In this document: in pieces, positions 1-45,167 of the stretch
Position numbering within the stretch: position 1 is the first letter of the stretch
Layout of the letters: each line of letters opens with the position of its first letter
Assembly: GCA_021827745.1 (NCBI GenBank)
Contig: JAKAUI010000060.1
Span: 5,442-50,608 of the forward strand
Length of the DNA stretch: 45,167 nt
Direction of reading: 5' to 3'
Source: Bacillota bacterium
Lineage (GTDB): Bacteria > Bacillota > Sulfobacillia > JAJZYS01 > JAJZLH01
Notes under the pieces: generated by a model
The model's input: only the letters and a program-made list of their open reading frames with translations
Told to the model about the DNA's origin: nothing
The model's database searches: none
Translations under genes and position numbers: made by a program

Positions 1-4
1 CAAG

Positions 5-724
5 ATGGTCGGACACACAGCGGTGATGATCGTCGGAGTCGGCCCCGGGCTCGGTCGCGCCCTCGCCCATCGCTTCGCCGAAACGGGCCATCCAATCGCC
101 ATCGCAGCCCGGACCGAGGCCACTCTTGCCAGCATTGCAAGCGAGATCAAAGAGGCCGGAGGGGTCGCCCTGCCGCTCGCCTATGACGTAAGTGACGACC
201 TGGCGCTAGCAGGCGCCATCGGGCAGGTCGAATCTCAACTGGGTCCGATCGGCACCCTTGTCTACAACGCCGGAAATCAGGTCCGAGGGGGCATCCCGGA
301 GCTCTCTCCCCAGGACTTCGCCGCCGCGTGGCGGGTCGGACCCTATGGCGCCTTCCTGCACGCCAGGCGGCTTCTGCCGAAGATGGCCGCCCAAGGGGGC
401 GGTGTCATGCTCTTCACCGGCGCCACCTCGTCCGTCCATGCTCCAGCCAAGAGCCCGGCCTTTGCCTCTGCCAAATTCGCTCTGCGCGGCCTGGCCATGT
501 CCCTGATGCGCGAGTGGGGGCCGCAGGGCGTGCACATCGCCCATGTGCTGGTCGACGGCGTGATCCTGCGGCCGCAATCTCAGGCAGAGGGCGGCGACCC
601 ACCGGACTTCCTGCGGCCTGCCGACATCGCCGACGCCTACTATCAGCTGGCGATGCAGCCTCCGTCTGCCTGGAGCTTCGAGCTGGACCTCAGGCCCTAT
701 ACGGACGACTACCTCGAGAACTGA
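5..724 (+). CDS. SDR-family oxidoreductase-like protein with Tyr-to-Phe active site
   Basis: A 239-residue Rossmann-fold protein of the short-chain dehydrogenase/reductase family. The N-terminal strand is followed by a glycine-rich GVGPGLGR loop that would bind NAD(P), then the YNAGN segment of the fourth strand (NAG motif) and the TGATSS segment carrying the catalytic serine. Where classical SDRs have YxxxK the sequence reads FASAK, so the lysine is kept but the proton-donating tyrosine is phenylalanine. Similar FxxxK proteins exist and are often annotated as dehydrogenases; their activity is unclear. The substrate cannot be predicted. The ATG lies four bases from the window edge, so a slightly more upstream start cannot be excluded. 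The next gene is on the other strand and converges with it. Confidence 0.85.
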   Translation: MVGHTAVMIVGVGPGLGRALAHRFAETGHPIAIAARTEATLASIASEIKEAGGVALPLAYDVSDDLALAGAIGQVESQLGPIGTLVYNAGNQVRGGIPELSPQDFAAAWRVGPYGAFLHARRLLPKMAAQGGGVMLFTGATSSVHAPAKSPAFASAKFALRGLAMSLMREWGPQGVHIAHVLVDGVILRPQSQAEGGDPPDFLRPADIADAYYQLAMQPPSAWSFELDLRPYTDDYLEN

Positions 725-756
725 TCTGCCGCCGACGGCGCGCGCTCCGTGCCGCC

Positions 757-1872
757 CTACGGCAGGTGGATCTTTGGAAAATGCAGCTTCGGCCAATGAA
801 TCGGCGGCAGGCTGATGCGCGGCACCAAGGCCATCCAGCGCAGGTCGAGAGGAACGGCGTTGAAGCGCACGGCCTCGCCACCGCTGAGCGTCTGTGTGCC
901 CCACGTCCAGGTCGAGCCGCTTGCGGCGCGCACCGTCAGGGTCCCGGTCCCCTGCAGGGTGGGCGTGGGCATCTGCAGCCGGGCGACGCCGGCGGCCGAC
1001 GCAACAGCATGGACGTTGACACCGGGTGCTTGGAAGGTGACAGCCGCCTGCGGAGGCAGATTGAAGAGACGAACGACCGAACCCGTGAAGACGGCAAAGT
1101 GCTTAAAGAACGCCTCGTAGCGCATGTTGTCCGCCTGGACCTCCAGATACACCTGAAACGGCGGTTGGATCGCCAGTTTCAGGTTGGAGGCGGAAAAGAC
1201 CATCTGCTGGTTCAGCCAGTAGCGGGCCGTCGTGGTTCCGTTGGTTTGAATCGTCACCGTATAGAGGGTGTTTGTGGGAACAAAGCTCGCCGCCCGGTGG
1301 TACCCGTAAGACGCCGTGGCGGCATCGGCGATGTAGCCGTGGGCGTATCCGACCAAAAATCGCGGCTGGTGGCCGTTAAACGCCAGCTCCGAGACAACCA
1401 GATAGTTGATCAGCCCGGTGCGTCCGGTCGATCCCGTCTGCACGGCCACCACCGTCTCGGCGGTCTGTCCGGCGGCGGTGGAGGCCGTGAGCGGATAGAC
1501 GACAACCTGCACATAGGAGTTGGCCGGAAACATCTGGGTCGTGACATAGAACAGGCCATGATAGACCGGATTGTGGGCGTCGTTGGTGCCGACCCCCAGT
1601 TTTCCGGGGGACCAGGACGTGAAGCGCAGCGCTGGCGGGGCGCTGCCGTTGACCTTGTACTGGCTGGGTGACGGCGGGTGCAGGAAGCCGGTGTCGACCA
1701 GGGTGCCGCTCGCCGTCACCGTCAGGGCGCCGCCCTGCAGACTGACCACACCCCAGCGCTGGCGCGCCTGAAGGGCCAGCACCATGCCTGCAAGCAGCAC
1801 CACGGCGACGACCAGCCATTTCCCCAGCTTGCGCTTGCGTCGTTCGCCCCGACTGGGCGGATTCCATCCCAT
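757..1872 (-). CDS. Membrane-anchored exported protein of unknown function
   Basis: I do not recognise this 371-residue protein. It begins with a short Arg/Lys-rich cytoplasmic segment (GERRKRKLGK) and one hydrophobic helix at about residues 17-35, so the rest should be outside the membrane. The exterior part is rich in aromatic residues, Thr, Ser and Val, like beta-sandwich (LamG/concanavalin-like) domains, but that is an impression of composition and not a match. The last 20 or so residues contain three staggered P-x-[IL]-[HS]-[FLW] units (PPIHWPKLHFPKIHLP), an unusual amphipathic tail. The ATG at 1872 is preferred over an upstream ATG (2028) because it sits behind GGGAAGG and gives a normal short N-region; the longer version would run into the divergent VOC gene. 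Confidence 0.7.
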   Translation of the reverse strand: MGWNPPSRGERRKRKLGKWLVVAVVLLAGMVLALQARQRWGVVSLQGGALTVTASGTLVDTGFLHPPSPSQYKVNGSAPPALRFTSWSPGKLGVGTNDAHNPVYHGLFYVTTQMFPANSYVQVVVYPLTASTAAGQTAETVVAVQTGSTGRTGLINYLVVSELAFNGHQPRFLVGYAHGYIADAATASYGYHRAASFVPTNTLYTVTIQTNGTTTARYWLNQQMVFSASNLKLAIQPPFQVYLEVQADNMRYEAFFKHFAVFTGSVVRLFNLPPQAAVTFQAPGVNVHAVASAAGVARLQMPTPTLQGTGTLTVRAASGSTWTWGTQTLSGGEAVRFNAVPLDLRWMALVPRISLPPIHWPKLHFPKIHLP

Positions 1873-2013
1873 CTGAACTGCCTTCCCGAACCGACCAGCG
1901 TTTCCTCTCTGACATCGACCATCTGCCGACGCCACAAGCTCCCATCGCCGGGCCAGGGGGCAGTGCAGACGGTGGCGAAGCAGCATCGGTCGGCCCACAG
2001 AGGAGGTCTTCCC

Positions 2014-2391
2014 ATGGTGCTCGATCACATCGACCTACGCGTCCGCGACTTGAAGCGGGCAGGCGCCTTTTACCGGGCCTGGCTGCCTCTTCTCGGCCTG
2101 ACCGAGCAAGAGCAGCATGACGACTGGGTTGAGTTTGCATCACCAGATCGGCTCGATCCGTTCTTCGCCCTGGACCAGGACAGCTCCCACCAGCCCGGGC
2201 ACAGCCGCATCGCCTTCGGCGCTGCGTCCCGGGACGCTGTGGACAAAGCGGCATCGGCTGCCAGCCGGGCTGGGGCCGTCGGGATGGAGGACCCCGCCCT
2301 GTGCCCCGAGTACTCACCCACCTACTATGCGGCCTTTTTCGCAGACCCAGACGGCAACCTGCTCGAGATCTGCCATCGCGGAAACCACTAG
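2014..2391 (+). CDS. VOC (glyoxalase/bleomycin-resistance fold) protein
   Basis: A 125-residue single-domain vicinal-oxygen-chelate protein. It opens with LDHIDLRVRDL, typical of the first beta-alpha-beta-beta-beta unit with a metal-ligand histidine at residue 5. It ends with FADPDGNLLEICH, the usual C-terminal signature with a ligand glutamate. Such proteins include glyoxalases, dioxygenases and antibiotic-binding proteins; nothing here fixes the substrate. The ATG is placed seven bases after a perfect AGGAGG (2001-2006). The SRAP gene starts five bases after the stop, so the two are very probably cotranscribed. Confidence 0.85.
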   Translation: MVLDHIDLRVRDLKRAGAFYRAWLPLLGLTEQEQHDDWVEFASPDRLDPFFALDQDSSHQPGHSRIAFGAASRDAVDKAASAASRAGAVGMEDPALCPEYSPTYYAAFFADPDGNLLEICHRGNH

Positions 2392-2396
2392 CCGTC

Positions 2397-3080
2397 ATGT
2401 GCGGGCGCTACACCCTGGCGGCTGCTGCCGAGGATCTGGCCGAGCGCTTCCTAGTAGACCTCGACCAGGTGCAGGTGCGCCATCAGCCCCGCTACAACAT
2501 TGCACCGTCCCAGCAGGTGCTCGCGCTGACCGCTAGGGCAGGCCATCGCGACGTCCGCTGGCTGCGCTGGGGCCTGACCCCGAGCTGGAGCCGGGACGGC
2601 GCCGCCGGTCCGATCAACGCCCGCTGTGAGAGCGTCTTTGAGCGCCCAATGTTTCGCCAGGCCATCCGCCAGCGCCGCTGTCTCGTTCCGGCCGACGGTT
2701 TCTTCGAGTGGGCAGGCAAGCCGCCGCGCCGCACCCCGCATCACTTTTCCCTGGCATCGGGCCAGCTCTTCGCCTTGGCCGGCATCTGGGAGCAGTGGCA
2801 GGGTTCAAGCGGAAGACCGGTCGAGAGCCTCTGCCTGCTCACCACCACGCCGAACGCGGTCGTGGCGCCGATCCACGACCGCATGCCGGTCATCTTGCGT
2901 CCAGACGAAGAGGAGGTCTGGCTCGATCCGTCGGTCACGGAACCGGCCGAACTGTCCGCTCTGTTCGCCCCGTACGACGAACGAGAGATGCGCCTGTATG
3001 TGGTCTCCACCGCCGTCAACGACCCGCGTCTTGACACGCCGGAGTGCATCCGGCCGCTTGGCGCTCCCGGCTCCGACTAG
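2397..3080 (+). CDS. SOS response-associated peptidase (SRAP/YedK/HMCES family)
   Basis: A 227-residue SRAP domain protein. The start MCGRY is diagnostic: after Met removal, Cys2 becomes the N-terminal residue that forms a thiazolidine crosslink with abasic sites in single-stranded DNA. The other conserved blocks are present: RYNIAPSQ, WGLTPSW, INARCES, the catalytic-glutamate segment GFFEW, and HDRMPVIL with the active-site histidine. The family shields abasic sites at stalled forks and can self-reverse the crosslink. Length is normal. The gene follows the VOC gene by five bases and overlaps the convergent DUF5069 gene by four. A translesion polymerase cassette lies nearby on the other strand, but no shared promoter is visible. 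Confidence 0.95.
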   Translation: MCGRYTLAAAAEDLAERFLVDLDQVQVRHQPRYNIAPSQQVLALTARAGHRDVRWLRWGLTPSWSRDGAAGPINARCESVFERPMFRQAIRQRRCLVPADGFFEWAGKPPRRTPHHFSLASGQLFALAGIWEQWQGSSGRPVESLCLLTTTPNAVVAPIHDRMPVILRPDEEEVWLDPSVTEPAELSALFAPYDEREMRLYVVSTAVNDPRLDTPECIRPLGAPGSD

Positions 3081-3523
3081 CCTTCTGGCTGGGTCAGGTA
3101 GCGGTGGAATTCGGCCCAGTCGTCCAGGGTGTTGAGTTCGACCATCGTCCTCGCCGAGTGGTCTTGTGGCAATCCCAGCCGCTCAAGGATCTGGGCGCGC
3201 CGCTCCGGGGTCGGCACATGGCCCAAGATGGCGTTGTTGATCTTCGCCTTGGCCTCCTCCGTGACTTCGCCGACCTGGGTCACCACCCAGGCCTCGAATT
3301 GCGGATAGGTCGGCGTCTTTGCGGTCAGGTAGGCGAGCACCGCTTCGCGGTCGAGACCGAGGCCCTCGAGCGCAATGCGGTCAAAGCCGTTGCCGCAAGG
3401 GTAGTATCCCTCCGGCAAGAGGCCTTTGGCGTCGAGCAGGACCTTGGACCACAGCCGCGGCAGCTGGACGACCCCGAGCGGTCCCTTGGTGTCGATTGAG
3501 GCGATCGGTGGAATCTTGTGCAT
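3077..3523 (-). CDS. DUF5069-type protein
   Basis: A soluble protein of about 148 residues. The segment LPRLWSKVLLDAKGLLPEG, then YYPCGNGFD and the GLDREAVLAYL helix, resemble DUF5069 proteins, small bacterial proteins of unknown function (family call from memory). There is no signal peptide or membrane segment. The ATG at 3523 has GGGAG about nine bases upstream; in-frame ATGs at 3538 and 3547 would add 5 or 8 residues. The 3' end overlaps the SRAP gene tail by four bases in convergent orientation. Confidence 0.65.
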   Translation of the reverse strand: MHKIPPIASIDTKGPLGVVQLPRLWSKVLLDAKGLLPEGYYPCGNGFDRIALEGLGLDREAVLAYLTAKTPTYPQFEAWVVTQVGEVTEEAKAKINNAILGHVPTPERRAQILERLGLPQDHSARTMVELNTLDDWAEFHRYLTQPEG

Positions 3524-3594
3524 GCTGGCATCTCCCATCTCGCGCATTGGATCGATGTTCCCCCACCATAACAGTCTCTTGGCTGCGAGGCATC

Positions 3595-6500
3595 TCAGCC
3601 GCCGAGCGGCTCTAGGACAGAACTCCTATTCAGATAGGCGGTGAGCGCCATTACCCGCTCAGCATCCAGGCTCGCCCCCGTGCCCACCTCCCGCACTGTC
3701 CCCTCGACCACCACCATCCAGGCGTCCGGTCCGAAGATGGCGTCTGCGTCCTGCCGGTAGACCGCCTCGGGCACCGTCACATCGCAGAGGCCGCGTTCGT
3801 CTTCCAGGCACAAGAACACGACGCGCTCTCCGGACCGGGTGGGCGGACGGTGCGGGCGGACCAGCACCCCCGCCACCGCCACCTGCATGCGGTGCGGGGC
3901 GCACAGCGCCTGATCGGTGCGCAGCACGCCTGCTTGCTCCAGCTGCGCTCGAAAGAAGGACAGCGGGTGGGCGGACACTGCCAGCCCCAGGGCCGCCATC
4001 TCCTGGCTCAGTCGCCGTTCGGGCGTGAAGTCGGCCAGGTCCGCCATGGCCGCCTGACCTTCCACCTGCCAGAGTGCCTGGCGCCGATTGGGAACAAGGC
4101 CGTCAAGCGCTCCCGCCAGCACCAGCTGGCGAAGCGCCGCCGGCAGAAGCCGGCTCTTCTCCACCAGATCCCAGACTGTGCGGTAGGGCCGGTTGGCCAG
4201 CACCAGCTCCGCCTCCTTCGTCCCCATGCCCCGCACCTGCAGGAGGCCGCAGGACAGGGCTCCATCCTGGATCGTCCATGTCGGCTCGCTGCGGTTCACA
4301 TCGGGCAGCCGCACCTGGATGCCTCTGCGCCGCGCCTCCGTAATGAGCGTCTGCGGCGGGTAGTAGCCCATCGGCTGGTGGTTGAGCAGCGCCGCGTACC
4401 AGACGGCCGAGTGATGCTCCAGAAGGTAGAGGGTCCGATAGCCAATCAGCCCGAAGGCGGCGGCGTGCCCCTCTGCAAAGCCGTAGGAGGCATAGCCAAG
4501 CAAGGTCTGCCAGATCTCCTCCGCCGCCTTCCGCTCCACGCCCCGTTCCGCCGCCCGGGCGCAGAACACGTCCCCTAGCGACTGCATCTCGGCCTTGGAG
4601 CGGGCTCGGCTCATTGTCCGCCGCAGCCGGTCTGCCTCGGCTGGCGTGAACCCGGCCACCCGGACCGCGATCTCCAGCACCTGCTCTTGGTACACCACCA
4701 CGCCGTAGGTGCGTCCCAGCACATCCTCCAGACCAGGGGCCGGATAGGTGACTGCCTCCTTGCCAAGTCGCCGCCGGACGAAGGGTGCCACCATGTCGCC
4801 CTTGATCGGGCCCGGCCGGATCAGGGCGGTGGCCGCGATCACGTCCTCCAGCCGATCGCCCTTCATCCGCCGGTGCAGGGCCCGCTGCGCCGGAGACTCC
4901 AGCTGGAAGGCGCCCACCGTCTCGGCCCGCCGCAGCCGACGGAAGGTGGATGGGTCGTCATCTGGGATGGTCTCCCACGGCACCTGGGACACCGTGATCG
5001 CCTCATCCACCGCCGACAGAGTCCGTAGATGAAGTAGGTCAATCTTAATCAGTCCGAACGCCTCACAGTCCCGCTTGTCAAACTGGCCTAGCACCGTGCC
5101 CTTTGCCGCCATCTGCAGCGGCATGACCTCGGCCACGGGACAGGCCGTCACCACGAGACCTCCAAGGTGCGTTCCCAGATGACGGGGCCAGTCAGCAAGT
5201 CGCTCGGCGGCCTGCAGCAGAGTCTCGATCCGCCCGGTCTCCACCTTCATCTGCCTCAGCTCCGGCACCCGGGACAGGGCGTCGCGCAGCCCATCTGCGC
5301 CCACGTAATAGGGGATGCGCTTGGCGATGGCGTCCAGTTCCGCTGCCGGCAGCCCAAGCGCCTTGCCGATCTCGCGGATGGCCATCCTGCCTTCCAGCCG
5401 GACATAGGTGGCAACAGCCGCCACATGGTCCTGCCCATAGCGCTGGACGACGTGGGCGGCCACCTCCTCCCTGCGGTCGGCGTCGAAGTCGAGGTCCACA
5501 TCCGGCGGATCGGTCCGGCCCAGGCTCAGAAATCGGGCAAAGGGGAGATCGCGGGCAAGGGCGTCGATGTCGGTCAGGCCCAGGCAGTAGGCCACCACGC
5601 TGTCGGCGGCAGAGCCACGGCCAGAGGTGCGGATCTTTGTCTTCCTCGCCCAACCGGCAATCTCCGCCACCGCCAGCATGTAGTCGGTGAATTGGGTCTG
5701 GTCGATGACTGAAAGCTCCTCGTCGATGCGCTGGCGCAGTCTGGAGCCGATCTGGCCATAGCGCCAGGTCGCCCCCTGCTCGGTGAGCTGGCGGAGATAC
5801 GTTCGTGCACTCGACACCCCGGGCGGCAGCGGAAAAGCGGGAAACTGCTGGCTGGCATCAGGCAACGCCATCTCGCACATGTCGGCGACCCGATCGGTCA
5901 TCGCCACTGCGTCTGGGTCGTCCGAAAGCCCACGCACCATGTCCGCCTCAGACTGCACAAACTGCCAGTCATTCATCGGCCGGCCGGGGGCGAGGTCGTC
6001 CACCCGACTCCTGGTTTGGATGCACGTCAGCAGATCGTGCAGCCAGAAGTCTGGGGCATCGGCATAGTGCACGTTTGATGTGGCCACCCTCTTCAGCCGC
6101 AGGCGCTGGCCAAGGTCGCGGGTGGCGCGCTGCAGGGGGCGGTCTCCTGGCAGGCGGCAGACCTCTTGCTCGAGGAAGAATCTCCCCCTCCCGAACAATC
6201 CCATCAGCCTGCTGGCCGCTTCTTCCGCCTGGTTCCAGCGACCGGCAAGGAGATGGCTGGCCACCTCGCCCCGACGGCAGCCGCTGAGCCCGATCAGATA
6301 GGGGGCATGGGCGGCCAGCGCCTCTTGCGACGCCATCGGCTGCCCGCGGGGACGCTCCAGGTGGGCGGCAGAGATGAGCTGTGACAGATGGCGGTAGCCG
6401 GTCTGGTCGGGGGCGAGCAGCGTCAGGTGGCAGGGTGCGCCAGACGGGTTTGCCACCGTGACCTCCGCCCCGATGATCGGCCTCACTCCTGACTGGGCAC

Positions 6501-6657
6501 AGGCTTTTGCAAACTCGCCGATGCCAGAAAGCGAGTTGTGGTCTGTGATGGCCAGTGCCTTCTGCCCCAAAGACGCCGCCCGCGCAGCCAGCTTGGCCGC
6601 CGAGGAGGCGCCGTCCAGATGGCTGAAGGGTCCGTGCAGATGCAGATGGGTTGCCAT
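3595..6657 (-). CDS. dnaE2: Error-prone DNA polymerase III alpha subunit (DnaE2/ImuC)
   Basis: A C-family DNA polymerase of about 1020 residues, the size of DnaE2/ImuC and shorter than replicative DnaE. The N-terminal PHP domain shows HLHLHGPFSHLDG and ITDHNSLSG. The palm carries the aspartate cluster PDVDLDFDADRREEV, preceded by TSGRGSAADS. Fingers motifs such as YGVVVYQEQV and a C-terminal OB region (VAVAGVLVRPHR) follow. The family performs mutagenic translesion synthesis with an ImuB adaptor. The start is the ATG at 6657, one base after the DUF6504 stop; the longer open frame to 6897 only reads through the upstream genes in another frame. Order imuB, DUF6504, dnaE2 forms a compact operon. 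No ImuA/RecA-like gene is present in the window. Confidence 0.95.
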   Translation of the reverse strand: MATHLHLHGPFSHLDGASSAAKLAARAASLGQKALAITDHNSLSGIGEFAKACAQSGVRPIIGAEVTVANPSGAPCHLTLLAPDQTGYRHLSQLISAAHLERPRGQPMASQEALAAHAPYLIGLSGCRRGEVASHLLAGRWNQAEEAASRLMGLFGRGRFFLEQEVCRLPGDRPLQRATRDLGQRLRLKRVATSNVHYADAPDFWLHDLLTCIQTRSRVDDLAPGRPMNDWQFVQSEADMVRGLSDDPDAVAMTDRVADMCEMALPDASQQFPAFPLPPGVSSARTYLRQLTEQGATWRYGQIGSRLRQRIDEELSVIDQTQFTDYMLAVAEIAGWARKTKIRTSGRGSAADSVVAYCLGLTDIDALARDLPFARFLSLGRTDPPDVDLDFDADRREEVAAHVVQRYGQDHVAAVATYVRLEGRMAIREIGKALGLPAAELDAIAKRIPYYVGADGLRDALSRVPELRQMKVETGRIETLLQAAERLADWPRHLGTHLGGLVVTACPVAEVMPLQMAAKGTVLGQFDKRDCEAFGLIKIDLLHLRTLSAVDEAITVSQVPWETIPDDDPSTFRRLRRAETVGAFQLESPAQRALHRRMKGDRLEDVIAATALIRPGPIKGDMVAPFVRRRLGKEAVTYPAPGLEDVLGRTYGVVVYQEQVLEIAVRVAGFTPAEADRLRRTMSRARSKAEMQSLGDVFCARAAERGVERKAAEEIWQTLLGYASYGFAEGHAAAFGLIGYRTLYLLEHHSAVWYAALLNHQPMGYYPPQTLITEARRRGIQVRLPDVNRSEPTWTIQDGALSCGLLQVRGMGTKEAELVLANRPYRTVWDLVEKSRLLPAALRQLVLAGALDGLVPNRRQALWQVEGQAAMADLADFTPERRLSQEMAALGLAVSAHPLSFFRAQLEQAGVLRTDQALCAPHRMQVAVAGVLVRPHRPPTRSGERVVFLCLEDERGLCDVTVPEAVYRQDADAIFGPDAWMVVVEGTVREVGTGASLDAERVMALTAYLNRSSVLEPLGG

Positions 6658-6658
6658 G

Positions 6659-6910
6659 TCAGTCGAACAGGCGGGAGATCCGCCAGTCCCCTTCTGGCAT
6701 CTTGCACAGGTCGAACAGGTGGCCCGCCTTGCTCCGCACCCGATAGATCTGGCGCCTGCCGCCGCCGTCTGTCTGCCACCAGGGCTCGCGATAGGACCAG
6801 GCATCCTCGACCCACAGCGGTCCGTAGGTCGTCTGGCCCAATACGAAGGCGGCAGGCTCGCCGTTTTCGCCGCAGCGCACCTGGACCACCCGCTCACGCC
6901 CCCTGTCCAT
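6659..6910 (-). CDS. DUF6504-like small protein between imuB and dnaE2
   Basis: An 83-residue protein rich in aromatic and basic residues (WVEDAWSYREPWW, RRQIYRVRSKAGHLFDL). It matches the small protein family, labelled DUF6504 from memory, found next to ImuB and DnaE2 in several high-GC bacteria. No function is known to me; position suggests an accessory of the mutasome. It starts at ATG 6910, 17 bases inside the 3' end of imuB, and stops one base before the dnaE2 ATG, so all three genes look translationally coupled. Confidence 0.7.
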   Translation of the reverse strand: MDRGRERVVQVRCGENGEPAAFVLGQTTYGPLWVEDAWSYREPWWQTDGGGRRQIYRVRSKAGHLFDLCKMPEGDWRISRLFD

Positions 6911-7967
6911 CACTGCCTCCAAAAAGCGGGTCATAGCGGCGCAAAAAGGTGTCGTAGCGGTCAAGTCCGATCCCGCGCGCCACGTCATCCAGTTCCGGGA
7001 TGGCCGCCTGATCTGGGCCAAACAGCCGCTCCTGCACCGGGGCCATCGGGACCAGTCGAGACAGGGAGACCGTCGCCTCCTCCACCTCTCTGACCTTGGC
7101 GCCAAGGGCGAGCAAGGCGGCTGTCCGTCCGATCCGGTCAGTGTCCCGGATCGGGGTCGGCCAGCTGCGCTTCAGGCACAGACCGTCCAAGGTGAGCACA
7201 AGCTCTCTTGCCCCCGTCCCCGCCGGCAGCCGCTTGGCTGCCCGCACAGCCATCTGTGCGGCCGCCTCGGTCAGGTAATCGCTACAAGGGGGCGCCCACA
7301 CCTGGCGCTCGGTCAGATCAGGGATCGGATCGTGATGGCGAATGTCTTTGCTGTCTTGCCCGCGTGCCGCCCTGGCCGCCAGGTACCCAGCTGTCCCCAT
7401 CCGATTCACCAGCACCGCCTGAGCGACACCTGCCACCTCGCCCGCTGTCTCCAGGCCCAGGTCGAGCAGCTTGTCCTGCACATGCCGCGGCAGTGTCCAC
7501 AGGGCCTGCACCGGCAACCTAAACAGCGCCTCTGCCTCTGTCCCGGGCGCCACCTGACGCAGTCCGGGCTGATTTGGCAGGATCGCCTTTGCCACCAGCC
7601 GATTGGCTGCGATACCCACCCTGGCGTTTGGATAACGGCGTCTGAGCCATGCCAACTCCTGCTCTGGCCAGCTGCCCGGCCAGGCCAGGAAGGCTGCGTG
7701 CGGCTGATCCGGCTCTACCGCCACGATCGGCGCCGCCTGCTCAAGGGTCTGCCAGAAGGCGTCCAGCGGACGGTCGTGGCGCGCCTTCACATAGATGAGA
7801 TGAGGAACATCCAAAGCGGCCAGCGCCGCCTCTCTCGCCGTCATGCCAGGGCGCACGCCGCGCACGCCGGCCGTGACATCCCAGACCAGGCGGTCTCGGA
7901 TCAGGACGACAGGCCGATCCTCGGCGCTGGCGTAGAGCCCGCCGACACAGACATAGGCGACCCACAT
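6894..7967 (-). CDS. imuB: ImuB-like inactive Y-family polymerase (mutasome adaptor)
   Basis: A 357-residue Y-family protein whose start aligns with the DxD-FFASVE opening of DinB but reads YVCVGGLYASAE. Cys7 and Gly9 stand where the two metal-binding aspartates should be, and the second carboxylate motif (SxDE) is also degraded (VEPDQPH). It should therefore be catalytically dead, as expected for ImuB, which bridges DnaE2 to the sliding clamp. A clamp-binding pentapeptide candidate QERLF lies at residues 312-316, just after the little-finger region. It is shorter than typical ImuB. The ATG is seven bases behind AGGAGG. No LexA-like palindrome is evident upstream. Confidence 0.88.
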   Translation of the reverse strand: MWVAYVCVGGLYASAEDRPVVLIRDRLVWDVTAGVRGVRPGMTAREAALAALDVPHLIYVKARHDRPLDAFWQTLEQAAPIVAVEPDQPHAAFLAWPGSWPEQELAWLRRRYPNARVGIAANRLVAKAILPNQPGLRQVAPGTEAEALFRLPVQALWTLPRHVQDKLLDLGLETAGEVAGVAQAVLVNRMGTAGYLAARAARGQDSKDIRHHDPIPDLTERQVWAPPCSDYLTEAAAQMAVRAAKRLPAGTGARELVLTLDGLCLKRSWPTPIRDTDRIGRTAALLALGAKVREVEEATVSLSRLVPMAPVQERLFGPDQAAIPELDDVARGIGLDRYDTFLRRYDPLFGGSDGQGA

Positions 7968-8041
7968 GGTGCGGCCTCCTCAGACTCGGACCCGGCTACT
8001 TAGACACAAAACGGCGACGTCCTGCCGACCTGAAAAGAGGG

Positions 8042-8078
8042 TTGACGGAGTATTGATCAACTTTTCTTGTTGTATTAT
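8042..8078 (+). promoter_or_regulatory. Candidate promoter and ArsR-type operator
   Basis: AT-rich island in the 156-base gap between imuB and the cysteine-rich gene. It holds a TTGATCAA palindrome (8053-8060), nested in an imperfect GTTGA...TCAAC repeat (8041-8061), and a TATTAT box (8073-8078). Palindromes of the TCAA/TTGA kind are common ArsR/SmtB operators, and an ArsR-type gene lies just downstream. The assignment is inference. Confidence 0.4.
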
Positions 8079-8123
8079 CTTGGGTCCAGGTTGAGGTCTT
8101 TATCAGGAAGGAGGTTCGGGAGA

Positions 8124-8255
8124 ATGGACCAAGCCCAGAAGGATCCCTGCTGTTGCTGCTGCTGCGGCAAGAAGATGGGATCGGCCGAGGATGCAGCGTC
8201 GTCTGGGGACACCAACCAGGCCCCTTCGGAGTGCTGCTCCGACTGCTGCGACTGA
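8124..8255 (+). CDS. Small cysteine-rich protein with a hexacysteine run
   Basis: A 43-residue acidic protein with ten cysteines. Six are consecutive (residues 9-14, DPCCCCCCGKK) and four form two pairs in the C-terminal ECCSDCCD. There is no hydrophobic segment, so it should be cytosolic. Such density suggests thiolate metal binding, like a metallothionein or small metal carrier, but I recognise no family. The ATG follows GGAAGGAGG (about 9 bases); an upstream start at 8067 would be AT-rich leader sequence. It has its own candidate promoter and a clear intrinsic terminator, and converges with an ArsR-type regulator that itself carries two CC pairs. A role in sequestering arsenic, copper or a similar soft metal is inference. 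Confidence 0.75.
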   Translation: MDQAQKDPCCCCCCGKKMGSAEDAASSGDTNQAPSECCSDCCD

Positions 8256-8270
8256 TTCGGGTTTAAGGGC

Positions 8271-8309
8271 AGGGCGGGCTGAGATCGGCTCTCGGCCCGC
8301 CCTCTTTTT
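8271..8309 (+). terminator. Intrinsic terminator of the cysteine-rich gene
   Basis: A nine-base-pair stem AGGGCGGGC (8271-8279) / GCCCGCCCT (8295-8303) is followed by C and five T residues. It lies 15 bases after the stop of the cysteine-rich gene. Its T-run overlaps the stop codon of the convergent ArsR gene. Confidence 0.85.
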
Positions 8310-8643
8310 ACCCTTGGCCAGTGCTCGGCTGCCGGGCCATGGCCCGGATCGCATCGGCGAATCCGGCGAGCTGACCGAGCACCGCCTGGTAGTAGTTCCA
8401 GCGGCCCCGTCTCGTCTCCACGATCAACCCGGCCTCCTTCAGTTCCCGAAGGTGATAGGAGACCTTGGACTGGATCATGCCCAACTGCGAGACGATGTCG
8501 CAGACGCAGACGGCATCCGGGCAGCAGTCGTCAGCCGGGCTGCAGCAGCTGCCTGACCGGCCGGCCAGGATGATCTCGAAGATCACAAGCCTGGTTGGGT
8601 CGCCAAGGGCCTTTGCCACTACGGACAGCTCTGGCGCTGCCAT
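8308..8643 (-). CDS. ArsR/SmtB-family metal-responsive repressor
   Basis: A 111-residue winged-helix regulator. The helix-turn-helix region (VCDIVSQLGMIQSKVSYHLRELKEAGL) follows ArsR form, and WNYYQ lies in the wing. Metal-site cysteines are unusually many: Cys33-Cys34, Cys40-Cys41 and Cys46-x-Cys48, the last resembling the CVCDL motif of As(III)-sensing ArsR. ArsR proteins leave DNA on metal binding, derepressing resistance genes. The ATG at 8643 lies behind GAGGGG; an in-frame upstream start is less well placed. Its likely target is the cysteine-rich gene, whose upstream region holds a TTGATCAA palindrome; regulation of the downstream Fe-S operon is also possible. Confidence 0.9.
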   Translation of the reverse strand: MAAPELSVVAKALGDPTRLVIFEIILAGRSGSCCSPADDCCPDAVCVCDIVSQLGMIQSKVSYHLRELKEAGLIVETRRGRWNYYQAVLGQLAGFADAIRAMARQPSTGQG

Positions 8644-8719
8644 CACTGTCCCCTCCTCTCCTGATGTGCGCTTTTCCGCCAAATGTTGCGCTGGCCCTGG
8701 GTCGAGGGCTTGCACCAGC

Positions 8720-8733
8720 GGGACTTTAGTCCC
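8720..8733. promoter_or_regulatory. DosR-type box upstream of the Fe-S/two-component operon
   Basis: Perfect palindrome GGGACTTTAGTCCC, identical to the core of the mycobacterial DosR (DevR) consensus GGGACTWWAGTCCC. It is centred about 94 bases before the preferred GTG of the NapH-like gene. The same 14 bases occur at 15579-15592 before another operon, and a DosR-like regulator is encoded in the operon behind this copy. Confidence 0.8.
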
Positions 8734-8820
8734 TGTTCACCGGCGGACAAGACGGGACCTTTCGCACTTTCGGCGTCCTCTCGAGCGGCCTACCGTTGGC
8801 AGCGGAAGGTGGGATCGACA

Positions 8821-10332
8821 GTGGCTGTTCGAAAGCTCCGGGAGCCCAGCCGAGACGGAATGGAGGAACATTTCGCTCCGAGCGATCCGAAGATCGATCT
8901 GGCCCGCAACCCGTTTTTGGCGAAGATGTTGCGCAGCCGACCCTTCCAGTTCCTGTTCATCTTGCCCAACCAGTTGATCTTCTGGCTCGTGATCGTGGCC
9001 GGCTTGTTCGGCGCTGCCGTTCCGACCCGCAACTTCGCCACCGTGATCACATGGTACATCTGGTTCTGCGTGGTCTTCCTGCTGATGGTCGGAGTCGGCC
9101 GCGGCTGGTGTCTGATGTGCCCGTTTGGCGGCTTCGCCGAATGGGTGCAGCGCCGCACCTTCTTCAAGCGCCACAAGATCTCCCTGACGCTGGGCCTGAA
9201 GTGGCCAAAGGCCTGGAGCAAGGTCGGTATTCTGTCCTCGGTCGGCGTGTTCATCGTCCTGACCTGGTTTGAGGAGTTCTACAACATTGCCGGCCCCGGC
9301 AAGCCGCTGTTCACCAGTCTGCTGGTCTTCGGCGTGATCGGGCTCGCCCTAGTCACCTTTTTGATCTTCGAGCGGCGCACCTTCTGCCGCTACCTGTGCC
9401 CGCTGACCGCCTTGATCGGCACCGTCGGCTCGACCGGCATGGTGGCTGGCTTCCGGACCCGGGACCGCGACGTCTGCCTCAGTTGCGAAACGAAGGACTG
9501 CATGCGCGGCAGCGAAAACGGCTACCCCTGCCCCTGGTATGAGTGGCCGGGATCCGCCACCTCGAACCTGACCTGCGGCCTGTGCTCGGAGTGCTTCAAG
9601 AACTGCCCGAAGGACAACGTCGGGCTGTTTGTGCAGCGCCCGCTCACCTCACTGGTGGCACCGACCAGCCGACGCTCAGACGTGGCCTGGGCCATCCTCG
9701 CCCTCTTCGGCCTAGTGCTGTTCCAGCAGGTGAACGCCCTGCCGTTCTACGTCCCGCTCGACAACTGGCTGAACCAGCTCACCGGCTTCCCGGGATATCC
9801 CAACCCGGTCGACTATCTGGGCATCATCGCTCTCGGCACGGCCGTCTGCGCCGCCTACTTCGCCCTGATGCGCTTCGTCGGCGGCATCCGCCTGCGCGAC
9901 ACGTCGGGCAGCCACAAGACCCGCCCGGCCCACACCTTGGCCGCCTGGCTGACGCCCTTGGCCTACGGACTGACCCCAATCGTCGCCGCCGACTACCTGG
10001 CCCGCCAGCTGCCGCGCTTTTGGGACCACGCCCTGCGCATCGTCCCGGCGATTTCGGACCCCTTCGCCCTCGGCTGGAATCTGTTCGGAACCGCTCACTC
10101 TTCTCTCTACAACGCCCACCTGCTGCCGCTCAGCGGCGTCATTGCCAGTCAGGTCCTGCTGTCGGTGCTGGGCGGGGGCGCAGCCCTCTATGTCACGCAG
10201 CGCATCCTGCGCCGAGACATGCGCCACCTGACCGCCCGCCCGGCGCTCGTCTCAGCGCTGGCGCTCGGCTTCGTGGTGGTGGCCACCGTTTCGGTTGCCA
10301 TCCTGTACGTGGCCATGGGCGGCGTCCAGTAA
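8821..10332 (+). CDS. NapH/YccM-like membrane iron-sulfur protein
   Basis: A polytopic protein of about 503 residues with NapH/NosR-C-type cysteine motifs. After the first helices come GRGWCLMCPFGGF and RRTFCRYLCPLTA, the paired CxxxCP loops of this family. A periplasm- or cytoplasm-facing ferredoxin-like section follows (CLSCETKDC, then CGLCSECFKNCP). Several more helices continue to the C-terminus. Homologues pass electrons between quinol and soluble reductases; the terminal partner here is unknown. The GTG at 8821 is chosen because AAGGTGG lies seven bases upstream; ATG 8857 is an alternative without a good ribosome site. The longer open frame overlaps the DosR-type box at 8720. It heads the operon with the flavoprotein and two-component system. 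Confidence 0.88.
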   Translation: MAVRKLREPSRDGMEEHFAPSDPKIDLARNPFLAKMLRSRPFQFLFILPNQLIFWLVIVAGLFGAAVPTRNFATVITWYIWFCVVFLLMVGVGRGWCLMCPFGGFAEWVQRRTFFKRHKISLTLGLKWPKAWSKVGILSSVGVFIVLTWFEEFYNIAGPGKPLFTSLLVFGVIGLALVTFLIFERRTFCRYLCPLTALIGTVGSTGMVAGFRTRDRDVCLSCETKDCMRGSENGYPCPWYEWPGSATSNLTCGLCSECFKNCPKDNVGLFVQRPLTSLVAPTSRRSDVAWAILALFGLVLFQQVNALPFYVPLDNWLNQLTGFPGYPNPVDYLGIIALGTAVCAAYFALMRFVGGIRLRDTSGSHKTRPAHTLAAWLTPLAYGLTPIVAADYLARQLPRFWDHALRIVPAISDPFALGWNLFGTAHSSLYNAHLLPLSGVIASQVLLSVLGGGAALYVTQRILRRDMRHLTARPALVSALALGFVVVATVSVAILYVAMGGVQ

Positions 10333-10359
10333 CAAATTCGTCGGGTGGAGGTGTTGGAT

Positions 10360-12243
10360 ATGGCGCTGAGACAGGAAATTGCCCCGGAGGCCACCGTTGC
10401 GCAGACGGTGCACGCCCACGTCGAGGTCAACGAGGAGCGCTGCGCCGGCTGTCAGGAGTGCGTCATCCGCTGCCCGACCGGCGCCCTCAGTCTCTATTCG
10501 GGAGACTGGGTGGCCCAGGCCAACGACGAACTGTGCGTCGGCTGCCGCCAGTGCGAGCGGGTCTGCCCGTACAGCGCCATCAAGGTGTCCGGCCCGGTTG
10601 TGGTCGCAGCCCCGCACCGGCCTGCCCTCCACCACCCGGCCGTCTTGGATCTCGACACCACGGAGATCCGCCAGGGCTTCTCCAGCTGGGAGCAGGCGGT
10701 GCGCGAAGCCACCCGTTGCCTGAACTGCCCGGATCCCACCTGCCTGAAGGGCTGCCCGGCCCACAATGACATCCCCGCCTTTATCGCCGCCATCCGCGAC
10801 CACGACCTGGATCGGGCGCATAGCGTGCTCAGTCAGACATCGGTTTTGCCGGACATCTGCTCTCGGGTCTGCGACCAAGCGGCACAGTGCGAAGGGGCCT
10901 GCTCCTGGACCCTGGCCGGCGAGCGCCCGGTGTCAATCGGTCTCTTGGAGCGCTTCATCACCGACCAGCAGCCCACTCCCGCCCCCTCCGTCGCAGCCGA
11001 CAAGGGACACGATCTCTCTGTGGCAGTCGTCGGCTCCGGCCCGGCCGGGCTGGCGGCCGCCTGGGAACTCGTTTCAAACGGCGCCCAGGTTACCGTCTAC
11101 GAGCGGGATCAGGAGCCACTCGGCGTTCTGGCCTGGGGCATCCCCTCCTTCTCCCTGCCCGACCAGGTGGCGAGACGGCCGATCGACGCCCTGCGCCAGG
11201 CCGGCGTCAGTGTCCGGCTGGGGGTGACCATCGGCAAGGACGTGATGATCGATGAACTGCTGGGCATGCATGACGCCGTGATCATGGCCCATGGCGCATC
11301 GGTTCCGATGCGGATGGCGGTTCCAGGCTTGGATCTGGCCGGCGTTGAGGATGCCACCCACTTTTTGAAGCGGGCCAAGTTCGCCCTCAAGCAGGGAAAC
11401 CGCCTGGCTGACATCCAGCCGACCACCCGGGTGCTCGTCGTCGGCGCCGGCAACACGGCCATGGATGTGGCTCGCTCCGTGCGCCGCCTCGGCGGTCAGG
11501 CCACGGCCGTGGACTGGATGGACGAGCGCTTCGCCCGGGTCCGGCGCGACGAGCTGGCCGAGGCGAGGGCCGAGGGTGTCGTGATCCGCTTCTCCACCTC
11601 CGTGGAGAGACTTGAGGGCAAGAGCGGGCAGGTGCGCTCGGCTCTGCTCCGCCACACCCGCCAGCGGCGGGCCAGCGAGCTGCCCAAGGTGACCGACGAA
11701 ACCACCGAGGCCATGGAGTGCGACCTCGTGGTCATGGCCATGGGCTATCGGGTCGACTCCGGCCTCAGCCTGCCGTACACCTCCCGACTGCCGCTGCCCC
11801 GGCCCAATTTGACGCAGGCGATTCCGGACCGGCACTGGCTGGCCAGCGGTATACTGTCGCAGGGAGGCTCGGTCGGGCAGGTGGCCTATGAGCGGGAACA
11901 GGGACTGGTTCAGGCCAAGAGGCCCCAGGGAGACCGGATCTGGGTCGCCGGCGACGCCCTAGTCGGACCGTCCACCGTGGTCGGGTCCATGGCTCAGGGC
12001 AAGGCTGCCGCCCAAAGCGTGCTGGCCATCCACCCTCAGCGCAACGTCCTGACCCCGAAGATCGCAGCCAGCCCACACCCCCGCCGCCGGGTGTCGCCGT
12101 TTCTTGTGACGGCGGGCGGACTTCTCGTGGTCAGTGTGCTCCTGTTTCTCTCCGTGGCCGGCTTCTTGGGCGGCATCATCTCGGCCGGCCTGGCTGCCCT
12201 GATGGTCGCCGCAGACCGGCTGCTCGCCCGCCATCCCCGCTAG
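10360..12243 (+). CDS. Ferredoxin-GltD-like flavoprotein with C-terminal membrane anchor
   Basis: A 627-residue multidomain redox protein. Residues about 20-75 contain two [4Fe-4S] motifs (CAGCQECVIRCP and CVGCRQCERVCP). Next is the GltD/PreT-type Fe-S helical domain (CLNCPDPTCLKGCP, CSRVC, CEGAC). An FAD-binding fold follows (VVGSGPAGLAAAWEL) with an inserted NAD(P)H domain (VVGAGNTAMDVARSV) and the final FAD motif GDAL. Two hydrophobic stretches near the C-terminus, about residues 575-615, suggest attachment to the membrane; soluble GltD lacks these. It would move electrons between NAD(P)H and Fe-S carriers, plausibly to or from the NapH-like partner encoded 27 bases upstream. The ATG at 10360 sits eight bases after GGAGG and is preferred over GTG 10345. 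Confidence 0.9.
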   Translation: MALRQEIAPEATVAQTVHAHVEVNEERCAGCQECVIRCPTGALSLYSGDWVAQANDELCVGCRQCERVCPYSAIKVSGPVVVAAPHRPALHHPAVLDLDTTEIRQGFSSWEQAVREATRCLNCPDPTCLKGCPAHNDIPAFIAAIRDHDLDRAHSVLSQTSVLPDICSRVCDQAAQCEGACSWTLAGERPVSIGLLERFITDQQPTPAPSVAADKGHDLSVAVVGSGPAGLAAAWELVSNGAQVTVYERDQEPLGVLAWGIPSFSLPDQVARRPIDALRQAGVSVRLGVTIGKDVMIDELLGMHDAVIMAHGASVPMRMAVPGLDLAGVEDATHFLKRAKFALKQGNRLADIQPTTRVLVVGAGNTAMDVARSVRRLGGQATAVDWMDERFARVRRDELAEARAEGVVIRFSTSVERLEGKSGQVRSALLRHTRQRRASELPKVTDETTEAMECDLVVMAMGYRVDSGLSLPYTSRLPLPRPNLTQAIPDRHWLASGILSQGGSVGQVAYEREQGLVQAKRPQGDRIWVAGDALVGPSTVVGSMAQGKAAAQSVLAIHPQRNVLTPKIAASPHPRRRVSPFLVTAGGLLVVSVLLFLSVAGFLGGIISAGLAALMVAADRLLARHPR

Positions 12244-12288
12244 ACAGCGGCCAGCGGTTGGGCGCTGTCCGACGCTGGAGGTGAGTGG

Positions 12289-13695
12289 GTGCACCGACTC
12301 CGATCCCTGATCCAAGGCGGCTTCTGGCGGTGGCTTGCGGCGGCGGTGGTGGTTGCCATCGAGCTGGCGGTCGGGCTGACCCTGGCGCCGTTCGCTCCCC
12401 TGGCCTGGCAGCGAGACCTGCTCTATCTGGGCACGGCTCTCGCTGCCATCTTCGTCTTCGTGGCCTTCTCGCAGTTGGGGCTGCTCTGGGTCAGGGCCAC
12501 CGCCCAGGCGGAAGAGGCCGAGAGATTGCGCAAGGAGGCGGACCGCCGCCGGGCGCTTCTTGAGACGCTGCACGAGGCAGCGGTCGCCGTGCGCTCCAAG
12601 GAGGCCTATCCCGACGTGCTGCGCCAGATCGTGGCGCTGGCCGTGCGTCTGGCCGGCGCCAGCTACGGGGCGCTCTCCGAGTTCGATGACGAGGAACAGG
12701 TAGTCAACTTCGTCACGGTCGGGGTCCCGGACGACATCCGCGAGCGGATCGGCCTGCCGCCCAGCCATCGCGGGCTCTTGCGCCGGCTGTCCGTCGACGA
12801 GCGGCCGCTTCGCCTGTCCAATGTCCAGGTTGAGCCGGACTTCAGCGGCTTTCCCAACGAGCACCCGCACTTTCGCACCTTTTTGGGCGTCCCGCTCTAC
12901 TGGCAGGGCGAGCTGGTCGGTCACCTCTACCTCGGTGGCCACCACGGGGAGGAGCCGTTTACGGCCGAAGAAGAGCAGCTATTGGAGATGTTCGGCATGC
13001 ACGCCGCCGCCGCCATCGCCCGGGCCAGGCTATTGCGGGACCAGGCCACGGTGGTGCGGGCCGCAGAGCGGCGGGAGATCGCCATGGAGCTCCATGACGG
13101 AGCCCTGCAGACCCTGTACGCCGTCGGCATCCAGCTGGACAGAAGCCGCCGCCGACAGCTGGCGTCCGTCCCGGATCCCGGTTCGCTGGATCTGGTCTTA
13201 GAGGCGGTGCAGCAGGCGATGGACGCCATCCGCCGCGTGCTGGACGACCTCGACCAGACCCCTGCCCCGGCCGTTGTCGACCAACTCAGACTGGCGACTC
13301 AGCAGATGGCAGAGCTCTACGGCATCAACCTCACCTGGAAGGGATTGGCCCTGGCCAGGGAGATGCCGGCCGGCTGGGCGACCGATCTGTCCATGCTGAT
13401 CGCCGAGGCGGTCTCCAACGCCGGCCGGCACGGCCGCGCCACAGACGTCCTGGTCTGCTTGGAGCGTGACGACGACTGCATCCGGTTGACCGTGGACGAC
13501 AATGGGGTCGGACTCCCCGAGGCAACCGGAGACATGGCTGGAGTCGGGCGCGGTCTCGACAACCTGTCCCGCCGGGCGCAGCGCCTGGGCGGGAGCGCCA
13601 TCCTCCTCCCCCGACCAGAGGGGGGTGCCCGGGTGGCGGTCGAACTCCCCTACGCCCCGCCCCTGCCCCATCCTGACCAGGAGGCGACACGATGA
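12289..13695 (+). CDS. GAF-domain sensor histidine kinase, DosS/DosT-like
   Basis: A 468-residue kinase: two N-terminal membrane helices (about 10-65), a short coiled linker, one GAF domain (about 85-250), a HisKA_3 dimerisation helix with phosphoacceptor His269 in ELHDG, and an ATPase domain (N box NAGRHG with Asn377; G box DDNGVGL). The GAF segment FPNEHPHFRTFLGVP closely resembles the heme-binding GAF-A of mycobacterial DosS/DosT, and His192 aligns with the histidine pair that, from memory, includes the heme ligand His149 of DosS. Unlike DosS it has one GAF and is membrane anchored. The GTG lies seven bases after GGAGG. Its stop overlaps the response regulator start as ATGA. Heme, NO, O2 or redox sensing is inference. 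Confidence 0.9.
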   Translation: MHRLRSLIQGGFWRWLAAAVVVAIELAVGLTLAPFAPLAWQRDLLYLGTALAAIFVFVAFSQLGLLWVRATAQAEEAERLRKEADRRRALLETLHEAAVAVRSKEAYPDVLRQIVALAVRLAGASYGALSEFDDEEQVVNFVTVGVPDDIRERIGLPPSHRGLLRRLSVDERPLRLSNVQVEPDFSGFPNEHPHFRTFLGVPLYWQGELVGHLYLGGHHGEEPFTAEEEQLLEMFGMHAAAAIARARLLRDQATVVRAAERREIAMELHDGALQTLYAVGIQLDRSRRRQLASVPDPGSLDLVLEAVQQAMDAIRRVLDDLDQTPAPAVVDQLRLATQQMAELYGINLTWKGLALAREMPAGWATDLSMLIAEAVSNAGRHGRATDVLVCLERDDDCIRLTVDDNGVGLPEATGDMAGVGRGLDNLSRRAQRLGGSAILLPRPEGGARVAVELPYAPPLPHPDQEATR

Positions 13696-14345
13696 GTGTG
13701 TCCATCGTCATCGTCGACGACCACGCCGTGGTCCGGGTCGGACTGGCCACCGTATTGGCCGACCGGCCGGACTTTGAGGTCAAGGCGTCTGTCGGCACGG
13801 CCGAAGAGGCCGTAGCCGCGGTTGGCCTGCACCGGCCCGACGTGCTGGTGCTCGACCTGCGCCTGCCCGACCGTCCGGGCACCGCGATCGTTCCGGACGT
13901 GCGAAAGGCGTCCCCGACCACGCGCATCCTGGTCCTCACCTCCTACGGCGAGGATCGGGCGGTGGTGGAGGCGGTGGCCGCAGGCGTGGACGGCTTTTTG
14001 GTCAAGTCGGCGGACAGCGGGCGGCTGATCGCAGCCATCGACGACCTGATGGCTGGCCGCCCGATGCTGGGCGAGCAGGTCGCAGACGCACTGGTCCGCC
14101 ACCTGCAGGCTCCCAAGGACAGCGACCCGGCAGTGGCGCTGGCCGACCAGCTGACCCGACGCGAGATGGAGGTCGTGATGGCGGTCAGCCGTGGCCTTTC
14201 CAACCGCGAGATCGGCGAGCAGCTCGGGCTGTCTGAAAAGACGGTCAAAAACCACATCAGCGACATCCTGAGTAAGCTGGGGCTGGCCCGGCGGGCTCAG
14301 ATCGTCGTCTTGGTCCATGAGCAGGCTCAGCGCTATCGCAGCTAG
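13692..14345 (+). CDS. DosR/DevR-like response regulator (REC-LuxR HTH)
   Basis: A 217-residue NarL/FixJ-type regulator. The receiver domain has the acidic pair Asp9-Asp10, phosphoacceptor Asp55 in VLDLRLPD (similar to VLDVRLPD of DosR), LTSY at the switch Ser/Thr, and Lys105. The LuxR-type HTH ends in LSEKTVKNHISDILSKLG. Lys183, Lys186 and Asn187 match the DosR recognition-helix residues Lys179, Lys182 and Asn183 that contact the GGGAC half-site (numbers from memory). Both palindromes found in this window have exactly that half-site. The ATG overlaps the kinase stop by four bases, so production is coupled. The box ahead of the operon implies autoregulation. Confidence 0.92.
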   Translation: MSVSIVIVDDHAVVRVGLATVLADRPDFEVKASVGTAEEAVAAVGLHRPDVLVLDLRLPDRPGTAIVPDVRKASPTTRILVLTSYGEDRAVVEAVAAGVDGFLVKSADSGRLIAAIDDLMAGRPMLGEQVADALVRHLQAPKDSDPAVALADQLTRREMEVVMAVSRGLSNREIGEQLGLSEKTVKNHISDILSKLGLARRAQIVVLVHEQAQRYRS

Positions 14346-14507
14346 GCCCCTTCCCGCCAGCTGGCCACGGATCTGAGGAGACAGGCGCTTGGATGTCTGC
14401 GGCCATATCCGGGTTGGACAGCATGTCGCCGGGCGACTGCTGCATGATCGCAGCCGATCGACCGGCGATTGGCTGCGCTGGAGCTGAGGAGAAAGGGAAT
14501 ACTGAGA

Positions 14508-14540
14508 TGGGGAGCTGCGAGGCGGCCCCGCAACTCCCCA
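14508..14540. terminator. Hairpin in convergent gap, possible bidirectional terminator
   Basis: Stem TGGGGAG (14508-14514) with CTCCCCA (14534-14540), extended by TGCG/CGCA with one mismatch and a nine-base loop. It lies in the 233-base gap between the convergent response regulator and the NPCBM gene. No T-run follows on either strand, so terminator function is only plausible. I see nothing else in this gap. Confidence 0.45.
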
Positions 14541-14578
14541 CCATGACCCTTCAGCTTAGGTTGTTGCCGCTTTGCGTG

Positions 14579-15304
14579 TCAGTGCAGGACCGGGTTCACC
14601 AGGTCGACCTGGGTGCCTGTCGCATTTGTTGTCGTCACCGTCATCACGAGCGTCGAAATGGCAGTGAGATTAAGCGCCACGGACTGCGGTGCGCCGCCCG
14701 GCGTCAGCGTGTATGAGGCCAGGGTGTTGCCGTCCCCCGAAAATGTCACCGTAGCCGCGTGGGAACTGGCGTCGTCCAGCCCGATGCTCGCCGCCAAGGA
14801 GATGTACTTCCCGTTCAGGTTCCATGTCTCGGTGGCACTGCCTGCGGCTGAGGAACCCAGCATCAGCCCGTTGCTGTACGAGGTTCCATTAATGCTGAAC
14901 ACCGGCTCGTTTGCAGGCTGGAGGGTGGTGTAGCCAGTAGACAGGAAGTCCTGACACCCTGCCCCGCAGTTGACACTAAGGGAGGCTTGCAACGCAGACA
15001 GGTCTGTCGACTGACCGGCAGGTTGATTCCCAACATACACGGTGTGGCTCGAGGAATCCCATGAGACCGGAGTGTTCAGATCCTGGGCCACATACCTGAT
15101 CGGAAGATACACATGGCCGTTGTAGATAAACGGCTGAGCACCCGATGATTCCGCTTGGCCATTGACATCAATGCCAATGTTCTCGAACGCCACCTGGATC
15201 GACGTCATGGAACTGGTCGCTGCCAAGGCCACACCGCCGCTCAGACCAACCAGCAGCGAGACCCCCGCAACAGCGATCCACTTGAACACACGAGACCTAA
15301 GCAC
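14579..15304 (-). CDS. Secreted protein with stalk domain and NPCBM-like domain
   Basis: A 241-residue exported protein. A signal peptide (VFKWIAVAGVSLLVGLSGG, then AALA-type cleavage region) is followed by a copper-amine-oxidase N-terminal-like stalk (FIYNGHVYLPIRYVAQ, VSWDSSSHTVYVG), a repeat unit used by Bacillota as a wall or surface module. The C-terminal half (NGLMLGSSAAGSATETWNL, ISLAASIGLDD) resembles the NPCBM carbohydrate-binding fold. No catalytic domain is present, so it may bind surface polysaccharide. GTG 15304 is chosen because GGGGGG lies nine bases upstream and gives a compact signal peptide; ATG 15373 behind GGAGG with only three bases spacing is an alternative. It diverges from the diiron gene, across the gap with the two DosR-type boxes. 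Confidence 0.8.
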   Translation of the reverse strand: MLRSRVFKWIAVAGVSLLVGLSGGVALAATSSMTSIQVAFENIGIDVNGQAESSGAQPFIYNGHVYLPIRYVAQDLNTPVSWDSSSHTVYVGNQPAGQSTDLSALQASLSVNCGAGCQDFLSTGYTTLQPANEPVFSINGTSYSNGLMLGSSAAGSATETWNLNGKYISLAASIGLDDASSHAATVTFSGDGNTLASYTLTPGGAPQSVALNLTAISTLVMTVTTTNATGTQVDLVNPVLH

Positions 15305-15555
15305 GTCGACACACCCCCCATCGAAATTCGAACGCCTGTTGACTTGTACTCTGCCGTCACAATCTCCTGCCATATTCCTCCATAAAAGTTTTGTCATCCC
15401 TCCTTCGCCTCTGCTTCCCATATTCAAGCACCATGGTGATCACCCACGTGCACGACAAGGGCGGGAGCTTCGCTCACGCCTGCGCCATCCACCGGAAATC
15501 CATCGCTGCCACGTTTGGACAATGAGTCCAGGATGGTCGCGCGCACCGACCCTCC

Positions 15556-15569
15556 AGGACTAAGGTCCT
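15556..15569. promoter_or_regulatory. DosR-type box, variant copy
   Basis: AGGACTAAGGTCCT, a 14-base near-palindrome that matches the DosR core at most positions. It lies 23 bases, centre to centre, upstream of the perfect copy, so the two are on about the same helical face. Paired boxes are usual at strongly DosR-induced mycobacterial promoters. Confidence 0.65.
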
Positions 15570-15578
15570 TGTCTCTTT

Positions 15579-15592
15579 GGGACTTTAGTCCC
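15579..15592. promoter_or_regulatory. DosR-type box, perfect copy, upstream of diiron gene
   Basis: GGGACTTTAGTCCC, identical over all 14 bases to the copy at 8720 and preceded by TTT as in the extended consensus. It is centred about 92 bases before the GTG of the diiron gene, almost the same distance as the other copy from its gene. Confidence 0.8.
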
Positions 15593-15677
15593 TGGGCGCG
15601 TCCTGGGCACTGCTCTAGGCTGAATTGATCGATGGGACCGCCCGGCCATTTGGCGAGCGCCCGAGGAGGCAGACTCC

Positions 15678-16544
15678 GTGATCAGAATCACCCCGCGCTT
15701 AGACGACGCTCGCTACACTCGCCTCTTTCACATCGGCGCCAAACACCAGTGGACAGTCGAAGACGTGGACTGGACCATCCCGGACGGCCTGGATCTGCGC
15801 GGCCGTGAGGCGTTGGCCCGCCTTTTGACGCCGGTGTTCTTGGGCGAGCGGGCCGCCCTGCTCGGAGGGGCCCAGGCCCTGCTCATGCTCGGGGCGGAGA
15901 CGGAGTCCGCCCAGCTGTATATGCCGAGCTTTCTGATGGACGAGGCCCGGCACATTGAGACCATCACGCGCCTCTATGAGCTGCTCGGATTTTCCCCGAT
16001 GCGGATCAAGGAGATGCCGGAGATGCTCCAGTACCACCACCGGATGCGGATGGGCAAAACACCTCTGCACTGGGTGATGGGCATCTTGGTCAGCGACATC
16101 TTTGCCCGTACGCTCTACGGCGCCTTCGCCCGTACCAAGGGGTCGTTTTTGTTCGGGCGCATCTCGGCCGACATCGTGGTGGACGAAGGGCGCCACCAGG
16201 CCTTTGCCGAGCACTATCTCTCCGACCGGCTGCCCACGGCCGCTCCGGAGCTGAGGCAGGAGATCTTCTCGGTCAAGGAGGACCTCTTGCGGATCGTGGC
16301 CCGCATGGGCGTCACCTTGAAGGATGACGCCTCGGCGCTGGGCTTTCCCGCCCAAGACCTCTTTTCGGCCTTCTCGGACGAGGTGCAGGCCAGAAGCCGC
16401 CATGTCGGCTTGCGTTGCGGCGCCTGTGCGGCCGAGGCCAGTCCGGGCACCCGAGCCGCTCTTCCGGCCAGCTGCCAGGGCTGCTTTGTCACAAAGACGC
16501 TGGCCGCCCTGACCGCATCCGCCTCCGCCCCACCCACGGCCTAG
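15678..16544 (+). CDS. Ferritin-like diiron-carboxylate protein (R2-like) with CxxC tail
   Basis: A 288-residue, mostly helical protein. Candidate metal ligands are Glu57, Glu89 and His92 (DEARH), and Glu170 and His173 (DEGRH), the two ExxH pairs of ribonucleotide-reductase-R2-like oxidases. The expected glutamate in the third helix is not evident; Asp140 (VSDIFARTLYG) lies at about the right place. This could be an oxygenase, an R2-like oxidase or an O2/peroxide-reducing protein; the exact subfamily is not clear to me. The C-terminal 60 residues add CGAC and CQGC, which could bind Zn or Fe-S. GTG is nine bases behind GGAGG. Two DosR-type boxes precede it, and a radical SAM gene follows by 104 bases. 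Confidence 0.8.
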   Translation: MIRITPRLDDARYTRLFHIGAKHQWTVEDVDWTIPDGLDLRGREALARLLTPVFLGERAALLGGAQALLMLGAETESAQLYMPSFLMDEARHIETITRLYELLGFSPMRIKEMPEMLQYHHRMRMGKTPLHWVMGILVSDIFARTLYGAFARTKGSFLFGRISADIVVDEGRHQAFAEHYLSDRLPTAAPELRQEIFSVKEDLLRIVARMGVTLKDDASALGFPAQDLFSAFSDEVQARSRHVGLRCGACAAEASPGTRAALPASCQGCFVTKTLAALTASASAPPTA

Positions 16545-16648
16545 GGCGCGCTGACCCTTTGGCCGGCGTCTTGCTGGCCAGGGGACGGCTGGTTCGGCGC
16601 CCCGGCTACTGTCTGCTGTCTTGGCTCAATCAACCGGAGGTGTTGGCC

Positions 16649-17761
16649 GTGGCGATGGCGCAGGAGCCCAACGGCGGCTCGGCGTTCTCAAACCGGCCGA
16701 TGCTTGTCTTCTGGGAGACGACCCGCGCCTGCCTGCTTGCCTGCAGCCACTGCCGGGCGACGGCCCAACGCCGGCCGCTGCCCGGCGAGCTCGACACCGC
16801 CGAGGGCCTGGCCCTGCTTGAGCAGATCGCTGCCTTTGGCCAGCCGACTCCGGTGGTTGTGTTCACCGGCGGCGACCTGCTCTTGCGCCGTGACATCTTC
16901 CGCCTGATCGAGCGAGCCCGAGAGCTGGGGCTCCGGGTCGCAGCGGCGCCGGCCGTGACGCCCCGGCTGGATCGCCTGGCCCTCAGTCGGCTGAAGGCCG
17001 CGGGCGCCCAGGCGATTTCACTCAGCCTCGACGCCCTGCGCCCGGTTCACGACCAGATCAGGGGCGTGCCCGGCACCTTCGACCGCACGGTGAAGGCAGC
17101 CCTGATCGCTCAGGATCTGGGCCTTAGCGTCCAGATCAACACGGTGGTGATGGCCCAGACGGTGCCGACCCTGCCCGATGTGGCTGCCCTATTGCTCTCG
17201 GCCCGGATCCCGATCTGGGAGGTGTTCTTCCTGATCGCCACCGGCCGAGCTCAGAAAGACGCCATGGTCTCGGCCGAGGACGCAGAAGACGTCTGCCACT
17301 TTCTCCTGGATGCCTCCCGCTACGACCTCTTGGTGCGCACGGTCGAGGCCCCGTTCGTCCGCCGCATCCTATCCGAGCGCCAACAGGGAGCCGAAGGCGG
17401 CGCCCTCTACCGCCACCTCAGCTCCCGGCTCGCCGAGCTCTCTGGTCCCCTCGTCCACGACATCCGGATGGGCACCCGCGGCACCCTGGATGGGGACGGC
17501 ATCTTGTTTGTCGCCTACGACGGTACGGTGATGCCCGGGGGGTTCCTGCCCATCCCGCTGGGTTGGGTGCAGCACGACCAGCTCACCGAGATCTACCGCC
17601 ATCATCCACTCTTGGAGGCGATCCGGCGCCGAGAGCTAGAAGACCCGTGCGGCTCCTGTGCGCACCGCTTCGCCTGCGGCGGTTCGCGGGCCCGGGCCTA
17701 CACCATGACCGGCGACGCTCTGGCCGCAGATCCGGCCTGCACGCTCGCCCGACCGATCTAG
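16649..17761 (+). CDS. Radical SAM/SPASM protein (TIGR04053-like)
   Basis: A 370-residue radical SAM enzyme. The SAM cluster motif CLLACSHC follows FWETTRA, then TGGDLLLRRD. The C-terminal SPASM domain has CGSCAHRFACGGSRARAYTMTGD and a last DPAC for auxiliary clusters. These features, with WEVFFLIATGRA and VEAPFVRR, match the family I know as TIGR04053, related to the heme-pathway enzymes AhbC/AhbD/NirJ but of unproven reaction. The GTG at 16649 is eight bases after GGAGG; ATG 16655 is the alternative. It is probably cotranscribed with the diiron gene and hence under the DosR-type boxes. Its 3' end overlaps the convergent membrane protein gene by four bases. Confidence 0.88.
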   Translation: MAMAQEPNGGSAFSNRPMLVFWETTRACLLACSHCRATAQRRPLPGELDTAEGLALLEQIAAFGQPTPVVVFTGGDLLLRRDIFRLIERARELGLRVAAAPAVTPRLDRLALSRLKAAGAQAISLSLDALRPVHDQIRGVPGTFDRTVKAALIAQDLGLSVQINTVVMAQTVPTLPDVAALLLSARIPIWEVFFLIATGRAQKDAMVSAEDAEDVCHFLLDASRYDLLVRTVEAPFVRRILSERQQGAEGGALYRHLSSRLAELSGPLVHDIRMGTRGTLDGDGILFVAYDGTVMPGGFLPIPLGWVQHDQLTEIYRHHPLLEAIRRRELEDPCGSCAHRFACGGSRARAYTMTGDALAADPACTLARPI

Positions 17762-18723
17762 GATCCGGCCATCTCCGCCGCCCGCTCTGGGTGGAGCGCA
17801 ACGACCAAGGTGGCGTCTCGGCGGGCCCGCCAGCCGGTGATGAGCAAAAGGGCCAGCACCGGCGCGCTGTTCGGATCGGTCGCCATGCCGCTTGTGAGGG
17901 CGCCCAGATCCTGCCCGATCCACCAGACCACGACCAGCCAGCAGATGGCGGCAAAGACCACCCAGCGGCTGTGGGGCGCCGCCATGACCAGGACGCCGAG
18001 GGACAGGCAGGCAAGGATGATCAGCGCATTCACCACAACCGGCAGCCGCGACGCCCAGAGCGCACTCCAGTCGATCGGCGCCCGCATCCAGGCGGGCTGC
18101 GCCATGGTGGCAGCCGAGCCGATCGAGGTGGCGAGGCCCAGGCTGGTCCAAAAGATGGGCACGAGCTGCAGGGCTGCGGCCAAAAGGAGACTGAGGGCAA
18201 CCACCTGGGTGGCCAGGCGGGCGGCCAGCGGCCAGCGGCCTCGCCATCCCCTGGACCACAGCAAGAGACCGGCCGCCACCCCATAGAAGAAGACCGAGCC
18301 CGGGGCACCGGTGATAAAGGTGGCCGATCCGGTCAAGAGCTGGCCCAATCCCTCCCCAAACAGCCAGACCAGCGCACTCCAGACGATGGAGAGCCAGAGC
18401 CCGCTCTTCAGCACGTTGGGCCACGGGGCAAGCAGCAGCAGCCCGATCAAGATCTGAATGGCCACCACCGTCCAGTTGAAGGTCACCAGATGCGGCGTCA
18501 CGAGAAGGATCGACCAGGCGATCAGGTGGTGCAGCCAGGGCGGCTCCCCATTTGCGACCGGCTGCATGATCGTGCTGATCATGTCCATGGTGAACATGCC
18601 CGGCTGCAGCTGCAAAAGCCCGTCTAGAATCCAAAGGCCGGCCAAGCCGAAGCGGAGCGTGTGCCACGAGGCAGGGCGCTGGTTGGTGCCGATCCGGTGC
18701 GGCTGTGCGTCTTCTTGCACCAT
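17758..18723 (-). CDS. Polytopic membrane protein of unknown function
   Basis: A 321-residue protein with about eight hydrophobic helices and short loops. Conserved-looking features include WILDGLLQLQPGMFT near the N-terminus and the GEGLGQLLTGSATFITGAPG segment between helices. Similar proteins occur in high-GC bacteria, but I know no function. The ATG has AAAGGGG six bases upstream. It lies downstream of the cupredoxin and DoxX genes on the same strand, which suggests a link to membrane electron transfer or metal handling. A weak hairpin separates it from the cupredoxin gene. Confidence 0.75.
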   Translation of the reverse strand: MVQEDAQPHRIGTNQRPASWHTLRFGLAGLWILDGLLQLQPGMFTMDMISTIMQPVANGEPPWLHHLIAWSILLVTPHLVTFNWTVVAIQILIGLLLLAPWPNVLKSGLWLSIVWSALVWLFGEGLGQLLTGSATFITGAPGSVFFYGVAAGLLLWSRGWRGRWPLAARLATQVVALSLLLAAALQLVPIFWTSLGLATSIGSAATMAQPAWMRAPIDWSALWASRLPVVVNALIILACLSLGVLVMAAPHSRWVVFAAICWLVVVWWIGQDLGALTSGMATDPNSAPVLALLLITGWRARRDATLVVALHPERAAEMAGS

Positions 18724-18853
18724 AGACGCCCCTTTCTCGAAAGCACTCCGCCCACAGTCGGGATGGGGGCGGGACCGTGCGCCGGGAAAAAGCCAAGCGC
18801 CCCCCGCTCAGGCCCCCGGAGGAGCCGCCCGCCCAGGGGAGCGCTTGTCCAGA

Positions 18854-18881
18854 GGAGGGCCGGACAGACGTCCGACCCTCC
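18854..18881 (-). terminator. Hairpin after the cupredoxin gene
   Basis: GGAGGG (18854-18859) pairs with CCCTCC (18876-18881), with an inner GGAC/GTCC stem and four-base loop. It begins ten bases beyond the cupredoxin stop. No T-run follows, so it may attenuate rather than fully terminate. Confidence 0.4.
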
Positions 18882-18890
18882 CAAGTTCGG

Positions 18891-19487
18891 TCAGTTCAAG
18901 ACGGTCATGGTGCCGCTCATGTACCCCTTTTCCGCCATCGGTCCGCTCCATCCGGAGGGGCCGGTGCCGCACGGAGCCATGCACTGCCAGACGAAGCTTC
19001 CGGACTTGGTCACCTGGAAGGTGGCCTGCACGGTGACGCTCTTTTGGCCAACGGCCACCGCCGGCACCACGACGTTCAGGCCAAGGGCCGGGATGGTCAG
19101 GGTGTGGGCCCCCAGGTTAGGCGTGATCTGGCTCACCGCCGTGCCATTGATCATCTCGGTCCCGCCGACCGTCCCCGAAACCTTGGCGAAGTTCGCCGGC
19201 AGGGTGGAGGTGCCAGGGTCAAACGACGTGATGGTCAGGACCACCGTCTCGCCCTTAGAGACGGTGAAGTCGGTGGGCGTGAACTGCGGCCAGTTGCCGT
19301 TTAGGACACTCAGATTCACGTGCACGGTCTTGGCCGCCGTTTGGGTGGCGGCACTCGGGGCGGGAGTCGCTGTGCTGGTGGTGGTGAGGGCACCGCATCC
19401 GGCGATCAGGCCGGCAAAGGCGGCAAACGCACCGAAGGCCAGCACGCCCGGTAGGAGTCGACTGCGAAACACCACATTGCGAGCCAT
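18891..19487 (-). CDS. Cupredoxin-fold lipoprotein with CuA-like cysteine pair
   Basis: A 198-residue exported protein. The signal ends in a lipobox (LIAGC, Cys31), so it should be lipid-anchored on the outer face of the membrane. A Thr/Ala-rich linker leads to a cupredoxin fold. His128 (GAHTLTI) is in the place of the first copper histidine. The C-terminal loop reads CMAPCGTGP, with Cys169 and Cys173 spaced as in the CuA site of cytochrome oxidase subunit II. However, the residue four after the second cysteine is Pro177, not His, and a Met (184) lies further on. It may carry a modified type 1, CuA-like or red-copper site for electron transfer. The ATG is behind AGAAAGG. Neighbours are a DoxX-like protein and an unknown membrane protein. 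Confidence 0.82.
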   Translation of the reverse strand: MARNVVFRSRLLPGVLAFGAFAAFAGLIAGCGALTTTSTATPAPSAATQTAAKTVHVNLSVLNGNWPQFTPTDFTVSKGETVVLTITSFDPGTSTLPANFAKVSGTVGGTEMINGTAVSQITPNLGAHTLTIPALGLNVVVPAVAVGQKSVTVQATFQVTKSGSFVWQCMAPCGTGPSGWSGPMAEKGYMSGTMTVLN

Positions 19488-19652
19488 CCGATCACAACCT
19501 TTCTGAGTCCGGGGGCTGCGCAGGGCTACGCAACCCCTGGGGTCATGCTCCCTCCGGAGAAAGGGCCGGACCATCGGGGAATCTCCCGATTTCTGATCGG
19601 GTCTAGACCTGAGTTCTTGCCATCCGGCTGCCACGGCCCTGGTTGAGCGAAA

Positions 19653-19685
19653 CCCCGCCCACGCCATGAAGCGGCGTGGGCGGGG
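19653..19685 (-). terminator. Strong 13-bp hairpin after the doxX-like gene
   Basis: Perfect stem CCCCGCCCACGCC (19653-19665) / GGCGTGGGCGGGG (19673-19685) with a seven-base loop. It begins 24 bases after the DoxX stop, and on the minus strand the stem is followed by TTTCGCT. This should end or reduce transcription before the cupredoxin gene. Confidence 0.7.
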
Positions 19686-19709
19686 CTTGTGGGCGCCTTG
19701 GGCCAGATG

Positions 19710-20375
19710 TCAGTGCGACGGCTGAGCGGTGGCAGAGGGGGCGCTGCGCCGAGCGGTCGGCCCGGGCTGCCAGGGCGTGCCGAACAGCGGCAAGAGCCAG
19801 TGGTCGAATCCGTACCAGCCGGCCACCCGCCAGGCCAGGATCAGGAACAGGCTGAGCAGGAAGAGGACAGGATTGATGCTCACGGCGCCAGCCAAGAGAT
19901 AGTTCATGTTCATGAAGCAGCCGAAGAAGGCGGCGATCCCGGTCAGGACACCGAGGATCAGGGCCAGTCCGACCGAAAGCTCGCCGATGGACACGATGTA
20001 GGAGAAGACGGCGACATGCGGCACCACCACACCTTGCAGAAACGCTCCGTACCATCCCTGGACGTTGGCGTGGGGACCGGCCATCTGACTGAGAGACCCC
20101 TTCAGGAACCCGCCGAGGGCGACTCCGGCCTTCGCTCCCACCCATGCCGGGCTACCCAGCTTCTCTAGGCCGGCAAACATCCACTGCCAGCCCACGTACA
20201 CCCGGATCACGAGCCAAAGCCACGCCATCCGGGTGTCGCCGAACAGCAGACGAGAGATGCGCGGTTCCACCACTTCGGTCAATAGATGCTGCGTGACGGG
20301 CAGCCGCTCGCTCCCGTCTTCTCCGATCACCAATCCCCGTGCGCTCCGGCCCCCACCTGACCGATCGGTGCTCAT
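19710..20375 (-). CDS. DoxX/DoxD-family membrane protein
   Basis: A 221-residue protein with four or five membrane helices. Features typical of the DoxX family are RVYVGWQWMFAGLEKL in the first helix, GELSVGLALILG, TGIAAFFGCFMNMNYL, and AWRVAGWYGFDHWLLP near the end. In Acidianus the DoxD/DoxA pair is thiosulfate:quinone oxidoreductase; many DoxX proteins have no known role. Thiosulfate or quinone chemistry is therefore possible but unproven, and no DoxA partner gene is seen. The ATG at 20375 lies behind GAGGAGG (about 11 bases). It diverges from a two-component system across a 273-base gap containing repeated TGACCC/GGGTCA elements. Confidence 0.82.
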   Translation of the reverse strand: MSTDRSGGGRSARGLVIGEDGSERLPVTQHLLTEVVEPRISRLLFGDTRMAWLWLVIRVYVGWQWMFAGLEKLGSPAWVGAKAGVALGGFLKGSLSQMAGPHANVQGWYGAFLQGVVVPHVAVFSYIVSIGELSVGLALILGVLTGIAAFFGCFMNMNYLLAGAVSINPVLFLLSLFLILAWRVAGWYGFDHWLLPLFGTPWQPGPTARRSAPSATAQPSH

Positions 20376-20480
20376 CTCAACCCCGCCTCCTCGGGACTGT
20401 GTAGCCATCGCCGCTGCTGTTTGCCGCCTGCGATCGCCCATCGCCATCCTCGACCGAAGCGGCCTCCTGGCCCATCCGCT

Positions 20481-20510
20481 TGACCCTTGATCTTGGGTCA
20501 GGCCCGACCC
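20481..20510. promoter_or_regulatory. Repeated TGACCC/GGGTCA elements between doxX and kinase genes
   Basis: TGACCC (20481-20486), GGGTCA (20495-20500) and CGACCC (20505-20510, followed by TGA) alternate in orientation. They make an eight-spaced and a four-to-six-spaced inverted repeat. The region is the divergent promoter of the DoxX-like gene and the second two-component system, so it may be the site of the NarL-type regulator encoded there. Inference only. Confidence 0.4.
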
Positions 20511-20648
20511 TGAGCCTGGGACGATCAGGCCTTCGCCTGTTGACATCGGCATCCGGGCGGTGACCAATGAAGGAAACAGAGCGCGCGGCTTCGGGGGGAG
20601 GCGGGCCCAGCGATACGGTTCCTACTCCAGCTGCACCGCCGGCTGAAC

Positions 20649-21614
20649 TTGGTCTGGAAGGTCTTTCTCGCCAATTTGGCCCTGATCGTGGTCCTGATCG
20701 GCGGCCTGATCTATCTGGACGACCGACTGAGCACCTCGACCACCGGCCTGACGTTGCTCGTCTTGGCGGCAGTCGTGGTGATGTTGGACTATGCCCTGCT
20801 CCGGATGGCGGCCGCTCCTTTGGTCATCTTGTCGGCGGTGGTGAGCGACATCAATCCGAAGTCGCCGACCGCCAGGCTGCCGCTGAACGCCGCCGACCCG
20901 GACGTGCGGGCCACCGCCCAGCTCTTGAACCGGCTCCTGCTCTCCTTGGCCGCCGAGCGCCGCCAGTCTGCCCGTCGCCTGATCGCCGCCCAGGAGCAAG
21001 AGCGGCGAACGCTCTCCCAGCGCATCCACGACTCGGCCGTCCAGTCACTGGCCCTGCAGCAGATCGTGCTGGACCGGGCCGGTCAGAAGGCGTCGACGCC
21101 CGAGACCGCTCAAACCCTGGCCGAGGTTCGCCGCCTGGGACAGGACTCGCTCAACGACCTGCGCCTTGTGATCCAGGACATGCGGCCGCCCGTGCTCGAC
21201 CAGTTGGGGCTGGTGGCCGCCATCTCCAGCCTGCTGGAGGATCGGGCGCGGCCGCTTGGCATCAAGAGCCGGCTCAGGGTCAGCGGCCAGCCGCTGGCAC
21301 TGGCGCCGGAGCTGGAGACCTCTTTGTACCGGACGGTGAACGAGGCGGTGGTGAATGCGATCCGCCACTCCGGATGCCGCACGATCACGGTCCGCCTGCG
21401 CTTTGGCCGCGGCTGGCTGTTCGTGTTCTGTTCGGACGACGGACATGGCCTTTCAGATGCCGCCTCGGCCAACGGCTACGGCATCCCCGGCATGATGGAG
21501 CGCACGGCGCTGTTCGACGGCCATCTGGAGATCGGCCCCGGGATCAGCGGCGGTACCCGCGTCCGCCTGGCCGTGCCCCTGTCCGAGCAGGTGCTGGGAG
21601 GTGGCGGGCGATGA
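20649..21614 (+). CDS. NarL-type sensor histidine kinase, start unresolved
   Basis: A kinase of about 321 residues or slightly longer. Two membrane helices (about 3-25 and 33-55) are followed by an HAMP-like linker, a HisKA_3 helix with ERRTLSQRIHDSAVQSL (phosphoacceptor His), and a C-terminal ATPase domain (NEAVVNAIRHS, DDGHGL, GIPGM). There is no periplasmic or PAS/GAF sensor domain, so the signal is likely sensed in or at the membrane. No ATG or GTG is available: the frame opens after a TGA at 20568 and offers only ATA 20613, CTG 20631/20643 and TTG 20649. A GGGGGAGG run lies at 20594-20601. Removing one G from that run would join the frame to ATG 20567. The stop overlaps the regulator start as ATGA. 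Confidence 0.85.
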   Translation: MVWKVFLANLALIVVLIGGLIYLDDRLSTSTTGLTLLVLAAVVVMLDYALLRMAAAPLVILSAVVSDINPKSPTARLPLNAADPDVRATAQLLNRLLLSLAAERRQSARRLIAAQEQERRTLSQRIHDSAVQSLALQQIVLDRAGQKASTPETAQTLAEVRRLGQDSLNDLRLVIQDMRPPVLDQLGLVAAISSLLEDRARPLGIKSRLRVSGQPLALAPELETSLYRTVNEAVVNAIRHSGCRTITVRLRFGRGWLFVFCSDDGHGLSDAASANGYGIPGMMERTALFDGHLEIGPGISGGTRVRLAVPLSEQVLGGGGR

Positions 21615-22237
21615 TTCGGCTTCTTCTGGCGGACGACCATCCGCTCTTGCGTCAGGGGATCCGCTCGGTCTTGGAGGGCGAGCCCGACATCACGGTCATG
21701 GCCGAGGCGGCCACTGGCCAAGAGGTGCTCGACATCTGTCAGCACGCGGTTCCGGACATGGTGGTGATGGATGTCTCGATGCCCGAGATGGACGGCATCT
21801 CGGCCACCCGCGAACTGCATCGCACCCACCCGGAGGTGGCGGTGCTGATGCTGACCATGCACCACGATCTCGGCTTCGTCCAGGCGGCCCTGGACGCCGG
21901 CGCCACCGGCTACCTGCTGAAGGAGACGGCGGCCCGCGACCTGGTGCATGCGGTTCGGGCCGTCGTGCACGGCGAGGCCGTGATCTACCCGTCTTTGGTG
22001 CGCGGCCTGCTCGGCCCCCACAGCGTCAGCGAGCCCAAGCTGACCGGGCGCGAGCTGGAGGTGCTGACCCTGATCGCCGCCGGCAACACCACGAAGGAGA
22101 TCGCCGCCGCCCTCTTCGTCAGCGTCAAGACAGTCGAGACGCACCGACTGCACCTGATGGAGAAACTGAACCTGCACGACCGGGTGGCCCTGGTCAAGTA
22201 CGCCCTGCGCCGCGGCCTGATCGGCCTAGACTTCTAG
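21612..22237 (+). CDS. NarL/FixJ-family response regulator
   Basis: A 208-residue regulator. The receiver has LLLADDHPLLRQG, phosphoacceptor Asp in VVMDVSMPEMDG, and the conserved lysine in YLLKET. The LuxR-type HTH has LTGRELEVLTLIAAG and VKTVETHRLHLMEKL. The recognition helix (KTVETHR) differs from the KTVKNHI of the first regulator, so it should bind another site. Overlap ATGA with the kinase shows a coupled pair. Possible targets are the divergent doxX-cupredoxin genes, given the repeats in the shared gap. The long open frame upstream of 21612 is a shadow of the kinase gene. Confidence 0.92.
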
Positions 22238-22260
22238 GCGGCTCTGGCCTCGGCCAAAGA

Positions 22261-22629
22261 TCATCGTTTCCCGTCCAGCCCAGACAAGATGGCGTCTCGG
22301 ATCACTGGCAGGTGGCCTTCCTGCCAGCTGCGGGCAGCGGTCAAGAGGATGACCGGTCCTTGGGCACAGATCGTTCGGATCGCGTCCAAGGCGGCCCTAG
22401 GCTCCGTTGCCTCCAGTTCCGCCTGATAGCGGACGCAGAACTCCGGGTATCGGTCGCGGTGCGCATGCAGCCACTGGCGGAGCTCGGTGCTGGGCGCCAC
22501 CTTCGGATACCAGCAGTCAAAGGGCGCGGTCTCTCGGCGCACGCCTCTTGGCCACAGCCGATCGACCAGGACCCGGGTGCAGCGGCCGGCTCCTTCGTCG
22601 CCGATCCGCCCGATCAGGACCTCAGGCAT
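22261..22629 (-). CDS. DUF488 family protein (YeaO-like)
   Basis: A 122-residue protein. VLVDRLWPRGVRRE, then LRQWLHAHRDRYPEFCVRY and VILLTAARS, are characteristic DUF488 blocks. The function of the family is unknown. Its ATG lies eight bases inside the 3' end of the MscS gene, so it is translationally coupled to it. It converges with the response regulator, 23 bases away. Confidence 0.88.
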   Translation of the reverse strand: MPEVLIGRIGDEGAGRCTRVLVDRLWPRGVRRETAPFDCWYPKVAPSTELRQWLHAHRDRYPEFCVRYQAELEATEPRAALDAIRTICAQGPVILLTAARSWQEGHLPVIRDAILSGLDGKR

Positions 22630-23554
22630 GGGGTGCGCTCTTGGCCGCTGTGTCCTGCAGATGGCTCCACACCTGGCGCAGGACCTGCCCCTTCACCGTC
22701 TCCTCGGCACCGTCCGACCAGAACGACAGCACCACCGAATAGCTGGTCAGCGCCAGGTCCACCACCTCCACGCTTACGGCCGGCTTCTCCAGCACATGCT
22801 CGCTCTTGGCCAGGATCTCCTTGATCTTGGCGATCAGGGGGTCCACCGAGACGGACGCCGCCACGTCAAAGCGCAGCCGAAGCCGCTGATGGCGGGTGCG
22901 CGTCCGGTTCACCACCACCGAGACGATGATGATGCCGTTTGGCACCGTCATGCTCAGCCCGTCTTCGGCCTGCAGCACCGTGTACATGATGTTGATGTCG
23001 GTCACCGTGCCCGTGTAGTAGGGGCGGACGATCTCATGGGGATAGGTGGGCGGCTGGATCGGAAACTGCCAGGTCACAAACGAGATGGTGTCTCCCACCT
23101 CGAACGGCCGCCACATGATCAGCCCGATGCCGGCGATCAGGTTGCCGAAGAAGGTCTGGCCGGCCAGGCCCAAGACCACGGTCAAGAAGGCGCCGCCTAC
23201 GGCCAAAGAGCCGATCGACACCCCGAAGGCGGCCAAAACGGCCAGCAGCACGGCGACATAGAGCAGGAGTCGGGCGAAGAAGCGGGCCATGGCGAAGCGG
23301 CGTGGCCCAAGGCGCCGGCTGCCCAGCTGCAGCAGATGCCGTTCGACCAGGTTGGAAATGACGATGCCGAGCAAAAGCACCACGAGGCCATGGGCGATCT
23401 CAACCCAGCGCGGGCTGATCTTCAGCGGCAGCTGGGCCACATCTACGGCGTAGGCAAGACCTAGGCCGATGGCCAGCACCAGGAGCAGGTAGATCCAGGT
23501 CCGGCTGCGCTTGGGCTCAGGGCTGACCCCCGGCTGGGGCCTCTTCTCTGGCAT
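22622..23554 (-). CDS. Small-conductance mechanosensitive channel (MscS family)
   Basis: A 310-residue MscS-type channel. Three to four N-terminal helices include the pore helix with the Gly/Ala pattern (FGVSIGSLAVGGAFLTVVLG), followed by AGQTFFGNLIAGI and the beta domain signature RPFEVGDTISF. The cytoplasmic alpha-beta domain completes the vestibule. Such channels release solutes on hypo-osmotic shock. ATG is behind GAGGAGG. Together with the DUF488 gene it forms a two-gene unit. Confidence 0.92.
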   Translation of the reverse strand: MPEKRPQPGVSPEPKRSRTWIYLLLVLAIGLGLAYAVDVAQLPLKISPRWVEIAHGLVVLLLGIVISNLVERHLLQLGSRRLGPRRFAMARFFARLLLYVAVLLAVLAAFGVSIGSLAVGGAFLTVVLGLAGQTFFGNLIAGIGLIMWRPFEVGDTISFVTWQFPIQPPTYPHEIVRPYYTGTVTDINIMYTVLQAEDGLSMTVPNGIIIVSVVVNRTRTRHQRLRLRFDVAASVSVDPLIAKIKEILAKSEHVLEKPAVSVEVVDLALTSYSVVLSFWSDGAEETVKGQVLRQVWSHLQDTAAKSAPHA

Positions 23555-23621
23555 GACGCCGCCTCCTCACTGATCGCTCAGGCCGATCGGCAGCCGGCAG
23601 TCGCGGCCTGCTGCCTCCTAT

Positions 23622-24866
23622 TCAATTCACGCCCAAAACGCCTACTCCCTGCCCGCTGGCCGGTCTCAGCCGGAGGCTGGCCACCAGCCCCAGGCAGAGC
23701 AAGAGGGCCGCCAGGTCAAACGCCCAGTCGAGGTGCCCGGCCTGAGCCAGGAGCCCGGCCGCCACCGGCGCCACCACCGAGGCCAGCATCCCCGAGAAGT
23801 TCAAGACCCCAAGTCCGGCGCCCAGGGCGGCCACCGGCAGGCGCCGGGTCGCCTCGCCCAGGATCAGGGGATCGGTGCTGAGCTTGCCAAAGAGGCCGTA
23901 GACGATCAGCGGCAAGAGAACCAGGCCGCTCGCCCCGATCAGCGGCACCGCCAGCAACGAGGCGGCGGCCAGCGGCAAGAACGCCCGGATCGCCAGCAGC
24001 CTCGAGTCTTTGACGAGCTTCACCCACATCACGCCAGCCGGGGCTGCGATCAAGGGCGAGAGGGCGCTGACCAGGGCCAGGCTGCCCCCGTGCAGGCGGC
24101 CTATGGTCTCAAGGTCATACGGCAGCCAGGTGAGCATGAAGAAGAAGCCAAACAGCGAACCGAAGTTGACCAGGCACAAGAGCCACAGGTCGCGGCTCCA
24201 CGGGATCGGGCGCGGCCCGACATGGGCTGGCTTGGCCAGCCGGATGGGGGCCGCCCGCCAGAAGAGGGCTGCGGCCAGCATGGTCACAAGACCGGCCACA
24301 GCCAGCAGCGCCTGCCAGTGGGACGCTGCCTGGGGCCAGGCGGCCACTCCAAAGCCGAGGGCAACGCCGACGCCCATGCCGCCGTTTGTGACGGCGGTGG
24401 TCAGGTCGCGGGCCTGACCCTGGGCGCCACGGGCCGTCACGGCGTACTGGGCCGGGAAGTAGACGGCCTGGGCGGCGCCGGCGGCAAAGAGCAGGAGGAT
24501 CAGTCCGATGAACGATCCGACCACGCCGCCCAGCGCCACGGCGGCCCCAAAGCCGAGAAACGATCCGGCCAGAAGGGCCCTGGGCGACAGGCGGTCGGCC
24601 ACCAGGCCAGCCGGCACCTGCAGCACCGTGTAGGCCAGAAAGAAGGCGCCGCCCAGGAGTCCGAGCTCAGCCGGCCCGACTGAAAAGTGCTGGCCAATGG
24701 GGAGCAAAAGCGGCCCGAACACCGCCCGATCGGCGTAGACGAGCATCCAGCCGAGAGCGCCCAGCCAGGCCCAGCCGCTGAGCGGGATGGCGATCTGATC
24801 GGTCTCCCTGACGGAAAACGCCTCCTTGGGGCCTGATGGCCACAGTGCAAGGCGGCGCCTGATCAA
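23622..24866 (-). CDS. Major facilitator superfamily transporter
   Basis: A transporter of up to 414 residues with 12 predicted helices. The loop between helices 2 and 3 is VADRLSPRALLAG, the MFS motif A in relaxed form, and the YADRAVFGPLL start resembles anion:cation symporters. Substrate unknown. The start is unresolved: the longest frame uses TTG 24866, inside the loop of a hairpin, while a strong AAGGAGG (24821-24827) lies eight bases before an in-frame GTC at 24812, which is not a start codon. The first helix begins around WAWLGALGW, so either position gives a complete protein. Confidence 0.85.
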   Translation of the reverse strand: MIRRRLALWPSGPKEAFSVRETDQIAIPLSGWAWLGALGWMLVYADRAVFGPLLLPIGQHFSVGPAELGLLGGAFFLAYTVLQVPAGLVADRLSPRALLAGSFLGFGAAVALGGVVGSFIGLILLLFAAGAAQAVYFPAQYAVTARGAQGQARDLTTAVTNGGMGVGVALGFGVAAWPQAASHWQALLAVAGLVTMLAAALFWRAAPIRLAKPAHVGPRPIPWSRDLWLLCLVNFGSLFGFFFMLTWLPYDLETIGRLHGGSLALVSALSPLIAAPAGVMWVKLVKDSRLLAIRAFLPLAAASLLAVPLIGASGLVLLPLIVYGLFGKLSTDPLILGEATRRLPVAALGAGLGVLNFSGMLASVVAPVAAGLLAQAGHLDWAFDLAALLLCLGLVASLRLRPASGQGVGVLGVN

Positions 24867-24878
24867 GACGCCGCCTTG
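24848..24878 (-). terminator. Ten-bp hairpin between symporter and MFS genes
   Basis: CAAGGCGGCG (24848-24857) pairs perfectly with CGCCGCCTTG (24869-24878), with an eleven-base loop. It lies 24 bases beyond the symporter stop on the minus strand. There is no T-run. It probably terminates or attenuates the symporter transcript. Confidence 0.5.
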
Positions 24879-24901
24879 ACGGAAGGTCGCACGGCCCCTA
24901 G

Positions 24902-26425
24902 CTAGCGGCCGGAGACCTCAGTTGGCTCGTAGTAGTCTGAAGGCACGGTGTGGTCGTGGCCGGCCGGAACCTTGACCGCCTTGAAGATCAAGGTCAGCAC
25001 CACGGCCAGGACCAGGTTGACGATCAGGGCCCAGATGCCGGCGTAGCCGACAACGGTCGAGCCGCCGATGACCAGCGGGTAGGCAGAGCTCTTGAAGGCC
25101 AAGGATGCGACCATCGAGGTGCCGACCACCATGCCGGCCAGCCAGCCGATCAGGAGGGCGGTGCGGTCGAACCACCGGGTGTAGAGACCGAGCATCACCG
25201 ACGGCAGAATCTGCAGCATCCAGATGCCGCCCAAGAGCTGGAACTGGATGATGTTCGGGGTGGCGATGGCGAGCACGAAGGCCAGGGCGCCGAACTTGAC
25301 CAAGAGCGAGACGATCTTGGCCACCCGCCCCTGGTCTTCATCGGTGGCGTCCTTCTTGAAGTACTCCTTGTAGATGTTGCGGCTGAACAGGTTGGCGGCG
25401 GCAATCGACATGATGGCCGCCGGCACCAGGGCGCCGATCATCACGGCGGCGAAGGCGAAGCCGACGAACCACTGCGGGAACATCTTCTCAAAGAGCGCCG
25501 GCACGGCCAAGGCAGTCGTCTTGCCGATGTTGACGTGGGCGGCTAGGGCCATGTACCCGAGCAGGGCGATGAAACCGAGCACCAGGGAGTACAGCGGCAA
25601 GAGCACGGCGTTTCGCTTGATCACGGTCGTGTTCTTGGTGGACAGCACGCCGGTGATGGCGTGCGGGTAGAGGAACAGGGCCAGCGCCGAGCCCAGCGCC
25701 AAGGTGGCGTAGGCCGTGTACGCCTTGGGCGAGAGGAAGATCGATCCCGGAGTCTTGCCGGCGGCCAGCTGAGTCTGGGCGGCGGCGAAGATGTGGGCGA
25801 AGCCGCCCAGCTTGGCCGGAATGATGATCAGGGCGGCGATGATCGTGACATAGATCAAGATGTCTTTGACAATGGCGACCAAGGCCGGCGCTCGAAGGCC
25901 GCCGGTGTAGGTGTAGACGGCCAGCACCACGAAGGCGATGACCAGCGGCAGCTCGTTGCTGAAGCCGAGCGTGGTCAAGACAGCCTGCATGCCCACCAGC
26001 TGCAGGGCGATGTAGGGCATGGTGGCCAGGATGCCGGTGAGGGCGACTGCCAGGGCCAAGAGGTGGCTGTCGAAGCGGCCGCGCACGAAGTCGGACGCCG
26101 TGACATAGCCCTTGGACTTCGCCACCGCCCAGAAGCGGGGCATGATCAAGAAGACGAGCGGATAAACGATCAGCGTATAGGGCACGGCGAAGAAGCCAAT
26201 GGCGCCCGATGCATAGATCAGGGCTGGAACCGCGATGAATGTATAGGCCGTGTACAGGTCGCCGCCGATCAGGAACCAGCTGATCAGCGTGCCGAATCGG
26301 CGGCCGCCGAGACCCCACTCGTCGATTCGGCGCAGGTCTCCCTTCTGCCAGCGGGAGGCGTAGAAGCCGAGGACCGTGACCAGCAGAAAGAGAACGATGA
26401 AGACGCTCAACGCAGCGGCATTCAC
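24902..26425 (-). CDS. Sodium:solute symporter, MctP-like monocarboxylate transporter
   Basis: A 507-residue SSS-family transporter with about 13 helices. Typical features are DEWGLGGRRFGTLISWFLIGGD in the first loop, YTYTGGLRAPALVAIVKD around helix 5, and AAVMIGALVPAAIMSIAAANL in helix 9. Pairing with a small DUF3311 protein is typical of MctP, which takes up lactate, pyruvate, propionate and some amino acids. If the substrate is propionate or a related acid it would feed the methylmalonyl-CoA genes further along; that link is inference. ATG follows GGGGGGAC by about 11 bases, and the DUF3311 stop is 50 bases upstream. Confidence 0.9.
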   Translation of the reverse strand: MNAAALSVFIVLFLLVTVLGFYASRWQKGDLRRIDEWGLGGRRFGTLISWFLIGGDLYTAYTFIAVPALIYASGAIGFFAVPYTLIVYPLVFLIMPRFWAVAKSKGYVTASDFVRGRFDSHLLALAVALTGILATMPYIALQLVGMQAVLTTLGFSNELPLVIAFVVLAVYTYTGGLRAPALVAIVKDILIYVTIIAALIIIPAKLGGFAHIFAAAQTQLAAGKTPGSIFLSPKAYTAYATLALGSALALFLYPHAITGVLSTKNTTVIKRNAVLLPLYSLVLGFIALLGYMALAAHVNIGKTTALAVPALFEKMFPQWFVGFAFAAVMIGALVPAAIMSIAAANLFSRNIYKEYFKKDATDEDQGRVAKIVSLLVKFGALAFVLAIATPNIIQFQLLGGIWMLQILPSVMLGLYTRWFDRTALLIGWLAGMVVGTSMVASLAFKSSAYPLVIGGSTVVGYAGIWALIVNLVLAVVLTLIFKAVKVPAGHDHTVPSDYYEPTEVSGR

Positions 26426-26475
26426 GGACGTCCCCCCTTCAAGATGGGCTCACACCAACAACACCCACTTGACCG

Positions 26476-26679
26476 TCAGCGGGTTACCAGGAAGACGACG
26501 CCGGTCACGACACCGCTGAGCACGATCCACAGCAGCTGATACCAGTAGAAGTACGGCATGCCGGCGAACGTGGGGGTGGCGCTGTCGTAGAACTGGGGAA
26601 AGAGCACGGCGATGAACGGAATCAGGAGCAAAAAGAGCCACCCGGACTTGCCGGAAGAGGCGGGCCGGCGGTTGGCCAT
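26476..26679 (-). CDS. DUF3311 small membrane protein, symporter partner
   Basis: A 67-residue protein with two hydrophobic helices (about 14-30 and 43-64) and the MPYFYWYQLLWI segment typical of DUF3311. Such proteins are nearly always encoded directly before an SSS-family symporter, as here, and are thought to be accessory subunits. The ATG at 26679 sits seven bases after GGAGG; an in-frame upstream ATG would add eight residues without a ribosome site. Confidence 0.88.
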   Translation of the reverse strand: MANRRPASSGKSGWLFLLLIPFIAVLFPQFYDSATPTFAGMPYFYWYQLLWIVLSGVVTGVVFLVTR

Positions 26680-26780
26680 CGGTTCACCTCCTTCCGACGA
26701 CACTTGCTAAACGGCCGGCAGACTGCACCTGGCGGAGTCAACCGGCCCGATGGCCTTATTTGACAAACTGGCAAGAATTC

Positions 26781-28529
26781 CTATCGGCCGTCCCATCCAT
26801 CGTCGGGAAAGACGCGGCGCAACTCTGGAAGGTCGTTCGGGTCGAGCATCACCGTCAGCTGATCCCCCTCCCGCAGCACGGTCTGGCCGCGGGGCACCAG
26901 CACCTCGAGGTCCCGGCGGATCGCCACCACGAGAGCGCTGGCCGGGAGCGGCAGCCGACGGAGCGGCCGGTTGTCGAAGCGGTCGTCGGCCAGGCGGATC
27001 TGGATGACGTCGCCGCTGCCCGTACCAAGCAGGAGGTCGCTGCCGCCCGGCGCCAGGATCAGGATGTCCAAAAGGTCGGTCACGGCCTGGGTGCGGACAA
27101 ACGGCGTCCAGCCGCGGGCGCGGGCGACCTCGGCTTCTGCTTGGTCCACCTCCACCACCATCCGGCGCGGCTTCATGGCCAGACTCACCTCGGTGGCCAT
27201 GATCAGGTTGCGCCGGCTCTCCTCCCCAACCACCACGGCCACCTCGACCGCCCGTCTGCCGGCAGGCGGCTGGCCGGTGTACGCTTCCACTCCCCGCCTA
27301 GTCAGGCTGCGCTGCAGCGGATCGGTGCGGTCTGCGGGTCCGAACAGCAGGATGCACCCCTTCTCCCGCCGCTCCGGCGGACACAGCCTCAGGTAGATCG
27401 CCGGGAAAGCCACGGCGCTGATGATGCTGGCCAGGATGACGGTCACGCCGACCGTCGAGGAGATGACGTGGGCCGCCTCCAGAATGGCGGTTCCGGCCAC
27501 GGTCACCGACAGGTGGGTGCTCAGAAGAAACCCGCTTCCGATGCCCTCCCGCAGGTTGCGAAACGCCCAGCTGAGCAGTCCGGAGGCGATCAGTGCCATG
27601 GCCAAGAAGGCGGCGAGCAAGATGCCGCCCAGCGCCAGGATGTGGCTGAACTGCCCGGCGACCGAGATTTGGGCACCGAGCAGGAGGAAGAAGAACGGGA
27701 TGAAGTAGCCGTACCCAACCGTCTCCATCTTCTCCTGGAGCAGCCCGCGGTGCTCGCCGGAGACGAGGGAGATGATCACCCCGGCCATGAAGGCCCCCAG
27801 CACAGTGGCCACGCCCAGCGTCTGGGAGACGGCGATGAACAGCAAGATCACGGCCAGGGCGCCGCGCACGGCGATCTGGGCGGTGACCGACTCCAGGCCA
27901 TGGCCTAGCCACCAGCGGCGAATGGTCTTCGACGACAACAGCGCCGCCAAGAGCGGAACCAAGAGCACCAGCACCAAGAGCACATGGGCGCCGCCGGAGC
28001 TGGCGCCGGCCACCAAAGAGACGCCGAGCAGGGCCAGAATGTCGACCACGAGCGTGGCGCGCAGCGTGATCTGACCGGCGCGGCTCTGGCTGCGGCCTAC
28101 CTCTCTCAGCGTGGGCAGCACCACCGTCGGGGCCGACGACCCGATCAGAAGACCGATCGCCAAGGGATTGCTGACCAGGTGATGGGCGCTCAGGATCAGT
28201 CCGGCTGCGGCGCCGACGGCCAGCACGCTGACCGCCACGGCCAAGGGCCAGCCCAGTCCAGGCTGGTCGCCCTGGCCGCGCCGAGTCAACTGGCCGGCGT
28301 CGATCTCCAGCCCGCTCAAGAACATCAGGTAGGACAGGCCGAACAGCGACAGGAACTGAATGATCGGTGTGACGGTGAGCAGATTGAAGCCGCTCTTGCC
28401 AAAGACGATTCCGAGCAGGATCTCCACGACGGCCACCGGCAGCCTGAGCCGGCGCATGCGCGTCGTGAGAAGCGGCGCCACCACCGCCAGAGCCGCAAAG
28501 GCGAGGACCGAGCCAACCTCGCCCTGCAC
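26781..28529 (-). CDS. CPA2-type cation:proton antiporter with TrkA-like C-terminus
   Basis: A 582-residue protein. The first 380 residues form 12-13 helices of a Na+/H+ or K+/H+ exchanger (FLSGLEIDAGQL in helix 3 region; VDILALLGVS with a transport aspartate). The remainder resembles a nucleotide-binding RCK (TrkA-N) domain without a clear GxGxxG and a TrkA-C domain (DLEVLVPRGQTVLREGDQL). It would exchange monovalent cations for protons under ligand control. GTG lies five bases after GGAGGG. It is downstream of the acyl-CoA carboxylase operon but separated by 137 bases. Confidence 0.9.
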   Translation of the reverse strand: MQGEVGSVLAFAALAVVAPLLTTRMRRLRLPVAVVEILLGIVFGKSGFNLLTVTPIIQFLSLFGLSYLMFLSGLEIDAGQLTRRGQGDQPGLGWPLAVAVSVLAVGAAAGLILSAHHLVSNPLAIGLLIGSSAPTVVLPTLREVGRSQSRAGQITLRATLVVDILALLGVSLVAGASSGGAHVLLVLVLLVPLLAALLSSKTIRRWWLGHGLESVTAQIAVRGALAVILLFIAVSQTLGVATVLGAFMAGVIISLVSGEHRGLLQEKMETVGYGYFIPFFFLLLGAQISVAGQFSHILALGGILLAAFLAMALIASGLLSWAFRNLREGIGSGFLLSTHLSVTVAGTAILEAAHVISSTVGVTVILASIISAVAFPAIYLRLCPPERREKGCILLFGPADRTDPLQRSLTRRGVEAYTGQPPAGRRAVEVAVVVGEESRRNLIMATEVSLAMKPRRMVVEVDQAEAEVARARGWTPFVRTQAVTDLLDILILAPGGSDLLLGTGSGDVIQIRLADDRFDNRPLRRLPLPASALVVAIRRDLEVLVPRGQTVLREGDQLTVMLDPNDLPELRRVFPDDGWDGR

Positions 28530-28666
28530 CCGATCCCTCCTCTGTCTACACCCTCTTCTTGCTTAGTCTCGGAGGCGACTTGTCCTGCCCAAAGCCGTTG
28601 CAGCGGCCAGGCGCGCCAAGCCACAGTCGGGCAACAAGATTGTCTCGGCCCTATCTTTTCAGTCTG

Positions 28667-29038
28667 CTAGGTGAGGCTGAGCAGGAGGTCTCCCGTGTTC
28701 ACGGCCTGGCCCTGGCGGGCATGGAGCTCATGGACCGTCCCCGCTCTCGGCGCCACGATCTCGTTTTCCATCTTCATCGCCTCGAGCACCAAGAGCACCT
28801 GACCGCTCTCCACGGCCTGGCCGGCGGTGACCTTGACCGCCAGCACGGTGCCCGGCAGGGGCGCCACGATCTGTTCTCCTGGCCCGCCGACAGCGGCGAC
28901 CGGCGCCTCGGCCGGCGGCGGCTCGGCATGGGCCGGGGCATGGGCGTGGGTCTGGCGCCCGCTGGCCGGGCGCTCGCCCTCCTCCTCCACCTCGACCTCA
29001 TAACTGTGGCCGTTCACGGTGATCTTGAACCGTCTCAT
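28667..29038 (-). CDS. Biotin carboxyl carrier protein of acyl-CoA (de)carboxylase
   Basis: A 123-residue protein: an N-terminal MRRFKITVNGHSYEVEV strand module, a Pro/Ala/His-rich flexible linker (about 30-50), and a C-terminal biotinyl domain with EAMKMEN, the Lys being the biotinylation site. This layout is typical of BCCPs from propionyl/methylmalonyl-CoA carboxylases and Na+-pumping decarboxylases rather than AccB. Its ATG is one base after the stop of the small subunit gene. It is the last gene of the glutamate dehydrogenase to carboxylase operon. Confidence 0.92.
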   Translation of the reverse strand: MRRFKITVNGHSYEVEVEEEGERPASGRQTHAHAPAHAEPPPAEAPVAAVGGPGEQIVAPLPGTVLAVKVTAGQAVESGQVLLVLEAMKMENEIVAPRAGTVHELHARQGQAVNTGDLLLSLT

Positions 29039-29039
29039 C

Positions 29040-29240
29040 TCAGCCTCGTCCTCCTCGCCGCCGCCTTGACATCTGGCTCTGACGGGCCATCTGGGCATAG
29101 AGCTGGGCGTCGTGCCGGACGAAGAGCCTCGGACCCGTTGCTCGATCAGCCGTCGCCGCGACGCCCCAGGCCGCCAGGGCGGCTGCGATCGCTGCCACCA
29201 CCTCGTCCGGAATCGGCTCCGGAGGGCTTATGCCGCTCAC
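29040..29240 (-). CDS. Small subunit-like protein between carboxyltransferase and BCCP
   Basis: A 66-residue protein with an alanine-rich helix (IPDEVVAAIAAALAAWG) and an Arg-rich C-terminus. The helix resembles the C-terminal piece of OadG-type gamma subunits and small subunits seen in this gene position, which help assemble carboxyltransferase with the carrier. There is no clear N-terminal membrane helix, which argues against a full OadG. It overlaps the carboxyltransferase stop by four bases and ends one base before the BCCP start. Confidence 0.65.
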   Translation of the reverse strand: MSGISPPEPIPDEVVAAIAAALAAWGVAATADRATGPRLFVRHDAQLYAQMARQSQMSRRRRGGRG

Positions 29241-30784
29241 AGCGGAATGTTCCCGTGCTTCTTGGCCGGTCGGTCTTCGCTCTTCTCACCCACCGCCCAA
29301 AGTGCGGCGACCAGAGCCGGGCGCAGCTCGCCGGCCGTCACCACCTGGTCCACGTACTGGCGGGCGGCGGCGACATAGGGCGAAGAGAAGCGATTGCGGT
29401 ATTCGGCCACCAGCCGCTTTCTGGTGGCGTCCTGATCCCTGGCCGCCTCGATCTCGGAGCGGAAGATGATGTTGGCGGCTCCGTCTGGCCCCATGACGGC
29501 GATTTCGGCCGTCGGCAGCGCCAGGACCAAGTCGGCGCCAAGCGACTTCGAGCACATGGCCAGATAGGCCCCGCCATAGGCCTTTCTCAGCACCACCGAG
29601 ATCTTGGCCACGCTGGCCTCGCTGTAGGCGTAGAGCACCTTGGCCCCATGCCGGATGATGCCGCCGTACTCCTGAGCGGTGCCTGGCAGGTATCCTGGCG
29701 TGTCGATCAGGGTGACGATCGGCAGGTGAAAGGCGTCGGCAAAGCGCACAAAACGGGCCAGCTTGTCCGAGGCGTCGATGTCGAGGCAGCCGGCCAGGAT
29801 CCTCGGCTGATTGGCGCAGAAGGCGACCACCCGCCCGCTGAGCCGGCCGAACCCGACCACCATGTTCTGGGCATAGGCCTCCTGCAGCTCCATGAAGGAG
29901 CCCTCGTCGGCCAGGCCAAAGATCAGCTGGCGGACGTCGTAGGGCTTGTTGGGGTCGTCCGGAACGACCTGTTCCACCGCGGCGGCGGCCCTGGCATCGG
30001 GTTCTGCGGCCGGGTGTGCCGGCGGCGGCGCCAAATTGTTCGACGGCAGGTAGCTGAGCAGGCGCTTTAGGCCGGCGATCAGGGCGGTCTCATCGGCAAA
30101 GGTGAGGTGCGCCACGCCGCTCTTTCGGGCGTGCGTCTGGGCGCCGCCCAGCGCCTCGTGCGTCACATCCTCGCCGGTGACCGCCTTGATCACCTGCGGT
30201 CCGGTGATGTACATCTGGCCGATGCCCTCGGCCATCAGCACAAAATCGGTCAGCGCCGGCGAATAGACGGCCCCGCCGGCTGTGGGTCCGACGATCACCG
30301 AGATCTGCGGGATCACCCCCGACGCCATCGTGTTGCGGCGGAAGATCTCGCCATAGCCGTTCAGCGAGTCGATGCCCTCTTGAATCCGAGCACCGCCCGA
30401 ATCGGCCATGGCGATGATCGGGGCCCCAGACTTCAGCGCCAGATCCTGGATGACGTGGATCTTGCGGGCGTGCATCTCGCCCAGAGAGCCGCCAAGCACG
30501 GTGAAGTCCTGGGCGAAGGCGTACACGAGGCGTCCGTCCACTTGACCGAAACCGGTGACCACGCCGTCGCCAGGCGCATCCGCCTGATCCATGCCGAAGT
30601 CGGTGGAGCGGTGCTCGACGAACATGCCGAGCTCCTGGAACGTCCCGGGGTCGTAGAGCGCCCCAAGGCGCTGGCGGGCCGTCCACTTGCCCTGCTTGCG
30701 CTGCTTGGCCTGGCGCGCCTCGCCGCCGCCAGCCAGGACGCGCTGGCGGCGGGATTCCAGATCCTTTGTGCGATCGTTATCCAA
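29237..30784 (-). CDS. Acyl-CoA carboxyltransferase subunit (PccB/MmdA type)
   Basis: A 515-residue carboxyltransferase with tandem crotonase-like halves. The N-terminal half has KWTARQRLGALYDPGTF and DSGGARIQEG (oxyanion loop); the C-terminal half has DTPGYLPGTAQEYGGIIRHGAK and KAYGGAYLAM. It moves carboxyl between biotin and propionyl/methylmalonyl-CoA. The start is TTG 30784, which overlaps the epimerase stop by eight bases; the longer frame to 31156 is a shadow of the epimerase gene. No biotin carboxylase (AccC) gene is nearby, so the partner is encoded elsewhere, or this is the alpha subunit of a methylmalonyl-CoA decarboxylase. Confidence 0.93.
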   Translation of the reverse strand: MDNDRTKDLESRRQRVLAGGGEARQAKQRKQGKWTARQRLGALYDPGTFQELGMFVEHRSTDFGMDQADAPGDGVVTGFGQVDGRLVYAFAQDFTVLGGSLGEMHARKIHVIQDLALKSGAPIIAMADSGGARIQEGIDSLNGYGEIFRRNTMASGVIPQISVIVGPTAGGAVYSPALTDFVLMAEGIGQMYITGPQVIKAVTGEDVTHEALGGAQTHARKSGVAHLTFADETALIAGLKRLLSYLPSNNLAPPPAHPAAEPDARAAAAVEQVVPDDPNKPYDVRQLIFGLADEGSFMELQEAYAQNMVVGFGRLSGRVVAFCANQPRILAGCLDIDASDKLARFVRFADAFHLPIVTLIDTPGYLPGTAQEYGGIIRHGAKVLYAYSEASVAKISVVLRKAYGGAYLAMCSKSLGADLVLALPTAEIAVMGPDGAANIIFRSEIEAARDQDATRKRLVAEYRNRFSSPYVAAARQYVDQVVTAGELRPALVAALWAVGEKSEDRPAKKHGNIPL

Positions 30785-31192
30785 CGTTGGTCGGTTCCTC
30801 CCGTTCGCATAGCTCGACCAAGACGCCGCCGCAACTGGCCGGGTGCAAAAAAGCGATTCGGCGCCCTTCGGCTCCGATCCTGGCGTGCTCGTCGACAAGC
30901 CGCACGCCCTGGCGCCCGAGCAGCTCAAGAGCCCCTTCCAGGTCGTCCACCTCGATCGCCAGATGATGCAGCCCCGGACCCCGTTCGGCCACGAAGCGGC
31001 TGATCGGAGAGCGGGCGCCTGCGGGCTCCAGGATCTCCAGGTGGTCGGGGCCGATGTCCACCATCTGCACCCGCACGCCCTGGTCGAAAACGACCTCTTG
31101 GCGGCTGACCGTGAGCCCCAGCTGGCCGAGAACGGCCAGAAGCGGCCGGCTGTCATCGGTGGCGACGGCCAGATGGGCGATCCGCTTCGCCC

Positions 31193-31196
<4 letters not shown>
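30777..31196 (-). CDS. mce: Methylmalonyl-CoA epimerase
   Basis: A 139-residue VOC-fold protein. [11 protein letters not shown] gives the first metal histidine; [16 protein letters not shown] gives the second; the C-terminal GVLVELCE gives the ligand glutamate. The enzyme interconverts (S)- and (R)-methylmalonyl-CoA between the carboxylase and mutase, which flank it. GTG 31196 overlaps the mutase stop as GTGA, supporting this start over the longer frame. Confidence 0.93.
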
Positions 31197-32812
<1,616 letters not shown>

Positions 32813-32820
32813 CCGCTCTC

Positions 32821-34083
32821 CTAGGCGATCCAGCCGCGGGCGGCCATGGCCTGGGATAGTCGTTCGATGCCGACCATGAAGGCGGCCTTGCGGAAGGTGA
32901 CGGCGTGCCGGTCAGCCATCTCGGCCATGGCGTGGAAGCTGTCCACCATCATCCGCTCCAGCTTCTCTTGGACTTCGCTCTCCGGCCAGTAGTAGTTCAT
33001 CAGGTTCTGCACCCACTCGAAGTAGGAGACCGTGACGCCGCCGGCCGAGGCCAGGATGTCCGGGATCACCCGGATGCCCCGGGCGAAGAGCACGTCGCTG
33101 CCCTCCGGCGTGGTCGGGCCGTTGGCGGCTTCGGCGATCAGCTTGGCCTTGACCGATCTGGCGACGCGGGCCGTGATCTGGCTCTCCAGGGCGGCCGGGA
33201 CGATGATGTCGACGGGCAGGGCGAACAGCTCCTCCGAGGTCAGCGGCTGGCTGCCCGGGAAGGCGGCCACGGTGCGGTGCTCCTGCGTCCACTCCTGCAA
33301 GGCGTGGATGCTCAGCCCATTCGGGTTGTAGGCGCCGCCCTGGGCGTCCACCACTGCGGTCACGGTGCAGCCCATCTCGGAGAGGATGCGGGCGGTATTG
33401 GAGCCGACGTTGCCAAAACCTTGCAGGGCGACCGTCGCTCCGGCCAACGAAAAGCCCATCACCTGCGCCGCTTCCCGGATCACCACGGCGCAGCCGCGTC
33501 CGGTCGCTTCGTCGCGGCCTTTCGAGCCGCCCAGCACCAGCGGCTTGCCCGTGATCAGGCCGGGCGTGTTCTGGCCCTTCAGGCGGTCGAACTCGTCGAG
33601 CATGAAGCCCATCAGCTTGGCGTTGGTGTTCACATCCGGCGCCGGAATGTCGCGCTCTGGACCGATGATGGCGCTGATCGCCCGAATGTAGCCCCGGGAC
33701 AGCTGCTCCAGCTCATGCACCGAGAGCTCCTGCGGATCACAAACAACGCCCCCTTTGGCACCGCCGTAGGGCAGTCCAAGGAGGGCGCATTTAAAGGTCA
33801 TCCAAATCGACAGGGCCTTCACTTCGTCGAGCGTGACCTGGGGGTGAAACCTGACGCCGCCTTTGGTCGGGCCGATCACATCCGTATGCTGGGCCCGATA
33901 GCCGATGAAGCTCCTGACGTGGCCATCATCCATCTGGACGGGAATCGAGCAGACGAGCACCCGGCACGGTTCCCTCAGATACTCGAACACGGCCTGCGGC
34001 GCTCCTAGAGCCGCTACCGCCTGCCTGACCTGACCCTGGGCAGTCTGAAAAGGGTCAAGCGTCTCGGTAACGACGCTGGCCAT
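32821..34083 (-). CDS. Glu/Leu/Phe/Val family dehydrogenase (glutamate dehydrogenase type)
   Basis: A 420-residue hexameric-type dehydrogenase. The substrate loop is GGVRFHPQV and PYGGAKGGV with the catalytic lysine; PAPDVNT follows; the dinucleotide fold has [11 protein letters not shown]. The length and motifs fit NAD(P)-glutamate dehydrogenase (GdhA/RocG type). It interconverts glutamate and 2-oxoglutarate and so links amino-acid nitrogen to the succinyl-CoA end of the operon. The ATG is preceded by AAGGAGACGG. It is the first gene of the operon that continues into the mutase gene eight bases later. Confidence 0.93.
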
Positions 34084-34166
34084 GGACTCACCGTCTCCTT
34101 TGGCAGGTTGATCCTTGCGGGCACGGGACGATTATACGCCTGTGCCAGCCATGTCAAGCCCGCCGT

Positions 34167-34571
34167 TTACGACTTCGGCGCCGCGCCGTCCGAATCGCTG
34201 CCGGAGTCGTCTGCGGTCAGGTCGTCCACCTCTTGGCCCGGCGCCCGACCCTTCCCCTGGCGGCGCAGGTCGTCGCGGGATACCTTTCCGATCACGGTCT
34301 GGACGGCGTGGCGCTGGACCGTGACGTCGGTACGGGCCGCGATCTGCACCGTCACGGTGTCGTCCTTGACCTCGACCACGACACCGTGGATCCCGCCCGA
34401 GGTGATCACGCGATCCCCCCGCTTCAGGCTGCTCACCAGCTTCTGATGCTTCCGCTGCTGCACGGACTGGGGGCGGATCATGAAGTACCAGAGCGCCCCG
34501 AAGAACAGGACATAGAGCACGATCAGGTAGGCTGGGAACCCGCCGCTGGTCGCCGCAAACACCATCTGCAA
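34167..34571 (-). CDS. yajC: YajC, Sec translocon accessory subunit
   Basis: A 134-residue protein. One N-terminal helix (YLIVLYVLFFGALWYFMIRPQ) is followed by the family core RGDRVITSGGIHGVV and VTVQIAARTDVTVQR, then an acidic tail. YajC binds SecDF. AGGAGG lies eight bases before TTG 34571 but fourteen before ATG 34565, so the TTG is the better start; the difference is two residues. The usual neighbours secD/secF, tgt and queA are absent; ruvB lies upstream but with sigI-rsgI inserted. Confidence 0.93.
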   Translation of the reverse strand: MQMVFAATSGGFPAYLIVLYVLFFGALWYFMIRPQSVQQRKHQKLVSSLKRGDRVITSGGIHGVVVEVKDDTVTVQIAARTDVTVQRHAVQTVIGKVSRDDLRRQGKGRAPGQEVDDLTADDSGSDSDGAAPKS

Positions 34572-34615
34572 CCGACGTTCCTCCTCTCGATCCGGCGAAA
34601 TGCCTTCGACACCAA

Positions 34616-34649
34616 GCGGCGATCCCCTTGAACCCTAGGGGATCGCCGC
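34616..34649 (-). terminator. Twelve-bp hairpin between rsgI and yajC
   Basis: GCGGCGATCCCC (34616-34627) pairs perfectly with GGGGATCGCCGC (34638-34649), with a ten-base loop. It starts 22 bases after the RsgI stop. No T-run follows on either strand. It should separate the sigI-rsgI transcript from yajC. Confidence 0.65.
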
Positions 34650-34671
34650 CTGCTCGAATCCGCCGGCTGCC

Positions 34672-35874
34672 TTAGTTGCTGCCGGAGCTCGTGCTGTCGG
34701 AGCCGGACTGGGTGCTCGTGCTGCCGCTGCCGTCAGCGTTCTGCTGCGTGTTGTCCGTGGAGCTGCTGCCGTCAAGCGAGGGCAGCTGTGGAAGCGTCAA
34801 CGCCCCCCCGGAGTTGTCGGAGGAGCCTTGGTTCGATCCGTTATCGGATTTGTTCGTCCCGTCCTTCTTGTTCTGGTCCCCTGTCGCTTGCTGTTTGTTC
34901 TTATCCCCGGTCTTCCCCTGGCCGCTGCCCTGGCCCGAGCCGTCCGAGCCAGGGCCCTGCAAGAACGTCGGCGCCAGGTCCTCGACGCCGCTCGGCAGAT
35001 CGCTCTGCGGGCTTGGGCCCGTAACCTCGGTCTGCCCGGACGAACTGTTAGACGACGATCCAGACGACCCGGACGAAGGGCTGCTCTTGCCTTCGTTTTC
35101 GGTCTCCTTCTCAAAGGTCGCCTGGTCGCCGCTGCGGACGATCCCGGCGGTCAGTCCCTTTCCCTTCAGGCTGCTGAGCGTCAGTGGAGTCTGGCTAGCC
35201 GCCTGGAGCTGCAGGTAGACGACGTAGGTCCCGACATCGACCCCGAGCGCCTTGGCCTGGGCGGCGACCTTGGCCGACACCGCCAGCACCTCGTGGCTGT
35301 CTGGCACATGGGCAGCGGTCAGCGCCTGCTGGCCGTCCGCCTCTGCCTTGGCCACCTGGCTGCGCAGCGCGCTCCCGACGGTCTGACCGGTCGCCGGGTA
35401 GACCGTGACGACATAGGCGATCCAGTGCCCCCTGCCTGCCAGCCCGGCCTTGACCGTCTGCTGGATGATGGCGGTGACCGCCTGCGGCAGGCTGTCGCCG
35501 ACCAGGCTGAGCCGGCTGAGCACAACGGCTGCATCCTGGTCCTGAGCCTGGACCGATGTCACGGCCCCTTGGTTTGAGACGCCGAGGGTCACACCGGGGT
35601 TGATCTGCACCGAGACATAGGCCGCAGTGGCGGCATAGGCTCCGGGCAAGGCCCGGCTCATGACGGCGATGACGAGGGCCAACGCCGCCGCCACGCTGCC
35701 CCAGCGCAACGCTGGAGCATACGGCTCCAGAGGGACGGTCACCCAGGTCTCCTCGCCCACCCGATGGCGGTCGCTCTGGACCTTCAGGAAGCGGCCGTCT
35801 TTGGTCAGCACGACGGCGCGCCTGCCCTGGATCTCGACCACAACCGCCTTCTGCTGTCTGACGTGCTGTGCCAA
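34672..35874 (-). CDS. rsgI: RsgI-like anti-sigma-I factor
   Basis: A membrane protein of 400 residues. The N-terminal cytoplasmic anti-sigma domain reads KAVVVEIQGRRAVVLTKDG, then SDRHRVGEE, in the style of Bacillus RsgI. One membrane helix (about 58-80) leads to a conserved extracellular RsgI middle region. The last 130 residues are low-complexity Ser/Gly/Asn/Asp/Lys, as a wall-spanning linker, with no recognisable carbohydrate-binding or enzyme domain. The TTG at 35874 has AAAGGAGGG nine bases upstream and gives the usual short N-terminus; GTG 35922, which overlaps the sigI stop, would add 16 residues. RsgI holds SigI at the membrane until an outside signal or cleavage. Confidence 0.88.
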   Translation of the reverse strand: MAQHVRQQKAVVVEIQGRRAVVLTKDGRFLKVQSDRHRVGEETWVTVPLEPYAPALRWGSVAAALALVIAVMSRALPGAYAATAAYVSVQINPGVTLGVSNQGAVTSVQAQDQDAAVVLSRLSLVGDSLPQAVTAIIQQTVKAGLAGRGHWIAYVVTVYPATGQTVGSALRSQVAKAEADGQQALTAAHVPDSHEVLAVSAKVAAQAKALGVDVGTYVVYLQLQAASQTPLTLSSLKGKGLTAGIVRSGDQATFEKETENEGKSSPSSGSSGSSSNSSSGQTEVTGPSPQSDLPSGVEDLAPTFLQGPGSDGSGQGSGQGKTGDKNKQQATGDQNKKDGTNKSDNGSNQGSSDNSGGALTLPQLPSLDGSSSTDNTQQNADGSGSTSTQSGSDSTSSGSN

Positions 35875-35918
35875 GGCCCTCGTCCCTCCTTTCTCGGTCT
35901 CGGTGGTGTCCTGCCGAC

Positions 35919-36635
35919 TCACGGAACGTACTCGCGCAGGATCGGGAAATCGTGGCTGAGCAGGAGTGCCAGCGCTACGATATACGTTCGTTGGCGTTCC
36001 AGCGTTTTGCGACTTACTTGGGCCATCTCGGACAATTCTTTGAGCGGAAGTTTACGATCGCGCTTTAGTCTGGCCATCAGCTCTGAGTCGGAAACCAGCC
36101 TCCTGGCCACGTTCTGGGCGGTTTGGCGGGCGTCCTGATGGCGCGGGCTGGCCCGCACCAGATCGGGAAAGCTGAGTCCATATTCCTGCAGTACCTGACT
36201 AAAGGCGGCGATTTCGTCGCGCCGCGCCTCTTCCTCTCGCTCCTCTAAAAACGCCTGCTCAGCCGCAGCGTCGTCCAGCGGGCTGTAGGGCTCGCCCTCT
36301 TCGTCTTCGCGCTCGAGCTCGCTCATCGGGATCTCCCGATGGCGCCCCTGCTGCCGGAAGTAGTCGATCAGACGGCGGTGGATGACGGTCCCGGAGAAGG
36401 TGAGAAAGGCGGTGCCATGGTCTGCGGCATAGTGATCGATCGCCTCATTGAAGGCCTGCAGGGCGATCGCATACTCGTCGTCCACGCCCTCCTGCAGGTA
36501 GCGCCGAGAGGCTCTCGATGCGCTCTTCAGGATGAACGGGCGATAGCGCCCGATCAGGTCTTCCCTGGCCTGTCGGTCGCCGGCGCGCGCCCGCTCCAGC
36601 AGCTCGGTGGCATCGGGGCTGTCTAGCTCAGGCAT
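35919..36635 (-). CDS. sigI: RNA polymerase sigma factor SigI
   Basis: A 238-residue sigma-70-family factor of the SigI group. Region 2 includes DDEYAIALQAFNEAIDHY and TFSGTVIHRRLIDYFRQQGRH; the C-terminal part has LPLKELSEMAQVSRKTLERQRTYIVA as the DNA-binding helix pair of the -35 region. In Bacillus and Clostridium SigI controls heat, wall or polysaccharide-related genes under RsgI. The ATG at 36635 is preferred over TTG 36671, although its ribosome site (GGAGAG, 13 bases) is weak. It sits 107 bases after ruvB, in the same direction. Confidence 0.9.
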   Translation of the reverse strand: MPELDSPDATELLERARAGDRQAREDLIGRYRPFILKSASRASRRYLQEGVDDEYAIALQAFNEAIDHYAADHGTAFLTFSGTVIHRRLIDYFRQQGRHREIPMSELEREDEEGEPYSPLDDAAAEQAFLEEREEEARRDEIAAFSQVLQEYGLSFPDLVRASPRHQDARQTAQNVARRLVSDSELMARLKRDRKLPLKELSEMAQVSRKTLERQRTYIVALALLLSHDFPILREYVP

Positions 36636-36742
36636 CTCACACCACGCTCTCCGGGCCTGGCCGCGAGCCAAGGCGGGCCGACACGATGAAGGGTCTGGCG
36701 CCGCAGCGGGCCCAGCTGACAGTCGATGAATCAGCGGGCGCT

Positions 36743-37759
36743 CTAGGGCCCAAAGAGCCCTCCTGCCGGCTGCTCCATCCCCGCCTCCGTGCGCCCAGCA
36801 GGCGTCAGCTGGCGGCCGCGGGGGGTGCGCTCAATCAATCCGCGCTGCATCAGGTATGGCTCGACGACGTCCTCCACCGTCTCCGCCTCTTCGGACAGGG
36901 CGGCGGCCAAGGTCTCGACACCGGCCGGGCCGCCCCGGAACTTCGACGAGAGCACCTGCAGGTAGCGGCGGTCGATCTCGTCCAGTCCGCCTTGGTCAAT
37001 CCCGATCAGGCGCAATCCCCTCTCAGCCAGATCGACCGTCACCTTGCCCTCGCCTTCCACCTGGGCCACATCGCGCAGCCGGCGCAGGATGCGGTTTGCG
37101 ATGCGCGGGGTGCCGCGGCTTCTGGTGGCCAACAGCGGCACGGCCGCCGACTCCAGGGCGACGTCCAGGATGCGGGCGCTGCGCTCGATCACCTGGGAGA
37201 GCTCGTCGGGCGGATAGAAGTCGAGCCTCAGATGGATGCCGAAGCGGTCCCGAAGCGGCGCACTCATCAGGCCCGGCCGGGTGGTGGCCCCGACCACCGT
37301 CATCGGCTCCAGGTGCAGCCGGTGCGTGCGTGCGCCGACGCCCTTGCCGATCACCAGGTCGATCGCCTTGTCCTCCATCGCCGGATAGAGCACTTCCTCG
37401 GCCGCCTGCGGCAGGCGGTGGATCTCGTCGATGAACAAGAGGTCGCCGGCACCGAGGCCGGTCAGAATCGACGCCACATCGGCCGGGCGCTCCAGTGCCG
37501 GGCCGCTGGTGACGCGAATGTTGGTGTTCATCTCGCGGGCGATCACATAGGCGAGTGTGGTCTTGCCCAGTCCCGGGGGACCCTGGACCAGGACATGATC
37601 CAGCGTCTCCTGCCGGCCCTTGGCGGCGGCGATGAAGATGGCAAGCTGGGCCTTGACCTGGGACTGGCCGACGTACTCGGCCAGGGTGGTCGGCCGCAGC
37701 GCGAACTCAGTCTGCCGCTCATCGGCGCTGGCCTGGGCAGAGATCACCCGCTGGTCCAT
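36743..37759 (-). CDS. ruvB: Holliday junction branch-migration helicase RuvB
   Basis: A 338-residue AAA+ motor. Walker A GPPGLGKTTLA, Walker B LLFIDEIHRL, sensor 1 VGATTRPG, arginine-finger region APLRDRFG, and the C-terminal winged helix (PYLMQRGLIERTPRGR) are all present. It drives branch migration with RuvA. The ATG overlaps the RuvA stop (TGATG); GTG 37762 is one codon earlier. Confidence 0.98.
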   Translation of the reverse strand: MDQRVISAQASADERQTEFALRPTTLAEYVGQSQVKAQLAIFIAAAKGRQETLDHVLVQGPPGLGKTTLAYVIAREMNTNIRVTSGPALERPADVASILTGLGAGDLLFIDEIHRLPQAAEEVLYPAMEDKAIDLVIGKGVGARTHRLHLEPMTVVGATTRPGLMSAPLRDRFGIHLRLDFYPPDELSQVIERSARILDVALESAAVPLLATRSRGTPRIANRILRRLRDVAQVEGEGKVTVDLAERGLRLIGIDQGGLDEIDRRYLQVLSSKFRGGPAGVETLAAALSEEAETVEDVVEPYLMQRGLIERTPRGRQLTPAGRTEAGMEQPAGGLFGP

Positions 37760-38316
37760 CACTTCGCCTCACTTAGCCGCCTTAGGGCCTGTCTCAAAAT
37801 CTCCTCGGTATCCCCAGCAAGCCCTTCCACGGCGCCGCGGGCCTCACCTTCCCGCAGGCCCAGGGCAAGCAGCGCCGAAATCGCCTCGTCGACTGGCCCC
37901 ACTGTGTATTGGACCTCCGGGACCTGATCGCGCAAATCGAGGGCGATCCGCTCGGCCAGCTTGCGGCCGATCCCCGGCACCAACTGCAGCCGAGCGCTCT
38001 CCTGGCGGCCGACGGCGGCGAAGAGCGCCAGCGGGGTGAGCTGCGACAGCACGGTCATGGCCAGCTTCGGGCCGACTCCGTTGACGGCGGTCAAAAGCCC
38101 GAAGGCGAGCTCCTCGTCGGCCGTGGCGAATCCCCAAAGCGACATCTCGTTCTCCCGCACCACCAGCCGGGTGAGCAGCCGGACCCGGCTGCCCAGCGCT
38201 GGCAGGGCGGCGATGGTCAGGCGGGAGGCGAACAGCCGGTAGCCGACCCCGCCCACGTCTAAGACCACCTGGTCTGGCTGCACCGCGGCCAGCTCGCCCT
38301 CCAAGAATGCAAACAC
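37759..38316 (-). CDS. ruvA: Holliday junction DNA-binding protein RuvA
   Basis: A 185-residue protein with an OB fold (MFAFLEGELAAVQPDQVVLD), two helix-hairpin-helix motifs (LLTAVNGVGPKLAM and LQLVPGIGRKLAERI) and the flexible C-terminal domain that contacts RuvB. GTG start behind AGGA. Standard order ruvC-ruvA-ruvB with a five-base gap from ruvC. Confidence 0.97.
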   Translation of the reverse strand: MFAFLEGELAAVQPDQVVLDVGGVGYRLFASRLTIAALPALGSRVRLLTRLVVRENEMSLWGFATADEELAFGLLTAVNGVGPKLAMTVLSQLTPLALFAAVGRQESARLQLVPGIGRKLAERIALDLRDQVPEVQYTVGPVDEAISALLALGLREGEARGAVEGLAGDTEEILRQALRRLSEAK

Positions 38317-38321
38317 GTTTC

Positions 38322-38795
38322 CTAGGCCTCCCGTTGCGTCAAGCCATAGAGTGCTCCAGCCAGGGCGTCCGCCGTGTCGTCCACCATCGGCTCGACTCCG
38401 ATCTCAAGAAGCTTGCGCACGGCAGACGTCATCTGGACCTTGTCCGCCTTTCCATAGCCGGTGACGGCCTGCTTGATCTGCATCGGGTTCGGCTCCAGGA
38501 TCGGCCAGGACACGTCGGCCAGGGCCAGCAGGATGACGCCTCTGGCCTGGGCCACCGCCATCGCTGAAGAGGTGTTGCGGGTGAAGAACAGTCTCTCTAC
38601 CACGGCCAGATCGCACGGCCTCTTAGAAATCAGCGCGCGCATCTGGCGGTAGACGGCCTGCAGCCGAAGCGCCGGGTCCAGCTGAGCGTCGGTTGAGATC
38701 ATGCCCCAGCCCAGGGGCTGAAAGGCGCGGCCTCGGTCCTCCACCACCGCCCAGCCGACCCGTTCCAGGCCGGGGTCGATGCCCAGCACCCGCAT
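38322..38795 (-). CDS. ruvC: Holliday junction resolvase RuvC
   Basis: A 157-residue RNase H-fold nuclease. Catalytic acids are Asp7 (GIDPG), Glu67 (VVERLFF), Asp140 and Asp143 (DDTADALA), matching the known tetrad spacing. It cleaves Holliday junctions bound by RuvAB. It follows yebC by 18 bases. Confidence 0.98.
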   Translation of the reverse strand: MRVLGIDPGLERVGWAVVEDRGRAFQPLGWGMISTDAQLDPALRLQAVYRQMRALISKRPCDLAVVERLFFTRNTSSAMAVAQARGVILLALADVSWPILEPNPMQIKQAVTGYGKADKVQMTSAVRKLLEIGVEPMVDDTADALAGALYGLTQREA

Positions 38796-38813
38796 CCGAT
38801 CCCCTCCCAGGGC

Positions 38814-39536
38814 TCACTCCAACTCGGTCAGCTTGGCATTGGTCCAGACCGCCTGCACGTCGTCGAGCTCTTCCAGTCCCTCGACCAGCTCGAGCAGGCT
38901 CTCTTGATCGGTGGCCGGCAGTTCGACTTCCAGCTTCGGAATCCACTCCACCTCTGCCGCCACCACGTCGGCGCCGCTTTGCTGGGCAGTCTGCGAGAGC
39001 TGCTCTAGCGCCTGCGGCGGACCCAGCACCAGAAGGTGGCTTCCGTCCTCCTGCAGATCCTCGGCGCCGGCCTCCAAGAGCGGCTCCAGGACGTCGTCCA
39101 CGTCGGCGTCAAGCCGCAGCACCGCCTTGGCGTCGAACTGCCAGACGACGCTCCCGGCCTCCCCCATCCGGCCGCCGTGCCGGCTGAGCAGGTGGCGGAC
39201 TTCGCCCGCCGTCCGGTTGCGATTCTCGCTGATGCACTCCAGGAGCAAGGCGGCGCCGCCCGGCCCGTAGCCCTCATAGATGATCTCTTCGATCGCCCCG
39301 TCTGTGGCAGCGCCGACGCCGCGCGAGATCGCCCGCTCGATGTTGTCCTGGGGCAGGTTGTACTCCTTGGCCTTGGCCAGGGCCGCCTTCAGGCGAAAGT
39401 TCGCCTCCGGGTTCCCGCCGCCATGGCGGGCGGCCACCGTGATCTCGCGCGCCAGTCTGGAGAAGGCCTGCCCGCGCTGGGCGTCCACCACTGCCTTCTT
39501 GCGCTTGATGTTTGCCCATTTCGAATGGCCGGACAT
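38814..39536 (-). CDS. yebC: YebC/PmpR-family protein
   Basis: A 240-residue protein starting MSGHSKWANIKRKKA, the diagnostic opening of the family, with NIERAISRG and EGYGPGGAALL further on. Members act as transcription regulators, and some (YebC/TACO1-like) relieve ribosome stalling at proline runs. Location directly before ruvCAB is the common arrangement. Confidence 0.97.
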   Translation of the reverse strand: MSGHSKWANIKRKKAVVDAQRGQAFSRLAREITVAARHGGGNPEANFRLKAALAKAKEYNLPQDNIERAISRGVGAATDGAIEEIIYEGYGPGGAALLLECISENRNRTAGEVRHLLSRHGGRMGEAGSVVWQFDAKAVLRLDADVDDVLEPLLEAGAEDLQEDGSHLLVLGPPQALEQLSQTAQQSGADVVAAEVEWIPKLEVELPATDQESLLELVEGLEELDDVQAVWTNAKLTELE

Positions 39537-39563
39537 GCACGTAACCCCCTCTGATCCCGTTGC

Positions 39564-40118
39564 CTAGAGTGCGCTGACCGGCTGCACCGCAAGACCCCCG
39601 CGCTCGCCGGCGACCCGCCACAGGACATGGTCGGAGTAGAAGACGGCCTCTGAGTCCTTGGTGCCGGTTCGGCCTAGCACCCGCAGCAGCATCGACGGGT
39701 CGGGCGGGCAGTCCGGCAGATCCTCTTCGGAAAAGGCCAGGTTCACGAGCTCGCTCAGTCCTGCCAGCCAGAGCGAGCGGGCGAGCGGCCTCCGGTTCAG
39801 CGCACTGACGGCCACCACCTGGGCCCCAGCATCCCGCCGTCTGCCGAGTCTCTCCGCCATGCCCGGAATCACCACCTGGGAGCGCTGAACAAGCTCCAGA
39901 TAGCGTCTGGTGAAGATGTCGTAGGCCAAGCGGCCCGATCCGGGGCCGAGCAGGGCCTTGAGACCGGCCCGCGGACCGTTTCTCATCAGGAGGCGCACTT
40001 CCGGTTCGTCCAGGTGTTTGCCCACCGTCTCGCCGACCGAACGCATCAGGGCCAGCGGCCAGATTTTCGACAGATCCAGCACTCCGTCCTCCGCCGAGAC
40101 GATGACGAGTGCGCTCAC
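39564..40118 (-). CDS. Conserved-looking protein of unknown function, downstream of nadE
   Basis: A 184-residue soluble protein that I do not recognise. It starts SALVIVSAEDGVLDLSKIW, a hydrophobic strand then DGVLD, loosely like a HAD-type motif 1 but without the DxD. The rest is mixed helix, with an Arg-rich middle, RRDAGAQVVAVSALNRRPLAR, and an acidic SEEDLPDCPPDPSML stretch. The start is the GTG at 40118, which overlaps the nadE stop as GTGA; the longer frame is a shadow of nadE. yebC begins 27 bases after its stop. Cotranscription with nadE is likely. Confidence 0.7.
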   Translation of the reverse strand: MSALVIVSAEDGVLDLSKIWPLALMRSVGETVGKHLDEPEVRLLMRNGPRAGLKALLGPGSGRLAYDIFTRRYLELVQRSQVVIPGMAERLGRRRDAGAQVVAVSALNRRPLARSLWLAGLSELVNLAFSEEDLPDCPPDPSMLLRVLGRTGTKDSEAVFYSDHVLWRVAGERGGLAVQPVSAL

Positions 40119-40891
40119 CGCGCCCTGCCCGGCCTGGCGAACACGGGCGGCATCGCCAGCTTGTGTCGGCTCCTCTGCCGCATTGTCTCTATCCGTTGGC
40201 GAACCGACGGGTCGGCCACCCCCGATTCCAGATAGCGGTCGATCGCGGCGTAGGAGAGCCCCATCTCCCCCTCGTCGGTCTGCCCGGCCCACAGCCCGGC
40301 GCTGGGCGGGCGGGCGATGATCCGGTCCGGCACCCCCAGCGAGCGGGCGAGATCGCGTACCTCGTGCTTCAGGTAGTTCCCCAGCGGCAAGAGGTCGACG
40401 CCGCCGTCTCCATACTTGGTGAAATAGCCGAGCTCCAGCTCTGCCCGGTTGCCCGTCCCGAACACCACGGACTGGGTGCGCGCCGCCTGATAGTAGAGGG
40501 CATTCATCCGCAGCCGGGGCTTGACATTGGCCAGAGCCACCGCCCCGGCCTCCCCGCTTTCGGCGAGCGCGGCGCACAAGGCGTCGTACGGGCGGTCGAG
40601 TTCCACAGTGACGGTCGGGATGCCGGCCGACTGGGCGGCCAGCTGGCCGTCGAGCAAGTCCTGGGGGTCGGAGTGGCAGGGTAACAGGACACCAAGCGCC
40701 GCACTGGGCAGCGCTCGTCCCAGCAGATGGGCGACCACGGCCGAGTCGATGCCGCCAGAAAGCGCCACCACTCCGCCCTTCGCTCCCGCCGTCTGCACCG
40801 CATCCTTGATCCAGGCGAGGAGCGCCTGGACCTCAGACTGCCACGGATCGCCCTGGGCTGGCCCCACTTCTGCCTGCTGCACCCCTGTCAC
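40115..40891 (-). CDS. nadE: NAD+ synthetase, ammonia-dependent type
   Basis: A 258-residue PP-loop enzyme. SGGIDSA binds pyrophosphate; VFGTGNRAELELGYFTKYGDGG and LPLGNYLKHEV are NadE signatures. It makes NAD+ from deamido-NAD+ with ATP and ammonia. It has no N-terminal glutaminase domain. The GTG start overlaps the tyrS stop as GTGA, and its own stop overlaps the next start in the same way. Confidence 0.96.
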   Translation of the reverse strand: MTGVQQAEVGPAQGDPWQSEVQALLAWIKDAVQTAGAKGGVVALSGGIDSAVVAHLLGRALPSAALGVLLPCHSDPQDLLDGQLAAQSAGIPTVTVELDRPYDALCAALAESGEAGAVALANVKPRLRMNALYYQAARTQSVVFGTGNRAELELGYFTKYGDGGVDLLPLGNYLKHEVRDLARSLGVPDRIIARPPSAGLWAGQTDEGEMGLSYAAIDRYLESGVADPSVRQRIETMRQRSRHKLAMPPVFARPGRAR

Positions 40892-42144
40892 CCCAGCTTC
40901 CAGAATCTGTGCTTGCCGACCCGCAGAGTGCCAGCCGTCTTGGGGCTGAGCTGCTCCGTTCCGTTCAGCCGTTCGCCGTCCAAGGACACCGCACCTTGCC
41001 CGATCAGGCGGCGCGCCTCGGACAGGCTCTTCGCAGCCTTGAGCGTGACCAAGAGCGCGCTGAGGTCGACCGGTCCCGGCAACGTGACCTCTGGCAGATC
41101 GGTGGGCGCCCCCTTGTCCCGAAAGACGCGCCGAAACTCGGCCTCAGCCGCCTTCGCCGCCGCTTCGCCGTGGCAGAGACGGACCAGGGCGTGGGCCATG
41201 GCCTCTTTCAGATCCCGAGCCGAAAGCTGTCCGCTCCGGTGCCGCTCCAACAGGTCGGCGGCCTGGTCTGGCGTCAGGTCGGTCGCCAGCTGCAGGTACT
41301 CCGGCACCGTCTGGTCGGGGATCGACATCGCCTTGCCGAACATCATCTCCGGCGCGTCTTCCAGAGCGATCTGGTTGCCAAGAGACTTGCTCATCTTCTG
41401 CTGGCCGTCCGTGCCGACCAGAAGGGGCATCAGCACCACCACCTCCGGCTCAAGGCCCATGTCCCGCATCAGCTCGCGGGCCGTCAGCAAGTTGAAGCGC
41501 TGGTCGCTGCCGCCGAGCTCCACGTCGGCGCCAAGGGCGACAGAGTCATAGCCCTGCATCAGCGGGTAGAAGAACTCGTGCAGGTAGATCGGTCGGTTGT
41601 CCTTGAAGCGCAGCTTGAAGTCCTCGCGTTCGAGCATGCGGGCCACCGTCTGGCGGGCGGCCAGCTCCAGCACCTCGCTGAAGGTGAGCGCTCCCAGCCA
41701 GGTGGAGTTGAACTCAAGGCGCGTCTTCTCTGGATCTAGGATGCGGTGCACCTGCTGGCGGTAGGTGGCGGCGTTTTCGGCCACTTCGTCGGCGCTGAGC
41801 TGGCGGCGGCTGTCGCTGCGCAGGGTGGGGTCGCCCACCCGACCGGTGAAGTCGCCGATCAAAAACACCACCTGGTGGCCTAGGTCCTGGAACTGGCGGA
41901 GCTTGCGCAGGACCACGGCGTGCCCGATGTGCAGGTCCGGAGCGCTGGGGTCGGCCCCCAGCTTGACGACAAGCGGTCTCTTGGCCTGGGCGCTCTGCCG
42001 CAGCTTTGCGGCCAGATCCTCGAGCCCGATCACCTCAAGAGCGCCCGAGCTCAAGAGGCGGATCTGCTCTTCAATCGAGGGCGACTCCACCAGAATCCCT
42101 CCCAGGTCGCACACACCAGGGGTCAGCAGCGGGCGTTCAGTCAT
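40888..42144 (-). CDS. tyrS: Tyrosyl-tRNA synthetase
   Basis: A 418-residue class I synthetase. DPSAPDLHIGHAVVL contains the HIGH signature, GGSDQRFN the tyrosine-site region, and KMSKS the catalytic loop. The C-terminal S4 domain has ARRLIGQGAVSLDG. The sequence looks like the TyrZ-type of bacterial enzymes. The ATG at 42144 is behind GAGGGGG; the longer frame invades the divergent PBP promoter. I see no T-box leader: only 135 bases separate the two divergent start codons. Confidence 0.96.
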   Translation of the reverse strand: MTERPLLTPGVCDLGGILVESPSIEEQIRLLSSGALEVIGLEDLAAKLRQSAQAKRPLVVKLGADPSAPDLHIGHAVVLRKLRQFQDLGHQVVFLIGDFTGRVGDPTLRSDSRRQLSADEVAENAATYRQQVHRILDPEKTRLEFNSTWLGALTFSEVLELAARQTVARMLEREDFKLRFKDNRPIYLHEFFYPLMQGYDSVALGADVELGGSDQRFNLLTARELMRDMGLEPEVVVLMPLLVGTDGQQKMSKSLGNQIALEDAPEMMFGKAMSIPDQTVPEYLQLATDLTPDQAADLLERHRSGQLSARDLKEAMAHALVRLCHGEAAAKAAEAEFRRVFRDKGAPTDLPEVTLPGPVDLSALLVTLKAAKSLSEARRLIGQGAVSLDGERLNGTEQLSPKTAGTLRVGKHRFWKLG

Positions 42145-42279
42145 CGACCCCCTCAGCCTGAAGGGGCAAGAACGTATGCTATATACTGTCTTAGTTCGAC
42201 CGACGTCGTCGAGGGGGTCTTCCCCGTACCCGCACGCAACTCCCGCCGCCCGACCCGTCCGGGGTCCGGTGCCAGACAC

Positions 42280-44877
42280 GTGCCCCAGGCGCTCAAGAAG
42301 TTCACGCGATTCGCCCGCCTGCATCCGTGGAAGCTGGCCGTGCTGACAGCCCTGGGTCTGGTCGGCGCGGTCGTGCTGATTGGCATCGTCGTGACCGTCA
42401 AGGTGATCACGACCTTGCCGTCGGTCAACACCGTCGGCCAGGTCTCGACCCGATCTGTGATCTACGACCTCGCGGGCCAGCCGGTCTCCTATCTGTGGGG
42501 CCAGTCGTCCCAGCCCCTGCCGCTGTCTGAGATTCCGCTCAGTTTGCAAGACGCCATCATCGCCACCGAGGACCACGCCTTCTATCAGAACAGCGGCATC
42601 GACATCAAGAGCATCCTGCGGGCCGCCTTAGCGGACCTGGTCCATAGATCAGCCGTCCAGGGCGCCTCCACCATCACCGAGCAGCTGGCCAAGATCCACT
42701 ACCTCACAAACCAGAAGACGATCACCCGTAAGATCGCCGAGGTGATCCTCGGTCTGGAGATCGCCCACACGTACACCAAGCCCCAGATCCTGGACATGTA
42801 CCTCAACCAGGTCTATCTGGGCGAGGGTGCGACCGGTGTCGGGGCCGCCAGCCAAGTCTACTTCAGCGAGACGCCGAGCCAGCTGACCCTGGCCCAGGCC
42901 GCTCTGATCGCCGGGTTGCCGCAGGCGCCCAGCTATCTTGATCCGTTCATCAACCTGAAGGCCGCGGTCGCCCGTCAGCACCAGGTGCTGGCCAACATGG
43001 TCAGATACGGCTACATCACCCAGGCCCAGGCCACGGCCGCCGCCAATGCGCCATTGAACCTGTCCCGTGGCACCTTGGCCCAGTCCACGAACTATCCCTA
43101 TCCGTGGTTTGTGGACACTGCGGTCAGCACGCTGCTCAGCCACGGATTCTCCATGAACGAGCTGTTGAACGGCGGGCTCAAGATCTACACCACCCTGGTG
43201 CCGTCTGTTGAGAACGCGGCGACCAGCGCCGTGGCGACAGTCATGAATCAGGCCTTCGGGGCGATCCAGCCGGGCGTCGTGCCCAACAACGAGGCGGCGG
43301 TGGTCGTGATCAACCCGCACAACGGGTACGTGGAGGGGATCGTCGGCGGCCGGGTCCACAACACCATCCTGGCCTTCAACCGGGCGACCCAGGCCTATCG
43401 CCAGACCGGTTCGGCGATCAAGCCCCTGGCCGAGTACACGACGGCCTTGCTCCAGGGGTACACGGCCGGTTCGATCATCGACGACGGCATCTGGATGTTC
43501 CAAGACGGGGTGCCGTGGCCGCAGAACGACAGCCACCGCTATCTGGGCCGGATCACGATGCAGCGGGCGCTTTCTTTGTCCGACAACAACGCCTCGGTGC
43601 GATTGTTGAGCATGGTCGGCATTCACAACGCCTTCGTCACCGCGACCCAGATCTTCGGACTGCCGCTGGTCGCCCACGGCGTCCGCAACGACCAGACGCT
43701 GTCCATGGGCATCGGCGGACTGACCCGCGGGGTCACCCCGATGCAGATGGCCGAGGCCTACACGGTGTTCCCGAACGAGGGCTACCGAGCCACCCCGATC
43801 GTGGTCACCAAGGTGGTCGCCCCCGACGGCCAGGTGCTGTTCACGGACGCCCCGCAGCTGGTGCACGTGCTCTCGGCGCAGATCTCCTACATCATGATCA
43901 AGATGATGGAGCGGATGTTCGTCTACGGCACCTCCCGCAGCCCCCAGCTCCAGTTGAACCGGCCGGCGGCGGGCAAGACCGGAACCACCACCCGGGCCAC
44001 AGACGGCTGGTTCGCCGCCTTCGTGCCGCAGTTGGAGGCCGTGGTGTGGGAAGGCACCGACAACAACGCCACCCAGCCCGGCGTCTACGGCGCCACCCAC
44101 GCCGGACCGATCTGGGCCGACCTGATGAAGGCGATCGTCGCCAAGATGCCGGTGGAACACTTCGTCCGCCCGCCTGGCATCGTCCAGGCCACCATCGACA
44201 CGAAGTCCGGCATGCTGCCGAGCCCCCTGACGCCGTCTCAGTTCATTTCGTCCCACTACTACTACATCGCCAATACCCAGCCCACACAGCAGAGCACGGT
44301 GTGGGTGCAGGCCCAGGTGGACAGCGCAGACACCAGCCTGCTCTGGACGCCCACCTGCCCCGCCCCGCCGGTGACCAAGGTCTTCCTGACCCGGCCCACC
44401 GACATCATGACCGGGCCCGGGATGCAGCTGCCGATCGACTCCGTCTACTGGGAGCCCACCCAGAGCTGCACCAACGGCACGCCCACCCCGAGCGGCCAAA
44501 CCACCAGTTCGGCCACCATCTTCATTCAAAATGGCCAGGCACATCCCACCGCCATCGCGACGACGGTCGGAACCACCTTCTCACTGACCCTGCAGAACGC
44601 GGACAACGTCCCCTACACCTTCACGCTGCAGGCCTTCGGGGTCGGCTCCCAGACGGTAGGCGCCAGCAGTTCGCTGACCCTGACCATGAATGCGAACCAG
44701 ACGGGTGTGTTCAACTGGACGCTCGCTCCGACCAACGGCGCCACCCCGACCATCAACGGGACCTTTACGGTGCAGGCCGCCCCATCCTCCGGAGGGAGCT
44801 CCACGTCGGGAGGCTCATCGTCATCCGGCTCCTCGCCATCGGGCAGCGGCTCTTCGTCTTCAGGCAGCACGCCTTAG
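42280..44877 (+). CDS. Class A penicillin-binding protein (transglycosylase-transpeptidase)
   Basis: A protein of about 865 residues. A short basic cytoplasmic start and one membrane helix (about 20-45) lead to a GT51 transglycosylase domain (ATEDHAFYQNSGID, GASTITEQLAK, DMYLNQVYLGEGATG). The transpeptidase domain follows, with SxxK as GSAIKP, SxN as SLSDNNAS and KTGTT. After it come two beta-rich modules and a Ser/Gly-rich tail of about 35 residues. It polymerises and crosslinks peptidoglycan outside the membrane. The GTG at 42280 is the only reasonable start near the helix, but its ribosome site is weak. A TATACT box (42182-42187) may belong to its promoter. Confidence 0.94.
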   Translation: MPQALKKFTRFARLHPWKLAVLTALGLVGAVVLIGIVVTVKVITTLPSVNTVGQVSTRSVIYDLAGQPVSYLWGQSSQPLPLSEIPLSLQDAIIATEDHAFYQNSGIDIKSILRAALADLVHRSAVQGASTITEQLAKIHYLTNQKTITRKIAEVILGLEIAHTYTKPQILDMYLNQVYLGEGATGVGAASQVYFSETPSQLTLAQAALIAGLPQAPSYLDPFINLKAAVARQHQVLANMVRYGYITQAQATAAANAPLNLSRGTLAQSTNYPYPWFVDTAVSTLLSHGFSMNELLNGGLKIYTTLVPSVENAATSAVATVMNQAFGAIQPGVVPNNEAAVVVINPHNGYVEGIVGGRVHNTILAFNRATQAYRQTGSAIKPLAEYTTALLQGYTAGSIIDDGIWMFQDGVPWPQNDSHRYLGRITMQRALSLSDNNASVRLLSMVGIHNAFVTATQIFGLPLVAHGVRNDQTLSMGIGGLTRGVTPMQMAEAYTVFPNEGYRATPIVVTKVVAPDGQVLFTDAPQLVHVLSAQISYIMIKMMERMFVYGTSRSPQLQLNRPAAGKTGTTTRATDGWFAAFVPQLEAVVWEGTDNNATQPGVYGATHAGPIWADLMKAIVAKMPVEHFVRPPGIVQATIDTKSGMLPSPLTPSQFISSHYYYIANTQPTQQSTVWVQAQVDSADTSLLWTPTCPAPPVTKVFLTRPTDIMTGPGMQLPIDSVYWEPTQSCTNGTPTPSGQTTSSATIFIQNGQAHPTAIATTVGTTFSLTLQNADNVPYTFTLQAFGVGSQTVGASSSLTLTMNANQTGVFNWTLAPTNGATPTINGTFTVQAAPSSGGSSTSGGSSSSGSSPSGSGSSSSGSTP

Positions 44878-45167
44878 TTCCAGACCTGATGCACTTCCAG
44901 GCATGAGGGCGACTGGTCAGCCCGCTCGCCTCACTTGGGACAATGGGTCGGCCCCGCTGTTGACCCCTTGGCAACGGCGAGCGCCGCCTGAGACATTTCC
45001 ATCGCCCGAGGAACAATCGGAGACCCTGCTGTGATCCTAATGACATGAAAGCGCCCTCGGGCGAGTCACGCCGCACCATCCGCACGCCTGGCCGGCCGCC
45101 TTTGGCCACAGCCGCCTCGCCATGCCCTGGGGCTTGGCGCCGCTATCTTGTCGGCGCGGGGTTGGCC
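44878..45167. other. Terminal 290 bases without a supported gene
   Basis: After the PBP stop I find no reliable coding region. A minus-strand open frame (44765-45109) overlaps the PBP tail in antisense and is Arg/Ser-rich, so probably a shadow. GGGACAATGGGTCG (44938-44951) resembles a DosR half-site but lacks the palindrome. No T-run terminator is obvious. Confidence 0.5.

Follow-up and report, generated by a model that had tools for sequence, protein, structure and literature searches.

A Hexacysteine Micropeptide and a CC-insert ArsR as a Putative Minimal Arsenic-response Cassette in a Bacillota Genome

What is the role of a 43-residue protein rich in consecutive cysteines that is encoded beside a cysteine-rich ArsR regulator? 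The locus lies in a 45,167-nucleotide stretch of DNA (the window; GC content 66.5%) that belongs to a contig of 50.6 kb; the genome, 97% complete, comprises 1.62 Mb in 64 contigs. An earlier note had proposed that the two proteins are a pair for a single metal, one sensing and one sequestering it, and had listed As, Cu, Cd, and Zn as candidates. Comparison of sequences, on which the present analysis is based, suggests that the cassette is probably a minimal arsenic response in which a thiol peptide, induced by As(III) or organoarsenicals, would act as a buffer or chaperone beside efflux. The coordinates of the features are collected in Table 1.

Table 1. Features of the micropeptide-arsR locus (positions in the window)
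Feature	Position	Strand	Description
Present/absent cassette (operator, micropeptide gene, terminator, arsR and upstream region)	8027..8719	.	Approximate, about 8027 to 8720-8752
Putative ArsR operator	8056-8071	+	ATCAACTTTTCTTGTT; ATCAA-CTTTTC-TTGtT, one mismatch to ATCAA-N6-TTGAT
Possible -10 element TATTAT	8073-8078	+	Inferred by eye
Shine-Dalgarno AAGGAGG of micropeptide gene	8108-8114	+	From sequence; 9-nt spacing to ATG 8124
Micropeptide gene	8124-8255	+	43 aa; CCCCCC near N terminus, CCSDCC at C terminus; translation MDQAQKDPCCCCCCGKKMGSAEDAASSGDTNQAPSECCSDCCD
Intrinsic terminator of micropeptide gene	8271-8303	+	14-bp stem and U-tract, 3' of stop
arsR, ArsR/SmtB repressor	8308-8643	-	111 aa; CC(33,34)..CC(40,41)..C46-x-C48-D

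Translation of the small ORF gives the peptide described in the earlier note, with ten cysteines, six of them in a row, and the C-terminal end ECCSDCCD. Of all ORFs in a six-frame translation of the window, it alone qualifies as Cys-rich (20–90 aa, at least three CC dipeptides, and at least 12% Cys), and the folding energy of its terminator is -31.8 kcal/mol for positions 8265–8310. The rarity that had been claimed for six-Cys runs also holds beyond the window: the nucleotide pattern of six TGY codons followed by GG is present in only 4 of 154 genomes from the class, including that of the window. In two of the remaining genomes it encodes a different poly-Cys peptide beside a ThiF-like enzyme, and in the third it belongs to repeat-rich sequence. 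The micropeptide has no match up to E = 5 among the Pfam and NCBIfam models, including the metallothionein family model, and no ArsD domain was found in it with Pfam. Among the 15 genomes of the order there is no credible sequence homologue, with nothing below E = 0.04. An ORF of only 43 codons that has no homologue for a conservation test might be untranslated, and its transcript a short RNA or spurious. However, the Shine-Dalgarno sequence, the ORF, and the terminator are in perfect register, the ORF is the sole one of its kind in the window, and two independent related loci (L047 and L052, described below) share the architecture. The ribosome-binding site, the terminator, and these parallel loci make an untranslated artefact quite unlikely.

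The arsR gene is arranged tail-to-tail with the micropeptide gene across the terminator. Its product contains the segment GSCCSPADDCCPDAVCVCD (CC..CC..CVC) and scores above the curated cut-offs of PF01022 (HTH_5; 40.9 bits, cut-off 22) and NF033788 (HTH_metalloreg; 72 bits, cut-off 55), in agreement with the earlier description of an ArsR with an inserted CC...CC and a CVC. The C-x-C of this regulator, C46-V-C48-D, opens the DNA-recognition helix and is invariant across the alignment of the close clade. The observation of a hexacysteine ORF next to a CC-insert ArsR is therefore confirmed by the translation, the Shine-Dalgarno sequence, the terminator, the HTH family scores, and the uniqueness of the ORF in six frames.

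The extent of the unit is defined by two congeners, G012 and G013, which align with the window at 3.4–8.03 kb and 8.72/8.75–12.5 kb with only about 45–88 bp between, so that the present/absent block comprises just the operator, the peptide gene, the terminator, and arsR, ~0.7 kb in all. The polyferredoxin gene that flanks the cassette encodes a protein with 91–92% identity in the two congeners, and neither contains a match to the window ArsR at E ≤ 1e-8. The comparison covers three genomes (the window genome, G012, and G013), in which gain and loss are not distinguishable. Within the 0.7-kb cassette there is no arsenic enzyme or transporter, which places it outside the definition of an ars operon. 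These boundaries also bear on two other functions that might be assigned to a poly-Cys ORF. The ORF has six Cys codons in succession, with a terminator 15 nt past its stop, and could be a cysteine-responsive attenuator leader, in which ribosome stalling at these codons would control whether transcription passes the terminator into genes downstream; polycysteine leader ORFs of mycobacteria were reportedly documented by Canestrari et al. in 2020 (cited in PMC9094748). These have in common with the window ORF a run of consecutive Cys in a short ORF, but the window has no same-strand downstream gene to attenuate: the next gene on the + strand is about 0.6 kb away, and the convergent arsR comes first. 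The upstream region of the polyferredoxin operon, including a GGGACTTTAGTCCC-type box, is kept in the congeners that lack the cassette; the coding region is long and has another Cys cluster, at the C terminus; and the terminator stem (-30.8 kcal/mol) is much more stable than any other pairing of its 5' arm (-15.0 kcal/mol), and folding does not favor an antiterminator. The distance to the next + strand gene and the dominance of the terminator over other pairings make attenuation very unlikely. The peptide could also be the precursor of a thiazole- or sulfur-crosslinked RiPP that is matured by enzymes of the neighborhood, because poly-Cys precursor-like peptides are present beside ThiF-like enzymes in the same class (L042 and L043), and a radical SAM/SPASM protein and an AurF-like diiron protein are encoded 7–9 kb downstream. 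However, no ThiF/E1 or YcaO gene was seen next to the micropeptide gene, the cassette ends at arsR, and the radical SAM gene, ~8 kb away, belongs to a separate unit. The micropeptide has no leader of the L042/L043 type, its promoter contains the putative arsenic operator, and the flanking operons are present in congeners without the peptide. With no maturase in the unit, a RiPP precursor is very unlikely.

Two other features of the window and the class were observed in this context. The palindrome GGGACTTTAGTCCC, which is identical to the DosR box core of mycobacteria, has two perfect copies in the window, as compared with an expectation of 0.5 at up to one mismatch on both strands. One copy (8720–8733) is upstream of the polyferredoxin/GltD-like operon and is conserved in the congeners, and the other (15579–15592) is upstream of the AurF-like diiron and radical SAM pair; a GAF histidine kinase and a LuxR-type response regulator (12289–14345) are encoded between them, and a DosRS-like regulon is possible. 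The peptides of L042 (1479–1622, - strand) and L043 (1439–1594, - strand) are ~50 aa in length, have a leader-like N terminus (..ELNIKEIVENALKSG.. and ..DLEIKEIVESALRCG.., respectively) and 11–13 consecutive Cys, and are encoded just ahead of a ThiF-family adenylating enzyme gene; they look like a poly-Cys RiPP precursor family.

The link between the two genes of the cassette is the putative operator in the promoter of the micropeptide gene, the only site with no more than one mismatch in the 45-kb window. The core ArsR binding motif is ATCAAN6TTGAT (PMC9137774), which is also the ArsR footprint in Synechocystis, as reported in PMC4585019. Sites with up to one mismatch occurred in 9 of 5000 dinucleotide shuffles of positions 8000–8123, and shuffles of the whole window gave a mean of 0.07. 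A sigma-70 scan of the micropeptide promoter found nothing at threshold and no convincing -35 element. The promoter of arsR itself has no recognizable operator site, and autoregulation is therefore not evident. The whole genome contains six sites with one mismatch or fewer, two of them inside long ORFs, and the remainder indicate no clear further member of a regulon. A class-wide search for the operator-plus-Shine-Dalgarno pattern recovered arsR and arsM and no further micropeptide.

The regulatory context was extended to the ArsRs closest to that of the window, for which three sources were used: genomes of the class, named genomes, and an evenly sampled set of the phylum. Contigs were scanned with the alignment of the closer clade as a profile, the more diverse alignment being unsuitable, and the loci were scored for operators within 1.5 kb and for arsenic genes; duplicate loci and a group without C-x-C were left out, giving 36 distinct loci. 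A perfect ATCAA-N6-TTGAT is present in 27 of the 36. (i) Twenty-two of these 27 (22/36 overall) contain arsM, arsI, acr3, arsC, or arsP, and none of the surveyed loci that contain an arsenic gene lacks a perfect operator. (ii) The other five comprise two with CC-micropeptides (L047 and L052), two with an ArsR bearing a Cys-rich C-terminal tail (L019 and L162, from one genome), and one that is hgcAB-like (L159). ArsP was recognized in L147 and L151, and Heliophilum fasciatum has the arrangement arsR-operator-arsC-acr3, with ArsC and ACR3 confirmed by family models, and Laceyella sediminis has arsI-arsR. Family models also identify ArsI in L049 and L050 and ArsM in L020, there with ArsN2 in the same protein; in L016 the arsenite methyltransferase model is the best match to ArsM, under its cut-off. 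The best plasmid nucleotide match is to an ArsR within the annotated arsC-arsC-arsR-arsM cluster of Rubrobacter tropicus. In a tree, the window ArsR is inside an assemblage of ArsRs from arsenic operons, at a node that is not resolved. From these gene neighbors we infer that the ligands of the CC-insert ArsR clade are arsenicals. The hgcA/hgcB-like pair of L159 (57–1749), in the same phylum, encodes a CdhD-type domain with NVWCAAGK and a ferredoxin ending in CSDGSCC and follows an arsR that belongs to this clade, and the locus has a perfect operator; control of hgcAB by an arsenic-responsive ArsR is documented, according to a review (PMC10349881).

If the operator is of a type shared across the ArsR/SmtB family, the pair could sense and bind another soft metal (Cd, Zn, Cu, or Bi) in the manner of CadC- or SmtB-type regulators with metallothioneins. 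SmtB and SmtA are the classic pair of sensor and metallothionein, CadC-type sensors likewise begin their recognition helix with CxCD, and poly-Cys peptides bind many such metals. The single window ArsR sequence had no match among solved structures; an ArsR profile gave ordinary ArsR/SmtB matches, and their inclusion of CadC, SmtB, and CmtR chains would be consistent with another metal. However, the window ArsR is far below the cut-off of the NCBIfam CmtR model and of other metal-specific models, the micropeptide is not matched by the Pfam metallothionein model, and the recognized metal-related neighbors of the clade are arsenic genes and the one hgcAB-like pair, with no cadA, czcD, or copA among them. 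Another soft metal is therefore unlikely, and the metal, which the earlier note had left among four candidates, is most likely trivalent arsenic, inorganic or organic.

The ArsR of L047, from the same order, is the closest to the window ArsR (57% identical). It is convergent with a gene for a 62-aa GCGCGG..CCGGDGSCCGGDGTCC peptide, which ends in CCGGDGSCCGGDGTCC; a perfect operator is upstream, and a block of this locus, GGGTTGACG..ATCAACTTTT, is also present in the window. L052 has a divergent gene for a 27-aa peptide ending in CCGGCCGGSGGGCC and one perfect operator, together with a second operator-like site, ATCAACTTTCCTTGCT, that resembles the site in the window. In all three loci a strong terminator hairpin directly follows the micropeptide gene (75 nt; -44.6 kcal/mol in L047, -42.6 in L052, and -43.4 in the window). 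The three peptides are not clearly homologous by sequence and may be of separate origin; when the L047 micropeptide was used as the query against 398 genomes from the phylum, the single match was poor (E = 6e-4, with one in-frame stop), and no adjacent arsR was seen. CC-pair segments are also found fused to larger proteins. The ArsI of L050 carries the tail ..TCCEGSASTCCAVENVGAKDASSPCC, CC-pair tails are present on the ArsRs of L019 and L162, and the ArsR of the more distant L021 has CCCCC. Mainly because CC-pair segments recur in one and the same regulatory context, both free and fused, we regard the hexacysteine peptide as a probable arsenic ligand, and the micropeptide would be a free-standing version of the tails on ArsI and ArsR. 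The pairing of regulator and peptide for one metal can thus be retained as one functional unit, given the operator match, the arsenic neighbors of the clade, and the parallel CC-micropeptides, but the mirrored CC pairs that first suggested it prove little by themselves; the reading as an arsenic unit comes from the operator and the phylogenetic context.

Several other Cys-rich ORFs were encountered. Six further small ones in background loci look spurious. In L162, a 128-aa ORF (1025–1411, + strand) ending in NACCNACC is immediately preceded by two perfect operators and itself precedes the Cys-tailed arsR; it has no arsenic-gene match and may be another CC-tailed arsenic-regulated protein. In Couchioplanes caeruleus (L064, 4203–4409, - strand), a 68-aa GCGCG..CCG..CCD..CCN protein is encoded divergently from an ArsR without an ATCAA operator, and the next ORF has a weak match to an ArsO-type flavin monooxygenase; this protein is a possible actinobacterial counterpart of the micropeptide.

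The statement that no efflux or arsenate reductase gene is nearby is correct for the locus but, as regards efflux, not genome-wide. An acr3 gene (ACR3 arsenite efflux, 402 bits) adjoins a gene for a second, ordinary ArsR (FCGCEL) on another contig (G000 contig C37:16379-17730; L127/L128). This arsR2-acr3 operon has a different palindrome upstream, ATAAGCACATGCTTAT, and no operator of the ATCAA-N6-TTGAT type. ArsI is absent from the host genome, and no ArsM scores over the cut-off. With acr3 in the same genome, the suggestion that sequestration or metal delivery may account for the entire response finds no support at the level of the cell.

The following mechanism is proposed for the cassette. 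ArsR would repress the micropeptide gene by occupying ATCAA-N6-TTGtT in its promoter. As(III) or a trivalent organoarsenical would bind to the thiols of C46-x-C48, and perhaps also to the inserted CC/CC pairs, and the arsenical-loaded ArsR would leave the operator, allowing production of the monocistronic 43-aa peptide. The ten thiols of the peptide, in the hexacysteine block and the two CC pairs, would form three-coordinate As-S sites for trivalent arsenic, by which the peptide would buffer arsenic or hand it to the ACR3 pump encoded elsewhere.

ArsR, its operator, the type of its regulon, and metallothioneins with SmtB-type repressors are already known. The ars operons in which arsR is accompanied by arsM, arsI, acr3-arsC, or arsP have the same ArsR clade, the same operator type, and a gene behind the operator, but the window cassette would regulate only a 43-aa Cys peptide, without an enzyme or transporter. 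The vicinal-Cys C-terminal tail of ArsI (L050) and the Cys-rich N terminus of ArsM (L020 and L148) have similar CC pairs with small or polar spacers and the same operator, whereas the window peptide is free-standing, has no catalytic domain, and contains a hexacysteine block. The metallothioneins SmtA/BmtA and MymT are likewise short and Cys-dense, and SmtA is paired with an ArsR/SmtB-family repressor; the window peptide differs in having no match to the Pfam metallothioneins, in its six consecutive Cys, and in an operator and regulator that suggest arsenic, not Zn or Cu. The arsenic metallochaperone ArsD also has vicinal Cys pairs, each of which could serve as a metalloid site (PMC12607644), but the window peptide does not have the ArsD fold or domain, and no ArsA ATPase partner was observed nearby. 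A stand-alone poly-Cys micropeptide under an ArsR operator in a cassette free of enzymes and pumps was not found in the family libraries or in the open-access literature, in a limited search that covered few subscription papers. There is an even chance that ArsR-controlled stand-alone Cys-cluster micropeptides are an undescribed class of arsenic "metallothioneins" or chaperones, encoded in several Bacillota lineages by two-gene cassettes of sensor and sponge that lack an enzyme or pump and combine dissimilar peptides with the same operator. Genes of this kind, with fewer than 70 codons, are probably missing from most annotations.

Descriptions of bacterial arsenic defense deal mainly with efflux, reduction, methylation, and cleavage of C-As bonds. 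If the proposed function is correct, an arsenic-controlled thiol peptide would add dedicated intracellular buffering or chaperoning to these, and the CC tails of ArsI and ArsR may be portable arsenic-handling modules. The 43-aa peptide and the 16-bp operator would also be small, cheap, and testable parts for arsenic biosensors and capture.

Follow-up and report, generated by a model that had tools for sequence, protein, structure and literature searches.

Gene content of the locus

The window, by which we mean the whole 45,167-nucleotide stretch of contig JAKAUI010000060.1 that was analyzed, comes from the 1.62-Mb assembly of an uncultured Firmicute related to Sulfobacillus, which appears to carry a small gas-sensing circuit resembling the dormancy switch of tuberculosis bacteria. 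An earlier note on this DNA had described, at 15556 to 17761, a gene for a diiron protein followed by a TIGR04053 radical SAM/SPASM gene, both behind tandem DosR-type boxes. These genes and boxes were confirmed, but the system proved larger than that interval and extends upstream to about 8683. Its features are as follows.

8683..10332, + strand: NapH-like membrane polyferredoxin (Fer4_5, 35.0 bits; NapH-family model, 20.7 bits, under its cut-off)
8720..8733, no strand: DosR-type box, exact GGGACTTTAGTCCC, preceding the ferredoxin/flavoprotein/kinase/regulator operon
10345..12243, + strand: GltD-type Fe-S/FAD oxidoreductase carrying an N-terminal ferredoxin domain (gltA model, 277 bits, under its cut-off)
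12289..13695, + strand: DosS-like sensor kinase with GAF, HisKA_3, and HATPase domains (best PDB matches, DevS and DosT GAF-A)
13692..14345, + strand: DosR-like response regulator of the NarL/LuxR type (best PDB match, DevR 3c3w)
14579-15427, - strand: unrelated gene between the regulator and diiron genes, not at this place in the two congeneric genomes
15556..15569, no strand: distal DosR-type box, AGGACTAAGGTCCT, with 3 mismatches to GGGACTWWAGTCCC
15579..15592, no strand: proximal DosR-type box, exact GGGACTTTAGTCCC
15615..15621, + strand: CTAGGCT, invariant, candidate -10 region, 22 nt downstream of the proximal box
15678..16544, + strand: diiron protein with a predicted R2lox/ADO fold, 288 aa, GTG start, tail CxxC-x15-CxxC
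16649..17761, + strand: TIGR04053 radical SAM/SPASM enzyme, subtype B (CX3CX2C plus CX2CX5CX20C)

The polyferredoxin, oxidoreductase, kinase, and regulator genes all lie upstream of the diiron gene and run in the same direction. The start listed for the polyferredoxin ORF (8683) precedes the box, so the true start lies downstream of 8733. The radical SAM gene likely begins with the GTG at 16649, which is preceded by GGAG at 16636-16639; the mechanical ORF start at 16415 would overlap the diiron gene. The 104-nt gap between the diiron and radical SAM genes (16545-16648) was scanned and contains no terminator-like match, DosR-type box, or separate promoter. In two congeneric genomes (L003 and L004), where the diiron protein is 89% identical to that of the window, the regulator gene is directly followed by the diiron and radical SAM genes. 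The window itself carries a recent local change, the insertion of a gene between the regulator and diiron genes. Neighboring genes were taken from family scans, as the gene calls at GC-rich loci left some genes out and put others in the wrong frame.

DosR-type boxes upstream of both operons

The DosR motif of M. tuberculosis is given as TTSGGGACTWWAGTCCCSAA in PMC2275270; its 14-bp core is matched exactly at 8720 and 15579, with the outer bases matched incompletely. These two positions hold the only exact copies of GGGACTTTAGTCCC in the genome, and a reversed-pattern control yielded none. When up to 2 mismatches were allowed, 7 sites were found per strand versus 17 for the control; because such sites occur at or below the control level, only the exact sites stand out. 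Exact GGGACTWWAGTCCC was present in 6 of 61 genomes, namely, all 3 of this genus and 3 of 58 others, and the reversed pattern in 2 of 61. The count outside the genus is near the control level, and we therefore rejected a DosR-type regulon in other orders.

Within the genus, a box precedes the diiron gene in all three genomes, and a box also stands ahead of the kinase operon in each, mismatched at 0 to 2 positions (1-2 in L004 and L003). The tandem boxes recur in L003 and L004 within an otherwise diverged intergenic region: in the alignment of the three promoters, the proximal box and its edge fall in an uninterrupted run of 22 invariant columns, and much of the distal box and the CTAGGCT element are also kept. 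CTAGGCT is a plausible -10 region, and the -35 region would lie immediately next to the proximal box. A scan of the promoter for the sigma-70 consensus found no promoter.

A DosS-like kinase and a DosR-like regulator

PDB searches returned the GAF-A domains of DevS and DosT first for the kinase GAF domain (87 and 84 bits) and DevR (3c3w) first for the regulator (144 bits). His149 is the proximal heme-binding histidine of DosS (PMC4082495), and its equivalent, the His of GFPxxHP, is aligned in the window kinase, in L003, L004, L118, L120, and L121, and in DevS. The regulator combines a receiver domain with a LuxR-type HTH, and its recognition helix, EKTVKN, is identical to that of DevR and contains K179, K182, and N183, listed in PMC5999986 as the core DNA-contact residues of DosR. 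The recognition helix of L118, L120, and L121 has His in place of Asn183. The window kinase has no equivalents of DosS E87 and H89 and only a single GAF stretch (residues 109-244), whereas DosS has two GAF domains; we therefore call it DosS-like rather than DosS. The system is thus like DosS/DosT-DosR of Mycobacterium in its GAF-A domain with a proximal heme His, its recognition residues, and its exact motif core, and unlike it in occurring in Bacillota, in its kinase architecture, and in scale, with 2 exact target sites at one locus versus the 49 DosR-controlled genes given for M. tuberculosis in PMC2275270.

Overall, the locus has the appearance of a DosSR-type regulon with two operons, here in a member of Bacillota, with heme, gas, and DNA binding predicted from sequence conservation. 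The earlier identification of the boxes as DosR type was borne out, and a DosS/DosR-like pair is encoded just upstream. Judging by search listings, papers on DosR in Bacillota, Chloroflexi, or Sulfobacillus include none on this system.

A kinase-regulator-diiron order was also found in three of six genomes of family f10 (L118, L120, and L121; not L119, L122, and L123), with kinases 33-34% and regulators 39-41% identical to those of the window and with no radical SAM gene at those loci. No boxes were seen by eye in the sequences upstream of the kinase-linked diiron genes of L118, L120, and L121. Another NarL-type pair lies near a diiron gene in G003 and G082. Since this gene order recurs elsewhere, the association of the diiron family with two-component control is the older one, and that with the radical SAM gene the younger.

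The diiron protein

The two ExxH pairs and the CxxC tail that had been described for the diiron protein are both present, as E89-xx-H92 (DEARH) and E170-xx-H173 (DEGRH) and as C247-x2-C250-x15-C266-x2-C269, respectively; E57 is the helix-B carboxylate. The earlier observation that Asp140 stands in place of a third-helix glutamate also held: in a profile alignment, D140 falls on the helix-E Glu of aldehyde-deformylating oxygenases (ADO), and E57, E89, H92, D140, E170, and H173 are invariant in 28 aligned sequences, so the "missing" glutamate is a conserved aspartate. An AlphaFold model was obtained with a pLDDT of 84, falling to <50 in the tail, which the model leaves unstructured. The best match in a fold search was R2lox (7qbp; Z 25.0, 2.6 Å over 242 residues, 18% identity), with R2 and ADO also close; rubrerythrin was not among the matches listed. 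The AurF model (PF11583) was passed marginally (30.4 bits; gathering score, 29.6), whereas the protein failed the R2lox model NF006200 (16.1 bits; cut-off, 194) and the ADO model TIGR04059 (23.2 bits; cut-off, 222.65). No match was found in PHROGs.

The protein shares with R2lox the fold, alignable helix B and C motifs, and six carboxylate/His ligand positions, but the low identity and the Asp for Glu in helix E set it apart; the crosslinking Val72 of R2lox corresponds to A60, and the Tyr162 position lies outside the alignment. AurF and ADO resemble it in the score just over gathering and in the alignment over helices E and F, respectively, but the diiron protein has an extra N-terminal region and the Cys tail. 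Based on the model, it is a member of an unnamed family with an R2lox/ADO fold.

The diiron fold and four-Cys tail, the electron-transfer genes in the same regulon, and the DosR-type control would suit a rubrerythrin-like scavenger of peroxide, O2, or NO that holds a rubredoxin-type iron in its tail, the radical SAM enzyme being an unrelated member of the regulon. We consider this unlikely, as the CxxC-x15-CxxC tail has an x15 spacing and no Pfam model calls a rubredoxin domain there; moreover, the fold is R2lox-like, not rubrerythrin-like, among the matches listed, and the heme evidence for TIGR04053 given below would be left unused.

We found 31 loci of this diiron family, which is present in 29 of 101 relatives' genomes, many of which have two copies. 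Among the proteins aligned, the CxxC-x15-CxxC tail is confined to the window's genus; the ending of most of the long-tail copies is CxxC[F/A/V]xALLC, and the kinase-linked f10 copies have no Cys tail. A long-tail copy in the window's own genome (G000:C61) adjoins an HMG-CoA reductase gene, and an HMG-CoA reductase-type cluster, found at 23 of the 31 diiron loci, is the best-conserved neighbor of long-tail copies.

The radical SAM enzyme

Membership of the radical SAM enzyme in TIGR04053, as proposed earlier, was confirmed by its score (431.2 bits; cut-off, 395). The next-best model was that of AhbD (TIGR04545), at 224.5 bits, far short of its cut-off of 500; AhbD, a heme b synthase that works without oxygen, is the closest relative of TIGR04053 with a characterized function. 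The radical SAM cysteines are C28/C32/C35, and those of AuxII are C334/C337/C343/C364; all 53 aligned family sequences have the Cys triplet CX3CX2C and one auxiliary motif, CX2CX5CX20C, with no further conserved Cys. The motifs of AhbD are CX3CX2C and an AuxII of CX2CX5CX20-38C (PMC10452713). At the level of sequence, the window enzyme is like AhbD in its radical SAM and AuxII motifs and in its next-best model, but unlike AhbD in its score and in having no AuxI cysteines.

In a tree of the family, the window enzyme falls in subtype B, where it is 62-66% identical to genes of another family of the order and which includes genes 53-55% identical from two further families; subtype A is separate (35-42%). 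The window's own genome has one gene of each subtype. Elsewhere, subtype B genes lie near pilus genes (for example, a convergent Tad-pilus operon) and genes for glycine cleavage, or else near a set for aldolase and aldehyde dehydrogenase. We found no paper on TIGR04053.

Distribution of TIGR04053 and heme-pathway genes

ChdC, which requires H2O2, catalyzes the final step of the coproporphyrin-dependent pathway to heme. In a sample of 101 genomes that are related to one another, such that relatedness and lifestyle confound the counts, TIGR04053 over the cut-off was found in 36 of 45 genomes with ChdC versus 6 of the 56 without it (Fisher, 6e-13). The corresponding counts were 21/30 and 6/56 (3e-8) when the order of the window was left aside and 15/18 and 4/29 by family; the family-level counts were collapsed by hand from genome tables, and the genome sets compared were also compiled by hand. 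Nine of the 45 ChdC genomes have no over-cut-off TIGR04053. The window's own genome has ChdC and ferrochelatase. Three of the six TIGR04053 genomes without ChdC have ferrochelatase, and G023, G031, and G042, which have TIGR04053 and neither ChdC nor ferrochelatase, carry an AhbC/NirJ1-type radical SAM gene that scores under curated cut-offs; in G023, this gene is adjacent to TIGR04053 and divergent. TIGR04053 lies in tandem downstream of a NirJ1/AhbC-type gene in G015, the same arrangement as AhbC-AhbD in G068. With ChdC, ferrochelatase, or an AhbC/NirJ1-type gene present, every TIGR04053 genome of the set has a plausible source of coproheme. In one family, seven genomes have a subtype A gene near ChdC, but this did not serve as main evidence, as the two are kilobases apart or convergent and unrelated genes lie there.

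The earlier suggestion that the radical SAM enzyme acts in heme metabolism at low oxygen is supported by the AhbD similarity, the distribution of heme genes, and the DosS/DosR-like pair, and we infer that the TIGR04053 enzyme may decarboxylate coproheme independently of oxygen when oxygen is low.

The diiron family also follows ChdC, with 28 of its 29 cases in ChdC genomes, and in six genomes of one family, ferrochelatase and a diiron gene are no more than about 7 kb apart. The case for a heme role of the diiron protein drawn from this nearness was weakened by the deoC, pyrimidine phosphorylase, and cytidine deaminase genes that intervene at the one locus scanned. Both observations would fit the idea that a single tetrapyrrole substrate is handled with oxygen by the diiron protein and without oxygen by the radical SAM enzyme, and tetrapyrrole pathways have such pairs (AcsF/BchE and HemF/HemN). 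We regard this as very unlikely nonetheless: at the one ferrochelatase locus scanned, pyrimidine-salvage genes lie between and the diiron gene is on the opposite strand from the heme genes, the best-conserved neighbor of long-tail copies is HMG-CoA reductase, and the peroxide-using role is already filled by ChdC.

Linkage of the diiron and radical SAM genes

A tblastn search with the radical SAM protein found it at 2 of the 31 diiron loci (L003 and L004), each locus comprising at least about 1 kb beyond the diiron gene, so that the direct follower was partly visible. Both genes are held by 24 of the 101 genomes and are adjacent in 3 of these (G000, G001, and G002), all of one genus; a dedicated maturase-substrate pair is therefore unlikely. 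The earlier note had listed modification of the diiron protein by the radical SAM enzyme, or synthesis of a cofactor for it, among the possible links, and had named lack of adjacency in relatives as part of what would tell against this. Lack of adjacency is what the survey revealed outside the genus, and we rejected maturation as the main reading. Maturation, for example, by a crosslink at the metal site or among the tail cysteines, would account for two genes lying under one promoter in three genomes and for a tail restricted to this genus among the proteins aligned, and SPASM enzymes often modify peptides. Nevertheless, we judge it highly improbable: in 21 of the 24 genomes, the genes are apart, orthologues of 62-66% identity lie apart from any diiron gene, in genomes whose diiron tail differs, and the enzyme has no auxiliary cluster I and is closer to enzymes of tetrapyrrole synthesis than to peptide maturases.

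The same confinement to one genus could mean that the radical SAM gene moved beside the diiron gene by chance, with no functional tie, and the insertion seen in the window shows that the region does change locally. We find this quite unlikely, since the order has been kept in three genomes while the radical SAM proteins diverged to 73-78% identity and no separate promoter or box was detected in the gap. We infer instead that the two genes are linked via shared regulation, not as enzyme and substrate.

A proposed low-oxygen regulon

Our preferred reading, on which we are evenly divided, is a two-operon DosSR-type regulon that joins an AhbD-like heme b synthase to an R2lox/ADO-fold oxidase. The membrane-linked kinase would sense low oxygen (or NO/CO) through its heme-binding GAF domain and phosphorylate the DosR-like regulator, which would bind the GGGACTTTAGTCCC boxes beside the -35 region and switch on both operons: the regulator's own, with the polyferredoxin and FAD/Fe-S oxidoreductase as an electron-supply pair, and that of the diiron and radical SAM genes. 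The radical SAM enzyme would decarboxylate coproheme without oxygen, covering for ChdC when the latter lacks its oxidant. The diiron protein would be an oxidase that receives electrons from the co-regulated polyferredoxin and flavoprotein via its four-cysteine tail and probably consumes O2, peroxide, or NO.

Several observations count against this regulon model. The AhbD cut-off is far from reached, the co-occurrence with ChdC in related genomes might simply mirror oxygen-tolerant lifestyles, subtype B genes elsewhere have non-heme neighbors, and, with a subtype A gene also present in the genome, a heme role need not hold for subtype B. In addition, the kinase departs from DosS in its GAF domains and in E87/H89, no sigma-70 promoter was found, the model shows no structure for the Cys tail, and the kinase-linked relatives of the diiron protein are without such a tail. 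Taken as a whole, the earlier interpretation stands with respect to the boxes and the low-oxygen/heme reading but not with respect to modification of, or cofactor supply to, the diiron protein.

The system is real and conserved within a genus, the diiron and radical SAM proteins are unlikely to be an enzyme-substrate couple, and the chief interest lies in a heme synthase candidate and a DosR-type switch in Bacillota. The further proposition that a DosSR switch outside Actinobacteria runs a low-oxygen heme module, with TIGR04053 as the missing oxygen-independent coproheme decarboxylase, together with a new R2lox-fold diiron family is one that we put forward tentatively, with less than even confidence. 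Given its co-occurrence with ChdC and the hypoxia-type switch, TIGR04053 is a concrete, testable candidate for an oxygen-independent heme step, and the analysis brings to notice a conserved diiron family whose site includes an Asp. If the model is true, the locus would place the logic of a DosR box and a heme-GAF kinase in Bacillota with just two target operons, a simple setting in which to study it.

Genes flanking the diiron-radical SAM pair

In the window, the regulator gene is separated from the diiron gene by an insertion, a gene at 14579-15427 encoding Cu amine oxidase N-terminal and NPCBM domains, and no counterpart of this gene occupies the equivalent place in the two congeneric loci, L003 and L004. 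Past the radical SAM gene, on the opposite strand, 18891-20567 holds a gene for a 258-amino-acid protein, for which no match was found in Pfam, and a DoxX/DoxD-like gene; a relative of the 258-amino-acid protein adjoins the diiron gene in the related locus L135. The second two-component pair of the window, a NarL-type kinase and regulator, follows at 20649-22237, and a pair of this kind adjoins the diiron gene in L013/L117 (regulator identity, 54%).

Surroundings of related genes in other loci

An HMG-CoA reductase gene is convergent with the long-tail diiron genes in several families (L115, 6735-9091, and 23 loci). In numerous separate assemblies, the contig breaks off 1.0 to 1.9 kb beyond the long-tail diiron gene (L016, L018, L021-L023, L026-L028, L030, and L031), which suggests that a repeat lies downstream of it.

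The NirJ1/AhbC-TIGR04053 tandem of genome G015 is followed by a HisKA_3 kinase and a LuxR-type regulator (L152, 8599-10392). The other TIGR04053 gene of the window's own genome is directly preceded by a resolvase and an IS605/Cas12f1-like transposase (L107, 4151-6018), the latter spread over two frames. A class II aldolase lies near TIGR04053 in four genomes (L108, L109, L103, and L162), sometimes accompanied by aldehyde dehydrogenase and HAD genes; these genes possibly serve 5'-deoxyadenosine salvage for radical SAM enzymes.
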